Shown one piece after another: positions 1 through 64,000 of a stretch of DNA of 64,000 bases (within the stretch, counting starts at the first letter, position 1; each line of letters begins with the position of its first letter). Under the pieces are notes generated by a model. That model was not told the origin of the DNA. It did not search any database and worked only from the letters and a program-made list of their open reading frames with translations. The DNA is from an uncultured Prevotellaceae bacterium (GTDB lineage: Bacteria > Bacteroidota > Bacteroidia > Bacteroidales > Bacteroidaceae): NCBI GenBank assembly GCA_902784615.1, contig CACZVN010000012.1, positions 1-64,000 on the forward strand, read 5' to 3'. The translations under genes and the position numbers were made by a program.

Positions 1-1
1 C

Positions 2-151
2 TCGACGATGAAGGAGTTGAAGGGCACAGGCTGCTACTGCGTGAACTACAAGGAGAAGTGGGAAGACGGTGAGGAGCACTTCGAGGAGATGGAGATCGTG
101 TGCCAGAAGCTCGAGAACGGTCCCGTCAGCTTCGAGAACCCCTGGAAGTAA
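2..151 (+). CDS. C-terminal end of an unidentified protein
   Basis: An open frame enters from the left edge and ends with TAA at 149-151, giving 49 residues that finish ..SFENPWK. The peptide is rich in Lys, Glu, Cys and Trp and has no motif I can assign. It is followed 45 bases later by a strong hairpin terminator, which supports a real gene end. The function cannot be given because the start lies outside the window. Confidence 0.6.
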   Translation, partial: STMKELKGTGCYCVNYKEKWEDGEEHFEEMEIVCQKLENGPVSFENPWK

Positions 152-195
152 AACTCGATGCGAAGCATCAAATAGGCGATTAAACGAGTGAAGAG

Positions 196-229
196 CCCCG
201 CCAAAATCGATTTTGGCGGGGATTTTTTT
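196..229 (+). terminator. Rho-independent terminator
   Basis: A perfect 26-base palindrome at 196-221 (stem CCCCGCCAAAA with loop TCGA) is followed by A and seven T. It ends the partial gene at the left edge and insulates it from the flippase promoter just downstream. Confidence 0.85.
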
Positions 230-250
230 GGATTTTCGCTGACGAATTCG

Positions 251-258
251 TATCTTTG
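251..258 (+). promoter_or_regulatory. -7 box TATCTTTG for the flippase operon
   Basis: TATCTTTG matches the Bacteroidetes -7 consensus TAnnTTTG. The next in-frame ATG is at 269, so the 5' leader would be only a few bases long. This box decides the start chosen for the flippase gene. Confidence 0.6.
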
Positions 259-268
259 TCGCCGAAAG

Positions 269-1750
269 ATGGAATCATTGAAGGAGAAGACGGCAAAGGG
301 GCTCTTTTGGGGCGGCATGAACAATGGCATCCAGCAATTGCTCGGCTTCGTCTTTGGTATCATCATGGGACGGTTGCTCAACCCCGACGACTATGGTCTG
401 ATCGCTATGATCACCATCTTCTCGCTGATTGCCACAGCCTTGCAGAACAGCGGCTTCTCCACGGCCCTCGTGAACCAGAAGGAACCTAAGGCCAGCGACT
501 ATAATTCCGTGTTTTGGTTTAATATCCTGATGGGTGGCGCCATCTATACCATCCTGTTCTTCGCGGCCCCGTTGATTGCCGACTACTACGACGAACCTCG
601 GCTGGTGGGTCTTTGCCGTTATGCGTTCATCGGACTACTGTTCTCCTGTTCGGGTGTGGCCCAGGCGGCCTACCTCTTTAAGAATCTGCGCGCGAAGCAG
701 TTGGCGAAGGCAAGCATCATCGCGACCCTTCTTTCAAGTGCCGTGGCAGTGATCATGGCTTGGCAGGGTTTTTCCTATTGGAGCCTTGCCACGCAGACGA
801 ACCTCTTCATCCTGATCTCGACACTGTTGCGCTGGCACTATAGCGACTGGCGCCCCACGCTTCATATCGACTTCTCGTTTATCAAGAAGGCTTTCCCCTT
901 CAGCGTGAAGATCCTGATCAGCGACGTGCTCACCCATGTGAATAATAACGTGATGAACATCCTGCTGGGTCGCTACTATTCTGCCTACGACACGGGTAAC
1001 TATCATCAGGCCTATCAGTGGAACAACAAGTGTACGTCGCTGATCCAGGGGATGGTGAAGCAGGTGGATCAGGCGGTGCTCGTCAGCGTGCGCGACGACC
1101 GCGAACGGCAGTTGGCCGTGCTCCGTAAGCTCGTGCGCTTCGCTGCCTTTATCTCGTTCCCGTTGCTGTTGGGCTTCGGCATCGTGGCGAAGGAGTTTAT
1201 CGTGCTCGCCATCGGTGAGAAATGGCTTGTCTCTGCCCAGTACCTGCAGTGGCTCTGTATCTGCGGGGCGGTGGCACCCATCAGTGTGCTATTGGCAGAC
1301 CTCGTGATCAGCAAGGGGAAGAGTGGCACGTTTATGGGCTGCACCTTGGCCCTTGGACTACTGGAAATCATAGCCATGCTCGTGCTCTATCCCTATGGCA
1401 TCGACGTGATGGTGAAGACGTATGTGGCCATCAACCTCGTGTGGCTCTTCGTGTGGTTTTTCTTCGCCAGTCGGCTGACGGCCTATTCTTTCTGGCTGTT
1501 CCTGAAGGATATCGTGCCCTTCGCCTTTGCCGCTGTAGCCGTGATGCAGTTCGTCAGACACTTCACGGCGTATGTGGTGGACGGTCTGGAGTTCGGGAGC
1601 GACTATGCCTCGCTGTGGCTGTTGCTCATCAGTCGCGTCGTCCTCGCAGCCCTGCTCTATTTCCTGATCATGAAGGCAGCACGGGCGAAGATCCTTGATG
1701 AGAGCCTCGCCTTCCTGTTCCGAAAAAACAAACAAAACGACAAGATATGA
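269..1750 (+). CDS. Oligosaccharide flippase (MOP/Wzx-type)
   Basis: A 493-residue polytopic membrane protein beginning MESLKEKTAKGLFWGG. The N-terminal K-x-x-x-G-L-FW-G pattern, about 12-14 hydrophobic segments and the length fit the polysaccharide transporter branch of the MOP exporter superfamily, which moves lipid-linked oligosaccharides across the inner membrane. I start it at 269, just after the TATCTTTG box, rather than at an upstream ATG at 188 that overlaps the terminator. It overlaps the cytidylyltransferase gene by four bases (ATGA), so the two are probably translationally coupled. The substrate is unknown; neighbours suggest a glycan carrying a CDP-activated polyol or choline-type decoration. 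Confidence 0.85.
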   Translation: MESLKEKTAKGLFWGGMNNGIQQLLGFVFGIIMGRLLNPDDYGLIAMITIFSLIATALQNSGFSTALVNQKEPKASDYNSVFWFNILMGGAIYTILFFAAPLIADYYDEPRLVGLCRYAFIGLLFSCSGVAQAAYLFKNLRAKQLAKASIIATLLSSAVAVIMAWQGFSYWSLATQTNLFILISTLLRWHYSDWRPTLHIDFSFIKKAFPFSVKILISDVLTHVNNNVMNILLGRYYSAYDTGNYHQAYQWNNKCTSLIQGMVKQVDQAVLVSVRDDRERQLAVLRKLVRFAAFISFPLLLGFGIVAKEFIVLAIGEKWLVSAQYLQWLCICGAVAPISVLLADLVISKGKSGTFMGCTLALGLLEIIAMLVLYPYGIDVMVKTYVAINLVWLFVWFFFASRLTAYSFWLFLKDIVPFAFAAVAVMQFVRHFTAYVVDGLEFGSDYASLWLLLISRVVLAALLYFLIMKAARAKILDESLAFLFRKNKQNDKI

Positions 1751-2463
1751 ATTACGCATTGATCATTGCCGGTGGCTCCGGCAACAGGATGGGACAAGAC
1801 ATTCCCAAGCAGTTTATGTATGTGGATAATTGTCCTGTTATCATCCATACGCTGAAGGCTTTCCAGATGCACCCCGACATCAATGGCATTGCCGTGGTCT
1901 GTCTGGCAGGTTGGGAGACGGTGCTCCAGTCGTATGCCAACCAGTTTTCCATCGACAAACTGAAATGGATCTTCCCTGGTGGCAGCAATGGTCAGGAGTC
2001 GATTCACAACGGTATCTACGGACTGCGTGAGGCCGGATGCGGCGACGAGGATCTGGTGCTGATCCACGATGCCGTGCGCCCGTTGCTCTCACAGGATATC
2101 ATCTCGTCGAACATCGCCATCTGCAAGAAATACGGCTATGCCATCACGGGTATCAAGTGCCGTGAGGCGATCTTAGAGAGTGAGGACGGTTTTTCGACAA
2201 CCTCCAGTATCCCGCGTGACAAACTGATCCGTACGCAGACTCCTCAGACCTTCCGTCTGGGCAATATCATCGCGGCCCACGAAAAGGCCAAGGAGCGCGG
2301 TATCACGAACTCCGTGGCCTCATGCACGTTGATGGCAGAGTTGGGCGGTATCGAGATGCATATCGTACCGGGGTCGGAGAAGAATATCAAGATCACGACC
2401 ATTGAGGATCTGGAGATCCTGAAGGCGCTCATGAACGTAAAGGCGGAGTCATGGCTGAAATGA
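1747..2463 (+). CDS. IspD/TarI-type cytidylyltransferase
   Basis: A 238-residue protein with the nucleotide-binding N-terminus IIAGGSGNRMG, then PKQF, and a central HDAVRP motif, all typical of the IspD/TarI family. These enzymes join CTP to a phosphorylated polyol (methylerythritol-4-P in isoprenoid synthesis, ribitol-5-P or similar in surface polymers). Because it sits between a flippase gene and a sugar dehydratase gene and near a LicD gene, a role in making a CDP-activated surface substituent is more likely than being the housekeeping IspD. That is inference from context; sequence alone does not separate the two. Confidence 0.8.
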   Translation: MNYALIIAGGSGNRMGQDIPKQFMYVDNCPVIIHTLKAFQMHPDINGIAVVCLAGWETVLQSYANQFSIDKLKWIFPGGSNGQESIHNGIYGLREAGCGDEDLVLIHDAVRPLLSQDIISSNIAICKKYGYAITGIKCREAILESEDGFSTTSSIPRDKLIRTQTPQTFRLGNIIAAHEKAKERGITNSVASCTLMAELGGIEMHIVPGSEKNIKITTIEDLEILKALMNVKAESWLK

Positions 2464-3479
2464 ATCCCTATCTGCAGGACATCCGTTCCCTCTTTGAGGC
2501 GGGACTCGACCTGAGTGCGCTCAAAGGTTGCCGTATCCTGATCACGGGTGCTACGGGACTTATTGGTGGTTGTCTGACAGATGTGCTGATGACCAGTCCC
2601 CACCGCGACTATCAGGTCTATGCCCTTGGCAGGAATGAGGCGCGTGCCCGTCAACGGTTCGGCTGCTATTGGGAAGAGCCGGACTTCCACTTCATCAGGC
2701 ACGACATCAGTCAGCCCCTCGCCACAGACATCCCCTTCGACTATATCATCCACGCTGCCAGTAACGCCAGTCCGAACTTCTTCAAGGAGAAGCCCGTGGA
2801 GGTTGTCAAGTCGAATATCATGGGCGTGGAATACCTGATGGACTATGGTCTGGCCCATGGCATGAAGCGGATGTTGTTCGTCTCGTCTGGTGAGGTCTAT
2901 GGCGAGGGTGATGGCAGACCGTTTACAGAGACAGACAGCGGCTACGTGGATTGTGCCACGCCCCGTGCCTGTTATCCCTCGTCGAAACGGGCCGCCGAAA
3001 CGCTGTGCGTGGCCTACGCCGCAGAGTATGGTGCCGATGTGGTCATTGCCCGTCCCTGTCATACCTATGGCCCCTATTTCACGGAGAGCGACAACCGTGT
3101 CTATGCCCAGTTCATCCGTAACCTGCTCGATGGCAAGGATCTCGTCCTGAAAAGCCGTGGGGAGCAACACCGTTCCTGGCTCTATGTGGTGGATGCCGCC
3201 TGCGCCCTGCTCACCATCTTGTTGAAAGGTGCCAAGGGAGAGGCATACAATGTGGCCGATGCACAGTCGAACATCTCCATCCGTGAACTCGCAGAACTGT
3301 TGGCGACGGCGGAAAAGCGACAAGTAGTGTTCGACATCGATGAGGCCAACGGCAATACGACACCCATCACCTGTGCCACCTTCTCGACGGAGAAACTGAC
3401 ACGGTTAGGATGGCAGCCACGAACCGCCATCACCGAGGGACTGGTCCATACGCTGGCCGCCCAGCGCTTACTTCGTTAA
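2451..3479 (+). CDS. NAD-dependent epimerase/dehydratase (extended SDR)
   Basis: A 342-residue Rossmann protein with GATGLIGG near residue 32 and the catalytic Y-P-S-S-K (YxxxK) about residue 176. It resembles the nucleotide-sugar dehydratase/decarboxylase group. A second ATG at 2460 overlaps the TGA of the upstream gene as ATGA and is a credible alternative start. In this cluster it may act on the product of the adjacent cytidylyltransferase, or on a UDP/dTDP sugar; the substrate cannot be read from the sequence. Its 3' end overlaps the convergent licD-like gene by 12 bases. Confidence 0.8.
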   Translation: MAEMNPYLQDIRSLFEAGLDLSALKGCRILITGATGLIGGCLTDVLMTSPHRDYQVYALGRNEARARQRFGCYWEEPDFHFIRHDISQPLATDIPFDYIIHAASNASPNFFKEKPVEVVKSNIMGVEYLMDYGLAHGMKRMLFVSSGEVYGEGDGRPFTETDSGYVDCATPRACYPSSKRAAETLCVAYAAEYGADVVIARPCHTYGPYFTESDNRVYAQFIRNLLDGKDLVLKSRGEQHRSWLYVVDAACALLTILLKGAKGEAYNVADAQSNISIRELAELLATAEKRQVVFDIDEANGNTTPITCATFSTEKLTRLGWQPRTAITEGLVHTLAAQRLLR

Positions 3480-4280
3480 TTCAGGAATGATGACCACCGA
3501 ATGGAAATGCCGCTTCTCTACAGGCGGTATTTCCATAAAGTTACCATAGATATTCCGCAGGTACTGGTCAGGATCATGGGGGGCAGGAAACTCTGCATCC
3601 TCAAACTTGATCCTTGAGAGCGGCAGTACCGTCTCACGGTCGTGCGTGATGCCATAGCCGTTCATCGTGGGGATATTGGCATAGCGCGAGGAGGGGAATA
3701 CCAGTTTCAGCAATTTCCACACAGCCAGATAAAGTAGGAATTTACCACCAAACCAGAAGAACTCGGCAAAGGCGCGCAAGGAATAGGTGTGGGGGTGGTG
3801 CAGGATGGAGTTACTCTTCGTGATGCCTTTGGCCAATCGTTTGATCCACGACTTGGGAATATCGGGATGGGCCTCAAAGGGGAAGATATCCACGAAGATA
3901 CCCTTCACATAGTCGGCCACGAAGTTGTCACCTTTTTCTATATACAGGGAATTCAGGTCACGGATCTTCACCATCTGTTCCTTGATGTTCGGATCGGTCC
4001 TAGGACTTTGCAGGAACAGACCATCAGGCAATTCGTCTTGCGCCAGGGCCTCAAACCGTTTCATGTCCTGATAGTCCATGGCAATGTCGATGTCGTCGTC
4101 CCAGGGGATGAAACCGCCATGGCGCATGGCACCCAACAGCGTACCACCGTCGAGCCAGTAGTGGATGCCGTGTTTCTGACATATGTTGTCAATCACCTTC
4201 AGGATCTCCAACTGTTTCAGTTGGCAAGTCCGCAGGTTGGGCTGACTGAATGCCCTTAATTGTTCCTTGTAATCCATCAT
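3468..4280 (-). CDS. LicD family phosphotransferase
   Basis: A 270-residue protein with HYWLDGGTLLGAMRHGGFIPWDDDIDIAM, shown here only as its key residues: the DGGTLLG and DDDIDI motifs define the LicD (nucleotidyltransferase-like) fold. Family members transfer phosphocholine or other phosphorylated groups from a CDP donor to surface glycans. I use the ATG at 4280, eighteen bases after a TACCTTTG box on the minus strand; an upstream open stretch to 4415 lies within the divergent promoter region. It is transcribed away from the glycosyltransferase. The pairing with a CTP-using enzyme at 1747 supports a CDP-linked decoration pathway. Confidence 0.85.
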   Translation of the reverse strand: MMDYKEQLRAFSQPNLRTCQLKQLEILKVIDNICQKHGIHYWLDGGTLLGAMRHGGFIPWDDDIDIAMDYQDMKRFEALAQDELPDGLFLQSPRTDPNIKEQMVKIRDLNSLYIEKGDNFVADYVKGIFVDIFPFEAHPDIPKSWIKRLAKGITKSNSILHHPHTYSLRAFAEFFWFGGKFLLYLAVWKLLKLVFPSSRYANIPTMNGYGITHDRETVLPLSRIKFEDAEFPAPHDPDQYLRNIYGNFMEIPPVEKRHFHSVVIIPELTK

Positions 4281-4298
4281 GGTCGTATAATTTTGGCA

Positions 4299-4335
4299 CA
4301 AAGGTACAACTTTCTGAGGAATTTTCGTATCTTTG
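4299..4335. promoter_or_regulatory. Divergent -7 boxes for licD-like gene and glycosyltransferase
   Basis: TACCTTTG on the minus strand (4299-4306) faces the LicD gene. TATCTTTG on the plus strand (4328-4335) faces the glycosyltransferase gene, whose ATG is 19 bases further on. Both match TAnnTTTG. Confidence 0.6.
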
Positions 4336-4353
4336 CAGCGAAAAAGTGATGAT

Positions 4354-5379
4354 ATGAAGTACCCCGCCAAGACAGATATCGCCGTACTGCTGTTGTTCTT
4401 CACCCGCAGTGACACCTTCCGCCAGGTGTTCGAGGCCGTGCGTCAGGCACGTCCCTCGAAACTGTTGCTCTATCAGGATGGGCCACGCGGAGAGCGCGAC
4501 ATGGCAGGTATCGAGGCTTGTCGTGAGATCGTCGCTGATGAGAATATCGACTGGGAGTGTGAGGTGCATCGCAACTACCTGGATCACAACGAGGGTTGCG
4601 ACCCTTCGGGCTTCCGTTCTCATCGTTGGGCATTCTCACTGGCCGATAAGGTGATCGTCTTAGAGGATGATGTCGTGCCGTCACAGTCGTTCTTCCCCTT
4701 CTGCAAGGAGATGCTCGATAAGTATGAGCATGACGAGCGCGTGTCGATGATCGCGGGTTTTAACATCGACGAGGTGACGCCCGACTGTTCGGACAGTTAT
4801 TTCTTCACCACCGCCTTCAGCATCTGGGGCTGGGCCTCGTGGCGACGGGTGGCGGAACGCTGGGATCCCACCTACGGTTTCATGCACGACCCGGAGAAGT
4901 TGCATCGTCTGGAGACTATTGCCAAGGAGAGAAACCTGCGCAGTGACATGCTTCAGATGTTCCACGATCATAGTCAGAGTGGCAAGGAATATTTTGAGAC
5001 GATCTACTGGGCGGACATGCTGCTCCACGACAGCCTCGCCATCATGCCGGCCAGCAACCAGATCAATAATGTGGGACTGATGGCCGACTCCACCCATTTC
5101 TTTGCAGAGCTGAAGACCACGCCGCATCGCATCCGTCGGATGTTCACCATGCAGCGCCATGAACTTGAGTTCCCTCTGCGCCATCCCCAGCAGATGGTGG
5201 AAAACAAAGACTACCTTGACCGCCTCTATCGTATCAATGCCTGGAACCACCCGTGGATCAAGGTACAAAACTCCATGGAAGAGTTGTGGCTGAGTCTGCG
5301 CTATGGCAAGTTCGGTCACATCTGGAAGTCCTTCACCCGTCGCCTCCGTAAATGGCTCGGCATGGAGAAGCACCGTTAA
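4354..5379 (+). CDS. Family 2-like glycosyltransferase
   Basis: A 341-residue soluble protein. KVIVLEDDVVPSQSFF near residue 105 carries the acidic metal/nucleotide-binding motif, and SIWGWASWRR near residue 155 is characteristic of Bacteroidetes glycosyltransferases annotated as HlpA-like or GT2-like. It probably transfers a sugar during surface polysaccharide or O-antigen assembly in the cytoplasm. Start at 4354 follows the TATCTTTG box; an upstream TTG is less likely. The donor and acceptor are not predictable. Confidence 0.75.
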   Translation: MKYPAKTDIAVLLLFFTRSDTFRQVFEAVRQARPSKLLLYQDGPRGERDMAGIEACREIVADENIDWECEVHRNYLDHNEGCDPSGFRSHRWAFSLADKVIVLEDDVVPSQSFFPFCKEMLDKYEHDERVSMIAGFNIDEVTPDCSDSYFFTTAFSIWGWASWRRVAERWDPTYGFMHDPEKLHRLETIAKERNLRSDMLQMFHDHSQSGKEYFETIYWADMLLHDSLAIMPASNQINNVGLMADSTHFFAELKTTPHRIRRMFTMQRHELEFPLRHPQQMVENKDYLDRLYRINAWNHPWIKVQNSMEELWLSLRYGKFGHIWKSFTRRLRKWLGMEKHR

Positions 5380-5385
5380 GTCCAG

Positions 5386-6396
5386 TTATCTTTTTCTCGC
5401 GATGACATAGATGATGACGGGGGCGCCGATGAGTGGTGTCACCGCATTCAGGGGTATCACTCCGCTTTCCCCGGGGAGGAAGCAAACGAGGTTACAGAAG
5501 AGGGCCACCACCGATCCGCAGAGTAGGGTGGCGGGCAGCAGTTGACGATGGTTGTCCGTAGTCAGCAGCAGTCGTGCGATATGGGGCACCGCCAGTCCGA
5601 TGAATGCCACAGGACCGCAGAAGGCCGTGGTGATCGCCGTGAGCACACCAGTGACGATCAATAGCCAGTTGCGCACCCTGATGATATTCACACCTAAGTT
5701 CTCAGCATAACGGTCACCCAGCATCAATGCATTGAGCGGTTTGATGAGCAACAGTGCGCCTATGAGTCCTGCCAGCGTCACCGTCACGAACACAGGCATG
5801 TTGGCCATCGACACCCCACCAAAGGAGCCCATACCCCAGACCATATACGATTTCACTCCCTCGTCGGTGGCGAAGAAGTTCAGCAGTGAGATGGCTGAGT
5901 TGGAGATATAGCCGATCATGATGCCGATGATGAGCAGCATGACACTGTTACGCACGAGGGTGGAAAAGAAGAAGATCACCGCCATCACCGCCATGGCACC
6001 GATGAAGGCCGCCAGGAGGATGGCCGCGAAGCCGCTGATGCTGACGGAACCCACGGAGAGACCGCCACCCAGCATGAGCATCACCAAGGCCACACCCAGT
6101 CCGGCACCGCTGTTGATACCAAAGACACTCGGACCTGCCAACGGGTTACGAAAAGCCGTCTGCAACATCAGTCCGCTGACGGCCAGTGCCGCTCCACAGA
6201 GCATCGCCGTAATGGCCTGTGGCAGTCGTGACTGGAGGATGATGAACTGCCACGAGGGCTTAATCGTCTCGTTGCCCAAGAGGATGCGCACCACATCGTC
6301 TGCAGGAATCGATACCGACCCCAATAGGAGGTTCAGGGCAAAGAGCATCACGATGATCACGCCCAGTCCGATACAGTATAATACGCCTCTGTTCAT
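5386..6396 (-). CDS. FecCD-family ABC permease (orphan)
   Basis: A 336-residue permease with about ten membrane segments. LLGSVSIP near the N-terminus, AGAALAVSGLMLQ-like and RNPLAGPSVFGINSGA motifs place it in the BtuC/FecCD/FepD family that imports corrinoids, haem or siderophores. Start at ATG 6396 follows a TATCTTTG box by twelve bases. No binding protein or ATPase gene is adjacent, so it must work with components encoded elsewhere. It is clearly a paralogue of the permease at 20238, and may share the same unlinked ATPase. Confidence 0.85.
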   Translation of the reverse strand: MNRGVLYCIGLGVIIVMLFALNLLLGSVSIPADDVVRILLGNETIKPSWQFIILQSRLPQAITAMLCGAALAVSGLMLQTAFRNPLAGPSVFGINSGAGLGVALVMLMLGGGLSVGSVSISGFAAILLAAFIGAMAVMAVIFFFSTLVRNSVMLLIIGIMIGYISNSAISLLNFFATDEGVKSYMVWGMGSFGGVSMANMPVFVTVTLAGLIGALLLIKPLNALMLGDRYAENLGVNIIRVRNWLLIVTGVLTAITTAFCGPVAFIGLAVPHIARLLLTTDNHRQLLPATLLCGSVVALFCNLVCFLPGESGVIPLNAVTPLIGAPVIIYVIARKR

Positions 6397-6408
6397 ATAA
6401 ATTTGATG

Positions 6409-6467
6409 CAAAGATACAAAAAAACAGATACAAATGGTGGGATAACGGAAAAAATGTCGTATATTTG
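6409..6467. promoter_or_regulatory. Divergent promoters for permease and GH3
   Basis: Minus-strand TATCTTTG at 6409-6416 precedes the orphan permease. Plus-strand TATATTTG at 6460-6467 precedes the GH3 gene, with a 34-base leader. The gap between the two is A/T-rich and has no other recognisable site. Confidence 0.55.
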
Positions 6468-6501
6468 TAGCCAGAATATTCAATAACTAAACAATTTCAA
6501 T

Positions 6502-8970
6502 ATGAAGAAAACGCTATTTATGATGGCTATGGCCTGTATCGCTACCGTCGCACAGGCCCAGAAGCCCGCCATCCCCCGCGACGCGGCACTGGAGGCAAAG
6601 GTAGAGAAAACGCTCGCCAAGATGACCCTCGATGAGAAGATCGGACAGATGCTCGAACTCAACCTTGACATCATCGGAAAGATGACTATTGAGAATGCCA
6701 AGATTGACCGCGAGAAGGTACGTTCCGTGCTACAGCAGTACGGCCGTTCTGATGAGGAGGTTGAGGCTATGGTAAAACTGACGGACCAGGAGATCCTCGA
6801 TAAGTTAGGTGGTTTCCCCGTTGATATTTACCAAGGCGATACCAAGCGCGTCTGGAAGATCAACGAAGTGATGCTCGACACGCTCGTCTCCAAGTGGAAG
6901 GTGGGCTCTATCTTGAATGCCCCAGGCTCCAGTGCTGCCACCGTCGAAGATTGGCAGCGGTGGATTCCACTCATCCAGAAGAAGTCGATGCAGTATCTCG
7001 GCATTCCCGATATCTTTGGTCTTGACCATAACCATGGCGTCACCTATACCCAGGGTGGCACCCTCTTCCCACAGCCCATCAACCTTGGTGCCTCGTTTAA
7101 TACCGAACTGGCCCGCAGGGGGGCAGAGATTACAGCCTACGAGAGCCGTGCTGCCAACTGTCCGTGGGTATTTAATCCCGTGGTCGATCTCAGTCGTGAT
7201 CCCCGTTGGCCCCGTGTCTATGAGAGTTTCGGCGAGGACGCCATCGTGAACTCAAAGATGGTGGTGGCCGAGATCAGGGGCTATCAGGGCGACGACAACA
7301 ACCATATCGACCGTTTCCACGTAGGTACCAGCACGAAGCACTATTTCGCCTACGGTGCCCCTTGGACGGGTAAGGACCGTACGCCTGCCTACCTCTCGCC
7401 GCAGATGATCCGCGAGAAGTATTTCGAGCCCTTCAAACAGGCTGCCCTCGCTGGTACGCTGACGATGATGGTCAACTCGGCCTCTATCAACGGTGTGCCT
7501 GTGCATGCCAGTTATGAGTACCTGACGAAGTGGCTCAAGGAGGATCTCCAGTGGGACGGCTTCCTCGTGACCGACTGGGCCGATATCAACAACCTCTTCT
7601 CGCGCGAGCATGTCGCCAAGGATAAGAAGGACGCCATCCGTATTGCCATCAATGCCGGTATCGACATGTCGATGGATCCCTATAGTGTGGAGTTCTGCAT
7701 CCTGTTGAAGGAACTGGTCAACGAGGGCAAGGTATCCATGGAGCGCATCGATGATGCCGTGCGCCGCATCCTCCGTGCGAAGTATCGCCTCGGTCTTTTC
7801 GACACGCCGAATACGGGTGGCAAGGGCTTTGAGAAGTTTGGTTGCGACGAGTTTGCACAGGCTTCTTTGAAGGCTGCAGAAGAGTCGGAGGTGCTGCTGA
7901 AGAACGATGGTATCCTGCCACTGGCTAAGGGTAAGAAGATCCTGCTCACAGGTCCCAATGCCAACCAGATGCGCTGTCTGCATGGTGGCTGGAGTTACAC
8001 TTGGCAGGGCTCACGTGCTGAAAAGATGTCTGAGAAGTACAACACCATCTACGAGGCACTCTGCAACAAATATGGTAAGGAGAATATCATCCTCGAACAG
8101 GGTGTCACCTATAATGAAGATGGAGCCTACTACGACGAGCACGAGCCGCAGATCCAAAAGGCCGTCGATGCTGCCGCTGGTGCTGATATCATTATCGCCT
8201 GCATCGGTGAGAACAGCTATACGGAGACCCCAGGTAATCTCACGGATCTCTGGCTCTCAGAGAACCAGCGTAACCTCGTGAAGGAACTGGCCAAGACGGG
8301 CAAGCCCGTTATTCTGGTTCTGAACGAAGGTCGTCCGCGCCTGATTGCCGATATCGAACCGCTGGCTAAGGCCGTGGTGGATATCCTTATCCCAGGCAAC
8401 TACGGTGGCGATGCCCTGGCCAACCTACTCGCTGGTGATGCCAACTTCTCTGGTAAGTTGCCTTATACCTATCCGCGTGAGATCAACTCGCTCAACACCT
8501 ATGATTATAAGGTCAGTGAGGAGGTGGGCACGATGGCTGGTGCCTATAACTACGACGCGAAGGTCAGCCTCCAGTGGCCCTTCGGCTTCGGTCTCAGTTA
8601 TACCACCTTCGAATACGCCAATCTGAAGGTTGATAAGGCGAAGTTCTCTGCCGATGACGTGCTCACCGTCAGTGTCGATGTGAAGAATACGGGCAGCCGT
8701 GCTGGTAAGGAGGCTGTGCTCCTCTATTCGAGCGACCTCATCGCTTCTGTCGTACCAGACAACAAACGTCTGCGTGACTTCACGAAGATCGCCTTGGAGC
8801 CTGGTGAGACGAAGACCGTCACTTTCCAGTTGCCCGCCAAGAGCCTCGCTTTCGTAGGGGCTGATGGTAAGTGGACGCTTGAAGAGGGCGACTTCCTCCT
8901 GAAGATCGGCAACCAGACCGTTCCTATTTTCTGCGAGCGCACTAAAGTCTGGGACGAGCCCAATATCTAA
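6502..8970 (+). CDS. Glycoside hydrolase family 3 (beta-glucosidase type)
   Basis: An 822-residue secreted enzyme. A signal peptide [20 protein letters not shown] is followed by the GH3 N-terminal barrel. KHYFAYG around residue 280 and LVTDWADI around residue 357 are conserved, and the Asp of VTDW is the expected nucleophile. The alpha/beta sandwich domain follows, then a C-terminal fibronectin-III-like domain. GH3 enzymes release terminal beta-glucose or xylose from plant glucans and oligosaccharides, here presumably in the periplasm. The neighbouring secreted carboxylesterases suggest plant cell-wall breakdown. A perfect bidirectional terminator separates it from the convergent esterase. 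Confidence 0.92.
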
Positions 8971-9006
8971 ATAGTAATCCCCAGCCAAGTGGCTGGGGAT
9001 TACTAT
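8971..9006. terminator. Bidirectional terminator
   Basis: A perfect 16-bp stem (arm ATAGTAATCCCCAGCC) with a four-base loop AAGT lies exactly between the convergent GH3 and esterase genes and can serve both. The T tract is weak. Confidence 0.75.
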
Positions 9007-10575
9007 TTATTTGCGTGTAGCTTCTGTCTCTTCGCGCCTGACCTTATAGAAGTGATCGACGAAATCGATCTGCTCACGGTTGGGACGCATGATGAGCGAG
9101 GCACCGTTGGCAAACTGCATCGTGGTGGGTTTCGCATCGTCAAACGTAGGCCAGTAGGGCAGGCCCTTGGCATTGGGATTACCCGTCTTGATGAAGTTCA
9201 CCCAGTACTGCTGGATGATCTCTGAGACAGCGGCCTCAGCAGGATACTTGTCGGCCTGTGCCTGGAAGTGGCCATTGAGGAACATGATATCGTCGGCATG
9301 GGCCACACCACGACGACGGGGATCCTGAGAGAAGCTCACCTCTGAGGGCTGGGCGAGGAAGGCGGCGTAGGCAGGACTCTTGCCTGTCTTGGCCTGCAGA
9401 CTGACCCAAGCGTAGGAGGGCCATGCGAAACCCATATCGCGGAAAGCATCGCCAAAGCCGTGCCAGGCCTCATCATCAGTAGCGCCAGGATAGACCTTCA
9501 GGGCCTCAGCAGCCATATCACCAAAGATAGCCTCGACGGTCTTCTGATAGTTCTCTGCCGTCATGTTACCTGGTGCGAAGAGGGCACCCTCGTCAGAGTT
9601 GGTCATCACGATGATGGGTACGTCATTATATTCACCACGCTCGTAGAGGCGGTACTGGTCGTCGCAGATGACATAGCCATCGACACAGGGCCAGAAGCCG
9701 GCAAAGCCCACATCACCGTCGCAGAGTGCCATGGCGTCCATCTTGCGCATCTGTTTGATGTTCTTCTTCTTCAGATGCTTCTGAAAGGCCAGACCCTGTT
9801 GTTCGGCTCCCTTCTGTGAGGCATCCATGCCCAGTGTGCGTGGGGCGTCGCGCCAGGGGGCAAACGAACCTCCGCTCTGACTGATGCTACCATGGAAGAG
9901 ACCCTTGGCGAGCGGAGAGGCACAGAGCATGCTACAGCTGATGGCACCAGCACTCTCGCCAGCGATAGTGACCTTTGAGGGGTCGCCACCGAAGTTGGCG
10001 ATATTACGCTGTACCCACTGCAGGGCGTAGATCTGGTCGAGGATACCATAGTTGCCACAGTGGCCCTCAGGATCTTCTTTTGCGAGTTCAGGATGGGCCA
10101 GGAAGCCCAGTGCTCCCGTACGGTACTCGACGCTGACCACGACGATGCCACGCTGGGCGAGGTTTTTCCACATATCACCACCATACCACTCTGTCTGGAA
10201 ACCACCACCATGGATCCATACTAAGACGGGCAGTTTGTCGCTGGCAGAGGTAGCAGGGGTAACAATACCCAGATAGAGACAGTCCTCATTCATCATGTCA
10301 GCCGTACGGCCAGGACGTGTGGGCTGTGGAGGCATGGGACCGAACTCGTCGCATACTCTCACCCCCTCCCAAGCCTTGGCAGGCTGTGGAGCGCGCCAAC
10401 GCAGGTCACCCACAGGGGGCGCAGCGTAGGGGATGGCTTTATAGACGGCCAACGAACCGTCGAGCACTCCTTCCACATCACCCGTCTCCACGTGCGTTTT
10501 CAATAATGGCTGGCTCTGCACATTGGCAGTCAGACCCAGCAGTCCGAAGACCAGCAAAAACAAATACTTTTTCAT
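9007..10575 (-). CDS. Secreted type-B carboxylesterase
   Basis: A 522-residue alpha/beta hydrolase with signal peptide MKKYLFLLVFGLLGLTANVQ. Diagnostic motifs are EDCLYL near residue 105, the nucleophile elbow GESAGA with Ser about 206, SDEG with Glu about 329, and the His in VAHADD about 425. The family hydrolyses carboxylic esters, often acetyl or aryl esters on plant polymers. It is a paralogue of the esterase at 13190. It is probably periplasmic, converging on the GH3 gene, so a shared role in removing ester decorations from glucans or xylans is reasonable but unproven. Confidence 0.88.
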   Translation of the reverse strand: MKKYLFLLVFGLLGLTANVQSQPLLKTHVETGDVEGVLDGSLAVYKAIPYAAPPVGDLRWRAPQPAKAWEGVRVCDEFGPMPPQPTRPGRTADMMNEDCLYLGIVTPATSASDKLPVLVWIHGGGFQTEWYGGDMWKNLAQRGIVVVSVEYRTGALGFLAHPELAKEDPEGHCGNYGILDQIYALQWVQRNIANFGGDPSKVTIAGESAGAISCSMLCASPLAKGLFHGSISQSGGSFAPWRDAPRTLGMDASQKGAEQQGLAFQKHLKKKNIKQMRKMDAMALCDGDVGFAGFWPCVDGYVICDDQYRLYERGEYNDVPIIVMTNSDEGALFAPGNMTAENYQKTVEAIFGDMAAEALKVYPGATDDEAWHGFGDAFRDMGFAWPSYAWVSLQAKTGKSPAYAAFLAQPSEVSFSQDPRRRGVAHADDIMFLNGHFQAQADKYPAEAAVSEIIQQYWVNFIKTGNPNAKGLPYWPTFDDAKPTTMQFANGASLIMRPNREQIDFVDHFYKVRREETEATRK

Positions 10576-10610
10576 CTTTCCTTCTTGTTTTTAGTTAGGA
10601 TATAATATAG

Positions 10611-11432
10611 TTATGAGCGAATAGTAACGGATGGCGGAATCTCGTACATGACCTTGGCGTGGTTGGTACGAATGAGTTGGCTGTCGAGACAATGTCCTGT
10701 GACGCGGTCGATGGTGTCTCGGAATACCTGACCGTTGCGATAGATGCCCCCTTCCTCCCGTGAGAAATATTCGTTTTCGGCATGGATGTGGAAGGTGTGG
10801 GGCAGGAGTTTCGCAGCACGGAGTTCTCCACACAGATACTCGTCATCTACCCAGAGACGGAGCTGGTAGGTATTGTCTGTCTCGTTCTTAACACGGTAGT
10901 CGATGTAATTATACGAGATGCTGGTGCCTGTACCGAAGGGAATCTGACGGCCAAAGTCGGGAAAGAGATCCAAACCGTCGTGATGATGATGCTCCGTAAT
11001 GGTCAGTTCACTATGCAACACCATCCAGTGGATCAGGTTCGACAGTTGGCACAAACCGCCTCCGATGCCCTGTGAGGGTTGTCCTTTGGCAATGGTAAGT
11101 CCTTCTTTGTAACCTTTCCGTTTACTGGTTCGTCCAATCTGTTTCCAGACGGAGAAGGTCTCTCCCGGGCGGATGAGTAGTCCGTCGATATGGCTGACTG
11201 CCAGGGCAAGGTTGGTGGCCTTGTTCTCCTGTAGTTGCATGTTGACATTACCCAGCCGACGACGGATGAGGGAGTTGTGCCGATACACAAGAACGGGCAA
11301 AGGTGTCTTTGTCCGTTCCTTGGCAAAAAGCGTCTTCTGAAGCATGTCCTTCAGATGACGCTTCATGATCTCTTTCTCCATCGAAAGCCGATAGGCGAAA
11401 GGGGACATCTCGCAAAACAGTTTCCGTTTCAT
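10611..11432 (-). CDS. VanW family protein
   Basis: A 273-residue protein with the VanW core: RPGETFSVWKQIG near residue 92 and the signature GGGLCQLSN about residue 126, followed by HHHHDGLDLFPD and IPFGTG. VanW proteins occur near vancomycin-resistance genes but also stand alone in many bacteria, and their function is not known. No vanHAX-like genes are present here, so no resistance is implied. There is no signal peptide. The TATCTTTG box ends only eight bases before the ATG at 11432, so the transcript is nearly leaderless. Confidence 0.82.
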   Translation of the reverse strand: MKRKLFCEMSPFAYRLSMEKEIMKRHLKDMLQKTLFAKERTKTPLPVLVYRHNSLIRRRLGNVNMQLQENKATNLALAVSHIDGLLIRPGETFSVWKQIGRTSKRKGYKEGLTIAKGQPSQGIGGGLCQLSNLIHWMVLHSELTITEHHHHDGLDLFPDFGRQIPFGTGTSISYNYIDYRVKNETDNTYQLRLWVDDEYLCGELRAAKLLPHTFHIHAENEYFSREEGGIYRNGQVFRDTIDRVTGHCLDSQLIRTNHAKVMYEIPPSVTIRS

Positions 11433-11440
11433 TCTATCTG

Positions 11441-11448
11441 CAAAGATA
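11441..11448 (-). promoter_or_regulatory. -7 box TATCTTTG for vanW-like gene
   Basis: Consensus -7 box on the minus strand. It is eight bases from the start codon. Confidence 0.6.
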
Positions 11449-11535
11449 CGGAATTTGTCGCAGAGTTGTATCTTTTGGAGCTAAAATTTACGATACTTTA
11501 TGAAGATGACCCCTTTTTTGAGAATCCCCTATCTG

Positions 11536-12921
11536 TTATTTATTCTTTTCGCGGATATGCTCCTCATATTCCGCCAGTTCGCGCTCACCGATATGTGCGA
11601 GACCATAGTGCTCGTCGTGCTGAGAGAAGTCGAGACCCACCTTTTCACTGAAGACAGAGACGCGCATGGGAATCAGCATGTCGATGAGTTTATAGCCTAC
11701 CCAGCTCATGGCAAAGGTATAGACGAACACGATAACGATGGCCAGCAGATGGTAGAGGAAGACCACGAATCCGTCCCATGTGCCTGCAATCAGGCCTTCC
11801 TGAATGAAGATACCTGTCAGCACTGTACCAAAGATACCACCTGTACCATGGGTGGGGAACACATCGAGGGCATCATCGATGCGTGAATGCGAACGCCAAT
11901 AGACGGCGATGTTACAGATCAGTGTGATGACAAAGGCTATGAAGATGCTCTGGCCTACGGTGACATAACCCGCAGACGGTGTGATGGCTACCAGACCAAC
12001 GACACAACCCACAGCAGCACCCATCGCGGAGGGCTTACGACCGCGCAGACAGTCAAAGAATATCCACGTCATCATAGCCGTTGCCGAAGCGGTATTGGTG
12101 TTCAGGAAAGCCTTGATGGCCTGTCCGTCGGCATGGAGCGAGGAACCTGCGTTGAAACCGAACCATCCCAGCCACAGCATGGCGGCACCCAGAAGTACAA
12201 AGGGGATGTTGGCAGGCTCGCTCTTGCGGGTCTCCGCTTTTCTTCTTCCAAGGAAGATGGCACCTGCGAGGGCAGCGATACCACTTGAGGCATGGACAAC
12301 GATACCACCTGCGAAGTCGATAACGCCCCACTTCATGAACAGTCCTTCAGGATGCCATGTCATGTGGGCCAACGGACAGTAGATGACAAAGAAGAAGAAC
12401 ATCATAAAAAACATATAGGCTGAGAAGCGTACACGCTCGGCAAACGAGCCAGTGATCAGCGACGGTGTGATGATGGCGAACTTCATCTGGAACAGGGCAA
12501 ACAGTGCCAGTGGTATGGAGGCGCCACCTAATATATTACCTGCGGGTGTGGTATAGACGGCTCCACCCACGCCATGGAACATCGGGAACGTCAATGGATT
12601 ACCAATGATACCGCCAATATCGTCGCCAAAGCACAGCGAGAAGCCGATGACCACCCATAGCACGGATATCAGTCCCATGGCGATAAACGACTGGAGCATC
12701 GTCGATATCACATTTTTTGCCCCCACCATACCGCCATAGAAAAATGACAGTCCTGGTGTCATCATCAATACGAAAATCGTGGCCGTAATCAGCCAAGCCA
12801 CATCGGCTGCCGAAATCACTGACCAGTCACACTCAAATGTAGGTTCACCTACAAACACACCTGTGAGGGCAATCAATGTCATTGCCGTCATCAGAATCAC
12901 CCAACGTTTCTTTACCTTCAT
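11536..12921 (-). CDS. amt: Ammonium transporter (Amt)
   Basis: A 461-residue channel with an N-terminal signal-like helix and eleven further membrane segments. TPGLSFFYGGMV, the pore-histidine region HASSG about residue 208 and THGTGG about residue 354 are hallmarks of Amt/MEP proteins, which conduct ammonia across the inner membrane. The C-terminal tail is longer than the minimal family. No glnK gene is adjacent, unlike in many genomes. A minus-strand TAATTTTG box lies 34 bases upstream. Confidence 0.93.
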   Translation of the reverse strand: MKVKKRWVILMTAMTLIALTGVFVGEPTFECDWSVISAADVAWLITATIFVLMMTPGLSFFYGGMVGAKNVISTMLQSFIAMGLISVLWVVIGFSLCFGDDIGGIIGNPLTFPMFHGVGGAVYTTPAGNILGGASIPLALFALFQMKFAIITPSLITGSFAERVRFSAYMFFMMFFFFVIYCPLAHMTWHPEGLFMKWGVIDFAGGIVVHASSGIAALAGAIFLGRRKAETRKSEPANIPFVLLGAAMLWLGWFGFNAGSSLHADGQAIKAFLNTNTASATAMMTWIFFDCLRGRKPSAMGAAVGCVVGLVAITPSAGYVTVGQSIFIAFVITLICNIAVYWRSHSRIDDALDVFPTHGTGGIFGTVLTGIFIQEGLIAGTWDGFVVFLYHLLAIVIVFVYTFAMSWVGYKLIDMLIPMRVSVFSEKVGLDFSQHDEHYGLAHIGERELAEYEEHIREKNK

Positions 12922-12954
12922 GTCTTTTTTTGATTATTTGAATACTTTCGACTG

Positions 12955-12962
12955 CAAAATTA
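12955..12962 (-). promoter_or_regulatory. -7 box TAATTTTG for amt
   Basis: Matches TAnnTTTG on the minus strand 34 bases upstream of the amt start. Confidence 0.5.
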
Positions 12963-13059
12963 TACATACTGTCGGCAACAAAATCGTTTTTCCGCCACTT
13001 TGATTCTTCGAATACGGCAAAACTTACATTCTGTTATAAAACGAGCATGATTTTGAACA

Positions 13060-13094
13060 AATTGAAAGGGTTCGTATTGGTTATCCTTTCAATT
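13060..13094. other. Hairpin upstream of esterase gene
   Basis: A 10-bp inverted repeat (AATTGAAAGG / CCTTTCAATT, 15-base loop) stands in the 268-base gap between amt and the second esterase. It could be a leader structure or an operator. No clear TAnnTTTG box was found for the esterase in this gap. Confidence 0.35.
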
Positions 13095-13189
13095 TTCTTT
13101 CAGCCTTGGATTAAACCTTTTGTAAATTTTGGAGTCTAATACATCGATATTATTACCTAATCAACTGTACAATTGTATAAAACTAACTT

Positions 13190-14698
13190 ATGAAAAAACT
13201 GTTTTTGCCTCTTCTGCTCATGGTAGCAGTATCTGCTCATGCGACAGAGAATCCCGTGTTAACGATCGAAGGTGGTCAGGTTCAGGGTGTATTGGCCGAC
13301 GATCATCCTGACGTGTTTGTCTATCGCGGCATCCCTTATGCTGCACCTCCTATCAAGGAGAACCGTTGGAAGGAACCGCAGCCTATCGTGCCTTGGAAAG
13401 GTGTGAAGATCTGCGACACCTTTGGCCATCCCAGTTATCAGGCCGTCCAGTATCCTGGCGGCTACTACACTGAGTGGGGCTATGGCAAGGAGGCTCCCTA
13501 TAGCGAAGACTGTCTGTATCTGAATGTATGGACTAAGGCTCCCGGTCAGGTGAATAAGAAACTGCCTGTAGCCCTGTGGATCCATGGTGGCGGCTATCGT
13601 GAGGGCTTTGGCTCAGAACCGGAGTTCGATGGTCAGGAATGGGGTGCCAAGGACGTGGTGCTTGTCTCGATTAACTATCGTCTGGGCGTGTTTGGTTTCC
13701 TCGTTCACCCGGCCCTGTCTGCAGAGAGTCCTCACAAGGTTTCTGGCAATTACGGTATCCTCGATCAGATCGAAGCCCTGAAGTGGATTCAGAAGAACAT
13801 TGAGCAGTTTGGTGGCGATCCCAATAATGTGACCATCTTCGGACAGAGCGCAGGTGGTGGTAGTGTGCGTACCCTTTGTGAGAGCCCACTGGCCCGTGGT
13901 CTGTTCCACAAGGCTGTCATCATGAGTGCTCAGGGCCTGAGCATCCCCGATGCCAATGGCAACCCGATGGGTGCCCGTTACAGTGGCGGTACTTTTGCCG
14001 ATGCTGAAGCCAAGGCCAAGAAAGTGTTCGATTGGGCAGGTCTGACTGATCTGGAGAAGATGCGTGCTGCATCCACTGAGACTGTCTTCGCGCTGAACAC
14101 TCTCTACCACCAGATCAACAGCGATGGTCAGCAGGCTGGCGGCCCCATGGCAGCCATGTTCCGTGGTCTGCCCTTCATGCCCATGATCGACGGTTATGTC
14201 TGTGTGAAGAGTTTCGACGATGCCACCCGTCAGGGCACACTGGCTGATGTTCCTTATATGATTGGTTTCACCTTGAACGATATGGGCAATATGTCTCCCA
14301 ACATCGCTGAGTTCTGTAAGGTCCGCGATCAGAAGGGTGGTAAGGCTTGGGCTTACGAGTTTGCCCGTCCGTTGCCCGATGACGGTTCTCATCCTGAGGT
14401 GACCGTTCGTCTGAAGGGTGCTTTCCACTCCAGCGACCTCTGGTTCGTGTTCAAGAGCCTGAAGCACTGTTGGCGTCCTTGGACTCAGGGTGACTGGGAT
14501 CTCTCCGAGAAGATGCTTACTGCCTGGACCAACTTCGTGAAGTACAGCGATCCTAACGGTCCTCAGGGTGGCGCGTGGTCTCCCTGCACAGAGAAGAACC
14601 CCAAGTTCATGGTGTTCAAACTCAACGACAAGGATGCTGAGGCTTCCTTCTTCGGTGATCCTGAGATTGCCCCCCGGCCACAGGGATTCCCCTTCTAA
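13190..14698 (+). CDS. Secreted type-B carboxylesterase
   Basis: A 502-residue paralogue of the esterase at 9007, with signal peptide MKKLFLPLLLMVAVSAHA, EDCLYLNVWT, nucleophile elbow GQSAGG (Ser about 219) and the His in FHSSD about 412. The catalytic-acid segment reads LNDMGN rather than the usual SDEG, so Asp may replace Glu or the acid may be displaced. It probably hydrolyses esters in the periplasm. It is monocistronic, ending at a clear terminator. Confidence 0.86.
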   Translation: MKKLFLPLLLMVAVSAHATENPVLTIEGGQVQGVLADDHPDVFVYRGIPYAAPPIKENRWKEPQPIVPWKGVKICDTFGHPSYQAVQYPGGYYTEWGYGKEAPYSEDCLYLNVWTKAPGQVNKKLPVALWIHGGGYREGFGSEPEFDGQEWGAKDVVLVSINYRLGVFGFLVHPALSAESPHKVSGNYGILDQIEALKWIQKNIEQFGGDPNNVTIFGQSAGGGSVRTLCESPLARGLFHKAVIMSAQGLSIPDANGNPMGARYSGGTFADAEAKAKKVFDWAGLTDLEKMRAASTETVFALNTLYHQINSDGQQAGGPMAAMFRGLPFMPMIDGYVCVKSFDDATRQGTLADVPYMIGFTLNDMGNMSPNIAEFCKVRDQKGGKAWAYEFARPLPDDGSHPEVTVRLKGAFHSSDLWFVFKSLKHCWRPWTQGDWDLSEKMLTAWTNFVKYSDPNGPQGGAWSPCTEKNPKFMVFKLNDKDAEASFFGDPEIAPRPQGFPF

Positions 14699-14700
14699 CA

Positions 14701-14730
14701 AAAAAGCCTCGGCATGAGCCGGGGCTTTTT
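14701..14730. terminator. Bidirectional terminator
   Basis: A 13-bp stem with one T-G pair and loop ATGA, flanked by A5 and T5 (14701-14730), separates the convergent esterase and acyltransferase genes. Confidence 0.85.
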
Positions 14731-15748
14731 ACAACACTTTTTTGACACCTGGAATCATCCTGACTAACCACGTCAGGAGGAAGGAAAGGATGGTGGTGAC
14801 AACGCCAATGAAGAGGAATTTACCAAAGGCGCCCATCCAGATGCCATCCACTATATCCTGAAGGACTAACATGAGTAATAGGTGGAAGACGTAGGCACCG
14901 TATGACTGGGCGGCGCACCACTGCCAGAAACGGGAGGTGGCACTGATACATTCGCGGAACAACCAGATCAGGCCGAAGCTGATAAAGATGCACATCAACG
15001 ACTCGTAGATGCCAAACCACTCCCACACAAAAGCATTCCATGGTCCGTCATCGCGCAGGTAATTGCCTGCTGCCAAAGCCGCGCCAATGAGCAAAGTCGT
15101 CAGGCCGGTACCATTTCCCATCTTCTCAAGCCACTGGAAACGATAGGCCAGAATACCCAACACGAACATCATCACATATTGGAGATAGTGGGCAGGCTCC
15201 ATAGGCAGGGGGATAATGCCAAAGGGCCAGATCCAATGGTCCTGAGGACTGACCTGACGGATGAAGTAACTGCCGACGCCCATGAGCAGGGCGACAATGA
15301 GCAGGCCAATGATCGTGGGCTTGGAGTCGCACTTCTGATCAATAGGCTTCACCCACTGACGTATCAACGCATAGACAAGGCAGAACACCAACAGACTCTC
15401 GACAAACCACATGTGGCCAATCTCCGGTTTGCCAGTTAAGACGCAGATAATGCTTCCCATAAAGAGTAGAGGAATACCCAAGCGGAGCAGTTTCTTTTGG
15501 ACAAACTGTTTAGTACCCTGCTTATCATAACTCCTTGGCACGAAATAGCCTGAGATAAAGAAGTAAAGTCCCATGAAGAAGGCGGCATTGGTGGAGAAGA
15601 AATGCCAGATCCAGGGCATAAACTCAGCTGGATTGGATGGCGTATAAGCCCAACCGCCACCATTGCCGTAAGCCTGTCCGGCGTGGTGCATGATCACCAA
15701 TACCGTCAGGCATACCTTCAGATTATCGAGATAATATAAACGTTTCAT
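14729..15748 (-). CDS. Acyltransferase family 3 membrane protein
   Basis: A 339-residue integral membrane protein of about ten helices. The N-terminal RLYYLDNLKVCLTVLVIMHHAG carries the conserved His pair of the acyltransferase-3 family, here given by its key residues LDNLK and HHAG. Such proteins O-acylate sugars or lipids at the membrane. The target is unknown; there is no adjacent glycan cluster on this strand. The TATCTTTG box ends only six bases before the ATG, which predicts a leaderless mRNA. Confidence 0.8.
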   Translation of the reverse strand: MKRLYYLDNLKVCLTVLVIMHHAGQAYGNGGGWAYTPSNPAEFMPWIWHFFSTNAAFFMGLYFFISGYFVPRSYDKQGTKQFVQKKLLRLGIPLLFMGSIICVLTGKPEIGHMWFVESLLVFCLVYALIRQWVKPIDQKCDSKPTIIGLLIVALLMGVGSYFIRQVSPQDHWIWPFGIIPLPMEPAHYLQYVMMFVLGILAYRFQWLEKMGNGTGLTTLLIGAALAAGNYLRDDGPWNAFVWEWFGIYESLMCIFISFGLIWLFRECISATSRFWQWCAAQSYGAYVFHLLLMLVLQDIVDGIWMGAFGKFLFIGVVTTILSFLLTWLVRMIPGVKKVL

Positions 15749-15753
15749 CGCTG

Positions 15754-15761
15754 CAAAGATA
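15754..15761 (-). promoter_or_regulatory. -7 box TATCTTTG for acyltransferase
   Basis: The box ends six bases before the ATG at 15748, close to the expected distance to the transcription start itself. Confidence 0.6.
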
Positions 15762-15771
15762 CAACTTTTTT

Positions 15772-18135
15772 TTAGAACTCCACGCGATAGGCGATATTTG
15801 GGAAGGTCAGCGAAGTGTATTTATCCACGATCTCATGCGTCTTCAGGTCGAAGGTCTGACCCTGGAAGGTTTTCATCTGCAGATACTCTAAGATGAAGTG
15901 GTGCGAGGTGTGCTTCTTGTTGATGGTGTATTTCACGGAGAAGGCATAGCCCACTTTCATACCCATCTGGGCACAGAAGGGATCAAGACCATCGTCATTA
16001 GGGATCGACTTGTCGGGGCGCTTCATCACATCCTCGAAGGTGATGCCCTCAGGGATGGGGGTATAGCGATCACCACCCATCAATGTGAGTCGTCCGTTAA
16101 GGCCGAAGACATTCTTCTTGCTCTTGCCTACCATCCACTCCTTACCTCCTAAGATATTCGTGATATAGCCACGATCCTGGCGCGTGTGATGCCACTCGCC
16201 CTGGGCATCACGATACTCCGACTTAAAGATACTGGCAGTGAACATACCATAGAAGCCATCCTTCAGATAACGCTCCAGCGTGAGGTCGATACCATAGTTA
16301 CGACCCGTACCTTCGTTCACCAAGGCCCGATCCTGGAAGAAGTTGGTATGGTTAATAATAGAATAGGTGGTGCCCTGCTCCACAGGTACATCAAAGAGCC
16401 ACTGCCAATAGGGCTCGATCTTCAGCATGGCATTCTCGCCCAAGCGCTGGGCAAAGGAGGCCGAGATATGGTGCGAGCGCGTCAGTCCGAGATCCTCATT
16501 GGGGTTCTTGCCATCCATCATGACAAAGTAGGTATCTGTACTCTCCTTGCGGCTGTTCAGGGCGTATGCCAGCGAGAGGGTGCTCGAAGGCGAGGTCTTG
16601 TACTGCACACTGACACGAGGTTCAATAAGCCACTGGTTATTCAGATTGAACCACATCACATTGACACCAGCCACCGTAGAGAGCCGGCGGCTCAGTGCCA
16701 CCTTATGACTGCTATAGAGGCGCGTCAGACCAGTATGGTCCTTCGACTCATAGACACGATACAAGGGACCTCCGATCTCATGGATCCAGTCCAACCACGT
16801 GTTGAAGGCCAGATGCTGGTGCTCAAAGCCGTTCTGCATCGTATAGCGCGATGACAGCTTTTGCTGGTGCTGGGCACTGATGATGATGTTCCACTGCGAG
16901 TTACGCCCGTCCATACCTGGGGTCTGGTTCATCTGTTCATCGTAGTTGTTGATTCCCAGTTTCCTGTAGGTACTTGTGTATGCCACGCTGGAGTGGAGGG
17001 TTCCACCATTGTTAAAACGATAGGTGTGGTTAAGTCCTGCAGCATAGTTACTTTGGCGAGACCATGAGTCGTTCATATCCCACAGCGTCTCCCACTCCGA
17101 CACGTCAGGAACCTCATTCTCGTAGTGGTCGAGAAGCCCCGTGAACCATACGGCGAAGGTACCCGCCTTCGTGGTGGGCATGTTCAGTTTGAAACTCAGA
17201 TCCTGATAGTCGAGCGTCTCATTTTCCATATTGATAGCGTGCAGTTTCTTGGCAATCTCCAAGAAACTGTAGCGATAGTTTACAAGGTATGAGGCTTTCG
17301 AACCTTTTCCCAAGGGACCCTCCGAGGCGAAGTCCACACCTAAGGTTCCTACTTGGATGGCATGCTCGTATTTGCTGTTGTTACCCACGCGCATCTTCAT
17401 GTCAAAGGCACCAGAGAGGGCATTGCCAAACTCAGCCGGCATGGCACCAGTAAGGAAGTCGCTGTTGGCCAGCACCGTACCGTTGAGTGAGGTGAAAATA
17501 CCACCACCAGCTCCTGTGATCTCTGCGAAGTGGTTGGGGTTGTTCACCTCGACACCCTCCACGCGCCATTGCAACATCTGGGGCGAGTTACCATGGATAG
17601 AAATACCATTGGTGGCACCACCTGTGGCCACACCAGCAAACATCGAAGCAGTACGCGCAGGGTCGGCCATACCACCAGCATAACGGGTGGCTTCCTCGAC
17701 ACTGAACATACGGGCTCCTACCTGTGCCATCTCATTCAGAGGCAACTGCTTGTTCACACGGGGTTTGATGACCACCTCACCCAGTTCGGAGATGCTCTCG
17801 CGCATCTTTAACGAGAGCACCAGTTCCTTACCAGAACTCACCAGCTGTTCCTTCAGTAGCACGGGTTCGTAGCCAACATAACTTGCCCTGACGGAGTGTC
17901 GTCCAACAGGTACGTTATTTATAATAAAGATTCCGTCTAAGTCTGATACGGTGGCCAGTGTGGTACCGTTCTCCACCGTAATCGTTACGCCGATCATGGG
18001 CTCTCCTGAGGCCACGTCGCATACTTGTCCACGAACGGTCTGTGTGGCTTGCGGGGTTGTGGTTGATTTCTGTGCGTCTGCCACTGCAGGGAAAAGAAGC
18101 ATTGCTAATGTTGCTCCCAAAAACAATCTTTTCAT
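15772..18135 (-). CDS. TonB-dependent receptor with CarboxypepD-like domain
   Basis: A 787-residue outer-membrane receptor. Signal peptide MKRLFLGATLAMLLFPAVADA is followed by a carboxypeptidase-regulatory-like domain at about residues 30-115 (GEPMIGVTITVENG, SYVGYEP), then a plug and a beta-barrel ending YRVEF with the terminal aromatic residue usual for BAM substrates. No SusD partner follows, so it is more likely an ion, cofactor or peptide receptor than a glycan SusC. The ligand is not evident. A TACCTTTG box at 18251 may be its promoter. Confidence 0.85.
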   Translation of the reverse strand: MKRLFLGATLAMLLFPAVADAQKSTTTPQATQTVRGQVCDVASGEPMIGVTITVENGTTLATVSDLDGIFIINNVPVGRHSVRASYVGYEPVLLKEQLVSSGKELVLSLKMRESISELGEVVIKPRVNKQLPLNEMAQVGARMFSVEEATRYAGGMADPARTASMFAGVATGGATNGISIHGNSPQMLQWRVEGVEVNNPNHFAEITGAGGGIFTSLNGTVLANSDFLTGAMPAEFGNALSGAFDMKMRVGNNSKYEHAIQVGTLGVDFASEGPLGKGSKASYLVNYRYSFLEIAKKLHAINMENETLDYQDLSFKLNMPTTKAGTFAVWFTGLLDHYENEVPDVSEWETLWDMNDSWSRQSNYAAGLNHTYRFNNGGTLHSSVAYTSTYRKLGINNYDEQMNQTPGMDGRNSQWNIIISAQHQQKLSSRYTMQNGFEHQHLAFNTWLDWIHEIGGPLYRVYESKDHTGLTRLYSSHKVALSRRLSTVAGVNVMWFNLNNQWLIEPRVSVQYKTSPSSTLSLAYALNSRKESTDTYFVMMDGKNPNEDLGLTRSHHISASFAQRLGENAMLKIEPYWQWLFDVPVEQGTTYSIINHTNFFQDRALVNEGTGRNYGIDLTLERYLKDGFYGMFTASIFKSEYRDAQGEWHHTRQDRGYITNILGGKEWMVGKSKKNVFGLNGRLTLMGGDRYTPIPEGITFEDVMKRPDKSIPNDDGLDPFCAQMGMKVGYAFSVKYTINKKHTSHHFILEYLQMKTFQGQTFDLKTHEIVDKYTSLTFPNIAYRVEF

Positions 18136-18250
18136 CTTACAATACTAATTTATTTAAGTAATTCTCATATCGACTGCAAAGGTCGAAAAATGGTGATGCA
18201 ACCCAGTTGCAAACAATCTTGTTGCCAAATATTTTATCTATTTGACGGTG

Positions 18251-18258
18251 CAAAGGTA
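18251..18258 (-). promoter_or_regulatory. Possible -7 box for TonB receptor
   Basis: TACCTTTG on the minus strand, about 116 bases upstream of the receptor start and just downstream of the HAD gene. The leader would be about 110 bases and contains no recognised riboswitch. Confidence 0.35.
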
Positions 18259-18284
18259 GGAAAAGTTGCAGATGGAAGGATAGC

Positions 18285-18995
18285 CTACAAGATTTTTTTG
18301 ATATCTTTCAGGCTGGTAACGATGAACGTGGGTGTCAGTAAACAATCACTGGCGTCCACGTTCCAGCGATTGAAGAGTAGGGCATCTATGCCTGAGTTCA
18401 GGGCACCCATGATATCGGTTTGTAGATTGTCACCAATCATGAGGGTGCTTTCACGATGGGCTCCTGACAGGCTGAGGGCATAGTCGAAGTACTGTGGTGA
18501 GGGCTTGTTCGCCCCTGCATCCTCACTGAGGATGATGGTGTCGAAATAGTCACGTAAACCGCAAGCAGCCAATTTCTTATATTGTACCTCATGGAAACCG
18601 TTGCTTGTCATGTGCATCCTATAACCGCGCTGACGCAGATAGTCCATGAGTTCGTGCGCACCCTCCACTACGCCAGATTTCGAGGAGCAGAAGTCAAGGA
18701 ACTTATCGCTCATATCCAGACAGAGTTGTTCCGTAACATCAAGACCGTTACTGGTACTCAGTGGACGACGGAACCGTTCCACAATTAAATAGTCGCGAGT
18801 AATCTCACCTTTGGAATAACTTGTCCATAGGTCAATATTGGCCCGCCAATAGGCATCATAGAAAAACTGGGGGTCAGGGAAAAAGCGTTCAAGATGGAAA
18901 GCCTCATACGTCTCCCGCAAGGCAATAATAGCGTTGCCGTGAGTGTCGTAGAGTGTATCGTCGAAATCAATAAACAAATCTTTATATTCCATCAT
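18285..18995 (-). CDS. HAD hydrolase, YjjG-type pyrimidine nucleotidase
   Basis: A 236-residue HAD-IA phosphatase with motif I DFDDTLYDT at residues 10-18, motif II about MTSNG near residue 134, and motif IV GDNLQTDIMGA near residue 200. The pattern fits YjjG-type nucleotidases, which dephosphorylate non-canonical pyrimidine nucleotides. The start is one of two consecutive ATGs. A TAATTTTG box lies upstream on the minus strand. It is unrelated to the neighbouring transporter genes. Confidence 0.8.
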   Translation of the reverse strand: MMEYKDLFIDFDDTLYDTHGNAIIALRETYEAFHLERFFPDPQFFYDAYWRANIDLWTSYSKGEITRDYLIVERFRRPLSTSNGLDVTEQLCLDMSDKFLDFCSSKSGVVEGAHELMDYLRQRGYRMHMTSNGFHEVQYKKLAACGLRDYFDTIILSEDAGANKPSPQYFDYALSLSGAHRESTLMIGDNLQTDIMGALNSGIDALLFNRWNVDASDCLLTPTFIVTSLKDIKKIL

Positions 18996-19030
18996 TAGTA
19001 TATCGTCATCAGAATGCCCTTTTACGATTG

Positions 19031-19110
19031 CAAAATTATATATTTTTTGTGAATACGCGCATAAAAATAGGTTTATTTTTCTACTTTTACACCATAATTA
19101 TGTATCTTTG
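19031..19110. promoter_or_regulatory. Divergent -7 boxes for HAD gene and btuF-like gene
   Basis: Minus-strand TAATTTTG at 19031-19038 serves the HAD gene. Plus-strand TATCTTTG at 19103-19110 serves the binding-protein gene. A tiny ORF (ATG at 19118, four codons) ends overlapping the true start at 19129. There is no riboswitch in this short leader. Confidence 0.55.
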
Positions 19111-19128
19111 CAACGTCATGCAGTCAAG

Positions 19129-20238
19129 ATGAAAAGATCATTTGTTTTAGAGTTAGTATGCATGGTTCTGCTGATGTGTAGTTCATGCGTTCGGAGAGAT
19201 AAGGCGGTATCAGATGATACAGCAGGTGCAGATAGTCTTTTGTGTCCGAAATATGCCACAGGCTATCAGGTGAAGAGTCAAGATGGCGTGCGATTGGTAG
19301 ATGTGGGCAAAGACTACCACTTCGCCTTGGTGACGACAGATGACGCGAAAGTACCTGAAGGCTATACGAAGGTGCGCGTACCTATCAAGAATACCATCTG
19401 TATGACGGCTCTGCAACTGTCGAACTTCACCATCCTCAATGCCCACGATGTGGTAAAGGGACTGACAGGTACAAAGAACCTTTTCAATAAGGATATCCTC
19501 GCAAGAGTGAAAGATGGCCGTATCGTGAAGATCGGTATGGAGGGAAACTTTGATACAGAGATGGTACTGGCTGCTAATCCTGATGTCATCTTCATCTCGC
19601 CCTCTAAGCGTGGTGGCTATGATGCCATCAAGGAGACGGGTATCACGCTGGTGCCACATCTCGGCTACCAGGAACTCGATCCCTTAGGACAAGCCGAGTG
19701 GATCAAGTTCGTGGGTATGTTTATTGGCAAGGAGAAAGAGGCCATCGAGACATTCGTTGGCATCGAGAGCCGTTACAACGAACTCAAAGAAAAGGCTGCC
19801 GCTGCTGCCACCCGTCCTACGGTGCTCAGTGGTGAGATGCACTATGGCAACTGGCATGCCGTGGGTGGCAAGAACTATCTGGCACAGATCTTCCGTGATG
19901 CAGGAGCCGACTATGTGATCAACGATGAGGAGACCAGTGGTGAGAACCTGGAGTTTGAGAAGATGTATGCCCTTGCTGCCAACGCTGATTACTGGCGCAT
20001 CCTCAACAGCTACCCTGGCGAATTCTCCTACGAAGCACTTAAGGCCTCCGAACCTCGCAATGAACTCTTCAAGGCCTACAAGGAAAAGAAGGTGATCTAC
20101 TGCAACATGAAGCAGACACCCTATTACGAGATATCGCCTGTAGAGCCTGATCTGCTATTGAAGGACTTTGTGGCCATCTTTCACCCTGAGTTAGTGGAAA
20201 AGGATTATCAGCCTACATTCTATTATCTGCTGAAGTGA
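19129..20238 (+). CDS. Periplasmic binding lipoprotein (BtuF/FepB family)
   Basis: A 369-residue protein with a lipoprotein signal (..LLMCSSC, probable lipidated Cys at 20) and a periplasmic-binding fold of the BtuF/FecB/FepB class (NPDVIFISPSKRGGYDAIKETG region). It delivers a corrinoid, haem or siderophore to the permease encoded immediately downstream, with which it overlaps by one base (TGATG). Location next to the cobalamin region makes a corrinoid the leading guess. I start at ATG 19129; a TTG at 19108 lies inside the promoter. No ATPase gene follows. Confidence 0.82.
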   Translation: MKRSFVLELVCMVLLMCSSCVRRDKAVSDDTAGADSLLCPKYATGYQVKSQDGVRLVDVGKDYHFALVTTDDAKVPEGYTKVRVPIKNTICMTALQLSNFTILNAHDVVKGLTGTKNLFNKDILARVKDGRIVKIGMEGNFDTEMVLAANPDVIFISPSKRGGYDAIKETGITLVPHLGYQELDPLGQAEWIKFVGMFIGKEKEAIETFVGIESRYNELKEKAAAAATRPTVLSGEMHYGNWHAVGGKNYLAQIFRDAGADYVINDEETSGENLEFEKMYALAANADYWRILNSYPGEFSYEALKASEPRNELFKAYKEKKVIYCNMKQTPYYEISPVEPDLLLKDFVAIFHPELVEKDYQPTFYYLLK

Positions 20239-21272
20239 TGAGACGGACGTTACCAATGATATTGATACTGATGGTGGCGATAGTGGTTCTGGCTATCGTG
20301 AACCTGCTCATTGGCTCCGTAGATATACCTTTAAAGAGTGTCTGCCGTATTCTCTTTGGTGATGTTTCAGAATCCGAAATCTGGCAAAACATCATCTGGA
20401 AGTCGCGACTGCCTCAGGCCCTTACGGCTATTGTCGCTGGTGCTGGCTTAGCCGTCAGTGGTCTCCAGATGCAGACGGTCTTCCGTAATCCTTTGGCAGG
20501 ACCTTCTGTATTGGGTATCTCCAATGGTTCTGCCTTAGGTGTGGCCTTCGTGGTGTTGCTCTCGGGCAGGATTGGTGGTGTGGCGCTGAGTCGTCTGGGC
20601 TATCTGGGTGATGCTGCCATGAGTGTGGCTGCCATCATAGGTGCCCTGGCAGTGATGATGCTCATTGTCTGGATCTCGCAAAAAGTGAAAGGTAACGTCA
20701 CCTTATTAATTATTGGTGTGATGATTGGCTACTTGGCTAATGCTATCATCGGCGTACTGAAGTTCCTGTCGCCAGAGGAGGATGTGAAGTCATTCGTGGT
20801 CTGGGGTTTAGGCTCGTTCTCTCGCGTTTCTGGCGACGAGATGATCCTCTTCGTGGTGCTGATGTGTATCCTGCTGCCGTTGGCCTGTCTGTTGGTGAAA
20901 TCCATGAACCTGTTATTGTTGGGTGATCGATATGCAGCCAATCTGGGTTTGAATATCCGTCGTGCCCGTATGCTGGTGATTGTCAGTTCTGGCATCTTGG
21001 TGGCGATTGTTACGGCCTATTGTGGTCCTATCATGTTCATAGGCCTCGCCGTGCCCCATCTTGCACGAGCCATCTTCCGCACCAGTGACCACCGTATTCT
21101 GATGCCTGCCACGATGCTTTGTGGTGCTGCCCTCGCACTCTTCTGTAACCTTATTGCCCGTATGCCAGGCTTCGAGGGCGCCTTACCAGTCAACAGTGTC
21201 ACAGCCCTCGTAGGTGCGCCTGTGATCGCAGCCGTCCTTTTCCGTCGTCGCAAGGACGAAGTGGGAGAATAA
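20238..21272 (+). CDS. FecCD/BtuC-family ABC permease
   Basis: A 344-residue permease with about ten helices, RNPLAGPSVLGISNGSALG and FIGLAVPHLAR motifs, and strong similarity to the orphan permease at 5386. It is translationally coupled to the binding lipoprotein upstream. The operon ends without a BtuD-type ATPase and runs tail-to-tail into cbiJ-D with a nine-base gap, so the ATPase must be encoded elsewhere. Confidence 0.87.
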   Translation: MRRTLPMILILMVAIVVLAIVNLLIGSVDIPLKSVCRILFGDVSESEIWQNIIWKSRLPQALTAIVAGAGLAVSGLQMQTVFRNPLAGPSVLGISNGSALGVAFVVLLSGRIGGVALSRLGYLGDAAMSVAAIIGALAVMMLIVWISQKVKGNVTLLIIGVMIGYLANAIIGVLKFLSPEEDVKSFVVWGLGSFSRVSGDEMILFVVLMCILLPLACLLVKSMNLLLLGDRYAANLGLNIRRARMLVIVSSGILVAIVTAYCGPIMFIGLAVPHLARAIFRTSDHRILMPATMLCGAALALFCNLIARMPGFEGALPVNSVTALVGAPVIAAVLFRRRKDEVGE

Positions 21273-21281
21273 ACCGATCCT

Positions 21282-23120
21282 TTATTTGTAGATATGCCCA
21301 TCATCATCAATTAGGAGGATGGTGAGCGAACCATTGGGCAGCAAAGGAGCGCAATACTCTGCACAATGGCTGATGATGGTGTTGGCGAATGGCTGGAGTT
21401 TGTCTTGGGGAAGTAATTCCCAGAGTTCGCGTGCTAAGGTAATCTCGCTGATATCAAGATCACAACCAGATTCTTGAAGCATCTGCTGGATGAATTCTTT
21501 GTCCATCGTCGCTTTAAGACTATGGGTGTCAAGATGACCAGCAGCGAGTTTGACGGCCTTTCCCAACATCACGCCAAGGGTGACATTCTTGATATCGAGT
21601 TCGTGGGCGATCTTCAGTGTCTCACCGATATAGTTGCCGTATTCCACAAACGCCTGTTGGGGCAGTTCTGGATAGAGCGCCTTCACAAAACGCTCGCTCT
21701 TACCACCACTATTGATCACCACGCGCTCAGTGCCAGAGGCCTGCGCCACCGTCATACACTTACGGATGCTCTCAATGAAGGCCTCTTCCGAGAAAGGCTT
21801 CACAATGCCAGAGACACCAATGATCGAGATGCCGCCCTCTATGCCCAGACGGGGATTAAAGGTCTTTCGGGCGATCTCTGCGCCCTGAGGTACGGAGATG
21901 GTGACTGTCACATTGGGGTCAGGACACTTTGTGTCATCACCATGACACAAAGTGTCCTGACCCCAATGTGACAAATTCCGGCGGATCATCTCGCGAGGGG
22001 CTTTGTTGATGGCAGGTTCACCAGGCGGATAGTCAAAGCCGGGAAGTGTGAATCTTCCCACGCCCTCACCTCCAAGAATCTCGAAGGTCTCGGATGGTTT
22101 GACACTCGCTCTGATCTCTAATCCATTCGTTACATCTGGATCATCACCAGCCTCCTTAAAGACAGACGCATAGCCGTCGCCATAACTCACTGGCACATAA
22201 ATCGTCTCACCGTTAGGCAGCACCACAGGCACTTCAAGGGGACGGTTTTTTTGTCGCACAAAAGAACCGTCCCCCTGTGAGGCTAACACCGCAGCCACAG
22301 CTGCAGCCGTCGCACAAGTACCTGTCGTCAGTCCACTATGCAGGGGATAGAACTCTGGCAATAGTTTCTCTACTGCTCGTCTTAATCCATAAGGCCCATT
22401 GACATATTCTATATGTACATTCTGTGGATTTGGAGTATGTGGCGGATAGTTTGGGCGCTCTACGACGAAGACTTTAATGCCAGCCTGTCTGGCAGCATCC
22501 ACCTTTTCCGTAAAACCTCCACTAAGCCCACTCTCCTTTGTAATGATGGCTTGGGGCTGAAGGTCGCGGATAAGATCCGAGGTATCATCCGTCTCATAAT
22601 AGACCAGCCTCTCTTCAGGAAAACGATTCGCTTTGGCAACAAAATGCGAGGCACGACGATTGAGAATACGGAACCAACATGTATCATGTTTCTCCCAAAA
22701 AGCACTTAGTCGTCCAATAGTTCCCACGCCAGTCAAAGCCAAGAGTCGTTCTATATGATTATCTTCTAACTGTTGCAGAGCTTCGTCGTAGTCCTTGCAC
22801 CAGATGAGATCCTGGTCGTGTGGTGGGTAAATCCTGTCGTATCGGATAATTGGAGCCTGAATGTGCTTGGCGAGGAATTGCAGATTACGATGCAGTTCCT
22901 CAGCAAAGGGATGGGCAGCATCGACAATCAGACGGATATCGTGCTCACGACAACAGGCGATCATCTCTGGTACCTCCATGCCTCCCGTCAGATGAATGCC
23001 ATGCACCAGTTCTATCTTCTGCCCGTCACTAAGAGTAGAATAATAATAGGTTGTACCAGCCTCCTCCAGCACCTCTACAGCCTTACGCCCTTCCGTCGTT
23101 CCTCCGAATACCAGTATCAT
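21282..23120 (-). CDS. cbiJD: CbiJ-CbiD fusion (precorrin-6A reductase / C1-methyltransferase)
   Basis: A 612-residue bifunctional enzyme. Residues 1 to about 255 are CbiJ/CobK (VFGGTTEGRK at the start, DAAHPFAEEL near 67), which reduces the corrin ring at precorrin-6A. Residues about 260-612 are CbiD (GLTTGTCATAAA, NPRLGIEGGISIIG), which methylates C-1 of cobalt-precorrin-5B. Two palindromic elements are embedded in frame in the CbiD part, at about residues 282-294 and 383-404; both fall in variable loops. It starts 18 bases after a small secreted-protein gene and lies apart from the riboswitch operon, so its regulation may differ. Confidence 0.9.
   Translation of the reverse strand: MILVFGGTTEGRKAVEVLEEAGTTYYYSTLSDGQKIELVHGIHLTGGMEVPEMIACCREHDIRLIVDAAHPFAEELHRNLQFLAKHIQAPIIRYDRIYPPHDQDLIWCKDYDEALQQLEDNHIERLLALTGVGTIGRLSAFWEKHDTCWFRILNRRASHFVAKANRFPEERLVYYETDDTSDLIRDLQPQAIITKESGLSGGFTEKVDAARQAGIKVFVVERPNYPPHTPNPQNVHIEYVNGPYGLRRAVEKLLPEFYPLHSGLTTGTCATAAAVAAVLASQGDGSFVRQKNRPLEVPVVLPNGETIYVPVSYGDGYASVFKEAGDDPDVTNGLEIRASVKPSETFEILGGEGVGRFTLPGFDYPPGEPAINKAPREMIRRNLSHWGQDTLCHGDDTKCPDPNVTVTISVPQGAEIARKTFNPRLGIEGGISIIGVSGIVKPFSEEAFIESIRKCMTVAQASGTERVVINSGGKSERFVKALYPELPQQAFVEYGNYIGETLKIAHELDIKNVTLGVMLGKAVKLAAGHLDTHSLKATMDKEFIQQMLQESGCDLDISEITLARELWELLPQDKLQPFANTIISHCAEYCAPLLPNGSLTILLIDDDGHIYK
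21907..21972. repeat. In-frame palindromic element, family A copy 1
   Basis: A perfect inverted repeat: 31-bp arms at 21907-21937 and 21942-21972 with loop CACC. The arm core is GGGGTCAGGACACTTTGTG. It lies inside cbiD and is read as a peptide containing GQDTLCHGDDTKCPDP. It resembles REP/palindromic elements of the kind mobilised by REP-associated tyrosine transposases, none of which is encoded in the window. Confidence 0.9.
22238..22274. repeat. In-frame palindromic element, family B copy 1
   Basis: Inverted repeat GGGGACGGTT / AACCGTCCCC extended inward by T/A pairs to a 17-bp stem with one T-G pair and a three-base loop. Inside cbiD it is read as QGDGSF..QKNRPLEVP. Confidence 0.85.
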
Positions 23121-23138
23121 AATTCGCCTAAGGCATTG

Positions 23139-23543
23139 TTACTTGTTGTCGTATTCGAAGTAGTCGCGACGGAGGGTAATCTCTGTGTCAACCTGCTCGG
23201 GCATGATACCTACCATCAGACAACGGCCTGTGAGATCGTTCCCACAGGGCTTCAGGTCAAGTTCAAGATAGGTATTCTCTCCGAGATCCTTACGGATGTG
23301 GATATTCTCACCGTCGAAGGTCATCTTCGGATCCTTATAGTCTTCAATACGGTAGCGGTAGAGACTTTCGACCTTCAGTCCGTTGCTCTGCGGGTCAGTG
23401 TTACCTGCCTCCAGCACGAGTATCAGTTCAGGTACGTTCTTGCCTACCCATCGCCATTCTCCCACGAGGCTGTCAGCCGTAACGGGGATGGTCTGGGCCT
23501 GTGCACTGCAGATGCTGCAGAGCCACAGTATCAGTATGGTCAT
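23139..23543 (-). CDS. Small secreted protein, function unknown
   Basis: A 134-residue protein beginning MTILILWLCSICSAQAQ, a clear signal peptide, then a beta-rich mature part (LVGEWRWVGKNVPELILVLEAG region) that could be lipocalin-like. I do not recognise the family. A TTG twelve bases upstream is an alternative start but overlaps the broken hepT. It is followed 18 bases later by cbiJ-D, so the two may be co-transcribed; a link to cobalamin is not shown. Confidence 0.55.
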   Translation of the reverse strand: MTILILWLCSICSAQAQTIPVTADSLVGEWRWVGKNVPELILVLEAGNTDPQSNGLKVESLYRYRIEDYKDPKMTFDGENIHIRKDLGENTYLELDLKPCGNDLTGRCLMVGIMPEQVDTEITLRRDYFEYDNK

Positions 23544-23551
23544 TATCTGTT

Positions 23552-23766
23552 TCAATACTTCTTCAGCAAATCCTTTATGGCTAATCCGAGTGGGCCTAAA
23601 TCGTCATTGATTACTGATACGATTATGTCCTCATCAATATTGGCATACTCATGAGATATGATGTTCCTCATCCCATAGATTGCCTGCCATGGAATGTCTG
23701 GATAAGCTCAATAGACTCCATAATATCTTCGAGCCTATCATGGATGGTCAGTTGGTTTTCAGACAT
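23552..23766 (-). pseudogene. hepT remnant (HEPN ribonuclease toxin), internally deleted and frameshifted
   Basis: The 5' part reads MSENQLTIHDRLEDIMESIELIQ. Reading one frame over, the 3' part reads YPDIPWQAIYGMRNIISHEY and ends DLLKKY. RNIISH is the HEPN catalytic R-x4-H motif. The central 40-50 residues expected in HepT (normally 110-130 residues) are missing, and the junction near 23700-23705 shifts the frame, giving an early TGA. Its start overlaps the mntA stop by eight bases, the usual arrangement of MntA/HepT pairs. Confidence 0.7.
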
Positions 23767-24052
23767 AAATGACATCTTTTAATATGTTCGACTTAAACAG
23801 CGGACGTAGGCTATCCCTGAATCTAACAAGATCTACCTCACAGGCAAATAAGGTTTTTAGGGCCTCCTTCAATTCGTACATCAATTTAAGAGAGGGTTTT
23901 TCAACCTCAACGACTATATCAATATCACTACCCTCAGTATTCTCTTTTCTGGCTACAGAGCCAAAAATACCCAGTTTAGTGATACCATACTTCTGGCTAA
24001 ACATAGCTTTGAAGTCAGCTAATTTCTTGATACAATCTTGAAGTACCAACAT
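23759..24052 (-). CDS. MNT-type nucleotidyltransferase antitoxin (MntA)
   Basis: A 97-residue minimal nucleotidyltransferase with GSVARKENTEGSDIDI (GSx10DxD motif) at residues 31-46. In MntA/HepT systems the nucleotidyltransferase modifies the HEPN partner with AMP and blocks its ribonuclease. It has its own TATCTTTG box at 24076. Since the partner gene here is broken, the antitoxin would be an orphan. Confidence 0.85.
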   Translation of the reverse strand: MLVLQDCIKKLADFKAMFSQKYGITKLGIFGSVARKENTEGSDIDIVVEVEKPSLKLMYELKEALKTLFACEVDLVRFRDSLRPLFKSNILKDVIYV

Positions 24053-24075
24053 ACCTGTCCTATTAAATTACGCTG

Positions 24076-24083
24076 CAAAGATA
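24076..24083 (-). promoter_or_regulatory. -7 box TATCTTTG for mntA
   Basis: Consensus -7 box on the minus strand, 23 bases upstream of the mntA start. Confidence 0.55.
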
Positions 24084-24217
24084 AATAATTAACTCTAAAG
24101 TTCCAAACTTTTTGTAGAGTATTTGGCAAAATTGCGACAAGATTTTGGGCCTTGCGGACTGTTTGTCGCAAACGAGCCAGGTTGTCGCAACTAACTGAAA
24201 AAGAATGTGATGAATTA

Positions 24218-24249
24218 TTTGGAATCAGACGAAAATCCCTCTATCTTTG
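24218..24249 (+). promoter_or_regulatory. Full consensus promoter into non-coding region
   Basis: TTTG at 24218-24221, a 20-base spacer and TATCTTTG at 24242-24249 form a complete Bacteroidetes promoter. Downstream is a T-rich leader, a 16-codon ORF (ATG 24342) and a hairpin GGCTCGCA-TCAT-TGCGAGTC around 24360-24380. No full gene follows, so it either makes a short RNA or is left over from a lost gene. Confidence 0.5.
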
Positions 24250-24396
24250 CATCAGATTTAAGATTCATACATAAGTTTGGTTTTTTAGTTAGTTCTTTTT
24301 TCATTTGTTTGTTAGTTTTGGGTTTTAGGTTTAAGTTAGGCATGATGAACACAAACAGGGCTCGCATCATTGCGAGTCCTGAGTCGTTATAATAAT

Positions 24397-24513
24397 CTAC
24401 TTCAAAAGAACCTTGATTGTTTTTTCTCCAATCTTTACAATACCGATATCTCCACTATGGAGCGTTGTTCCAATAACAGTAGTCTCTGCAGAAGCCTTGG
24501 CTGCAAATATAAG
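24397..24513 (-). pseudogene. Possible relic of a type IX secretion C-terminal domain
   Basis: A minus-strand frame ends ..SGDIGIVKIGEKTIKVLLK at a TAG (24397-24399). The glycine-rich strand followed by KxxKVLxK resembles the last strands of Bacteroidetes Por/T9SS sorting domains. No start codon or passenger domain is present, so at most this is a tail fragment. Weak evidence. Confidence 0.3.
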
Positions 24514-24610
24514 AACTTTTCTCGAATGATGCAAGTAAATAGTAGAAAAAAACAAGTATTTGTTAGCGTGATGGAAATGGCGACGCTTACTAGCATTTTT
24601 TTTGATAAAT

Positions 24611-24946
24611 AGGGTGTCAGGGTGTCACAACCCTTTGTACATCGGCATTTGCACCCTGTTTGAAGGGTGTCAAGGGTGTCACGAGGGTGTCACACTGAAA
24701 AAAGGTATATTACCTTTGACTTGCTAAGCAATATCCTGTGCTTGAAAAGCATTGAGTTTTTGCTGAATTCTCGAGAGAATTGAAGCAAAAAGCAGTCCTT
24801 TAGCATCGTCAGGAGCCTCTTAACGATTCAATTCTCGAGAGAATTGAAACACAAGAATACCTGTCACCATCCTGTCACCCTTGACACCCTCAAAAAGAGG
24901 GTGCATCCCCTGTGTTTATCGGCATTCTGTCACCCTGACACCCTCC
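24611..24946. repeat. Inverted-repeat element built from GGGTGTCA units
   Basis: The left arm (24611-24698) has at least five GGGTGTCA-type units, several in tandem. The right arm (about 24859-24946) carries the same series inverted (TGACACCCT, TGTCACCCT), including a shared GCACCCT and ATCGGCAT block. Arms are imperfect, about 88 bp. The centre holds no ORF but several hairpins. It fills most of the 920-base gap between mntA and cbiG-F. It could be a MITE-like element or iteron array; I know of no named family. Confidence 0.6.
24719..24860 (+). ncRNA. Candidate structured RNA inside the inverted-repeat element
   Basis: Directly after a TACCTTTG box (24711-24718) come consecutive hairpins: TTGC-TAA-GCAA, TGCTT-GAA-AAGCA, a long stem TTTTTGCT..AGCAAAAA enclosing AATTCTC-GA-GAGAATT, and a second copy of the last unit. 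The 19-base core AATTCTCGAGAGAATTGAA occurs at 24766-24784 and 24830-24848. Transcription is inferred only. Two repeats with a 45-base interval are too few to call CRISPR. Confidence 0.35.
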
Positions 24947-24975
24947 AACACAAAAAATAGTAGGTAAAGAGTATA

Positions 24976-26763
24976 TTACGAAGCTTGTTCGTCGTCGCCT
25001 TTTCTAAACAAGTGGGTGAAGTGTTTGGAATAAAGATCTGAGAGGCCTTGGCGGTTGTCGATGGCCTCGCCCACGACGAGCATCGTGGTAAGGGTGAGAT
25101 GGTTGTCGTGGACGATCTTGGCAAGGTCTTTGAGCTGACCACGATAGATCTTCTGGTCTGGCCACGTGAGATGATAACAGGCAGCCACGGGCGTGTCCTC
25201 AGGATACTCCTGAAGCAGTTCGCGCTGGACATCATCAACGATGGAAGCTGAGAGGAAGATACACATCGTACTCTGGCTGCGTGCCAATAGATGCAGTTGC
25301 TCTTTCTCTGGCATGGGGGTACGGCCCTCGCCACGTGTGAGGATAATCGTCTGGCAACGCTCAGGAATCGTGAACTGACTCTGTAACTCAGCGGCTGCAG
25401 CGAGGAACGAAGAGATACCTGGTGTGATGTGATAATCCATGCCATTCTGATCGAAGAAAGCCATCTGCTCCTGGATCGCACCAAAGATACATGGATCGCC
25501 CGTATGCAGACGAACGATGAAGTGCCCCTTGTCATAGTGCTCCTTCATCAGCGCGCACTGTTCTTCGAGCGCCATATCAGCAGAGGAGCGCACGACGGCA
25601 CCGGGTTTGTGGCAGTCTGTCAAGGCCTTAGGCACCAGCGAACCTGCATATAGAATAAGGTCAGCGCGCTCTAACATTTTACGGCCTCGCACACTGACGA
25701 GATCAGGATCGCCAGGACCAGCACCCACGATTTCGATGTGGCCTTGTTTCTCACGAAGATATTTATAGTCGATGGCGAGGGCAGCCGTCCAGTTCTTACC
25801 CTTCACCTTGGGAACAATCAATTTGCCATGGTTTGCACCGAGGATGGCCGCTGCCTCACAGACAGAGGGCGTACCCACATGCTTCTCGACGGTCTGACTG
25901 GGGTTAGGCACTTCAACCTTGGCCAGTTCCTCTGCCGTGTAGAATACCAACTCCTCCCCTAAATCATCTACGAGCATCGCACAAAACTCTTCTTCTTTCT
26001 TCACATCGATGGTGCAATAGCGCTTGTAGCAGGGCAACACGCCAATCTGGCTCATGGCCTCATCGATCTCGTCGTAGATGTCCTCATAGTCATCAGGATG
26101 ACTGGCGAGTCCGAAGCCTAAGGCAGCAATCATGGGTACAAAATGCAATTCGAGCACACCGTATGGTGCACAGAGATTGTAGGGTGTCACCAGGATGACA
26201 AGCTTATACTTCTTGGGATCCACCTCCTCGAGGCTCTTGACGACAGTCACATGTGGGGGAAGTGTCTTCTCCAGATAATCCGTACCCTCGTCGCAGATTT
26301 CCATCATCAGGGCTGTAGGCTCACGATTCACGAAGGCATAGATGCACTCATTCATATCATCATCGCTGGCGATAGCCCAGTGGAATCGTTCTGCAAAGGT
26401 GTCAAGTGCCCAGAGTCCTGCATTGTCGCTCTGGGTGGTGATTACCTCGCGAGCCCCTATTAGTGCTGCCACCTCGTGCGCCAGATCATTCGCACCTCCG
26501 ATATGTCCTGAGAGTACGGAGATGGCGTTCAGCCCCATGCTATCGATACAGACGACAGCCGGATCCTCGTGCTTATCCTTGATATAGGGAGCGATGGTGC
26601 GTACACAGATACCCATCGCGCCAATGAAGACAAAGGCATCGTACTGTTTCCACAGTTTACCCACATCAGTACGACTGATGACCTTGGCACCAAGTTCACG
26701 TTGCAAGGTCGTGGCGATGTCCTTGCCTGTCTCATTAATCTGTATGACGGCTATCTTCTGCAT
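24976..26763 (-). CDS. cbiGF: CbiG-CbiF fusion (cobalt-precorrin-5A hydrolase / C11-methyltransferase)
   Basis: A 595-residue bifunctional enzyme. Residues 1 to about 335 are CbiG (GAMGICVRTIAPYIKDK, LSGHIGGANDLA), which opens the delta-lactone ring of cobalt-precorrin-5A. Residues about 343-595 are CbiF/CobM (IVGAGPGDPDLVSVRG, LHTGDPCIFGA, ITPGISSFLAAAAEL), the SAM-dependent C-11 methyltransferase. The 3' end of the riboswitch operon; it overlaps cbiE-T by 13 bases. No palindromic insertion was seen in this gene. Confidence 0.92.
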   Translation of the reverse strand: MQKIAVIQINETGKDIATTLQRELGAKVISRTDVGKLWKQYDAFVFIGAMGICVRTIAPYIKDKHEDPAVVCIDSMGLNAISVLSGHIGGANDLAHEVAALIGAREVITTQSDNAGLWALDTFAERFHWAIASDDDMNECIYAFVNREPTALMMEICDEGTDYLEKTLPPHVTVVKSLEEVDPKKYKLVILVTPYNLCAPYGVLELHFVPMIAALGFGLASHPDDYEDIYDEIDEAMSQIGVLPCYKRYCTIDVKKEEEFCAMLVDDLGEELVFYTAEELAKVEVPNPSQTVEKHVGTPSVCEAAAILGANHGKLIVPKVKGKNWTAALAIDYKYLREKQGHIEIVGAGPGDPDLVSVRGRKMLERADLILYAGSLVPKALTDCHKPGAVVRSSADMALEEQCALMKEHYDKGHFIVRLHTGDPCIFGAIQEQMAFFDQNGMDYHITPGISSFLAAAAELQSQFTIPERCQTIILTRGEGRTPMPEKEQLHLLARSQSTMCIFLSASIVDDVQRELLQEYPEDTPVAACYHLTWPDQKIYRGQLKDLAKIVHDNHLTLTTMLVVGEAIDNRQGLSDLYSKHFTHLFRKGDDEQAS

Positions 26764-28037
26764 CTTAGTATTTCTATGGGGTTGAAGTCGTTGAGTTGGA
26801 TACGGAGGGGGGACTCTTGTCTCAGACCGAGTTCTGCGCAGGCCTCATCCCAGAGTTGGCGACTATCAGTGGGCACCATAGGTGAGGTGACGCTGTTGAA
26901 GACGATCACACCATCACCAGCGAGGACAGTCAGCACCTTCGCCATGATCTCTTTCAATTTTCCGCCATGTCCACCAATAAAAACGGCATCAGGACGGGGG
27001 AGGGTAGAGAGGTCTGTTTCGAGGAAATCGCCAATATGGATGTTGATGCCAGGGGCACCAAAGCGACGGGCGTTCTCATGGAAGATCGCCTCGCACTCAG
27101 GTCGGATCTCGAAGGCTTCGATATCCAAATGGGGGAACTGCAGACGGGCCTCGATAGAGACGCTGCCTGTACAGAAACCTATGTCCCAGAAGATGTGCCT
27201 TTGAGGCAGTTCGAGTGCCTGAAGCGTCAGCAGACGGATGGGCATCTTAGTGATCATCTTCTCGCGACCGTCAAGTAGAGAGAATTCTGCGTCGGGGATG
27301 CCGAAGGGGACTCGCAGGGGACGGTTCTTCTGAGTTTGACCCCTTGAGGCGGAATTGTCAAACTCAGAAGAACCGTCCCCAGTGAGTCCCAGCAGCACGC
27401 AATTGGGCATTGAGAATGTTGCCTGGGTGGCTTCTTCGAGAGTAAGCGTTGTGACCTTTTCGAGCGCAGGATTCCCCAAGTGCTCGCCCACGGACATCTG
27501 ATAATCTGTATAGCCATAGTCCAGCATCCGTTGGGCAATAGCGGCAGGAGTATGTTCACGATCTGTCAGGATGCCGATCTTCCCTATCTTTTCGATGAGT
27601 GCTTTGTCGAACTCAGGCCATGGACGACCCGTGAGAGAGACGATCCGCATATCATGATAAGGCTTCAGCAGTCGATGGGCCAACATCTGGAGGGAGTTAA
27701 AGGCGGGGTAAACCACCAACTTGGCCCCAGGCATCTTACGTTGAATGGTATTGGCAAAGCCAAAAAATAGCGGATCGCCAGAAGCAAAGACAACGATAGA
27801 CTGACTGGCATCCTGATACTTAGATAAATGCTTGAAACACAAGTCGTATTGGTCAAAGACATCATCCAGAGGAACCGTGATATTGATCCAATCTGCTCCT
27901 TCTGGCAGGAACGGTGCCATGATCTCATGATGGCGCTTACCGCCAGAAAAGACTTTCCCCTGGCGGATGACATCCAACACTTCTGGAGGGAAGAATGGCT
28001 GCGGATGGTCTGTGATGCCTATAACGATAAACTTCAT
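26751..28037 (-). CDS. cbiET: CbiE-CbiT fusion (precorrin-6B C5,15-methyltransferase / decarboxylase)
   Basis: A 428-residue CobL-like protein. CbiE spans about residues 1-215 (FASGDPLFFG around 86) and CbiT about 245-428 (IFWDIGFCTGSVSIEA, the SAM-binding motif). Together they methylate C-5 and C-15 and decarboxylate the ring. A family B palindrome encodes about residues 219-240 in the linker between the two domains, where an insertion should be tolerated. It overlaps the cbiH-C stop by four bases. Confidence 0.92.
   Translation of the reverse strand: MKFIVIGITDHPQPFFPPEVLDVIRQGKVFSGGKRHHEIMAPFLPEGADWINITVPLDDVFDQYDLCFKHLSKYQDASQSIVVFASGDPLFFGFANTIQRKMPGAKLVVYPAFNSLQMLAHRLLKPYHDMRIVSLTGRPWPEFDKALIEKIGKIGILTDREHTPAAIAQRMLDYGYTDYQMSVGEHLGNPALEKVTTLTLEEATQATFSMPNCVLLGLTGDGSSEFDNSASRGQTQKNRPLRVPFGIPDAEFSLLDGREKMITKMPIRLLTLQALELPQRHIFWDIGFCTGSVSIEARLQFPHLDIEAFEIRPECEAIFHENARRFGAPGINIHIGDFLETDLSTLPRPDAVFIGGHGGKLKEIMAKVLTVLAGDGVIVFNSVTSPMVPTDSRQLWDEACAELGLRQESPLRIQLNDFNPIEILRCRR
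27317..27380. repeat. In-frame palindromic element, family B copy 2
   Basis: Perfect 24-bp arms at 27317-27340 and 27357-27380 with a 16-base loop, beginning GGGGACGGTTCTTCTGAG. Flanking GGGACTC / GAGTCCC extend the pairing outward. It is read as GDGSSEFDN..TQKNRPLRVP in the CbiE-CbiT linker, the same frame as copy 1 in cbiD. Confidence 0.92.
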
Positions 28038-29491
28038 AAGTCTCTCCCTGGTTTGAGTTGTGCAGCATCGTCGAAGGTCAGGATTGCGTTACAGAGTGTG
28101 GCGGCGATATTGCTTCCGCCCTTGCGACCCTCCACGATGATCTTGGGAATATCACGGAAAGGCTTTACCATGTGCTTCGACTCACGGACGTGGACGAAAC
28201 CCACTGGGGCAGCAATGATACCAGCAGGACGAGCCTTTCCTTTACGGATCAGGTCACAGAGTTCCATCAAAGCCGTGGGGGCGTTGCCAAAGGCGAAGAG
28301 GGCATCAGGATGTTCCTCGACAGCCAGACGGATACCTGCCTGCGTACGGGTAATCTCCTGCGAAGAGGCCATTTCTGCCACACGGGGATTAGAGAGATAG
28401 CATTTCGCCTCGATACCTAAGCGTTGGAGGGCACCCTTACGGATACCACTCACCACCATTGTCACGTCTGTCACGATCGTCTTCAGACTACCCTCACGTA
28501 CTTTATTATATAATGTCTCCACAGCCCCCTCGTCCGTGTAGAGGATCTGTTCCATATTGAAGTCGGCAGTGGTATGGATGGCATGTAGCAGGGCCCATTT
28601 GTGATCCAAGGGATAGTCCTTCTTCTTCAGAAGATCCTCGATGGTATGGAAAGAGTCCATCATAATCTGCTGGCCAGGTTTTTCCGCAACCTCCTGATCC
28701 TCACGATAGTAGCCGCGCGGTGTAATCATCTTGCCATCCACGACATACGACTGTGAATTACCAATCAGGATGACGGTAAACATATCCACCTGTTCAGGAT
28801 CGAAGGCACCCAGAGTGGTGATAACCACCTCCTGATCCTCACGTCCTGCCTGACGGACATAGCCCACTGGCGTCTCTTTCGAACGCTTCTGCAAGAAGAG
28901 TTCCTGCAGACGGTAGAGCTGCCAATACCGGCCATGTGACTTGGGGTTATAGATTGCCGTCACGAAGTCACCTTCAGCAGCCGCTGTGATCCTCCGCTCG
29001 ATGACCTCCCAGGGCGTCATCAGGTCACTCAGCGAAATGATACACAGATCATGTCCGATGGGTGCGCCCAACAGCGATGCAGCCTTCTGGAAAGCAGAGA
29101 TACCTGGCAAGACTTCGATTGTCACAACGGGGTCAGGAACCTTTGTGTCATCGGGATGACACAAAGGTTCCTGACCCCGTTGTGACAACTGACCCCGTTG
29201 TGACATCTCATAGATCAGCGGTGCCATGCCATAGATACCGGCATCACCAGAGGAGATCACCACAACGGTCTTCCCCTGCTCTGCCAACTCAAAGGCCTGT
29301 TCTGCCCGTTCGCGTTCCCGTTTCATCCCTGTGTCGATACACTCGCATCCCTCAGAGACGTATGGCTCGATAAACTGGAAGTAATACTTATACCCCACGA
29401 TGACATCCGCCTCGCGCACAGCCTCGAGTACGGCGGGGGTGATATCTTCCTTGCTACCAGGTCCGATGCCTGCTACGATGATCTTTCCCAT
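28034..29491 (-). CDS. cbiHC: CbiH-CbiC fusion (C17-methyltransferase / precorrin-8X methylmutase)
   Basis: A 485-residue bifunctional enzyme. CbiH covers about residues 1-270 (VAGIGPGSKEDITPA, ISSGDAGIYGMA, VLPGISAFQKAA) and performs C-17 methylation with ring contraction. CbiC covers about 285-485, with HAIHTTADF around residue 306 holding the catalytic His of the methylmutase. A family A palindrome encodes about residues 96-123, just before VLPGISA. Gene order in the operon: cbiHC, cbiET, cbiGF, each overlapping the next. Confidence 0.92.
   Translation of the reverse strand: MGKIIVAGIGPGSKEDITPAVLEAVREADVIVGYKYYFQFIEPYVSEGCECIDTGMKRERERAEQAFELAEQGKTVVVISSGDAGIYGMAPLIYEMSQRGQLSQRGQEPLCHPDDTKVPDPVVTIEVLPGISAFQKAASLLGAPIGHDLCIISLSDLMTPWEVIERRITAAAEGDFVTAIYNPKSHGRYWQLYRLQELFLQKRSKETPVGYVRQAGREDQEVVITTLGAFDPEQVDMFTVILIGNSQSYVVDGKMITPRGYYREDQEVAEKPGQQIMMDSFHTIEDLLKKKDYPLDHKWALLHAIHTTADFNMEQILYTDEGAVETLYNKVREGSLKTIVTDVTMVVSGIRKGALQRLGIEAKCYLSNPRVAEMASSQEITRTQAGIRLAVEEHPDALFAFGNAPTALMELCDLIRKGKARPAGIIAAPVGFVHVRESKHMVKPFRDIPKIIVEGRKGGSNIAATLCNAILTFDDAAQLKPGRDL
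29121..29204. repeat. In-frame palindromic element, family A copy 2
   Basis: Perfect 31-bp arms at 29121-29151 and 29156-29186 with loop CGGG, followed by an extra half arm (CTGACCCCGTTGTGAC, to 29204). Read as GQEPLCHPDDTKVPDP in CbiH. Relative to copy 1, both arms carry matched changes (TT to AC, and CAC to ACC), so pairing is kept. Confidence 0.92.
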
Positions 29492-29493
29492 GA

Positions 29494-31569
29494 TTACTGC
29501 TTAAATTTCACTTTCAAACTGACAACGAGCATGCGGCCCGGTGAATAGAGTGCGTACTTACGAGTAGAGGAGTCGATGCGACGATCCACCTTGTCAAAGA
29601 TGTTATCCACACCAATGCCTGGTTCGAGGAAGGCCCATTTCGCCACATCGAAACTATGCGTGGTATGTAGGTTCCAGATGCCAAAGCCTGGCGCATCCTC
29701 GTAAGTCCCTGTGTAATAGGTTTTGGACTGGAGGCGCCCATTCAGATTGATGTTTAGTCCGTATTTGCCCCAAGTATGATGATAATTGGCGGCGATAGTG
29801 GCGGTATGGCGGATGCTGCGCTCCAGCACGCTCCACTCGTCTCCGCTCTTGGTGCGGGCGTAGGTATAGGCATAATTGGCAGAGAGGTTGAAGCCTCGGA
29901 AGATATTGGCAGAGACATTCACCTGCACACCTTTCACATCGCCCTTATCGCTATTCTGGTAAAGGGCATAGCTTACCATCTTGTCGGCCTGTTCCTGCGT
30001 CATCTCAGGGAATTCCTGCATGAGCATCGTCCTACTGGCATCATCGACGGGTACGTTTTGTTTGACTACCATATCATTGATGCGATTCAGATAGCCCGTC
30101 ACACTCAATGCGATTACATCGTTTCGATACTCTGCATTCAGCGAGAAGTAGTTACTTTTCTCTGGCTTTAGATCCTGGTTACCAAAACTGATCTGGGCCT
30201 TACCACGATTCACAGAGAAGTAATGGTAATAGAGCTCATCGAGACCAGGTGCACGGAAACCTGCCGAATAGGTGGCACGGAAACGGAAGTTACCTGGGGC
30301 ATACATCAACGTAGCCTTTGGCGTCAGGTGATTATTGAATGTCTCGTGATGCGTAAAGCGTAATCCGAGGGTAGCAGTGATATCCTTTAGCAGTCTCATC
30401 TCGTGCTGGGCATAGGCAGCAAGGGTATAGACGTGTTGGTCGATATCGCCAGAGGTGGCATTGAGGTAATCCTTACGCCAATCGGCTCCGAAGATGGTGG
30501 TGGATTTGGAAGTGAGTCCGAGAATAGCCTTCACCTCGCCGTCCATCATACGTTGTTTCTTCGACTGTACATAGTCGCCCACGGCATTACTCTTCGTTGC
30601 CACATCGTATTCCTTACCATAACGGAAACGATCGACGGTAAAAGTGGCCTGAAGGGAGTTCTTGGCCGTAAACTTGTAGATACCACCGAGATTCCAGCGG
30701 AAGCCCTTGTAACGCATCTCGTAGTCGAGACCACCTGTGACATCCTCTCTGGTTTCAGGACGGTCTGTGATCTTATATGAATAGTCTAAGCCCGCATTCA
30801 ATGCCAATTGACGATTGGGGGCATAGGTGAATTTCTGTCCTATGATGTTCGAGCGATAGCCTGTAAACAACGGGGCGATGCTCTTTTGGGTCTCAGTATC
30901 TGAGCCCTTCACGTATTCAAAGTCGTTGTTTCGATAGCTATCGGCCTGATCGTGGGTAAACGAGGTGTATGAGCCAAAGCCTTTGGTATAGATATCAAGA
31001 TTGACACTTTCTGTCAGGACACCACGACCTGACACGCGAGTGTCGCTCATAACACTGACGAGCTGCTGTGTGGGCTGGTCGGTGATGATGTTGATGACGC
31101 CGGCAATGGCGTCAGAGCCATAGAGTGACGAGGCGGCTCCGTCGAGCACCTCAATACGCTTCACGCGACTCATATTGATACGGTTCAGATCGACATTGTT
31201 CGAGATGTCACCGTTAAGCTTCTGACCATTGATGAGGATGAGGATATATTTGTTACCTAAGCCGTTGAGGCGCAGGAAGGTTCCCATCGAACTGGGTGCC
31301 ATCGAGACCTGCGGTATCATACGGGTCAGCGCACCGTCGAAGGTGCTGATCCCCTGTTCGCGGATCTCCTGACTGGAGAGCACATGGACGGGCGTGGCTG
31401 TGCTCTTCAGACGCTGGTGGTGACCTGATCCCGTCACCACCACGGGGTTCAGATTAAAGGAACGATCCACCACAGAAGAGTCTTTCCGCTCCATCTTGTG
31501 GATCTGGGAAAAAGCGGCACTCCCCGAGAGGAGTGCCACAGCTAAGATCATTAGCGCTTTATAATTCAT
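29494..31569 (-). CDS. TonB-dependent receptor in cobalamin operon
   Basis: A 691-residue receptor with signal peptide (..SGSAAFSQ), TonB-box-like region and plug (LNGLGNKYILILINGQKLNGD, GAASSLYGSDAIAGVINI) followed by a 22-strand-type barrel. It carries FRAP and GNQDLKPEKS segments also seen in haem and corrinoid receptors. Three bases separate it from cbiHC. Lying directly downstream of the lipoprotein chelatase and under the same riboswitch, it probably takes up a corrinoid, cobalt complex or a tetrapyrrole. Confidence 0.85.
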   Translation of the reverse strand: MNYKALMILAVALLSGSAAFSQIHKMERKDSSVVDRSFNLNPVVVTGSGHHQRLKSTATPVHVLSSQEIREQGISTFDGALTRMIPQVSMAPSSMGTFLRLNGLGNKYILILINGQKLNGDISNNVDLNRINMSRVKRIEVLDGAASSLYGSDAIAGVINIITDQPTQQLVSVMSDTRVSGRGVLTESVNLDIYTKGFGSYTSFTHDQADSYRNNDFEYVKGSDTETQKSIAPLFTGYRSNIIGQKFTYAPNRQLALNAGLDYSYKITDRPETREDVTGGLDYEMRYKGFRWNLGGIYKFTAKNSLQATFTVDRFRYGKEYDVATKSNAVGDYVQSKKQRMMDGEVKAILGLTSKSTTIFGADWRKDYLNATSGDIDQHVYTLAAYAQHEMRLLKDITATLGLRFTHHETFNNHLTPKATLMYAPGNFRFRATYSAGFRAPGLDELYYHYFSVNRGKAQISFGNQDLKPEKSNYFSLNAEYRNDVIALSVTGYLNRINDMVVKQNVPVDDASRTMLMQEFPEMTQEQADKMVSYALYQNSDKGDVKGVQVNVSANIFRGFNLSANYAYTYARTKSGDEWSVLERSIRHTATIAANYHHTWGKYGLNINLNGRLQSKTYYTGTYEDAPGFGIWNLHTTHSFDVAKWAFLEPGIGVDNIFDKVDRRIDSSTRKYALYSPGRMLVVSLKVKFKQ

Positions 31570-31578
31570 GAGAGAGAA

Positions 31579-32769
31579 TTATTCTTCAGGATTCTTTGAG
31601 TGGTAGTAGTCCAAAGGATCACCGTCAATGGCAGCCTGAGTATGATTCATCCATACCTGGCGGATGGTAGGCAGTTCGAGCAGACCGAGATTAATCATCG
31701 TATCGTCATTGCACTCATAACCCAGGTGCTGGAAGTACATCTTCCAAGAGGTGTCCTCAACCTCACCCTCCTCATTCGGAGTGAAGCCTACACCATCTTC
31801 CCAGTTATCGTCATCGTCACCAGCCATGTCATTGTGTCCATGGTCACCGTCGATAGACATCAGGGGATGGCAATAGACCTTACCACTGGTGATGCCAGCA
31901 GCAGTCATACGGGCCCAGACATTCGTCTTGAAGTTACCCATCATATCTACGGTACCTACGAAATAGTTCTTGCTGTAGGTCTGGAGAGCCTCCTCAAGAT
32001 CGGTATAACGCACGTTGGCCTTGTAGGTGTCGTAAGAGTCGGGGTTACCATGACCCATGAAGGCCACCACACCCTCAGCAGCCTTGTCACTATAAAGAGC
32101 ATTGAGTTCCTTGGCCACAGCGGGGACATCATTCTCCTTGCTCTGCAGCAGAGGCACACCGAGTTTCAGCACCACCTGAGAGAGATACTCGTCGTCGAGG
32201 TCACCATTGGCATTGTTGGCGAAGTCCTTGATGTAGTTGATCACACGGGTATATTCCTCACCAGGAATCACCTGCAGCGACTGAACGACGATCTCCTCAT
32301 ACATCACCTCCTTGTCGGCAAAAGCATTGAGCCAGAAAGGAGGAGCATAGTAGTTACGGGTCACACCGTTCTCACCGGCTGCAGCACGGTTGATACAAAT
32401 AGCAGACGAATAACTCAGGAAGATGTCATAATCGGGGAAAGCAGTCTTATAAGCCTCAATCGTAGTATCGAAAGAGTCGAAAGCCTGCTCCCATGTAGAG
32501 CCGAAAGCCACGAGCAGAATCACCTTATCGTTCTTCTTGTTGGCTTTCACATCGTCAGTAACGAGTTTCTGGTACTTCGCCCAATTGCTTTCGTCGATCA
32601 CAGTTACAGTGTCTTTCTCAACCACCGTCACCGTATCGGTCTTGATGACCTCTACGGGTTTCTCGACTTCCTTAATCACTTCTTTCTCCTTTTCACAGGA
32701 GGCAATACCTACGGTGAAGCAAACAGCTGCGAATGCCATCACCAAATACTTAATCTGTTTCATTGTCAT
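31579..32769 (-). CDS. CbiK-type chelatase anchored as a lipoprotein
   Basis: A 396-residue protein with a lipoprotein signal (VGIASCEKEKE; lipidated Cys about 25), an acidic/Val-Thr linker to about residue 60, then a CbiK sirohydrochlorin cobaltochelatase fold. Conserved sites include LLVAFGSTW, GEEY about 170 (metal-site Glu), FMGHG about 237 (catalytic His) and GDHGHNDMAGDD about 306 (metal His). Cytosolic CbiK has no signal peptide; here the enzyme would sit in the periplasm or on the outer membrane. CEKEKE after the lipid site resembles a Bacteroidetes surface-export signal. An insertion of about 20 acidic residues follows the His motif. It may chelate or bind cobalt or a tetrapyrrole for the flanking receptors. 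Confidence 0.82.
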   Translation of the reverse strand: MTMKQIKYLVMAFAAVCFTVGIASCEKEKEVIKEVEKPVEVIKTDTVTVVEKDTVTVIDESNWAKYQKLVTDDVKANKKNDKVILLVAFGSTWEQAFDSFDTTIEAYKTAFPDYDIFLSYSSAICINRAAAGENGVTRNYYAPPFWLNAFADKEVMYEEIVVQSLQVIPGEEYTRVINYIKDFANNANGDLDDEYLSQVVLKLGVPLLQSKENDVPAVAKELNALYSDKAAEGVVAFMGHGNPDSYDTYKANVRYTDLEEALQTYSKNYFVGTVDMMGNFKTNVWARMTAAGITSGKVYCHPLMSIDGDHGHNDMAGDDDDNWEDGVGFTPNEEGEVEDTSWKMYFQHLGYECNDDTMINLGLLELPTIRQVWMNHTQAAIDGDPLDYYHSKNPEE

Positions 32770-34909
32770 TTGTTTTAAAGTTAGACTTATTGTTAGTGAA
32801 TCTCAATTTCTTACCTTGACTGAAGCGGATGGTCAGTGTACCGTAGATGGTACGACCAGGATTGGTGGTACCCAGATGCAGACCATGTGGTGTATCATCG
32901 ACATAGTTGAATATGTTGTCAACACCTGCCTCTACACGGAACAGCCATTTCTTGCTGACGGGGAACTCGTGGTTGGTAGCGATACGCCAGAGCTGATAGC
33001 CCTTGCCGTCACCGTCAATCTGGTAGTAGCGCTTGCTCGACATCCTACCGTATAGTCCGACGCCCAGACGATATTTCTTTGAAACATCATGATTCCACGT
33101 GGCAAACCAACTGCCCTTATGGTGGGCCGTTCCGTCGATGATGACATCTTTTAGTTTGTCATGGGTTGAGTCGTATTGCTTGGCATCGGTGTCCAGATAG
33201 CTGTAACTGCCACCGAGCATCCACTCGCTATTGATACGATAGCGAATGCTGACATCGACGCCCTTGGTCTCTGCCGTCTCAAGATTCTGGTACTGACGCG
33301 TCTTCACCGGGTCGTATTTGATGATATACTCCGCTGGAGCCTGACTGTTGGGAATGGTCACCAGCGTGATCATATTATCTACATTATTGATATAACCCGT
33401 CACCGTCACGTTTAGTCCCTGCCAGTTGTACTCACCACTGACGGCATAGTAGTTAGAGGTCTGAGGCGTCAGATCCTCGTTACCCAGATAGAGATAGGTG
33501 CCGTTCATGTATTTCACGTAACGATAGCTCTGCTCCTTCGGGGTAGGTGACTTGAAACCCTGGCTCCAAGTAGCGCGCAGACGGACGTTTTCACCCAAGG
33601 AGAGCATGCCAGAAATCTTCGGTGTGAGTCGGAAACCAAACTGTACATTCTGGTTCAGGCGCAGTCCTCCCGTGATATTCATAGCAATCTTCGGACTGAA
33701 CGCATAGCGCCACTCATCCTGCATATAGACTGCTTCGGTATTATCTCTCGCCACACCACCATCCACGCGCATCGGTGCCTCCAGATAGTCATAACGCCAC
33801 TCCACACCGCCACTCAGACGATTCTCATAGGGTAATGAGAAGATGCCCTTCAGGTGGGCCATGATACGACGCTGGTCGCTCTGCAACTCCTCATCGTCGG
33901 GGAAATAGGGATAATATGGTGTGAAGTTACCATGGGGATCATAGCCATCGGTCAGTGTGATGTCCGTATAATAATAATAGTACGCGTGACGGTCCCAGTT
34001 CAGGTCGAGTGTGATGGCATCAGTCTTGCTGCCTGTCAGCCCATGCAGCCAACGGCCACCTGCCGCCAGACTCTGGTTACGGTATTCCAAATCGTAGGTC
34101 TTCACATCAACGGCAGCATATTTACCACATGGACGGTAGATACGCTTCCAGTAAGTACTGCCCTCGGCATAGAGTTCCAGATTTCTCACGGGCTCATAGG
34201 TAAGACGCTCCGACACCTGCCAGTTGGTATAACGATTCACGGTCATGTTGCGCGAATCGGTAATCAGGAACTCCGTCTTACTGGGGTCTTCCGTCGCTGT
34301 GTTCTGCCAACCGTCGGAGTGCTGCAGTTGGAAGTTCGTGTAACTCTTGAACTTACCGATGGCGATGCCCAGACCATTATGCTGGCGCAGATCACCATAA
34401 CTGCCGCCACGCGTGGTATTCTCCACGAGCAATCCTTCGTTGCGCTTCTTCGTGATAACGTTAATCACGCCAGCAATCGCATCCGAACCATAGAGCGCAC
34501 TCGATGCACCTTTCACAATCTCAATCTTCTCGATGTTCTGCGGATCGATGAGCGAGAGGTCATTCTGTCCACCCACATCCCCATGGATACGCTTGCCGTC
34601 AATGAGCACGAGGATGTAGTCATTCCCCAGACCATTAAGTTGCATCTGTGAGCCCATATCATCATCACTGAAAGCAAACGAGGCTGTGAGTCCTGCAAGG
34701 ATGTCTTGCAGACTCTGACCACCATAGTTACGAAGCATCTTACTGGTGATAACCTCTGTCTGTACAGGTGCATTCTTTAATAGGTGCTGGGTGCCGGTTC
34801 CCGTCACCACCACTTCCTGCAACGAGTCAGTGCGCCATATATGATCCTGTGCCGTCAAACTGACAGCACACAGCCAAAGGCCAATAGCCAATTTCTGTCT
34901 TAACATCAT
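32750..34909 (-). CDS. btuB: BtuB-like TonB-dependent receptor
   Basis: A 719-residue outer-membrane receptor and first gene of the riboswitch operon. After the signal peptide come TDSLQEVVVTGTG, a plug (LNGLGNDYILVLIDGKRIHGD, GASSALYGSDAIAGVINV) and a barrel ending in IRFSQGKK plus a short tail. Control by a cobalamin riboswitch makes vitamin B12 or another corrinoid the likely ligand. The 3' end overlaps the cbiK-like gene by 20 bases. It shares much of its plug with the receptor at 29494. Confidence 0.87.
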   Translation of the reverse strand: MMLRQKLAIGLWLCAVSLTAQDHIWRTDSLQEVVVTGTGTQHLLKNAPVQTEVITSKMLRNYGGQSLQDILAGLTASFAFSDDDMGSQMQLNGLGNDYILVLIDGKRIHGDVGGQNDLSLIDPQNIEKIEIVKGASSALYGSDAIAGVINVITKKRNEGLLVENTTRGGSYGDLRQHNGLGIAIGKFKSYTNFQLQHSDGWQNTATEDPSKTEFLITDSRNMTVNRYTNWQVSERLTYEPVRNLELYAEGSTYWKRIYRPCGKYAAVDVKTYDLEYRNQSLAAGGRWLHGLTGSKTDAITLDLNWDRHAYYYYYTDITLTDGYDPHGNFTPYYPYFPDDEELQSDQRRIMAHLKGIFSLPYENRLSGGVEWRYDYLEAPMRVDGGVARDNTEAVYMQDEWRYAFSPKIAMNITGGLRLNQNVQFGFRLTPKISGMLSLGENVRLRATWSQGFKSPTPKEQSYRYVKYMNGTYLYLGNEDLTPQTSNYYAVSGEYNWQGLNVTVTGYINNVDNMITLVTIPNSQAPAEYIIKYDPVKTRQYQNLETAETKGVDVSIRYRINSEWMLGGSYSYLDTDAKQYDSTHDKLKDVIIDGTAHHKGSWFATWNHDVSKKYRLGVGLYGRMSSKRYYQIDGDGKGYQLWRIATNHEFPVSKKWLFRVEAGVDNIFNYVDDTPHGLHLGTTNPGRTIYGTLTIRFSQGKKLRFTNNKSNFKTNDNETD

Positions 34910-35037
34910 AAAAAACTACTTTTCGTTTCCGCATATCCCTGTGCGGCCGTACTTATGTTTTCTGGCAGGCTTGACCTTCGGTCGAGCCCTGCCCTCGCTC
35001 GGCATAACTGGAGCAAGCTCCGTTCTGCTCTCGCTTC
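34910..35037 (-). promoter_or_regulatory. Riboswitch expression platform
   Basis: Between the aptamer and btuB lie GGCAGG (able to pair with the CCTGCC at the aptamer's 3' end) and a hairpin CCGCA-cagggata-TGCGG about 20 bases before the start codon. These could form alternative structures that hide or expose the start. The mechanism is inferred. Confidence 0.5.
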
Positions 35038-35200
35038 TGGCAGGTCTTCTGACTTTCCCCAGTCTGCTTTACCTTCCCGACTTTTGTCAGTGGCGTTATA
35101 CAAGCAAACCCTTTTGACGGGGATTACAGCTGCAGGTACAGTTCCGGACTCTCACCGGATTCCCTTACATCAGGCGGCATCAGCCACCAAATTGCCATAT
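35038..35200 (-). promoter_or_regulatory. Cobalamin riboswitch aptamer
   Basis: Read on the minus strand: GGGAATCCGGTGAGAGTCCGG, CTGTACCTGCAGCTGTAATCCC (shown by key segments), GCCACTG, CGGGAAGG and AGTCAGAAGACCTGCC occur in the order of the cobalamin (B12-box) riboswitch. It stands between a TATCTTTG promoter and btuB, and should repress the receptor / chelatase / upper-pathway operon when corrinoid is plentiful. Confidence 0.95.
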
Positions 35201-35208
35201 CTTGGCGA

Positions 35209-35216
35209 CAAAGATA
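35209..35216 (-). promoter_or_regulatory. -7 box TATCTTTG for the btuB-cbi operon
   Basis: Consensus box on the minus strand immediately upstream of the riboswitch. Confidence 0.65.
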
Positions 35217-35332
35217 CAACTTTTTATTATAACTGATGCAAAAAAAGAGTATTTTTTTAATTTTGAGCTTCGCTCGAAGTTACTCATGCTCGGAAAATCT
35301 CAAATTAATTTGGATTTTCACTCGCTTATTCG

Positions 35333-35340
35333 TAACTTTG
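35333..35340 (+). promoter_or_regulatory. -7 box TAACTTTG for the cbiA-cobS operon
   Basis: The leader from this box to ATG 35359 is under 20 bases, so this operon carries no riboswitch. Confidence 0.55.
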
Positions 35341-35358
35341 CACCAAATTCATGTAACG

Positions 35359-36018
35359 ATGATACCTAAAACGGCATTCATGATAGCAGCACCAACCAGT
35401 GGCTCTGGCAAGACGACAATTGCCCGAGGGCTGATGGCGCTGTTCACGAAGAAGGGCTACAAGGTGCAGCCCTTTAAGTGCGGACCGGATTACATCGATA
35501 CGAAGTTCCATGAAGCCGTATGTGGCAGGCCCAGTATCAACCTCGATACGTTCATGGCCTCAAAGGAACATGTGCGAGAGTTGTTTGTCCGCTATGGTGC
35601 CGATGCAGATATCGGCATCGTGGAAGGTATGATGGGTCTTTTTGACGGCTATGACCGTGACGAGGGCTCGTCGGCAGAGATTGCCGCTACACTGGGGATA
35701 CAAGTGGTGCTGGTGGTCGATGCGAAATCGGCCGCTTATTCGATGGCACCGCTGTTACAGGGGTTTATAAGTTTCAGAAAAGATGTACGTATCTGTGGCG
35801 TTATCTTTAATAAGGTGGGATCGGAAAAGCACTTCCGTATGCTTCAGCAGGTGTGCGAAGACCTACATATTGAGTGCTTTGGCTATTTGCCTAAGTCACC
35901 CGCTCTCGAACAAGGTTCACGATACTTAGGACTTGACTTCTCGGAGAGGGCAGAGAATAAAGAACTCATAGAATTGTTAGAAAATAACGTAAGATGGCAG
36001 CGGCTCATAGAACTTTAA
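35359..36018 (+). CDS. cbiA: Cobyrinate a,c-diamide synthase, N-terminal part (split CbiA)
   Basis: A 219-residue protein covering the ATP-dependent synthetase half of CbiA: P-loop APTSGSGKTT at residues 11-20, KCGPDYIDTKFHE, and VEGMMGLFDGYD. CbiA amidates side chains a and c using glutamine. The family is normally one chain of about 430-460 residues. Here the frame stops at 36018 (..RLIEL) and the amidotransferase half resumes one frame back. Restoring one T in CTTTAATC near 36013-36018 would join the halves as ..IEL-LIARN. It may be a true split, a recent mutation or a sequencing error. Confidence 0.85.
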   Translation: MIPKTAFMIAAPTSGSGKTTIARGLMALFTKKGYKVQPFKCGPDYIDTKFHEAVCGRPSINLDTFMASKEHVRELFVRYGADADIGIVEGMMGLFDGYDRDEGSSAEIAATLGIQVVLVVDAKSAAYSMAPLLQGFISFRKDVRICGVIFNKVGSEKHFRMLQQVCEDLHIECFGYLPKSPALEQGSRYLGLDFSERAENKELIELLENNVRWQRLIEL

Positions 36019-36551
36019 TCGCCAGGAATACGGAGTCGTTCTCCTTTATCTATCAGGAGACGATAGACCGTTTTGAGAATGTCCGATTCTTCGACCCTGA
36101 AACGGAAGTACCTACATTGGAGGATATCGATCTGCTCTATCTTCCTGGTGGCTATCCGGAAAAGCATCTGGTGGCGCTGGTGAAGAATGAGGTTTGTCGC
36201 AAGGCCATCAAGGCGTATGCAGAGCGAGGAGGAAGGATTGTCGCCGAATGTGGCGGTATGATGTATCTCTGCGAGAAGATTGTGACGGACGACGGTGAGT
36301 ATCCGATGTGCGGTGTGCTGCCATACACTATCACGGCGCGCAAGGCAGACCGTAAACTCTCCCTCGGCTATCGTAAGTTTGAACTTGAGGGGAAGGAATA
36401 TCGTGGTCACGAGTTCCACTATACGCAATTTATTGGAGAGAAACCACAGTCAGTCACTCAGGTTTATAATGCCAAGGGCGAGCCGGTTGATACACCCGTC
36501 TTTAAATACAAGAATGTGCTGGCGAGCTATACGCATCTTTATCAGATATGA
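35994..36551 (+). CDS. Cobyrinate a,c-diamide synthase, glutamine amidotransferase part
   Basis: A 185-residue protein matching the C-terminal GATase domain of CbiA: IARNTESFSFIYQE, LPGGYPEKH, and the catalytic Cys in VAECGGMMYL about residue 85, with RGHEFHYT holding the His. It could be translated from ATG 35994, overlapping the upstream half by 25 bases, but its first five residues (MAAAH) look like read-through of the other frame rather than a natural N-terminus. It overlaps cbiP by four bases. Confidence 0.8.
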   Translation: MAAAHRTLIARNTESFSFIYQETIDRFENVRFFDPETEVPTLEDIDLLYLPGGYPEKHLVALVKNEVCRKAIKAYAERGGRIVAECGGMMYLCEKIVTDDGEYPMCGVLPYTITARKADRKLSLGYRKFELEGKEYRGHEFHYTQFIGEKPQSVTQVYNAKGEPVDTPVFKYKNVLASYTHLYQI

Positions 36552-37975
36552 AACGACTGAGACCTATCATGTTGGCGGGAACAGGCAGTGACGTTGGAAA
36601 AAGCGTAATTGCAACGGCCCTGTGCCGTATCTTCAAGCAGGATGGCTATAACCCCGCTCCTTTCAAAGCTCAGAACATGGCACTCAACAGCTATGCCACA
36701 CCAGAAGGCTTGGAGATTGGTCGTGCTCAGGCCGTACAGGCTGAGGCCGCTGGCATCCCTTGTCATACGGACATGAATCCCCTGCTGCTGAAACCACAGA
36801 GCGACCACACCTCACAGGTGGTGCTGAATGGCAAACCTATTGGCAATAAGAATGCCTACGACTATTGGCGAAGGGGGAAGTCTGATATTGACTTCCGTGC
36901 AGAGGTCTGCAAGGCCTTCGACCGATTGGCTGCCCGCTATAATCCCATCGTGATGGAGGGTGCAGGAAGCATCTCCGAGATGAACCTGCGCGATACGGAC
37001 TTGGTGAATCTGCCGATGGCACGTCATGCAAAGGCAGACGTGATTCTGGTGGGTGACATCGACCGTGGAGGGGTTTTTGCATCTGTCTATGGCAGCATCA
37101 TGTTACAGACGCCAGAGGACCGACAACTAATCAAAGGTATCATCATCAACAAGTTCCGTGGGGATATGCGGCTCTTTGATGAGGGTCGCAAGATGCTGGA
37201 AGATATCTGCGGTGTACCCGTCTTGGGTGTCGTACCTTATTATAAGGACATCTATATTGAAGAAGAGGATTCCGTGAGTCTTGCAAAGAAACAGCGCGAG
37301 TTGGCTGAAGGTAAGGTAAATGTGGCCGTTGTGTTATTGCATCATATCAGTAACTTCACGGACTTTGACATGCTGGAACGAGATCCTCGCGTCAACCTCT
37401 TCTATACGAATAATGTGTCTGACATCAGTCGTGCCGACATCATTATCCTACCTGGCACGAAGGCTACCTTAGATGATCTGTTGGAACTGCGCCGAAACGG
37501 TTGTGCACAGGCCATCATTCGTGCTCATCGTGATGGAAAGACGGTTATTGGTATTTGTGGCGGCTATCAGATGCTGGGACAGGCGGTCAGCGATCCCAAT
37601 GGCATTGAGGGTACCATTGCCAACCTCCCAGGTCTTGGATTGTTGCCTATCCATACTACCATGACCCCTGAGAAGACTACGCAACAGGTTACTTTCCAGT
37701 TTGAAGGGCAAGAATGTCAGGGCTATGAGATTCATCAGGGCGTTAGTGATACTGACCAGCCCATCCTGCAGACCGATCACTGTATTGGCACCTACATCCA
37801 TGGTTTTCTCGACAATCCACCAGTCATCGAGTATCTGCTCAAAGATAAAGTCTCTGTGAGTGCGCCTACGCAAAGCTATTCAGCCTTCAAAGATGAACAA
37901 TACGACAAACTCGCTGAGCATGTGCGCAAGTATGTAGATATCCCACAACTCTATCAAATCCTGCAAGATGATTAA
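36548..37975 (+). CDS. cbiP: Adenosylcobyric acid synthase (CbiP)
   Basis: A 475-residue amidotransferase, normal length. GTGSDVGKSVIATAL at residues 10-24 is the synthetase P-loop; FKAQNMALNS, DRGGVFASVYG, the GATase Cys in GICGGYQML about 336 and the His in GYEIHQG about 394 are present. It amidates side chains b, d, e and g. Linked to both neighbours by short overlaps. Confidence 0.95.
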   Translation: MKRLRPIMLAGTGSDVGKSVIATALCRIFKQDGYNPAPFKAQNMALNSYATPEGLEIGRAQAVQAEAAGIPCHTDMNPLLLKPQSDHTSQVVLNGKPIGNKNAYDYWRRGKSDIDFRAEVCKAFDRLAARYNPIVMEGAGSISEMNLRDTDLVNLPMARHAKADVILVGDIDRGGVFASVYGSIMLQTPEDRQLIKGIIINKFRGDMRLFDEGRKMLEDICGVPVLGVVPYYKDIYIEEEDSVSLAKKQRELAEGKVNVAVVLLHHISNFTDFDMLERDPRVNLFYTNNVSDISRADIIILPGTKATLDDLLELRRNGCAQAIIRAHRDGKTVIGICGGYQMLGQAVSDPNGIEGTIANLPGLGLLPIHTTMTPEKTTQQVTFQFEGQECQGYEIHQGVSDTDQPILQTDHCIGTYIHGFLDNPPVIEYLLKDKVSVSAPTQSYSAFKDEQYDKLAEHVRKYVDIPQLYQILQDD

Positions 37976-38885
37976 AGCTATATCACTCCTTATCGGTTGG
38001 TTGCTTGATCTTTTGTTGGGCGACCCTTCATGCTTGCCGCATCCCGTCGTGGGCTTTGGCAAGATGATTGCCTTTGGCGAGCGGCACCTCAATAAGGGGA
38101 ACCATCGGATGCTGAAGGGAGCCATAATGAGTTTTTTCCTTATTGTCCTCGTCTTTGCGATTATCTGGTTTATTGAAAACCAATTATCCATTATACATTA
38201 TACATTATCCATTGCCTTTGAGTCCCTCCTAATCTTCTATTGTCTGGCAGGTACGACGTTAATCCGTGAAGTTCGTAAGGTGTTTCGTGCTGTTGACCGT
38301 TCACTAGACGAAGGAAGGAAACAAGTTGCCCGTATCGTTGGGCGCGATACCGCGCAACTCTCAGCCCAGGAGATTCGCACGGCAGCCTTGGAAACGTTGG
38401 CAGAGAATCTGAGCGACGGGGTGATCGCTCCACTGTTCTGGTTGGCGATAGGGGGCGTACCTGCAATGGTTGCTTATAAGATGGTGAATACGCTTGACTC
38501 GATGATTGGCTATCGTACAGAGCGTTATAAAGATTTCGGCTGTTGGGCTGCCCACATTGATGATGTAGCGAATTATATCCCCGCCCGCATCACGGCTCTG
38601 TTGATGGTGATTGCTGCTGGCAAACCGCAACTCTTAGGTTTTGTATGGCGTAATGGTCGCAACCATGCCTCGCCCAATAGCGGCTATCCTGAGGCTGCTC
38701 TCGCAGGAATCCTTGATTGCCGTTTTGGAGGACCTCACTACTATTTCGGAGAATTATTTGATAAACCCTATATTGGCGAGAACGCCCGTGAGTTGACCAC
38801 TGCTGACATGCAGAAAGCAGTACGCATCAACCGTATAGCAGAAGTGCTCGCCATCATTATCATAACCATTGTTTACTGCCTATGA
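37968..38885 (+). CDS. cbiB: Adenosylcobinamide-phosphate synthase (CbiB)
   Basis: A 305-residue membrane protein with LLDLLLGDPSCLPHPVVGFG at the N-terminus and the conserved AENLSDGVIAPLFW and NTLDSMIGYRTERY segments. CbiB attaches aminopropanol (or its phosphate) to adenosylcobyric acid. Four heptanucleotide repeats at 38183-38210 encode part of a loop (NQLSIIHYTLS) between membrane segments. It overlaps cobU by four bases. Confidence 0.93.
   Translation: MIKAISLLIGWLLDLLLGDPSCLPHPVVGFGKMIAFGERHLNKGNHRMLKGAIMSFFLIVLVFAIIWFIENQLSIIHYTLSIAFESLLIFYCLAGTTLIREVRKVFRAVDRSLDEGRKQVARIVGRDTAQLSAQEIRTAALETLAENLSDGVIAPLFWLAIGGVPAMVAYKMVNTLDSMIGYRTERYKDFGCWAAHIDDVANYIPARITALLMVIAAGKPQLLGFVWRNGRNHASPNSGYPEAALAGILDCRFGGPHYYFGELFDKPYIGENARELTTADMQKAVRINRIAEVLAIIIITIVYCL
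38183..38210 (+). repeat. Heptanucleotide tandem repeat inside cbiB
   Basis: ATTATCC, ATTATAC, ATTATAC, ATTATCC follow one another without a gap. A gain or loss of one 7-base unit would shift the reading frame. Confidence 0.8.
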
Positions 38886-39391
38886 AGAAAGTGATATTGA
38901 TAACAGGAGGCGCCCGCTCTGGCAAGAGCCGATATGCGGAGGAACTGGCCTTGTCACTGAGCAAGACTCCCGTCTATGTGGCTACGGCTCATGTGTGGGA
39001 TGAAGAGTTCCGCGAACGGGTCAAGAAGCATCAGGAGCGCCGTGGCCCTGAGTGGACGAATATCGAGGAGGAAAAGGAACTGAGCCGTCATGACCTGACG
39101 GGACGTGTAGCCGTTATCGATTGCATCACACTCTGGTGTACTAATTACTTCTTCGAACTACAAAAGGTGGATACGGCTCTCGAAGCCCTCAAAGCAGAGT
39201 TCGACAAGTTTACGGCTCATGATGCGACCTATATTTTCGTGACCAACGAGATTGGTATGGGTGGCGTAAGTGATAATGCCGTGCAACGGAAGTTCACAGA
39301 TCTTCAAGGCTGGATGAACCAATATGTGGCAAGCCAGGCGGATGAAGTAATACTGATGGTGAGTGGAATTGCAGTAAAGGTAAAAGGGTAA
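38882..39391 (+). CDS. cobU: Adenosylcobinamide kinase / guanylyltransferase (CobU)
   Basis: A 169-residue enzyme with P-loop GGARSGKSRYAEELA, ATAHVWDEEFRERV and VTNEIGMGGV. It phosphorylates adenosylcobinamide and converts it to the GDP form, preparing the lower-ligand attachment. Slightly shorter than the enteric homologue. Five bases separate it from cobT. Confidence 0.95.
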   Translation: MKKVILITGGARSGKSRYAEELALSLSKTPVYVATAHVWDEEFRERVKKHQERRGPEWTNIEEEKELSRHDLTGRVAVIDCITLWCTNYFFELQKVDTALEALKAEFDKFTAHDATYIFVTNEIGMGGVSDNAVQRKFTDLQGWMNQYVASQADEVILMVSGIAVKVKG

Positions 39392-39395
39392 AATA

Positions 39396-40433
39396 ATGAG
39401 GGAGTTTAAGATTGAAAGACCTGATGAGGCGATGCGATCTGCCATTCAGGACAAGATAGACAACCTAAACAAGCCCAAGGGCTCATTGGGCATGTTGGAG
39501 GAACTGGCAATGCAGGTGTGTCTGATTCAGCAGACGCTCACACCTTCATTGACTCATCCCTGTCATCTGCTTTTGGGTGGCGATCATGGTATCGAGCGCG
39601 AAGGCGTGAGTGTATCACCTCGCGAAGTGACTTGGCAGCAGATGATCAACTTCACCCGTGGTGGTGGCGGCGTAAACATGTTCTGTCGTCAGCATGGTTT
39701 CAAGTTGCGCATCGTCGATGTGGGCGTGGATTACGACCTATCAAACATCCCTGGTATTATCGACCGTAAGATAGCCTATGGTACGAAAAACTTTCTTTAC
39801 GAGCCCGCTATGTCGGAAGAACAGTTTGAGAAGGCTATTGAGACGGGAGCAGCCTTGGTAGATGACTGTGTAGCAGATGGTTGTCGTGTGCTCTGCATTG
39901 GCGAGATGGGTATTGCCAATACCTCGCCATCGAGTATCTGGATGAGCCTCTTCTGCGGTATTCCTCTCGACGAATGTATTGGTGCTGGTGCCGGACTCGA
40001 CTCCCCTGGCGTCCGCCATAAGCGCGAAGTGCTCCGTCAGGCGGTAGAAAGATTCACCTCACAGGGGGACCCCTGTGAGGTGCTCCGCTACTTTGGCGGC
40101 TTCGAGATGATTGCGGCCATCGGAGCCATGCTGCGGGCTGCCGAGCAGCACCTTGTAATATTGGTTGACGGCTTCATCATGACAGCCTGTGCTCTTGCTG
40201 CCTGCCGCCTCTATCCCGTAGCACAGCGCTATATGGTCTTCGGCCATTGTGGTGACGAGAGCGGACATCGTCGGATGCTTGATGCGATGGGTGCCAAGCC
40301 GTTACTCTCATTAGGATTGAGATTAGGCGAGGGTACTGGTGCCCTCTGTGCTTTCCCCATTCTCGACTCAGCTGTACGTATGATGAACGAAATGAACAAC
40401 TTCGACAATGGAAATATCACTAAATACTTCTAA
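39396..40433 (+). CDS. cobT: Nicotinate-nucleotide-dimethylbenzimidazole phosphoribosyltransferase (CobT)
   Basis: A 345-residue enzyme that activates the lower-ligand base to its ribotide phosphate. LNKPKGSLG near the N-terminus, the GEMGIANTSPSS region, and the catalytic-Glu segment LRLGEGTGA about 312 fit the family. A perfect 13-bp palindrome at 40055-40082 is embedded in frame. It overlaps cobS by 26 bases. Confidence 0.94.
   Translation: MREFKIERPDEAMRSAIQDKIDNLNKPKGSLGMLEELAMQVCLIQQTLTPSLTHPCHLLLGGDHGIEREGVSVSPREVTWQQMINFTRGGGGVNMFCRQHGFKLRIVDVGVDYDLSNIPGIIDRKIAYGTKNFLYEPAMSEEQFEKAIETGAALVDDCVADGCRVLCIGEMGIANTSPSSIWMSLFCGIPLDECIGAGAGLDSPGVRHKREVLRQAVERFTSQGDPCEVLRYFGGFEMIAAIGAMLRAAEQHLVILVDGFIMTACALAACRLYPVAQRYMVFGHCGDESGHRRMLDAMGAKPLLSLGLRLGEGTGALCAFPILDSAVRMMNEMNNFDNGNITKYF
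40055..40082. repeat. Short perfect palindrome inside cobT
   Basis: CACCTCACAGGGG / CCCCTGTGAGGTG with loop GA. The CCTCACAGGGGGAC stretch also borders family B copy 1 in cbiD (minus strand), so this may be a shortened family B element. Read as TSQGDPCEVL. Confidence 0.65.
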
Positions 40434-41202
40434 ATGGTACGACCGCTTATGGGCGGCACTTATCTTCTTCACCCGTCTGCCTTTCTGGCGTATCTACCAG
40501 CCACCCAAGGTGGCTTATCAGGGTGTCGTAGAATTCTGGCCGTTGGCAGGTTGGCTCACGGCAGGTGTCATGGCTGGTGTGCTCTATGGTGCTTCGATGG
40601 TTTTCTCATACGAAATAGCCGTTGTGCTGGCCATCGTCAGTCGATTACTATTGACGGGAGCATTGCATGAAGACGGGTTAGCCGACTTCTTCGATGGCTT
40701 TGGAGGCGGTGGACGAGACCGTCAGCGCATCCTCGCTATCATGAAGGATTCGCACATCGGCACCTACGGTGTGCTGGCACTCATCGTCTATTTTGCATTG
40801 CTTTTCTTTGCCCTCCATTCCCTGGCACCTGCTGACGCCGCACTTGCTATCCTCGCCGTTGACCCATACGCCAAGATGGTGAGTGCCCAAGTGATACAGA
40901 TGATGCCGTATGCCCGCACGGAAGAGACGGCCAAGAACAAAACCGTCTATCGTAAGTTCTCTGCTGCTGCAGGTATAGGTCTTGCCGTACAAGGTCTGCT
41001 ACCCATCGGCCTCTACCTCTGGTGGATGCAGGGGCGAATAGAATGGGGTACGCTTATTTTCCTGCCTTGCCTGACAATGTATTTCCTCTACCTTTTTATA
41101 TGGAGAAGGCTACGCGGCTACACGGGCGACTGTTGTGGCGCCCTTTTCCTGCTCACAGAGTTGACAGCCTATCTTATTATTGCTATTCCAGCAGTTCCTT
41201 AA
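40408..41202 (+). CDS. cobS: Adenosylcobinamide-GDP ribazoletransferase (CobS)
   Basis: A 264-residue membrane protein with LTGALHEDGLADFFDG about residue 80 and GTYGVLAL, the metal-binding signatures of cobalamin synthase. It completes the vitamin by joining alpha-ribazole to adenosylcobinamide-GDP. Last gene of the operon; a cobC phosphatase, often next in related genomes, is absent and a convergent regulator follows with 20 bases of overlap. Confidence 0.94.
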   Translation: MEISLNTSKWYDRLWAALIFFTRLPFWRIYQPPKVAYQGVVEFWPLAGWLTAGVMAGVLYGASMVFSYEIAVVLAIVSRLLLTGALHEDGLADFFDGFGGGGRDRQRILAIMKDSHIGTYGVLALIVYFALLFFALHSLAPADAALAILAVDPYAKMVSAQVIQMMPYARTEETAKNKTVYRKFSAAAGIGLAVQGLLPIGLYLWWMQGRIEWGTLIFLPCLTMYFLYLFIWRRLRGYTGDCCGALFLLTELTAYLIIAIPAVP

Positions 41203-42109
41203 GTTTACTGATATTGCTGCGCGAAACAGGGATGGCATCGTGGCTGTGACGCATCACGAGTTGCATGGCGCGAGAATTGGAGGAGATTTGTTCCACCTGA
41301 GCGAGATTGACCATAAAGGCACGATGGCAACGCACAATCATGGGATAGGCCTGTAGTTCGTCTTCCATCTGTTTCATCGTGGCACGAAGCATATGGGTAT
41401 GAACCTCATTGTTCTCTTGCAAGGCAAGCGCTCGGCTTTGCCGCTTTGCTTTGCAAAGAACCTTGACATAGTTGCCTACGGCTTCTATATATAATAGGTG
41501 AGATATCTCGAGGGTCACATGTTCATTGGTGGTTCCCTCGAGTGTTATCTGTGAATCCTGATAGGTACTCCCTGATAGAAGGCCGTCAGTCGCTTGTTGT
41601 GGGACTCCTGTGGTAGAACTCTGCAATTTCTTCAGCTGCTCGTTAAGTAGTCTGGTTTCCTCCAGTTCAGCAGCCAGATAACGGCTACGGTACTTGAATC
41701 GCCAGTAGAGTCCGATGGCGAAGGAGAGGAAAGCGATAATCACCAGCGTCTCCAGATAGTTTGTCAACGACAGTTTATTACCCTCTACCAGATCGCTCAT
41801 CGCGAAGTGACGATAGAGGCAGATGAGCAGCGATACCAACGGCGTGTTGATGCATTGGAAACGGAGATTACGGCTGATGATATAGCTGACGCCACGATCG
41901 TAGGAACGGGGCATGCGGACAATGTATCGCAGAATGAGTTCCGTCAGGAAACAACTGAACAGTCCCAATGCAAATATCGCCAGCAGATGAACATAGGCCT
42001 GCCACTGCCATACTTCGAGTCCGAAGGGCTTGAAAATGGCTATCGCCAGCACCATGAAGGTGGTGCTGATGAAACGCGTGTTGATGGTTTCTTTGTGACC
42101 TTTGTTCAT
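41183..42109 (-). CDS. LytTR-type regulator with membrane N-terminus
   Basis: A 308-residue protein with about five hydrophobic helices (residues 1-155), a coiled-coil linker (ELEETRLLNEQLKKLQS) and a C-terminal LytTR DNA-binding domain (LLYIEAVGNYVKVL, VRCHRAFMVNL, IPVSRSNISKLKELL). The membrane part probably senses a signal and the LytTR domain binds DNA directly. Start at ATG 42109 follows a TACCTTTG box by eight bases. It is divergent from a LiaF-like gene and a barrel gene, its likely targets. An 18-base repeat (41429-41446) shared with 63164 lies inside the LytTR coding part. Confidence 0.85.
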   Translation of the reverse strand: MNKGHKETINTRFISTTFMVLAIAIFKPFGLEVWQWQAYVHLLAIFALGLFSCFLTELILRYIVRMPRSYDRGVSYIISRNLRFQCINTPLVSLLICLYRHFAMSDLVEGNKLSLTNYLETLVIIAFLSFAIGLYWRFKYRSRYLAAELEETRLLNEQLKKLQSSTTGVPQQATDGLLSGSTYQDSQITLEGTTNEHVTLEISHLLYIEAVGNYVKVLCKAKRQSRALALQENNEVHTHMLRATMKQMEDELQAYPMIVRCHRAFMVNLAQVEQISSNSRAMQLVMRHSHDAIPVSRSNISKLKELLE

Positions 42110-42117
42110 ACAGTTGG

Positions 42118-42125
42118 CAAAGGTA
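42118..42125 (-). promoter_or_regulatory. -7 box TACCTTTG for LytTR regulator
   Basis: Consensus box, eight bases from the ATG at 42109. A 14-base direct repeat (ATTAAGAATGAAGG type, 42135-42162) lies just upstream. Confidence 0.55.
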
Positions 42126-42246
42126 AGAAATATAATTAAGAATGAAGGATTAAGAATGAAGAAAATGCTTCCGCTCGTCACTTTTCGCCCAATTCATCCC
42201 ACATTTCAGCCCGTTTATCACTAAACTACGCAGAATATCCCAGAAA

Positions 42247-42278
42247 TTTGGAGGGATAGTTGATACGTCATAACTTTG
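42247..42278 (+). promoter_or_regulatory. Full consensus promoter for LiaF-like gene
   Basis: TTTG at 42247-42250, a 20-base spacer and TAACTTTG at 42271-42278 form a complete Bacteroidetes promoter, about 50 bases before the start codon. Confidence 0.7.
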
Positions 42279-42330
42279 CACCGTCAAACAGTAAAACAGT
42301 AAAAAAGGAAATAATTTAAAAGGTAAAGTT

Positions 42331-42891
42331 ATGAAACTAAGAACGATTATTGGAATAGTTTTCATTGTAGCCAGTTTAACAAAGTTGGCAACAATCTGGG
42401 GAATCATCCAGTGGAGTTGGTTTACAAATGTATCTCAGGAGCCGTGGGTAACCTATTTCTGCATCTGTCTGCTGATATATGTAGGCGTGAGCCTTATTAT
42501 CGACAGTTATCGCCGCGACCCTGACCAGTGGTTGCAGCGTCCGCTGCCCATTGGTGAAGATGGTAAGCGCATCTGCTGCAGTGCTCACTATGGCGGTGAT
42601 GAGTATATCTATCGTGGGGAGGTTTTTCACGGAGCCCGTCTCGATGCTTTCTGTGGAGGTATCCGAATGGACTTGCGTGATGCCACCATCACGGAAGATG
42701 AGGAGATTGAAATCCATACCTTCTGTGGTGGTATAGAACTCATGGTGCCTCAGACGGTGAATGTCGTTGTCAAGAGCCGTAGTTTCATTGGTGGTGTAGG
42801 CAACCATGCAACGCGAATCATAGGAAAGGATGCCCCCTGCCTCCACATCGTTGCCAACAATTTCTTGGGTGGTGTGGATATAAAAAGCTAA
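42331..42891 (+). CDS. LiaF-like membrane protein
   Basis: A 186-residue protein with two N-terminal membrane helices (residues 4-25 and 40-58) and a C-terminal beta-helical domain built of repeated short strands: GARLDAFCGGIRMDLRDA, IHTFCGGIELMVP and SFIGGVGN, each given by its core. This pattern is that of the LiaF / cell-wall-active antibiotic response C-terminal domain. LiaF modulates envelope stress signalling in Gram-positives; in Bacteroidetes such proteins often stand near LytTR regulators, as here. Its precise role is unknown. Confidence 0.75.
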   Translation: MKLRTIIGIVFIVASLTKLATIWGIIQWSWFTNVSQEPWVTYFCICLLIYVGVSLIIDSYRRDPDQWLQRPLPIGEDGKRICCSAHYGGDEYIYRGEVFHGARLDAFCGGIRMDLRDATITEDEEIEIHTFCGGIELMVPQTVNVVVKSRSFIGGVGNHATRIIGKDAPCLHIVANNFLGGVDIKS

Positions 42892-42964
42892 AATTTCTGC
42901 AACTATCTGTAATTTTCCGACGTCCAATACGACAAATAGGGTAAAAAAGTAAATTAGTAAATAG

Positions 42965-45337
42965 ATGAAAAAGATTGTTTTTAGGTTAACAGCCCTGATG
43001 GCTTTTATGATGATGACACTAACAAGTTCCGCTAAGACACAAGACTGGGGTGGACGAGTCATCGATGAGAAGGGTGAACCAATGCCCTTTGTAAATGTTG
43101 TTTTGCTGTCGCTGCCAGATTCTACCTTCGTGCAGGGTGGCATGACTGATGAGCAGGGTATGTTTAAGATTGTAACGGATGTCAATGATGGTCTCTTCAA
43201 GGTGACCAGTGTGGGTTATCAGACCTTATATATAAAGGCCGGACAGGACCTGACCATCCAGATGAAGGAAGACACCCAACTGTTGCAGGAGGTCGTGGTG
43301 AAAGGTCAGCTGCCTAAGACGCATGTCAAGGGCGATGCCATGCGTACCACCGTTGCTGGAACCATTCTGGAAAAGGCTGGTACCATCAGCGACGCACTCT
43401 CAAAGATCCCCTCGCTCGAGGCTGAGGGCGAAGGTGGCATTAAGGTGCTGGGCCGTGGCGAGGCAGAGATCTACATCAATGGTCGCAAACTGCAGGACGT
43501 CAGCGAGTTGGGACGTATCAACTCCGATCAGATCCTGCATGTAGATGTAGTTCAGAATCCGGGTGCCCGCTATGCTGCATCGACCAAAGCCGTGGTTCGC
43601 ATTACACTGAAAAAGGCACAGGGTGAGGGCATCAGTTTCCAGGACAAGGCTCAGGGCATGTATCAGTATGGCTGGTCGGCAAACAACCTCCTCGACGTGA
43701 ATTATCGTACGGGTGGACTCGACCTCACAGCAACCTTCTGGGCCGGCACTTATGGTCACGGCAAGAGTCTGCAGGAAGATGATATGTACTATTTCGTAGG
43801 CAATGACGAAATCTTTGGTCATTCCGAGCAGGAGACCAGGCATAAGTGGAAGGGCCTGATGCCGCAGCTGCAGATTAACTACATGATTAACGAGAATCAC
43901 AGCTTGGGTGCATTCTACAAGTACGACTATCATCCCAAGGGCGAAATTACCAGCCAGTTTAATACCGATGAGTATGGGAACAGCATCTTCACAGAGCGTT
44001 CCGAGAGCGAGGTATGGCAGGACGAGAAGTTCAAGAAGCACATCTTCAATGCCTATTATAATGGTAAGGTGGGCAATCTGGGCATCGACCTGAACATCGA
44101 CGGACTCTTCGATGATACCGAGACGCCAGGAAACACTCGGGAACTGGCTTGGGCCGACGGTGCGAAGACTGGTGATTACACTGTACGTAACATCGAGAGC
44201 AATACCAAGAGTGCCAACAACTTCTGGGCCTCAAAGCTCATCTTCAGCTATCCGCTGTTGAAGGGTAACCTCTCAGTGGGAGGCGAATATTCGTACAACC
44301 ATCGTACCGATGCCTACTCTTTCGAGGCTTCCGAGGCAGTACCTGTGACCACTACCGACACCGAGATCAACGAGAAGTCGGCAGCCGGATTCGTGGAGTA
44401 CGGACGCCAGTTTGGAAAAGTATTTGTTCAGGCTGGTCTGCGCTATGAGCACCTGAAGAACGACTACTATAACTTCGGCGTGCGCGATGACGAGGTGTGT
44501 CGCGACTATGGCGACTGGTTCCCAACCGCAACCATCTCTGCTCCAATTGGTAAGGTACAGCTGTCGCTCTCGTATCGCCAGGACATCCAGCGCCCTGCAT
44601 ACGGCAATCTGACGAGTTCTACGATCTATTTGAATCGTTATGCTTATCAGAGTGGTAACCCTTACCTGAAGCCGATGTACACCAACAGTGTCGTACTGAA
44701 CGCAGCCTACAAGTGGATGGGTATCAGCATCGATTACAGCCTGGTGAAGGATGCAACGACGATGTCGTCAGAGCCATATCCCGGTGCCGACGATCCGCTG
44801 ATCTGTCTGGTGCGCCCCATCAACACGAAGGATAATTATAACCAGATGAGCTTCAATCCATACGCCAGTCCTACTATTGGCTGCTGGCACCCCACATGGT
44901 TTGTCTATCTGCTCTTCCAGAACTACAAGGCACCTACAGCTGCTGGTACCACCATCACACTCGATCGCCCTTACCTGCACTTGGGTTGGGATAACACCAT
45001 CGAGTTGCTAAAGGGCTGGCGTATCAACGCTGGTGCACGTTTCAGTCCTAAGGGCGATGTCGGCAACTTCCGTCTGCTGAAGGCTCAGGGACGCCTCGAT
45101 CTGGGTATTCAACGCGACATCGACCTGCGCCGTATGGGTTCACTCACTCTCGACCTGCGTTGCAACGATGTATTCAACAGCGACGAGACCAAGGCTACCC
45201 TGTATGGTCCACGCGAGTTGACCGTGTTTAATCCTACGCGTCGCACCTTTATTCTCAACCTCACCTGGAAGTTCAATGAGGCTCGCTCGAAGTACCGTGG
45301 CTCTGGTGCCGGTGAGAAGCAGAAAGCCCGTATGTAG
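42965..45337 (+). CDS. Outer-membrane beta-barrel protein with CarboxypepD-like domain
   Basis: A 790-residue protein. Signal peptide, then a carboxypeptidase-regulatory-like domain (residues about 25-105: GRVIDEKGEPMPFVNVVLL, SVGYQTLYI), a plug-like segment (KVLGRGEAEIYINGRKLQD) and a long barrel of the 'outer membrane protein beta-barrel' family, a relative of TonB receptors that often lacks a classical TonB box. It lies 73 bases after the LiaF-like gene and may be co-expressed with it. The ligand is unknown. Confidence 0.82.
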   Translation: MKKIVFRLTALMAFMMMTLTSSAKTQDWGGRVIDEKGEPMPFVNVVLLSLPDSTFVQGGMTDEQGMFKIVTDVNDGLFKVTSVGYQTLYIKAGQDLTIQMKEDTQLLQEVVVKGQLPKTHVKGDAMRTTVAGTILEKAGTISDALSKIPSLEAEGEGGIKVLGRGEAEIYINGRKLQDVSELGRINSDQILHVDVVQNPGARYAASTKAVVRITLKKAQGEGISFQDKAQGMYQYGWSANNLLDVNYRTGGLDLTATFWAGTYGHGKSLQEDDMYYFVGNDEIFGHSEQETRHKWKGLMPQLQINYMINENHSLGAFYKYDYHPKGEITSQFNTDEYGNSIFTERSESEVWQDEKFKKHIFNAYYNGKVGNLGIDLNIDGLFDDTETPGNTRELAWADGAKTGDYTVRNIESNTKSANNFWASKLIFSYPLLKGNLSVGGEYSYNHRTDAYSFEASEAVPVTTTDTEINEKSAAGFVEYGRQFGKVFVQAGLRYEHLKNDYYNFGVRDDEVCRDYGDWFPTATISAPIGKVQLSLSYRQDIQRPAYGNLTSSTIYLNRYAYQSGNPYLKPMYTNSVVLNAAYKWMGISIDYSLVKDATTMSSEPYPGADDPLICLVRPINTKDNYNQMSFNPYASPTIGCWHPTWFVYLLFQNYKAPTAAGTTITLDRPYLHLGWDNTIELLKGWRINAGARFSPKGDVGNFRLLKAQGRLDLGIQRDIDLRRMGSLTLDLRCNDVFNSDETKATLYGPRELTVFNPTRRTFILNLTWKFNEARSKYRGSGAGEKQKARM

Positions 45338-45377
45338 TGTCATTCGTCACAGAATAGTACATAATAAATCCCGTAAA

Positions 45378-45409
45378 TTTGTGTAAATGAAAGAGAAATC
45401 GTATATTTG
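45378..45409 (+). promoter_or_regulatory. Full consensus promoter for DUF418 gene
   Basis: TTTG at 45378-45381, 20 bases, then TATATTTG at 45402-45409; the ATG follows 20 bases later. Confidence 0.7.
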
Positions 45410-45429
45410 CAGACGAAAACTAGCAAAAT

Positions 45430-46557
45430 ATGTACAAGACCCGTTCTCTCCCCAACACACGCATTGACGTGGCCGATGCCCTGCGAGGAATCGCTGTAGC
45501 AGGTATCATCTTGTATCACTCCGTGGAGCACTTCAACATCTTCACGCAAGAGACCATCATCCACGCATTGCCTTCTGACCAGACAGTAGCCGACGTCCTC
45601 GCCTGGCTACTGTCTGGCAAGATGTATGGTATCTTCGCCATGCTCTTCGGACTGAGTTTCTTTATTATGAACGATAACCAGCAGCAGAAGGGCAAATGCT
45701 TCTCTGGTCGCTTCGCTTGGCGCATGTGTCTGCTCTTTATGTTTGGTATCATCAATGTGGCCTTCTACGATGGCGATATCCTGATGCTCTATGCCTGCTA
45801 TGGCCTGCTGCTCATCCCCATCAGTTATCTGCCGTCGAAGGCGGTCTGGTGTATCATCGGCCTGCTGGCCATCCAGCCCGTAGAGCTGTTCTGCCTATTG
45901 ACAGACTATGAGATCGACCATACCCGTTTCTACGAACTCTCAGGGATTATCAACAGCGCACACGAGCATGGTACGTTCTGGGAGAATACCCTCACCAATC
46001 TGCGCTACGGATTTGAGGTGAACTTCCGTTTCAACGTCTTTAGCGGACGTCTGACACAGTTGCTCTGCCTCTTTATCCTTGGCATGCAGTTAGGACGGCA
46101 GCGAATGTTCTATAATGAGGGGCGAAACCTGCAGTACTGGCATAGCATACTCGTCACTTCGGTCCCCAGCATCATTTTGCTGAGTTTTGCAGATTTCGGC
46201 GAGTTGGAAGGCTGGCTCAGGCCTATCTGCAACCTCATCATCCTCCTGATGATTGTCTCGGCTGTGGTCTCGGCGTGGTATGCCTTCGAGGGTGTGCGCC
46301 GCGTGCTCCATCATCTGTGCATCTTTGGCCGCATGAGCCTTACCAACTATCTGTTGCAGTCCGTCATCGGCTGTGCCATCTTCTGTGGCTACGGTCTGGC
46401 CTGCTATTACAAACTGGGCATCACCTACGCCGTGATGGTAGGCGTAGGCATGGTTATTGCCCAATATTGCTTCGCCCGTTTCTGGTTTGCCAGCCATCAG
46501 CGTGGTCCGCTGGAAGGCTTATGGCGAAAACTCACTTGGATCGGATCGCATAATTGA
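45430..46557 (+). CDS. DUF418 (YeiB-type) membrane protein
   Basis: A 375-residue integral membrane protein with about ten helices. RIDVADALRGIAVAGIILYH opens the protein and FGRMSLTNYLLQS plus HQRGPLEGLWRKLTW close it; these are the signatures of the DUF418 C-terminal region. The family is distantly related to membrane acyltransferases, and its activity is unknown. It has its own complete promoter and seems monocistronic. Confidence 0.87.
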   Translation: MYKTRSLPNTRIDVADALRGIAVAGIILYHSVEHFNIFTQETIIHALPSDQTVADVLAWLLSGKMYGIFAMLFGLSFFIMNDNQQQKGKCFSGRFAWRMCLLFMFGIINVAFYDGDILMLYACYGLLLIPISYLPSKAVWCIIGLLAIQPVELFCLLTDYEIDHTRFYELSGIINSAHEHGTFWENTLTNLRYGFEVNFRFNVFSGRLTQLLCLFILGMQLGRQRMFYNEGRNLQYWHSILVTSVPSIILLSFADFGELEGWLRPICNLIILLMIVSAVVSAWYAFEGVRRVLHHLCIFGRMSLTNYLLQSVIGCAIFCGYGLACYYKLGITYAVMVGVGMVIAQYCFARFWFASHQRGPLEGLWRKLTWIGSHN

Positions 46558-46609
46558 ATGATAGAAGGAAATATGAAAAGAACTGTATCCTATTTATAAA
46601 AGCGATAAT

Positions 46610-47095
46610 ATGATTAGAAAAGTCCAAAAAGAGGATATTAAGCGTATCATTAAGTTGTTGCATCAGGTAAATATGGTGCATCATGTATTGCGTCCGGACT
46701 TGTTCAAACCCTATACGACAAAGTATAACGAGCAGGAACTTGCATCACTGCTCAATGATGAGAACAAGCCCATTTTTGTCTACGTTGACGAGACGGTGTT
46801 AGGATACGCTTTCTGTCAGGTTTCCGAGATAAAGGACCACCATCTGTTAGAAGATATTAAGACGTTGTATATCGATGATATATGTGTAGACGAAAAAGCT
46901 CGTGGTAAACACATAGGAAAGGCTTTATACGAACATGTACTCGACTATGCTAAATCCATCGGCTGCAATAACATAACCCTGAATGTATGGGATGGAAACG
47001 ACCCCGCATGGCATTTCTATAAGGACATGGGCATGCAAGTGCAGAAAACAACGATGGAGGTTGTTCTTATCCCATCAAATACTAAAACTGAATAG
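46610..47095 (+). CDS. GNAT family N-acetyltransferase
   Basis: A 161-residue GNAT protein with the acetyl-CoA motif VDEKARGKHIGKALYEHVLDYA around residues 95-116 (VxxxxRGKxIG) and the C-terminal NVWDGNDPAWHFYKDMGM. It would transfer an acetyl group to an amine; the substrate is not predictable. It lies 14 bases before the SDR gene, so the two probably form an operon. Confidence 0.85.
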   Translation: MIRKVQKEDIKRIIKLLHQVNMVHHVLRPDLFKPYTTKYNEQELASLLNDENKPIFVYVDETVLGYAFCQVSEIKDHHLLEDIKTLYIDDICVDEKARGKHIGKALYEHVLDYAKSIGCNNITLNVWDGNDPAWHFYKDMGMQVQKTTMEVVLIPSNTKTE

Positions 47096-47108
47096 TGAAA
47101 AAAGGAAT

Positions 47109-47885
47109 ATGAAAGAGATCAATCGCAAAGTCAATAAGGTTGTATTGATAACAGGCGCAACGAGCGGGATAGGTCTGGCTTGTGCAAGGAAATTCGCAGA
47201 GAATGGTGACAGAGTGATTCTTACAGGAAGAAACGAAAGTCGTCTGTCTGACATTGAAAAGGACTTGGAAGGAAAAGGTTCTAAGGTGTTAACTTTGGCC
47301 TTCGACGTGAGAGATCGTGAGAAGGCGGCTGAATACATCGAAAAGTTGCCTGCAGAATGGCAGGAGATAGACGTGTTGGTTAACAATGCAGGACTGGCTC
47401 TTGGTCTTGAACCTGAGTTTGAAGGTGATCTCGACGATTGGGAGACCATGATTGATACCAACATCAAAGGTCTGTTGACGATGACGCGCCTCGTCGTGCC
47501 AGGTATGGTGCAGCGCAATCGCGGACACATCATCAATGTGGGTTCAGTTGCCGGCGATGCTGCCTATGCAGGAGGTAATGTGTATTGTGCCACGAAGGCT
47601 GCAGTAAAGGCCCTTTCCGATGGATTGCGTATCGATGTGGCCAACACCGCCATCCGTGTAACCAATCTGAAGCCAGGTCTTGTGGAGACCAACTTCAGCA
47701 ATATCCGTTTCCGTGGTGACAACGATCGTGCTGCCAATGTCTATAAAGGTATCAAGCCTCTTACTGGCGACGATATAGCTGATGTCGCCGTATATGCCGC
47801 CAATGCGCCAGAGCATGTGCAGATAGCAGAGGTGCTCATACTGGCCACCCACCAGGCTAGCGGTAGTGTGATTGTCAGGAAGTAA
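47109..47885 (+). CDS. SDR family oxidoreductase (YdfG-like)
   Basis: A 258-residue classical short-chain dehydrogenase with TGATSGIG at residues 13-20, NNAG about 91, and the Ser..YCATK catalytic set about 143-160. The pattern resembles YdfG-type NADP-dependent hydroxy-acid or serine dehydrogenases. I start at ATG 47109, preceded by AAAAGGAAT; an upstream ATG at 46983 lies within the acetyltransferase gene in another frame. Confidence 0.87.
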   Translation: MKEINRKVNKVVLITGATSGIGLACARKFAENGDRVILTGRNESRLSDIEKDLEGKGSKVLTLAFDVRDREKAAEYIEKLPAEWQEIDVLVNNAGLALGLEPEFEGDLDDWETMIDTNIKGLLTMTRLVVPGMVQRNRGHIINVGSVAGDAAYAGGNVYCATKAAVKALSDGLRIDVANTAIRVTNLKPGLVETNFSNIRFRGDNDRAANVYKGIKPLTGDDIADVAVYAANAPEHVQIAEVLILATHQASGSVIVRK

Positions 47886-47910
47886 AGTGCTATAATGAAA
47901 CACGAGATAT

Positions 47911-48648
47911 TCAGTTGTTCTTCTTGTAACTCTTGACTGCCCAGATACCCATGAGAGAAGATATACACAACAGAGCCAATACCTGATGGGCGATGCTCTG
48001 GAAGTTACCACCACGTATGAAGACCGTGCGGATGGCATCAATGAAGTAGTGCATGGGGTTGACATAGGTGGTTAGGTAGGCGAGGTCTGGCATGGAGCGC
48101 GTGGGCGTGAAGAGACCACTGAGCAGGAGCATACAGACCACGAAGAACCACATGACGAAGATGGCCTGTTGCATCGTGTCGCTATAGTTGGAGATAATGA
48201 GGCCCAGACTGCTGAAGAACAGGGCAAGGAGCATCGCCAAAAGATAAACTAACAGAAGATGACCCTGGCAGGTGATGCCATAAATCAGCCACGAGAGCAA
48301 CAGGCAGATAGTAATCAGGAAGAGGGCGATAAGCCAGTAGGGAATCAGTTTAGCGAGGATGAACGACCACTTCGAGACGGGGGTGACGTTGATCTGTTCG
48401 ATGGTACCTTTCTCTTTCTCGCCCACAATATTCAGTGCAGGCAGGAAGCCCGTCATCAGCATCAGCAGGATGGCGAAGAGAGCAGGAATCATATAGACCT
48501 TGTAATTGAGGTGCTTGTTATATAGGAATAAGGTATCTACTTTCGACTGGATGGTTGCGGCCGTGGGTGTTACAATCTGTGAGAGATACGCCGAGCCAAT
48601 GGAGCCCTTGGTGCCATTCACGGCATTGGCAGCGATGAGAACCTGCGG
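47911..48648 (-). pseudogene. ABC-2 type permease, 5'-truncated
   Basis: The frame encodes the C-terminal two thirds of a YhhJ-type ABC-2 permease: PQVLIAANAVNGTKGSIGSA, then six membrane segments with FLPALNIVGEKEKGTIEQ, ending YKKNN. Family members are about 370 residues; the N-terminal helix and about 120 residues are missing. Homology stops at about 48648, where the sequence switches to an AraC-type fragment on the other strand. Without its N-terminus the product is unlikely to function. Confidence 0.75.
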
Positions 48649-48650
48649 CC

Positions 48651-48743
48651 GACGAACTGCACTTTCCCAATCCCTCGTTCTTCAGCAAATATTTCAAACG
48701 TATCACCAACCTGACGCCGTTGGAATATAAGCAGACGAGTTGA
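48651..48743 (+). pseudogene. C-terminal fragment of an AraC-family regulator
   Basis: A plus-strand frame reads DELHFPNPSFFSKYFKRI, then TNLTPLEYKQTS and a TGA at 48741. This is the last helix-turn-helix of AraC/XylS proteins. Nothing upstream in frame continues the protein, because the truncated permease begins at the junction. The fragment cannot be functional alone. Confidence 0.75.
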
Positions 48744-48745
48744 CT

Positions 48746-48835
48746 CTACGCCTTGTGGTTGTAGTGCCTGATGAGCAGGCCGACACCGATGAAGGCAAAT
48801 AGGAACTCAAGGGCTACGATGACAATGTATATCAT
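48746..48835 (-). CDS. 29-residue single-helix membrane peptide
   Basis: ATG at 48835 to TAG at 48746 encodes MIYIVIVALEFLFAFIGVGL followed by LIRHYNHKA: one hydrophobic helix and a short basic tail. It begins 20 bases after the stop of the flavodoxin-like gene, on the same strand, so it would share the cobalamin riboswitch transcript. I know of no named family. Confidence 0.45.
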   Translation of the reverse strand: MIYIVIVALEFLFAFIGVGLLIRHYNHKA

Positions 48836-48855
48836 AATGGCAAGGTTTTGAAGGG

Positions 48856-49257
48856 TTAGAGATTCGGTGATATGGCGCACACCCAATTGTCGAGGTTCCA
48901 TTCGGGGGTGCCTGTGTATTGTAGTTCGCCAACGATGTGAGCCCCGTTCTCTTTGAGTTTGTTGCAGAACTCTTTGGCTACATGATCGTCATCATGTTTG
49001 TTTCCCAAAGTTACGAATACGGCGATTCTTTTCCCTTTGAGACTGACTGCGTGAAGGTTCAGAAATGCGTACAGCCAATGGGGAGTCAGCTGACCCGCAG
49101 ATTGAAACTCGACGGCAAGGACGAAACTCTGAGAGTTTTCAAGCTGCCTGTTGTTCATACTTTGGACGCTGACGGTCTCAGCACCTAACTTGTCGGCTAT
49201 ATCCTCTGCTATAGCCTGACAACTGTCGTACACGACGACGATTGATTCATGTTTCAT
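48856..49257 (-). CDS. Flavodoxin-like protein under a cobalamin riboswitch
   Basis: A 133-residue alpha/beta protein beginning MKHESIVVVYDSCQAIAEDI. The N-terminal strand and loop match the flavodoxin fold, although the phosphate loop is atypical (VYDSCQAIA in place of T-x-T-G-x-T). FVTLGNKHDDDHVAKEFCNKL and a C-terminal WNLDNWVCAI follow. It sits directly behind a cobalamin riboswitch. A role in reducing cobalt or corrinoid before adenosylation, or in replacing a B12-dependent step, is inference. FMN binding is uncertain. Confidence 0.65.
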   Translation of the reverse strand: MKHESIVVVYDSCQAIAEDIADKLGAETVSVQSMNNRQLENSQSFVLAVEFQSAGQLTPHWLYAFLNLHAVSLKGKRIAVFVTLGNKHDDDHVAKEFCNKLKENGAHIVGELQYTGTPEWNLDNWVCAISPNL

Positions 49258-49269
49258 AACCCACAAAAA

Positions 49270-49500
49270 TTTTAATTGCGCCTACCGACACCATACATCG
49301 TGGTGTAGCGGCTTTTAAACCGAAAAAGGCTGGTCTTCAGACTTTCCTCCACTCCCAAGCGCCTTCTCATCCAAACGGACAATGGCGTTTATGCTTAGGA
49401 GCCATAATGGAGTTCACTGCTGCGGGACAGTCGGAGATTCTCACTCACATTCCCAATTAAGCACAGCTAAGTGCACCTTTACGGGAATCCTTTTCAGAAT
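49270..49500 (-). promoter_or_regulatory. Second cobalamin riboswitch
   Basis: On the minus strand: AATTGGGAATGTGAGTGAGAAT, split here as GGGAAT..GTGAGAATCTCC, then GACTGTCCCGCAGCAGTGA, GCCATTGTCC, GGATGAGAAGGCGC and AGTCTGAAGACCAGCC. These are the conserved aptamer blocks and B12 box in order. A stem TACACCACGATGTATGGTGT follows before the start codon and may be part of the switch. It stands between a TATCTTTG box and the flavodoxin-like gene. Confidence 0.9.
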
Positions 49501-50093
49501 TCGTTTGCAAAGATACACATTTTCTTAGATTTAACAAGCTTTTTAATCAAAAAACTTGCAAAGAAAAAGGCAAAAAACAAAAGGTATATGCCTATAATGA
49601 CAGAGGGCGACGGACGAAGGGGGAGTTTTTGGCCACCGAACTGGCACTGGTACTGAATCATACGGTCGATGTAGGCATCGACCGTTTTCCAATCGCCAGA
49701 TTGTACTTCTGCAATGAGACGGGGAAATACCTCGCTAATGTATTTCTGGTGCTCTGAATCGATGGAGGCAGGTAGTTCGTCGGTGGCACTATACCAGGAT
49801 ATCATTCCGTCCTCCTGATAAGGGAACAGACGCATCGTTTGCCAGCCATCAGCCAACAGGACATAGCCTGCAAATATCTGTTCTACGCTGAGACTGTCGT
49901 CAGGTGGCATCATTTGGTGGGCACGAAGTGCCAAGGTGGAGACAGAGGGACCTTCGGAAACCAACAACTGACAGAAATGCGCAGCCTGCTTTTGTGGAAT
50001 AACGAGGGGAGATGCAGACAAAGATGCTGACCCTGCAATGAATAGCAGGGCCAGCACTATCTTATATCGACTCGATAAACTTAACGATGGCAT
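49494..50093 (-). CDS. Membrane protein resembling the periplasmic part of Ccs cytochrome c biogenesis proteins
   Basis: A 199-residue protein with a signal peptide (MPSLSLSSRYKIVLALLFIA), a mature domain containing EQIFAGYVLLADGWQTMRLF, SWYSATDELPASI and WKTVDAYIDRMIQYQCQFGG, and one C-terminal helix. The middle recalls the periplasmic region of Bacteroidetes CcsA/CcsB fusion proteins, which are far longer (about 800 residues); it lacks the haem-handling WWD region. It overlaps the di-heme oxidoreductase gene by 32 bases, so a haem-related job fits. It may be a shortened derivative. Confidence 0.45.
   Translation of the reverse strand: MPSLSLSSRYKIVLALLFIAGSASLSASPLVIPQKQAAHFCQLLVSEGPSVSTLALRAHQMMPPDDSLSVEQIFAGYVLLADGWQTMRLFPYQEDGMISWYSATDELPASIDSEHQKYISEVFPRLIAEVQSGDWKTVDAYIDRMIQYQCQFGGQKLPLRPSPSVIIGIYLLFFAFFFASFLIKKLVKSKKMCIFANEF
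49508..49515 (-). promoter_or_regulatory. -7 box TATCTTTG for the second riboswitch transcript
   Basis: The box overlaps the last codons of the gene upstream (..MCIFANEF) and lies just before the aptamer. Confidence 0.6.
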
Positions 50094-51819
50094 CTCGATC
50101 GGCTTTTGGCAGATTGTAGAATTTCTCGGTGGCTCGATAGCCATCCGACTGCTTGGAGTAGCCGTGCCACATGATGGCCTCGATGACGGTACGGGCACGG
50201 CAGTCGTGCAGACGATCATCTGCACCTGTGAGACGGCGACTCAAGCCACGACCCCACAATGGCGTGGTGCGGCACCAGCCTGTGCGGATGTCGTTGACCA
50301 TGAACAAGCGGTGCTGAACCAAGTCAGTGTATGGCCAGATGGTCTGGTGGGCGTACTTCGGAAGCATACTGTTAGCGCTTTTGCCTATCTGCTGCGCATA
50401 AGCCTTCGTGCTGGCATCCACCCACATATCATCGGAGCCAGTGGTCCACGACGGACGGTGACAGTTAGCACAGCCAATCTCGTTGAACAACTGCTTACCA
50501 CGCTGCACATCGGCATCGCTGAGGTTGCGGGCAGCAGGTACAGCCAAGCCACGGTGCCACACCATAAACTGGTAGTACTGCTTGTCGCTCATCTCCTCAA
50601 CACCATTATAGGGAGCACCGTTCAGCAGATATTTCTCGAAGGTCTCCTTATAAGCCACCGATGGGGTATTGAGCACCTCGTAAACACGGGCCGAGATGCC
50701 CTCTTCGGTACCGTCGGCATAGTAAGGATAAAGGATGCTGGTGGGCGACGATCCGTGCTGCTTGATGTAACTGATTACCTCAGGATCTTCGCTCTGAGCC
50801 TTGGCCCACGCTGTAGTGGTGTAGAGCCAGTGGCGGTCGCTGCGGGTGACGTTGGTGATGTTCCAAATAGCATTAGCACCAGCACCGTCCTGCAGCGAGC
50901 CACGTGTCATGGCGTAAGTGAAACGTTTCAGCGGACCGTGCGAACCGCGATGTGTACCCGTGTCGTTGTAAGGTGCCGAGTAGTAGGCGCTGGCCTTGAA
51001 GGTATTCGCCTCCTTGTCCCACATGGCGGGGTTCAGCTCCACATACTTGCCCTCGGCAGCCCACTGTTTCTCAATCTCCTCATCATCGATAGCATCGAGC
51101 AGCGCCGTACCATAGACACCAATGGTGGACTCGAGACGTACATCATAGTCGGTAGGCTTCGGATCGGTGTTAAAGGCCGACTGCGGAATGCGCACCTCGG
51201 GATAGATGAGCGAGTAACTCTCACCATCGGGGAAGGTCATCGCGAGTCCGCTCTCCATAGCCGTCACGGTCTTCCAGTCTATCTGTATCTGCGTCTCGTC
51301 GATAGGTGCTTTGAAGGGCGTCATGGCCTGCGTCTGCGGCATACCTGTCACCTCAGAGATATAGGCATTGGTGCCGGGGTGATAGATCACGAGCAGATAG
51401 CCGTTGCCGATGGTGTTGGCACGATATTCCGTCTGTCGCTTGCCGTGGCCGTAACTCGGGTGACAGGCAATACAACTGTTGCGCACCCACGCTGGGCCCA
51501 AGCCTCGACGGGGAGCCTGCTCAAAGGTGTAGAGATGCTCGAAGAAGTCTTCGCCGGTATTGAAGTCTTCCTCCATACCCGCTATATTCTGAACGGCAGG
51601 TGTCGGAGCCGAATAACTGGCCTTCTCGGTAGTACCCAGTTCTCCACCAGGGAACCACTCCTCAGCCGTAAAGTTACCTGTGGCTTTGCCGAAGGTCTGT
51701 TCCTCATTTTCCAACTGACCCAGTTCGGTCAGATCATTGCTGTCCGAACAAGCGGTAAAGGCAGGCGCCACTATGAGCCCTGCCATTACCATTTTCAAAA
51801 TATTACGATAGCTTATCAT
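50062..51819 (-). CDS. Di-heme oxidoreductase family lipoprotein (DUF1111)
   Basis: A 585-residue lipoprotein (FTACSDSND, Cys about 24) of the di-heme 'thiol oxidoreductase' group. Two haem c motifs are visible: NSCIACH about residue 117 and GCANCH about 450. The family is periplasmic and often encoded beside imelysin in iron-related operons; its substrate is not known. Four bases separate it from the imelysin gene. Together with the porin and the Ccs-like protein it forms a four-gene operon. Confidence 0.88.
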   Translation of the reverse strand: MISYRNILKMVMAGLIVAPAFTACSDSNDLTELGQLENEEQTFGKATGNFTAEEWFPGGELGTTEKASYSAPTPAVQNIAGMEEDFNTGEDFFEHLYTFEQAPRRGLGPAWVRNSCIACHPSYGHGKRQTEYRANTIGNGYLLVIYHPGTNAYISEVTGMPQTQAMTPFKAPIDETQIQIDWKTVTAMESGLAMTFPDGESYSLIYPEVRIPQSAFNTDPKPTDYDVRLESTIGVYGTALLDAIDDEEIEKQWAAEGKYVELNPAMWDKEANTFKASAYYSAPYNDTGTHRGSHGPLKRFTYAMTRGSLQDGAGANAIWNITNVTRSDRHWLYTTTAWAKAQSEDPEVISYIKQHGSSPTSILYPYYADGTEEGISARVYEVLNTPSVAYKETFEKYLLNGAPYNGVEEMSDKQYYQFMVWHRGLAVPAARNLSDADVQRGKQLFNEIGCANCHRPSWTTGSDDMWVDASTKAYAQQIGKSANSMLPKYAHQTIWPYTDLVQHRLFMVNDIRTGWCRTTPLWGRGLSRRLTGADDRLHDCRARTVIEAIMWHGYSKQSDGYRATEKFYNLPKADRDAIVKFIESI

Positions 51820-51822
51820 ATA

Positions 51823-53145
51823 TTACTCTTCTATTTCCCAGTTCTCGTCGTCCTCAAAGTTTATATTCCAGATAGTACAGCAGTACTTCACGAAGGGCGA
51901 CGGCATATTGCTGATGCCCTCGATGGCGCTGACGTAGGCACCCTCCACCTTATTATTAACGGCATCCTGCTTCACACTGGCAAAGAAGGTATGGAAACTG
52001 TACTTGTTGGCCTTCTTGTCGGTAGAGCCGAGCCATATATTGCGGATGGAACGGATGTTGTCGCGGAAGTCAGCGATAGAGTTGTAACTGTAAGGCGACT
52101 CCACATACGACACATCGCCGGCAGAGAACGGGTTGGCAATCTTTGCAGTGCCCACCTCGTTGGCGATGGCCAGACAACTACCCTCATCGTCGGAGAGAAC
52201 CTGGGCAATGGCGTCCTTCAGCGTTGGGAAACTGCTGTTGGAACCAGCAACGCCAGCGTTAATGAGGTTGTCGCCGAAAGAGAGGCCCTTCTCGGTCTGA
52301 TAATCGAGACCAGCCTCCTTCACCACAGTCATACGACTGGCATCCTTACCGCCATCCCATGCACACTGCAACTGAAAGGTGCGCTGCTTGAGCAGGGTGC
52401 AGATGGTCTGGGCGTAAGCCAACTCCTGTTCGCCAGAGACATTCTCGAAATTCTTGTAGGTATCATTGCCCTTCAACTCGGCAACCTTACGTGGCTGACC
52501 ATCGCGGAAGAGGATGAACTCGAGCGCGTGGAAACCGAGGATGGTAGCATCGTCGAGCATCTCGTCGTTCATACCATTATTAAAATAATTGAGCAACAGC
52601 GAGCGGTTCAAAGGCCATGAGTCGATGGTAGGATCGACATCGAAATCAGAGGCGGCACCACCAAGGAATGCTTCACTCTGTTCCCAATACATACGGGCAG
52701 CCTTGAAGTCACGGCAAGCCTCGTCGATCTGGGCCTGAGTGATCGTACTGGTGGTCAGACCGTGCAACGTCTTCTCAAGCGCCTCGGTGTTATCAGCCAA
52801 CTTGGTGTAAGTGGGAACAATCACATTGTTGACCAGATTTTTCAGCACCTCGCGGAGATAAGTCTCCTGAGTCTCAGAAAGTTTGGCATTGCCGATGATG
52901 GCGTTAGCAGCCTCGAGTTGGCTGACGATTTCAGCGCAACCGTCAATAGCCACCTCGCCAAACGACTTCACCGAATAATTGGCTGCGGTGGTATTCAGGT
53001 CGTAGTTGTCCTCATCGACAATGGGTGTCGTTTCGGTTACACTGAACGCTGTCTCATCGTTGTTCTTGTCGTCATCACTACTGCATGCTGTGAATGTCAT
53101 TGCACCCATTATGAGTGCCATTGACAGAATAAATTTCTTTTTCAT
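51823..53145 (-). CDS. Imelysin-like lipoprotein (IrpA type)
   Basis: A 440-residue lipoprotein (MTFTACSSDDDKN; SDDD after Cys matches Bacteroidetes surface-export signals) with an imelysin fold. GFHALEFILF about residue 205 is the GxHxxE motif. Imelysins occur in iron-regulated operons and are thought to bind or sense iron rather than act as peptidases. Partner of the di-heme protein downstream and the porin upstream. Confidence 0.88.
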   Translation of the reverse strand: MKKKFILSMALIMGAMTFTACSSDDDKNNDETAFSVTETTPIVDEDNYDLNTTAANYSVKSFGEVAIDGCAEIVSQLEAANAIIGNAKLSETQETYLREVLKNLVNNVIVPTYTKLADNTEALEKTLHGLTTSTITQAQIDEACRDFKAARMYWEQSEAFLGGAASDFDVDPTIDSWPLNRSLLLNYFNNGMNDEMLDDATILGFHALEFILFRDGQPRKVAELKGNDTYKNFENVSGEQELAYAQTICTLLKQRTFQLQCAWDGGKDASRMTVVKEAGLDYQTEKGLSFGDNLINAGVAGSNSSFPTLKDAIAQVLSDDEGSCLAIANEVGTAKIANPFSAGDVSYVESPYSYNSIADFRDNIRSIRNIWLGSTDKKANKYSFHTFFASVKQDAVNNKVEGAYVSAIEGISNMPSPFVKYCCTIWNINFEDDENWEIEE

Positions 53146-53178
53146 CTTTACGTTATATTTTAATGTTTAATCTTTAAT

Positions 53179-54480
53179 CTACAAGAAGAATCCCTCGTAT
53201 GTCACACCGATGCTGACAGAAGGCTCGTTGTTGTACTGGCTCTTCAGTAGGCGGTTAGAATACTCGGCCTTGATAGCAATCTCGGGCACGGGATAGTAGT
53301 TCACGCCAAAGGCCATACGCTTTACCTCGGTATAGTCGTAAGCAGTATTCTTGGTATTGCTGGCGTAGGGGTTGTACTGTTCGTAACGCCCGAAGACGTA
53401 GAACTTCTGATCCTGGTTTCGCAAACTGCTTATCTGCGAGAAAGCATCGTAACCAGCCTCGATGCCCACGGCGTATGCATTCTTGCTGACAAAGGCAGAA
53501 TGGTGGTAGGGCGACTTCTTGTTAGTACGATTATAAACATACTTCAACTGTTCCGCATCGCCCAGATAGCCATAATCGGCTTGTCCACGGATGATCCAGT
53601 TGTGTGCATTGTAGGTAAAGTCGAAGGCACCAACAATCACCTGCCCTTTATACTCCGCGTCCACGCCGTTGGCATTTCTGGGATAGCTATTGCCGATGCT
53701 CTCGCCGTAATAGCCACTCAGACCCAGACGAAGACCAGGTATCGAATAGTTATCTAGGCGAAGGGCTACACCATATTTATTTGCCACCTCGAACTCCAGC
53801 GGACTGGCCGTTCCCTTCTTAATCCAGTTTGTGTTGGTAAAGTTGTCGGCATTAAGGCCTGCCAGCAACTGCGCCTCGTAACGGAACTTCTTATAGCGGC
53901 CGAAGAACGATATACCCGTCTGGTGCCATGTACTGGGCAGGATGGTGTTCTCGCCCTCAGGACGATAGACAGTAAAGAAGTTCAGCGGTTCGTGGTGAGC
54001 ATTATTCAAGCCCACTGGCACCACGATATGACCAAATCGGACATTAGCCGCCCGCGAAAAGGTCTTCTGAATCCAGAACTGCTCCAGTTCTACCTCTCCG
54101 CCCTTCTCGGTCTCCTGTTCCCACTCACCGCCTTCCTCATCTTCTTTCTCATAGGCAAGACCAGCGCCACCGTGTTCGAACTCAATTTCTGTACCCAGCG
54201 ACCAGCCCTTGCCGAAGTCGTAACCCAGATAGATGACGGCGTGAGGGATGTCGAAACGCCCGTGACTGGGGTCATCCTTATGCTCCTCGGGCTGACTGTA
54301 TCGGCTCACATGATCACTATAAAAATTGCGTGAGTAAGCCACTTCTCCGTAGCCACCCACGCTCAACCTATGACCTTTTACATGCTGCATCACGCTATCG
54401 GCAGCATTAACCTGCGCCTTTGCATTGGGTGCACAAACAATAGCCCAACAACAAATTACCAACTTAACAATCCTACTCAT
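53179..54480 (-). CDS. Outer-membrane porin-like protein
   Basis: A 433-residue protein with signal peptide (MSRIVKLVICCWAIVCAPNAKA), many amphipathic strands and C-terminal GVTYEGFFL. The Gly-Tyr-Gly-Glu start (RLSVGGYGEVAYSRNF) and acidic loop (EKEDEEGGEWEQETEKGG) resemble porins of the phosphate-selective O/P type and related metal-operon porins. The acidic loop may attract cations. First gene of the imelysin operon, with a full promoter. Confidence 0.72.
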   Translation of the reverse strand: MSRIVKLVICCWAIVCAPNAKAQVNAADSVMQHVKGHRLSVGGYGEVAYSRNFYSDHVSRYSQPEEHKDDPSHGRFDIPHAVIYLGYDFGKGWSLGTEIEFEHGGAGLAYEKEDEEGGEWEQETEKGGEVELEQFWIQKTFSRAANVRFGHIVVPVGLNNAHHEPLNFFTVYRPEGENTILPSTWHQTGISFFGRYKKFRYEAQLLAGLNADNFTNTNWIKKGTASPLEFEVANKYGVALRLDNYSIPGLRLGLSGYYGESIGNSYPRNANGVDAEYKGQVIVGAFDFTYNAHNWIIRGQADYGYLGDAEQLKYVYNRTNKKSPYHHSAFVSKNAYAVGIEAGYDAFSQISSLRNQDQKFYVFGRYEQYNPYASNTKNTAYDYTEVKRMAFGVNYYPVPEIAIKAEYSNRLLKSQYNNEPSVSIGVTYEGFFL

Positions 54481-54508
54481 TACTAACTCTTTTTTTCAAA
54501 TTCGAATG

Positions 54509-54539
54509 CAAAGGTACGGGGATTATGGCGGATAACAAA
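54509..54539 (-). promoter_or_regulatory. Promoter of the porin-imelysin operon
   Basis: On the minus strand TTTG (54536-54539), 19 bases, then TACCTTTG (54509-54516). A repeated element (54540-54556) abuts the TTTG. Confidence 0.65.
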
Positions 54540-54669
54540 TACCTAAAAATGATGATATAACCCATTTCAGGCCATTCCAGACGTTCTGATGTTCGAAAAT
54601 ACCTACTAATGATTATTGCACAGGTCGGAAAATATGCCTACCTTTGCACCCGATAATCATTTGTAGGTA
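54540..54669. promoter_or_regulatory. Three repeated putative operators between divergent operons
   Basis: TACCTAAAAATGATGAT (54540-54556), TACCTACTAATGATTAT (54600-54616) and its inverse ATAATCATTTGTAGGTA (54653-54669). The second and third differ at one position and flank the plus-strand TACCTTTG box (54639-54646); the first abuts the porin promoter. They are likely binding sites for a regulator, plausibly the adjacent hemerythrin-LuxR protein. Confidence 0.6.
54639..54646 (+). promoter_or_regulatory. -7 box TACCTTTG for hemerythrin-LuxR gene
   Basis: Consensus box 22 bases upstream of ATG 54669, lying between two inverted operator-like repeats. Confidence 0.6.
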
Positions 54670-55631
54670 TGAAGAATCAGAAGATGTATGAGGCGGACGA
54701 CAAAATGATCTCGCTCATCCGTGATAATTACGACCTGTTGCAGTCGTTGGGCAGTTTCGGCATCAGCCTAGGATTTGGCGACAAGACTGTACAGGAGACC
54801 TGTGAAGACAACGATGTTGATACCTATACGTTCCTCGCGGTGGTGAATTTTGCCATTAACGGATATGGAGAGTTTGAGGCCGATGAACAACTCGACGTCC
54901 CCACGCTGCTCCACTATCTCGAAGCAAGTCATGCCTATTTCCTCGACTTCCAGTTGCCCTATATCCGCAGGGAACTATCGGAATCGCTCAACGAAGACGA
55001 CTCTTTGGCACGTCTCATTCTCCGCTTCTACGACGAATATGCACACGAGATACGTCGTCACATGAAGTATGAGCAGAAGACGCTATTCCCTTATGTACAG
55101 TCGCTGTTGGAAGGCCGTCCAGCCAACGACTACAATGTAGATACTTTTTCGAAACATCATGGTGCTACCGACAAGAAACTGCGTGAACTGAAGTTGTTGA
55201 TTATCAAATACCTGCCTCAGGACGGCCTACACAACAACCAGTTGACCGCCACTCTTCACGACATCTACGAGAACGAGGTATGGTTGCGCCAGCACGCCGA
55301 GGTGGAGGATCATATCTTTGTGCCCGCTATCCGCCGATTGGAGCAGACCGTCAAGCAAAGCGATGTCACAAAAAATATATCGGATATGGTCTTCAAAAGC
55401 GGCATCGGCCAGAACCCCGAAGCCCTCTCCGACCGCGAGAAGGATGTCATCATCTCCCTCGTTCAGGGTATGTCAAACAAGGAAATCGCTGATCACCTCT
55501 GTATCTCCACTAATACCGTCATCACCCACCGACGCAACATCGCCCGCAAACTGCAGATCCATAGTCCGGCAGGCCTTACCATCTACGCTATCGTCAACGG
55601 ACTGGTGGACATCTCTACTGTCAAGATTTGA
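54669..55631 (+). CDS. Hemerythrin-domain protein fused to a LuxR helix-turn-helix
   Basis: A 320-residue regulator. The first about 235 residues form a RIC/ScdA-like hemerythrin domain with expected di-iron ligands: HYLEASH, EIRRHMKYEQ, FSKHHG, and RQHAEVEDH. The C-terminal 60 residues are a LuxR/GerE DNA-binding domain (LSDREKDVIISLVQGMSNKE, then IADHLCISTNTVITH). A di-iron centre directly coupled to DNA binding suggests sensing of oxygen, nitric oxide or iron state. It is divergent from the porin / imelysin / di-heme operon and flanked by repeated sites. Confidence 0.85.
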   Translation: MKNQKMYEADDKMISLIRDNYDLLQSLGSFGISLGFGDKTVQETCEDNDVDTYTFLAVVNFAINGYGEFEADEQLDVPTLLHYLEASHAYFLDFQLPYIRRELSESLNEDDSLARLILRFYDEYAHEIRRHMKYEQKTLFPYVQSLLEGRPANDYNVDTFSKHHGATDKKLRELKLLIIKYLPQDGLHNNQLTATLHDIYENEVWLRQHAEVEDHIFVPAIRRLEQTVKQSDVTKNISDMVFKSGIGQNPEALSDREKDVIISLVQGMSNKEIADHLCISTNTVITHRRNIARKLQIHSPAGLTIYAIVNGLVDISTVKI

Positions 55632-55633
55632 CA

Positions 55634-56302
<669 letters not shown>

Positions 56303-56346
56303 TAGCGATAATTCCGTAATTATCACTATCTTTGCCGTTAGTTTTA
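56303..56346 (+). promoter_or_regulatory. Promoter block, copy 1, for MBL hydrolase
   Basis: A 44-base block with TATCTTTG at 56327-56334. The same block recurs at 57968-58011 with three differences. Confidence 0.55.
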
Positions 56347-56376
56347 AGTGTATTTAGGTATTACGCATATTTGTAT

Positions 56377-57222
56377 ATGAAACATATCGCCTTTTCGGTA
56401 TTAGCAGATAATCGCACTCAGAATCCAGCGCTCCAGACGGAGCATGGATTGTCCATCCTGTTAGAAACAGATAAGCATCGCATTCTGCTTGACACAGGAG
56501 CCAGCGATGTGTTTATCCGCAATGCAGAGGTGATGGGTATCGACCTCAGTACGGTGGATTACGTGTTTATCTCTCACGGACACAGCGACCATGCAGGAGG
56601 GTTAAAGCACTTTATAAATATTAATGAACGTGCTAAGATTATTGTATCACCTGATGCCGTCAGGGGCAATTTCTTTTCTAAACGGCGATATCAGCATAGC
56701 ATCACGACGGAGTGGCCAGAGGATATACAAGAGAGGATAATACTTGTTGATGACACTCAGGAAATCGCCGATGGTCTTCACATCATTGCACACATCTCAC
56801 ACACGCATCCAATGCCTCAAGGCAACCAACATCTGTTTGTGGAAAATGCGAATGGCGAATATATAAACGATGATTTCCGTCATGAGCTGGCATTATATAC
56901 AGACGGATTACTCTTTACGGGTTGCGCTCATAGCGGTTTGGAAAATATACTTGCGGCATGTTCTTTCCCTGTGAATACTGTTGTCGGAGGTTTCCATCTG
57001 CTTGATGACCATGAGACAGAAGAGGAACTTACAGCTTTGGCTCAAAGGCTAAAAGTCAAATATCCCAATACTCAGTTCTTCACCAGCCATTGCACAGGAG
57101 ACAAAGTCTTCGCAATTCTGAAGGATGTTATGGGCGACCAGATCCAGCCTTTCTCATGTGGCACGAATATAATACTAACAAATAATGCAGATGGCCTATC
57201 TGGGCAGCGTGTCAGGACGTGA
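56377..57222 (+). CDS. MBL-fold metallohydrolase
   Basis: A 281-residue protein with the metallo-beta-lactamase-fold signature ISHGHSDHAGG around residue 67, LLDTGAS before it, and further metal-ligand regions FTGCAHSG about 188 and VVGGFHLL about 210. It matches the subgroup annotated as dihydropterin-ribofuranosylaminobenzene phosphate synthase-like. The last fourteen residues (..TNNADGLSGQRVRT) run into the next fragment and do not look like a natural C-terminus, so a few C-terminal residues may have been replaced by a junction near 57180. Confidence 0.82.
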   Translation: MKHIAFSVLADNRTQNPALQTEHGLSILLETDKHRILLDTGASDVFIRNAEVMGIDLSTVDYVFISHGHSDHAGGLKHFININERAKIIVSPDAVRGNFFSKRRYQHSITTEWPEDIQERIILVDDTQEIADGLHIIAHISHTHPMPQGNQHLFVENANGEYINDDFRHELALYTDGLLFTGCAHSGLENILAACSFPVNTVVGGFHLLDDHETEEELTALAQRLKVKYPNTQFFTSHCTGDKVFAILKDVMGDQIQPFSCGTNIILTNNADGLSGQRVRT

Positions 57223-57457
57223 CGAGGATAAGATTGCCAAGACTGGCCTCACGCCCGTATATGCAGACAACTCCGTATATTTCCAAGAAGCCAAGCTGGT
57301 GCTGGTCTGCAAGAAGCTGTATGCTTCAGAGCTTCAGGAAAGCGGCTTCCTCTATCAGGACACCATCGATGAGAGTTATCCACAGCGTGACTTCCATACC
57401 ATGTACGTCGGAAAGATCGAGAAGGTCTTGGTACGCGATGATGAATACTTGGGTTAA
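57185..57457 (+). pseudogene. C-terminal fragment of a flavin reductase-like protein
   Basis: The frame reads SGRDEDKIAKTGLTPVYADN, then YFQEAKLVLVCKKLYASEL and RDFHTMYVGKIEKVLVRDDE. This matches the last half of flavin-reductase-domain (flavoredoxin-like) proteins; the FMN-binding N-terminal half is missing and its place is taken by the 3' end of the MBL gene. A further frame after it (GIVSIIGGHKQFGEDITLGV.., to 57549) may be another protein's tail. Confidence 0.6.
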
Positions 57458-57564
57458 AGGAGTTTAAGGAATTGTCAGCATCATTGGTGGCCACAAGCAG
57501 TTTGGAGAGGACATCACTCTGGGCGTCGAAAGATTAGAAGATATGCTATAAAGTAGAAATTGAT

Positions 57565-57921
57565 ATGAACATCGAACAAGTAAGAGAATACACGTTGTCA
57601 CTCTATGGAGTAACTGAAGATCAGCCATTTGGCGATGACATCATTACCTTCCGTCTGGAAGGCAAGATATTCGTCTGCCTTTGGCTTGGCGATGATAAGG
57701 ATTCTGAGCCCAGACTCGCCCTGAAGTTATCCCCAGAAAGGAATGAGGAACTTCGGGCGCAATTTCCTGTCGTAACACCAGCCTATCATTGGAACAAAAA
57801 GCACTGGAGCGACGTATATTACGACCAGTTGGAAGATACGCAGGTCAAGGATTGGATCAGAGAGTCCTATCAACTTGTAGCATCCAAGCTCCCAAAGGCT
57901 ATTCGTCAAAAGTATATTTAA
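57565..57921 (+). CDS. MmcQ/YjbR family protein
   Basis: A 118-residue protein typical of the MmcQ/YjbR (CyaY-like fold) family: MNIEQVREYTLSLYGVTEDQ at the start, PFGDDIITFRLEGKIFVCLW by core, LKLSPER, and HWNKKHWSDV. The family has a double-wing DNA-binding-like fold but no established function. It is intact and of normal length, although surrounded by remnants. Confidence 0.85.
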   Translation: MNIEQVREYTLSLYGVTEDQPFGDDIITFRLEGKIFVCLWLGDDKDSEPRLALKLSPERNEELRAQFPVVTPAYHWNKKHWSDVYYDQLEDTQVKDWIRESYQLVASKLPKAIRQKYI

Positions 57922-57967
57922 GAAAACACCCCATCAGTAATTTGTATACACCTTTCGGTAATTTGTT

Positions 57968-58011
57968 TAGCGAAAATTCCGTGATTATCACTATCTTTGC
58001 CGATAGTTTTA
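57968..58011 (+). promoter_or_regulatory. Promoter block, copy 2, without a gene
   Basis: Near-identical to 56303-56346, with TATCTTTG at 57992-57999. It is followed only by very short ORFs (16 codons from 58037), so it probably lost its gene. Confidence 0.5.
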
Positions 58012-58147
58012 TTAGTTTTAAATGAATTTGTGAAAAATGAATAAGACAAGACTATGGGTGCTGGCCGACATCGACATGCCTTCGTAGTTTACATGAGAAG
58101 TACGGATTGGTATATGCTTATTAAGAACAGAATATGGATAGTTTTAC

Positions 58148-58176
58148 AGCACAACAGGGCCTGACCCTTCTGTGCT
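58148..58176. other. Hairpin with REP-like core
   Basis: AGCACA..AGGG-CCTGA-CCCT..TGTGCT folds into a stem with a 2x2 internal loop just beyond the GH35-like gene. Its GGGCCTGACCC centre recalls family A palindromes. It may be a degenerate copy or a terminator. Confidence 0.4.
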
Positions 58177-58191
58177 CGCGAAACAAAACAA

Positions 58192-59763
58192 CTACTTGTA
58201 TTCGTAGAGCTGAATATGCAGGATCTTCCAGTCACCTACGCTGATGCGGGCATGGCGGCCTTGATGGCTCTGGTCGCCATTGTGACGGCGGAGGTATTGC
58301 ATCTGCCCTTGATGGTCGATAGTCACTTCATCGACGGAAAGGAGACCGAGACGTTTCCCATTGAACATTGAAGATTGAATATTGAACATTTCGCTGCCGG
58401 CTTCTGCAAAACCGTCTTCACCTAATTTCTTCTGTTGTTCCTGCTGCTTCTCTGTACGCGTCTTGAAGTCAACCACCACACCGCTGCCAGCCAGCAGATA
58501 GTCGTATTTGCCCAGTCGGATTAACATAGCTCCACCCTCTGGCCATGTTGAACCGTCAGTAGCACGAGCATCCCAAGGGAGTGTGAAATAATGGCGGCAC
58601 GTCATAACCACACCTTCATCATCGATGACGCGCTCTTTATCGTCCTGGTCGAAAAGTAAGCCCCATGTATTCTGCGGTTTTACATTGAATACCTGAGACA
58701 AGAGTTTATATGCCTGTGTTACCGACTCCGTCTCTTTCGGTGAGGCTTGGTCGATGGCGAAAGGCGAGAAGCCGAGTGCTTGATGTTCACCGAAGGCATA
58801 GAGGGCACGCACTCCACTATTCTCGCAGCAGCGGCTCTCAGGAATAAAGAGGCGGTTCTTCACCTTTCCTCCGTCTTGTGGTCGTAAAGGCATCGCATAT
58901 TGCGAAGCCCATGACTTAAAGCCCGTATCATAGATGTCTGGTGCGAGGATATCGATGCTGGGAGCACCAGCCTTCCAGATGTCTGCGAGATGTGCCAACG
59001 GACCTGCCGACGGGTATTCACCAGGCTTGCGGCCTCGACTGTTCATCGCAGCATTCACATAGAGCGGCATATCATGGATACGCCTTGCCGCCTTTGCCAG
59101 ATGTTCCACATATTGGGCATAGTGTAAGGCCATGAACTTCTCGTCGGCATAGTCATCAGTGCCATAACGCTCGGCCCACCGTTCTTCCTTATAGGCTTTC
59201 TCTGCCAATGGCGAATGGTCGCGGGCCGACTCCAGCATACCTATCTCGTTCTCTATCTGCATCATGATGACCACCTCACGCTGCGGATCTTTCTCGGCAA
59301 TGTGTTGCATCAGCGCAGAGAAGGCCTTCAAGTCGGCCTGCAATACGTTATCGCTGAAACATGAGGCAATTTCTAACGGTTTCCCCTCTGCCGTCACAGC
59401 CCTTGGGAACCGCTTCACGTCACGCTTGAACCACGCAGGCGCATAGCACGACATCGAGTTCTTCCATGCACCGAACCACAGCGGAACAATCTTCAGTCCC
59501 TGCTGACGGGCCACATCGATGGTGCGATCTACCAGCGTGAAGTCCATCTGACCTTCAGTTGGCTCCATTAATTCCCAATAGACAGGCACTAGCACCGTGT
59601 TCAATCCCAATGCCTTCATACGGGGCAGAACCTCGTCAATATCACTCACCGATGTAGCTGCCGAGTTGCTCAACTCGCCACCAAGAATCACGAAGTCGTT
59701 TGTCTGCGCATTCACACTGAATGTCACAAACAGACTCATCAGGATGGTTATAACTCTTTTCAT
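58192..59763 (-). CDS. GH35-like glycosidase (DUF5597 type)
   Basis: A 523-residue secreted enzyme with signal peptide MKRVITILMSLFVTFSVNA and a TIM-barrel resembling GanA/GH35 beta-galactosidases: FVILGGELSNSAATS, VPVYWELMEPTEG, and MQIENEIG with the likely acid/base Glu. The second domain matches DUF5597. An upstream ATG (59778) inside a gene remnant is an alternative start. The 3' part contains four heptanucleotide repeats (58360-58387) read as EMFNIQSSMFNG. It probably removes galactose or a related sugar from oligosaccharides in the periplasm. Confidence 0.85.
   Translation of the reverse strand: MKRVITILMSLFVTFSVNAQTNDFVILGGELSNSAATSVSDIDEVLPRMKALGLNTVLVPVYWELMEPTEGQMDFTLVDRTIDVARQQGLKIVPLWFGAWKNSMSCYAPAWFKRDVKRFPRAVTAEGKPLEIASCFSDNVLQADLKAFSALMQHIAEKDPQREVVIMMQIENEIGMLESARDHSPLAEKAYKEERWAERYGTDDYADEKFMALHYAQYVEHLAKAARRIHDMPLYVNAAMNSRGRKPGEYPSAGPLAHLADIWKAGAPSIDILAPDIYDTGFKSWASQYAMPLRPQDGGKVKNRLFIPESRCCENSGVRALYAFGEHQALGFSPFAIDQASPKETESVTQAYKLLSQVFNVKPQNTWGLLFDQDDKERVIDDEGVVMTCRHYFTLPWDARATDGSTWPEGGAMLIRLGKYDYLLAGSGVVVDFKTRTEKQQEQQKKLGEDGFAEAGSEMFNIQSSMFNGKRLGLLSVDEVTIDHQGQMQYLRRHNGDQSHQGRHARISVGDWKILHIQLYEYK
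58360..58387 (-). repeat. Heptanucleotide tandem repeat inside the GH35-like gene
   Basis: ATTGAAC, ATTGAAG, ATTGAAT, ATTGAAC in tandem on the plus strand. A one-unit change would frameshift the last 60-70 residues. Confidence 0.8.
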
Positions 59764-59764
59764 T

Positions 59765-59941
59765 TTAATGATTTGCATGATCGTATTTCCTCTTAAACTG
59801 TTTCTGAATTTGTTTCATCCGATAATAAGGAACCATGTGCAGCACATTGAATGTAAGTCTTTTATGCATCTTCCACTCACTAAGAGCAGTGAACGTGTTG
59901 CCACTCTCACGTGGACTTCCGTTTATCAATAGAACCTTCAT
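59765..59941 (-). pseudogene. Flavodoxin/FMN-reductase remnant with internal deletion
   Basis: A 58-residue frame starts MKVLLINGSPRESGNTFTAL, the FMN-phosphate-binding N-terminus of NAD(P)H-dependent FMN reductases (NGSPRxxGNT). It jumps within a few residues to WKMHKRLTFNVLHMVPYYRM, which looks like the C-terminal end of a flavodoxin-family protein. The roughly 130 residues between are absent. It overlaps the start of the GH35-like gene. A TATATTTG box at 59979 precedes it. Confidence 0.6.
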
Positions 59942-59978
59942 ATAGTCTTCTATTTCTTTAATTTGTTAAATATGGCTG

Positions 59979-59986
59979 CAAATATA
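59979..59986 (-). promoter_or_regulatory. -7 box TATATTTG for remnant and GH35-like gene
   Basis: Consensus box on the minus strand, 37 bases upstream of the remnant's ATG; it may now drive the glycosidase gene. Confidence 0.5.
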
Positions 59987-60044
59987 CGAAAAAACGGGGA
60001 ATTATGTGTACCTTAGGAAATAAAAATGTATGCCTCATATTTGT

Positions 60045-60136
60045 ATCGCGCACGATTTATTGTTAAACATGCTTAAAGTTTTGAATAAATCGCTTGCGAT
60101 ATAAAATATTGTTCTTACCTTTGCATCGTGAACGAT
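60045..60136. promoter_or_regulatory. Three ATCG-N4-CGAT operator-like sites
   Basis: ATCGCGCACGAT (60045-60056), ATCGCTTGCGAT (60089-60100) and ATCGTGAACGAT (60125-60136). The last lies directly after the TACCTTTG box (60116-60123) of the peroxidase gene. They are good candidates for binding by the MarR-type regulator encoded downstream. Confidence 0.6.
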
Positions 60137-60152
60137 ATAAACAAATAAAGAT

Positions 60153-60698
60153 ATGGGTAAGATTTATGATTTCAAGGCTCTCACGAGCAAAGGTAAGGAG
60201 ATAGATTTCTCTCAGTTCGAAGGTAAGGTATTGCTGATTGTGAACACAGCCAGCAAGTGTGGTTTTACTCCCCAGTTCGCAGGACTGGAGGAAATGAACC
60301 AGAAGTATAAGGACAAGGGACTGGTGATCATCGGTTTCCCCTGCAACCAGTTCAAGGAGCAGGACCCAGGTTCTGACGGACAGATTGAGGAGTTCTGCCA
60401 GCTGAACTACGGCGTAACCTTCCAGATCATGAAGAAGACCGACGTGAATGGCCCTGCCGCAGAACCCATCTTCGAGTACCTCAAGACACAGGCTCCCACA
60501 GAAGAGTATAACGGTCTGAAGGCCAAGGCTGCAAAGACGCTCTTCAAGGCTATCAGTAAGAGCGTGGAGAAAGACAGCGACATTAAGTGGAACTTCACCA
60601 AGTTCCTCATCTCTAAGGACGGTGAGACCATCAAGCGCTATGCTCCCACCACAGAGCCCAAGGATTTTGAGAAAGACGTAGAGGCAATGCTGGCTTAG
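60153..60698 (+). CDS. Glutathione peroxidase family protein
   Basis: A 181-residue thioredoxin-fold peroxidase. NTASKCGFTPQF places the peroxidatic Cys at about residue 36, GFPCNQFKEQDPG and WNFTKFLISKDG supply the Gln and Trp of the catalytic set. Like most bacterial members it has Cys instead of selenocysteine and probably uses thioredoxin to reduce lipid or organic peroxides. Co-transcribed with the MarR gene 15 bases downstream. Confidence 0.93.
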   Translation: MGKIYDFKALTSKGKEIDFSQFEGKVLLIVNTASKCGFTPQFAGLEEMNQKYKDKGLVIIGFPCNQFKEQDPGSDGQIEEFCQLNYGVTFQIMKKTDVNGPAAEPIFEYLKTQAPTEEYNGLKAKAAKTLFKAISKSVEKDSDIKWNFTKFLISKDGETIKRYAPTTEPKDFEKDVEAMLA

Positions 60699-60713
60699 TT
60701 TAGAGTTTAGAGT

Positions 60714-61154
60714 ATGCACGCAGAATTACAACTCGACAATCAGATTTGCTTCCGCCTCTATACGGCAGCACGACTGGTGACACAGGCCTACACGCCGATG
60801 CTGACGGCACTGGGCATCACCTATCCGCAGTACCTCGTGCTGATGGTGCTCTGGGAAAAGGATGACCAGCCTGTGAACGACATTGCCCATCGCTTGTTGT
60901 TAGAGACAAACACCGTTACCCCCCTGCTCCAGCGCATGGAGAAACTCGGTATTGTCAGCCGCAAAAAGGGAGAACTGGACAAGCGCCAGCAAATTGTAAG
61001 CCTGACGAAAAAAGGCAAGGCACTGGAGGAAGAGGCATTTGCTACGATTCCCTCAGGCTGGGACCAGCAGTTATCAGCCTGTCCGCTGAAGCAGGAAGAC
61101 TATCCGCGTCTGGAACAAGAACTGGATTCTATTATTAACACATTAAAAAAATAA
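60714..61154 (+). CDS. MarR-family regulator (OhrR-like)
   Basis: A 146-residue winged-helix protein. LDNQICFRLYTAAR with Cys about residue 12 matches the sensing Cys of OhrR-type peroxide sensors; YPQYLVLMVLWEKD and the recognition region LLLETNTVTPLLQRMEKLGI follow, and the wing is KRQQIVSLTKKG. It likely represses itself and the peroxidase gene until its Cys is oxidised. The gap between the genes contains two GTTTAGA heptamers. Confidence 0.87.
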   Translation: MHAELQLDNQICFRLYTAARLVTQAYTPMLTALGITYPQYLVLMVLWEKDDQPVNDIAHRLLLETNTVTPLLQRMEKLGIVSRKKGELDKRQQIVSLTKKGKALEEEAFATIPSGWDQQLSACPLKQEDYPRLEQELDSIINTLKK

Positions 61155-61157
61155 GGT

Positions 61158-61343
61158 ATGGCACATCTATGTGAAAATTGCAAATTGCGAGCTAATTACG
61201 ACAAGAACCCTAAGTCGATCATGGGACGTTTCTGGCGTTGGCACATCAACTTCTGTCCGGGCTGGAAAGCCTACTTCACCTCTCTCCCTGCTGATCAGCA
61301 GCAGGCACTACGCGAAAAATATCAGTTTACAAAATATCAATAA
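61158..61343 (+). CDS. Small conserved Cys-containing protein
   Basis: A 61-residue protein, MAHLCENCKLRANYDKNPKS then FWRWHINFCPGWKAYF. The CxxC pair plus a later Cys and His could bind zinc or act in redox chemistry. Three bases separate it from marR, so it belongs to the peroxide-response operon. I cannot name its family. Confidence 0.6.
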   Translation: MAHLCENCKLRANYDKNPKSIMGRFWRWHINFCPGWKAYFTSLPADQQQALREKYQFTKYQ

Positions 61344-61501
61344 CCCTTTAAAACAATACAATTATGGATATCGTACCCGTAGAAGAATAATGCCTTTCCA
61401 TCCTTTGACGTTGTTCGACCGCGGGGCGATGCAGACAACGCTGGGGTGCAAAAGAGTTTTACCACGATGAGGATTGTGTGTGTTACAAACTGGATATTAA
61501 A
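61344..61501. other. Short gap before patatin gene
   Basis: No complete gene. An 8-codon ORF (MDIVPVEE, 61364) and a frame running into the patatin gene (GAKEFYHDEDCVCYKLDIKM) suggest remnants of an earlier gene. Confidence 0.3.
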
Positions 61502-62353
61502 ATGACAAAGGACGTTGCATTAGTATTGTCGAGCGGTGGTGCGAGAGGTCTTGCCCATATCGGTGCCATTGAGGAACTGGAGGCGCATGGCTTTCGCATC
61601 ACCTCTATTGCAGGTTGTTCGATGGGCGCACTTATCGGAGGCGTCTTTGCGGCAGGGAAACTGAAAGAATTCCGCGAGTGGATGAAGACCGTTGACCGTA
61701 GGAAGATGCTAGAGTTGACGGACTTCTCATTGAGTATTAATCATATCGCTAAAGGGTCGCGCATCCTCGAGGCCATCATGGAGTTTGTGCCTGATATGCC
61801 TATTGAAGACCTGCCGATACCCTATTGCGCTGTAGCTACCGACCTGAAAGCCGGGCGTGAGGTCGTGTTCAACAAGGGCAGCCTCTTCGATGCCATCCGA
61901 GCCAGCATCTCTCTTCCGTCGTTCTATGAGCCTGTGCATCGTGACGGTATGATACTCATTGACGGTGGCGTGACAAACCCCATACCGCTGAACCGTGTGG
62001 CACGGCATGAGGGTGATATCCTGGTTGGTGTTGATGTGAGTGGACATGACTACCAAAAACAGTCAGAAATTCATCAAGAACTGGCAGAAAAGCGCAAGCG
62101 CAGCACTTCCTTGTCGCAGCAGATACTCAATAAACTGATACCCGACAACATCGAGTTCAATTACTACACCATGCTCTCGCGAGTCAGTTCGCTGATGATT
62201 CGCCAGAACTCCATCCTCATGGCCCAACTGATGAAACCTGACGTCCTTGTTGACATCCAAATGAGTCGGTACGGCGGCTTTGACTACGACAAATCAGAAA
62301 AGCTCATCGCTATTGGTCGCCAAAAGACATTACAGGCTCTCAGTAAATTATAA
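61502..62353 (+). CDS. Patatin-like phospholipase
   Basis: A 283-residue cytoplasmic protein with SSGGARGLAHIG (oxyanion hole) at the start, the nucleophile motif GCSMG with Ser about 41, and the catalytic Asp in LIDGGVTNP about 153. Family members hydrolyse phospholipids or other acyl lipids. No signal peptide is present, so it differs from secreted patatin autotransporters. Start at ATG 61502 is preferred over an upstream GTG. Confidence 0.9.
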   Translation: MTKDVALVLSSGGARGLAHIGAIEELEAHGFRITSIAGCSMGALIGGVFAAGKLKEFREWMKTVDRRKMLELTDFSLSINHIAKGSRILEAIMEFVPDMPIEDLPIPYCAVATDLKAGREVVFNKGSLFDAIRASISLPSFYEPVHRDGMILIDGGVTNPIPLNRVARHEGDILVGVDVSGHDYQKQSEIHQELAEKRKRSTSLSQQILNKLIPDNIEFNYYTMLSRVSSLMIRQNSILMAQLMKPDVLVDIQMSRYGGFDYDKSEKLIAIGRQKTLQALSKL

Positions 62354-62362
62354 TTTCGCAGT

Positions 62363-63142
62363 ATGATAACATTAATCACAGGACTATTGATTCCTCTACT
62401 GGGCACGATGCTTGGCTCTGCCTTCGTGTTCTTTATGAAGGACGAGATGTCTATGCGTTTGCAAAAAACATTGCTTGGCTTTGCATCAGGCGTGATGGTA
62501 GCGGCATCGGTATGGTCGCTGCTGATTCCATCGATGGAGATGGTATCAGATAACGGGCGGTGGGCTGTTTTTCCTGCTGTCGTGGGGTTCCTATTGGGTA
62601 TGGGTTTCCTGCTGATGATTGACGAGCTGACACCTCACCTGCATATCGGAACCGACAAGCCCGAGGGTCCTCGTTCCCGTTTGTCGCGAACTGCTATGCT
62701 GGCATTGGCTGTCACCATCCACAACCTGCCTGAGGGTATGGCTGTGGGTGTAGTCTTTGCTGGAGCAGAGAACGGTGCTGCAGGACTGTCGCTGGCCAGC
62801 GCCCTGGCTGTCAGTATTGGTATCGCCATTCAGAATGTGCCTGAGGGAGCCATTATCTCCATGCCCATGCGGGCGGCAGGCAATTCCAAGTGGAAGTCAT
62901 TTGTCATTGGCTCATTGAGCGGAGCCGTGGAACCCCTCGGCGCGTTGGCAGTAGTGCTGTTGGCCTCGTTCATGACACCCGTTCTGCCCTACATGCTGGC
63001 CTTTGCTGCAGGTGCCATGTTCTACGTCGTTGTCGAGGAACTGATACCAGAAGCCAACGAGGGCGAACACTCCAATCTCAGCACCATCGGTTTTGCCATC
63101 GGCTTCGTTCTCATGATGGTGCTTGATGTAATATTAGGTTAG
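62363..63142 (+). CDS. ZIP family metal transporter
   Basis: A 259-residue membrane protein with eight helices. HNLPEGMAVG about residue 120 and IQNVPEGAII about 155 are the metal-binding signatures of helices IV and V in the ZupT/GufA branch, importing zinc or other divalent metals. It begins nine bases after the patatin gene, so the two are likely co-transcribed. Confidence 0.92.
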   Translation: MITLITGLLIPLLGTMLGSAFVFFMKDEMSMRLQKTLLGFASGVMVAASVWSLLIPSMEMVSDNGRWAVFPAVVGFLLGMGFLLMIDELTPHLHIGTDKPEGPRSRLSRTAMLALAVTIHNLPEGMAVGVVFAGAENGAAGLSLASALAVSIGIAIQNVPEGAIISMPMRAAGNSKWKSFVIGSLSGAVEPLGALAVVLLASFMTPVLPYMLAFAAGAMFYVVVEELIPEANEGEHSNLSTIGFAIGFVLMMVLDVILG

Positions 63143-63163
63143 TTTCAAGGTGAATTGGCAAGC

Positions 63164-63181
63164 CAAGCGGCAAAGCCGAGC
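63164..63181. repeat. 18-base repeat shared with LytTR gene
   Basis: AAGCGGCAAAGCCGAGCG occurs here and, inverted, at 41429-41446 inside the LytTR regulator gene. Confidence 0.6.
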
Positions 63182-63200
63182 GAAAGATTAAACATTAAGA

Positions 63201-63533
63201 ATGAAATACCAACTGAAGAAAGAGACCAAGCCGATGCTCTCCACGTTTGGCAAGTACAAGGCCGTAACGCGTCATCAACAGACCGTCGAGACGGAGCAAT
63301 TGATTGAAGAGGTATGCGCGAACGAACCTTATAGTAAGGGCACCGTCGAGGCTGTGGCGTGGAAGCTCGCCAAGGTGCTGATGAAACTGGAGATTGAGAG
63401 CGACAAGGTGGACGCTCCCGAGGACTTCAAGCCCAGCAAGCATATCAAGGGTGTCCGTCTCCACTTCCTCCCCGAGAGTGCCAAGGGCAGCCCCGAGCTC
63501 TACAAAAAGATCAAGTTCGAGAAAGAGGTGTAA
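63201..63533 (+). CDS. HU-like DNA-binding protein (possibly shortened)
   Basis: A 110-residue protein. ETEQLIEEVCANEPYSKGTV and KHIKGVRLHFLPES resemble the helix pair and the last strand of Bacteroidetes HU-HIG proteins. The expected central segment with the G-x-V-x-L-x-G-L-G-x-F motif is missing between VLMKLEI and ESDKVDAPEDF, so it may carry a small in-frame deletion. It would bind DNA non-specifically if intact. Family assignment is tentative. Confidence 0.45.
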   Translation: MKYQLKKETKPMLSTFGKYKAVTRHQQTVETEQLIEEVCANEPYSKGTVEAVAWKLAKVLMKLEIESDKVDAPEDFKPSKHIKGVRLHFLPESAKGSPELYKKIKFEKEV

Positions 63534-63573
63534 TCTCCTAATTTATCGCAACAAATTCAAAATAAAAACAAAT

Positions 63574-64000
63574 ATGAAAGAACAGATGATAACTACAGAG
63601 CGAGTCTTCGGTATCTTCAGTGAACTGAACAAGATACCGCGTCCATCACATCACGAAGAGAGGGTAGCAGACTATCTGTGCCATTTCGCAGAACGCCTGA
63701 ATCTGGCGTATGAGCGCGACAAGGAGAACTGCGTGGTGATCCGTAAGCCAGCCAGCAAGGGGTATGAAGGACACGAGCCCATTGTGCTGCTTAACCACAT
63801 GGATATGGTGTGTGTGGGCATGAGTGACCCACTCAACGATCCTATTGAGGCCTACGTTGAGGACGGGTGGATGAAGGCTCGTGGCACATCGCTCGGAGCC
63901 GATAACGGCATAGGGTTGTCGATGGCACTGGCGGTACTCGAAGCAGGATTCTTTGTGCAGCATTATCCTGGCATTCAGATTGCCAGTATCGGCCCTCGTA
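63574..64000 (+). CDS. Aminoacyl-histidine dipeptidase (PepD, M20), partial and probably deleted inside
   Basis: The first 142 residues are visible: FSELNKIPRPSHHEERVADY, then LLNHMDMV (metal His-x-Asp) and GTSLGADNGIG, the signature of PepD. After ALAVLEA, where the family continues for some 250 more residues, the sequence reads GFFVQHYPGIQIASIGPR, which resembles the region near the C-terminus of PepD. The frame stays open to the window edge. An in-frame deletion around 63943-63953 is the simplest reading. Confidence 0.65.
   Translation, partial: MKEQMITTERVFGIFSELNKIPRPSHHEERVADYLCHFAERLNLAYERDKENCVVIRKPASKGYEGHEPIVLLNHMDMVCVGMSDPLNDPIEAYVEDGWMKARGTSLGADNGIGLSMALAVLEAGFFVQHYPGIQIASIGPR

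Follow-up and report, generated by a model that had tools for sequence, protein, structure and literature searches.

The window analysed here, a 64-kb stretch of DNA from an uncultured Prevotellaceae bacterium, contains three cbi fusion genes on the minus strand, recognized by Pfam scan, which between them harbor four palindromes. The CbiJ-CbiD fusion (21282..23120) carries element A (21906..21973), a perfect palindrome with 32-bp arms (21906-21937 and 21942-21973, 100% match, 4-nt loop), and element B (22238..22274), a short palindrome of 37 bp, both in frame in the CbiD domain. Element C (27307..27390), an 84-bp palindrome, is inserted in frame between the two domains of the CbiE-CbiT fusion (26751..28037). 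Element D (29119..29188), with perfect 34-bp arms (29119-29152 and 29155-29188, 100% match, 2-nt loop), is in frame in the CbiH domain of the CbiH-CbiC fusion (28034..29491) and is followed by a partial direct repeat of its own end (29189..29205; 18-bp spacing), which adds six codons. A and D belong to family GGGGTCAGGA, B and C to a sister family, GGGGACGGTTC; all five features are listed without strand. The first-pass annotation, which placed 31-bp hairpins at 21907-21972 and 29121-29204 in cbiD and cbiH, was right about their perfection and the host domains, but the genes are fusions, the arms are longer, and the end of the second hairpin is in fact the direct repeat. Likewise, it counted five arm differences between A and D, all mirrored: four (positions 8, 9, 20 and 21) are indeed mirrored, whereas the fifth (position 34) belongs to the central loop and has no mirrored counterpart. 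The in-frame translations of the two elements are WGQDTLCHGDDTKCPDP and RGQEPLCHPDDTKVPDP, but a shared frame is not the rule, since family A uses two (RGQEPLCH and GSGTFVSS).

Palindromes A and D are confirmed as real members of a genome-wide set. A strict pattern matched 17 places in the source genome (G000, 84% complete), 16 of them in frame within genes, and its reversed control matched none, which rules out a chance origin there; further copies of the arms, the lack of which would have counted against the first-pass interpretation, do exist. (In the wider genus sample the reversed control gives 1-7 matches in some genomes, so that one or two matches per genome prove nothing.) A covariance model (E up to 0.001) found at least 26 places in G000, 23 of 26 counted in frame, from lists that are possibly incomplete, since the first look scored 150 candidates per genome, out of 528 in G000, 378 in G060 and 381 in G061. 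Since the copies added by the model are degenerate and likewise mostly in frame, the coding placement does not seem to be an artefact of the strict pattern. Those counted as not in frame are C3:200623, C1:91516 and C9:67167. (The last is spanned by a 211-aa open frame, but is situated just beyond a 652-aa ORF.) In the relatives, the doubtful copy G061:C31 was counted as not in frame, while the Sua5 copy of G060, which fails the automatic rule yet is crossed by a Pfam domain, was counted in frame.

The elements range from 37 to 97 bp, and at least two frames are used within a family. Copies are stop-free in the frame used, even though, of their six frames, just about half are open on average. 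Hosts in G000 include DnaG, Mfd, BirA, PrmC and cobalamin enzymes. Among 32 host ORFs scanned, a set that left aside the hosts in G105, G085 and G092 and the extra covariance-model matches, 30 have a Pfam family match (all but L172 and L175), and in many the match spans or brackets the insert. A survey of 80 cbi loci (1.45 Mb) gave seven palindromes, all in frame, two of them in G060/G061. Assembly artefacts are unlikely, as the same insertions are found in separately assembled genomes (G000 and G060 for DnaG; G000 and G061 for BirA, Mfd and CbiE-CbiT).

What kind of element is this? Each consists of two REP-like hairpins in inverted orientation, separated by a short spacer and headed by GGGGWCRG, with family-specific stems such as ACTCA/TGAGT or TGTCACA/TGTGACA around the headed loop. 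In 25 copies the invariant head columns are GGGG-C-G, and an unpaired GTAG or CGTC head was not encountered among them. Single units occur alone at L273 (identified by eye) and beside RAYT genes. The first-pass annotation had suggested looking for a Y1 REP-associated transposase; neither a RAYT nor a remnant of one turned up in the 84%-complete G000, but in relatives palindromes do lie beside such a gene. G031 has five PF01797 matches, including three RAYTs (on C38, C146 and C157) that each adjoin a different palindrome family; all three score above the PF01797 cut-off but below that of REP_Tyr_transpos (62-74 bits against 80), have no match in the profile scan to an HTH family (a C-terminal helix-turn-helix domain being a mark of subclass 2.1 enzymes), and show the motifs NHVH and YIHQNP when read from sequence. 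Of 12 RAYT loci, six have GGGGWCRG units on both sides (L067, L360, L361, L362, L367 and L368) and six lack the two-sided arrangement. L195 is also two-sided, and single-sided units are found at other RAYT loci of congeners (L178, L194 and L364). In G060, which is the closest relative within the set of cbi loci, a GGGCACA-type unit adjoins one side of a RAYT. Most Y1 transposase genes in the genus are without such units, however, with a convincing one in only 5 of 30 loci surveyed (L065, L067, L068, L070 and L073). Neither a target-site duplication nor a target motif was established.

The palindromes are probably best explained as non-autonomous mobile elements of the REPIN/TIR type, moved in trans by a RAYT and inserted in frame into genes, where they replace native loops. 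The pair of inverted hairpins would make up a REPIN-like mobile unit. It apparently belongs to the class that forms inverted repeats around RAYT/TIRYT (IS200-like, HUH Y1) transposase genes; enzymes of that type would most likely be responsible for the movement. In this lineage the copies found lie almost exclusively in genes, in frame and free of stops, at points where the loop in homologues is a different or a shorter one. They are probably translated, presumably without harm to the enzyme, into some 20 residues that take the place of the native loop.

Why, then, are so many copies in genes? The bias is not universal. In-frame copies account for all 15 examined in G105, 15 of 29 in G031 (37 in the genome), 10 of 14 in G085, 6 of 10 in G092 and 4 of 18 in G201, and for none of the 27 examined in G032 (70 in the genome), all of which are outside genes. 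Neutral insertion followed by loss of broken genes fails to explain the coding bias, even if every in-frame insert is taken to be harmless. Alternatively, insertion might be random with no preference for genes, the intergenic copies being lost or eroded faster than the in-frame ones, so that the latter are merely the survivors. This is a real possibility, although on balance we doubt it. It fits G031, where five PF01797 matches go with 14 of 29 examined copies outside the in-frame class, and G000, where no RAYT was detected and only 1 of 17 is outside it. On the other hand, G000 has near-perfect copies, presumably young, and almost all of these too lie within genes; G032, whose 27 examined copies are all extragenic, has only short pieces of RAYT.

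The placement of the inserts in loops is read from sequence alignments. In L079, with a CbiH of 92% identity, the site of D holds 27 nt of native sequence, compared to the 84-nt slot formed by D and its trailing repeat. The slot is readable in 72 of the 80 cbi loci and is 12 residues long in 52; recognizable units fill it in only three of the 72 (L088, L106 and L124), all from other families. In BirA, where the set comprises 30 loci from the 97 genomes with a match plus L025 and L245, the motif pair is readable in 26 of 32 loci, two duplicates among them. At these two sites, CbiH and BirA, which were compared in detail, the native loop appears to have been replaced by the palindrome. Site B in CbiD is shared with the close relative L079/G060, where the central loop is inverted, and the peptide of A was not seen among the 39 CbiD homologues listed; alignment of CbiD and CbiH thus did not reveal the peptide as a common segment without palindromy, the finding that had been named as fatal to an insertion. 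Element C is shared with L080/G061 and is 51 bp shorter, in frame, in L079, and a 31-bp copy at G000:C15 sits where G060:C183 has 70 bp; judged by their sequences, both shortened copies represent decay in place.

Loops are also used more than once. The same loops of DnaG, BirA and Mfd are occupied in different species, and in 12 of 29 host pairs with different families the unrelated inserts lie within three residues of each other. Conceivably, certain loops are re-usable slots, in which a resident palindrome or scar is swapped for one of another family by a frame-keeping replacement at the DNA level that removes the old loop, with the two arms of each copy templated from a single arm and mutations consequently mirrored. 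We consider this somewhat unlikely, but if it were true, the transposase would be a standing mechanism for rewriting the loops of housekeeping proteins.

Mirrored differences had been taken to imply either selection on structure or spread by copying of whole hairpins, and the evidence leans towards copying. Between in-frame copies at different sites (pairs of the same genome and family, arm positions -9 to 19), mirrored pairs make up 136 of the 226 that changed across all nine genome-family sets, the pairs not being independent. The sets are uneven: mirrored and unmirrored changes number 18 and 0 in G000 family A, 7 and 0 in G031 family A and 26 and 0 in G031 TTTTGT (the three wholly mirrored sets, together 51 of 51), 38 and 23 in G000 TGAGT, 19 and 14 in G031 CTGTCAG, 4 and 4 in G060 TGAGT, 4 and 1 in G092 TTTTGT, 12 and 4 in G105 AACG, and, with the opposite trend, 8 and 44 in G085 TGAT (8 of 52 mirrored). 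Between copies of one family at the same site in two species (eight pairs, each presumed to be the same insertion), only 8 of 32 changed pairs are mirrored. Spread by copying is favored because different-site copies are mirrored more often than copies of the same insertion. The alternative, that selection keeps the hairpin for its structure in RNA or DNA (a terminator, attenuator or mRNA stabilizer) and its coding is incidental, could explain the perfect arms and the result of RNAalifold on 25 copies, in which 12 of 17 pairs have at least one compensatory change. It is nevertheless improbable, and is rejected as the main cause, since copies that stay in place change mostly on one side (24 of 32 unmatched); furthermore, C in L079 lost 51 bp in frame with the gene retained, and the host genes are unrelated, with the insert at variable positions.

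It is similarly improbable that the coding bias stems from a useful peptide, such as a domesticated loop or tag. The recurrence in DnaG, BirA and Mfd would agree with a benefit, but the same loop is filled by different families in different frames, and hence by unrelated peptides, and element C tolerates in-frame shortening. That the insert is spliced out of the RNA or bypassed by the ribosome, leaving the protein free of it, is very improbable indeed: native loops of homologues are short and the arms could fold as strong mRNA hairpins, but in-frame, stop-free copies would then be unneeded, with only about half the frames open on average, and at CbiH and BirA, where the native loop is gone, removal would shorten the protein.

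How do these Prevotella palindromes compare with known systems? The closest are the TIRs of TIRYTs (RAYT group 1, TnpA-Y1 subclass 2.1), described as having GGGGWSAS-type heads and flanking the Y1 gene as inverted repeats; some of their families have multiplied in the genome, frequently in dimeric form (Di Nocera 2013 PMC3733652; Quentin 2018 PMC6006769). The heads GGGGACAG and GGGGTCAG fit this motif, and inverted units flank the Y1 gene in congeners, though not in G000; GGGGACGG is off by one base. Where Quentin 2018 (PMC6006769) treats subclass 2.1 genes, REP-like sequences are not reported at them, whereas in the present case one genome has three transposases, each adjoining a different multi-copy family, and several genomes have most copies in frame inside proteins. 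Intragenic copies of classical REPs and REPINs with GTAG or CGTC heads are known, with Opitutus terrae and R. conorii having the most (PMC3733652). The Prevotella elements resemble these in pairing hairpin units in inverted orientation, in having family-specific stems and, for the GTAG type, in RAYT association, but lack those heads, and differ in replacing native loops and re-using them; a mostly extragenic placement does not hold for G000 or G105, but does for the copies examined in G032. Perfect inverted repeats in coding genes are also found in the mitochondria of Nematomorpha, but these are animal mitochondria, the repeats reach 284 bp, and the account in PMC6649704 mentions no transposase link in that connection.

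Earlier papers regard in-frame coding palindromes mainly as a trait of Rickettsia, with occasional examples in other organisms (PMC3733652, PMC10969869), and no report of such elements in Prevotella, or of in-frame REPINs in Bacteroidota, was found in open-licence PMC text. Rickettsia palindromic elements, of about 150 bp, likewise sit in frame in unrelated genes and are apparently tolerated (PMC10969869, PMC3733652). The Prevotella elements are shorter, differ in sequence, use several reading frames without one conserved peptide, and are linked to RAYTs in congeners; the CGTC repeats, including RPE-4 and RPE-6, seem to be without a transposase (PMC3733652, PMC10969869). The earlier idea of a selfish palindrome that remains translatable is still the best reading, but by anatomy the elements are REPIN/TIR elements of RAYTs and not kin of those in Rickettsia. 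They bring in-frame coding palindromes to gut Prevotella, where close relatives encode a candidate transposase. In this genus the examined copies span fully coding to fully extragenic genomes, and different families share a loop. Selfish DNA may supply new pieces of protein, and because of these features that old question can now be tested by strain comparison and mobility assays.

Three cobalamin genes of the window contain four palindromes, each with an open reading frame and in frame with its host gene. A CbiJ-CbiD fusion holds elements A (21906-21973, perfect 32-bp arms) and B (22238-22274), both in its CbiD half; element C (27307-27390) is between CbiE and CbiT, and element D (29119-29188, perfect 34-bp arms) is in the CbiH part of the CbiH-CbiC fusion. 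The first-pass annotation had described perfect, in-frame hairpins in cbiD and cbiH, as A and D indeed are, and five mirrored arm differences between them; four arm positions differ, all of them mirrored, but the fifth difference is in the loop and is unmirrored. Each arm is itself a hairpin, made up of an outer stem, two variable bases, a GGGGWCRG head and an inner stem. Stem sequences differ between families while the partners match, with compensatory change in 12 of 17 pairs. A partial direct repeat (29189-29205, 18-bp spacing) adds six codons at the end of D. The 7-bp center of B is inverted (GTGCGAC/GTCGCAC) in the close relative G060 (locus L079, 9745-9781). A perfect hairpin with 20-bp arms at 8968-9009, where two convergent ORFs meet, is possibly a terminator.

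The search for further copies in the source genome that the annotation called for was productive: in the genome of the window (G000), 17 palindromes match GGGGWCRG-N20-50-CYGWCCCC (control pattern, 0), 16 of them within ORFs and in frame. A covariance model built on 25 copies finds at least 26 places (E up to 0.001; 150 of 528 first-look candidates scored), and 23 of the 26 listed were judged in frame. Among the copies listed for two relatives, 11 of 13 (12 model places and one pattern match) are in frame in G060 and 13 of 17 in G061, giving 47/56 for the three genomes. Among the G000 host genes are those for DnaG, Mfd (twice), BirA, PrmC, a RecD2-like helicase (twice), TatD, a U32 peptidase and a LytTR regulator. 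Eighty cbi loci (1.45 Mb) of other assemblies, whose titles give Prevotella, Prevotellaceae, Bacteroidaceae or Bacteroidales, yielded seven such palindromes, all in frame.

Occurrence over the genus is patchy, with both coding and extragenic modes. At least one pattern match is found in 99 of 299 genus genomes (G000 included) and ten or more in ten, the reversed control pattern itself matching 1-7 times in some of them. By an automatic rule, under which an ORF of at least 180 aa must span the element with margin, the in-frame counts are 16/17 in G000, 5/6 in G060, 3/5 in G061, 15/15 in G105, 10/14 in G085, 6/10 in G092, 15 of 29 examined in G031 (37 in the genome), 4/18 in G201 and 0 of 27 examined in G032 (70 in the genome). 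The GGGGTCAGGCCCC family of G201 (L341-L358, L360) is separate and mostly extragenic, around an IS200-like Y1 (PF01797) transposase gene (RAYT).

Why are so many copies in frame? A null model in which insertion is random, every disrupting insert is lost and every in-frame open insert is tolerated predicts 28-67% of surviving copies in frame, depending on coding share (varied from 0.70 to 0.90) and the number of open frames. The observed 23/26, 15/15 and 47/56 have probabilities of 1e-2 to 4e-18 across these settings, and the gap widens if few inserts are tolerated. Purifying selection of this kind thus falls short, and genes are favored in these genomes by either insertion or retention.

The elements appear, from sequence comparison, to replace native segments rather than add to them. 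Alignment with a CbiH homologue lacking the insert, as had been proposed, places a native 27-nt segment of L079 at the slot taken in G000 by 84 nt of element D plus repeat, with no recognizable remnant of that segment in G000. BirA homologues without an element have a short loop from ETDSTN[RH]WL to the VVA[DE]YQTAG motif, and this loop is gone where an element is present; in other species (L261, L265, L273, L284, L285) there are, by eye, apparent single units or collapsed palindromes in the same loop. L079 has a version of element C that is shorter by 51 bp and still in frame, and the CbiH site varies in length among solved homologues (long in 2zvb_A, short in 3nut_A). Other sequences occupy some of these loops: another shared repeat family (KAREAEALG...) fills the BirA loop of L263 and L274, from two genomes, and unrelated peptides of low complexity or repeat-like character (INDNSC, LSPLTS, HSSFFIH, SIIN[CY]QLSI, SLREGLGV) are in frame in the CbiE-CbiT loop (L086, L090) and the CbiD loop (L092, L132, L138, L097, L127, L115) of other Prevotella-group genomes.

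The same slots are used by different families. Where homologous hosts both carry an in-frame element (41 cross-genome pairs), the elements are no more than 3 residues apart in 21. For different families (head identity 14/22 or lower) this holds for 12 of 29 pairs, where random placement in a protein of 300 residues would give about 0.7, the pairs sharing genes and hence being non-independent. Eight genes are involved (BirA, RecD2-like, CbiE-CbiT, PrmC, BT4734-like and three unnamed), and DnaG provides one further pair, 4 residues apart. The CbiH slot, readable in 72 of 80 homologues, holds a short GGGGACAGTCCCC unit in L106 and, in L088 and L124 from two other genomes, GGGGTCAGGCCCC-type units like those around the G201 RAYT. 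Loop tolerance alone could account for such re-use, as could replacement of resident elements.

A candidate mover is the RAYT itself. Units, that is, single REP-like hairpins with the GGGGWCRG head, flank the gene on both sides at six of 12 RAYT loci: L361 (G105), L362 and L367 (G085), L368 (G092), L067 (G050) and L360 (G201). Loci L364 and L065 have a one-sided unit, L363 has a different hairpin on one side, and no convincing two-sided arrangement is seen at L371, L069 and L073. In G031, the RAYT of contig C38 adjoins the TTTTGTTACATC family, that of C146 adjoins family A, and that of C157 (L195) adjoins the CTGTCAG family and has whole palindromes on both sides; all three score above the PF01797 cut-off and just under that of REP_Tyr_transpos. 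Of 30 PF01797 loci scanned in the genus sample, only five have a convincing unit; the Y1 transposases of this genus are therefore mostly of other kinds. The Y1 REP-associated transposase suggested by the annotation was not found in the 84%-complete G000 assembly, but is present, with adjoining units, in congeners. An intact RAYT in G060 shares 59% identity with the family-A RAYT of G031 and has the unit GGGCACA-AAGGGGCCAGGCCCCAT-TGTGCCC on one side; G061 and G032 have short RAYT pieces. One G000 locus (C9:67167-67260, L236) is a chimera of a family-A unit and a GGGCCAGGCCCC unit resembling the neighbor of the G060 RAYT.

The matched changes had been ascribed to either selection on structure or copying of whole hairpins. 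Of 226 changed pairs between in-frame copies at different places in one genome, 136 are mirrored; mirroring is complete in three of the nine genome-family sets (51/51), and the TGAT family of G085 is mostly unmirrored (8/52). When same-family copies at the same site in two species are compared (eight pairs of copies), 8 of 32 changed pairs are mirrored (Fisher p 2e-4, comparisons non-independent). Since the mirrored fraction is higher between sites than at the same site, arms tend to match in spread copies and to drift in place, and the balance leans toward copying rather than structural selection. Each copy may be templated from one arm; a master copy held perfect by the needs of the transposase would look alike. 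Many of the family A and TGAGT copies of G000 and G031 differ from one another at the two positions that precede GGGG (-2 and -1) and in the stretch separating the head from the inner stem, and in near-perfect copies these bases are mirrored in both arms.

How do these palindromes compare with known systems? The likeness to Rickettsia palindromic elements (RPE) that had been proposed, with a different sequence, stands for the effect on proteins, but the palindromes fail the RPE size and peptide test; they also fail the head test for GTAG/CGTC-head REPs. A passage of the published description of TIRYT transposons (PMC3733652) gives a shared GGGGWSAS motif, and one in PMC6006769 suspects TnpA-Y1 subclass 2.1 to be the TIRYT group. 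The palindromes fit the class of inverted repeats and their Y1 transposases (TIR/TIRYT) on motif and flanking position, and in how they work they resemble the REPIN/TIR elements of RAYTs.
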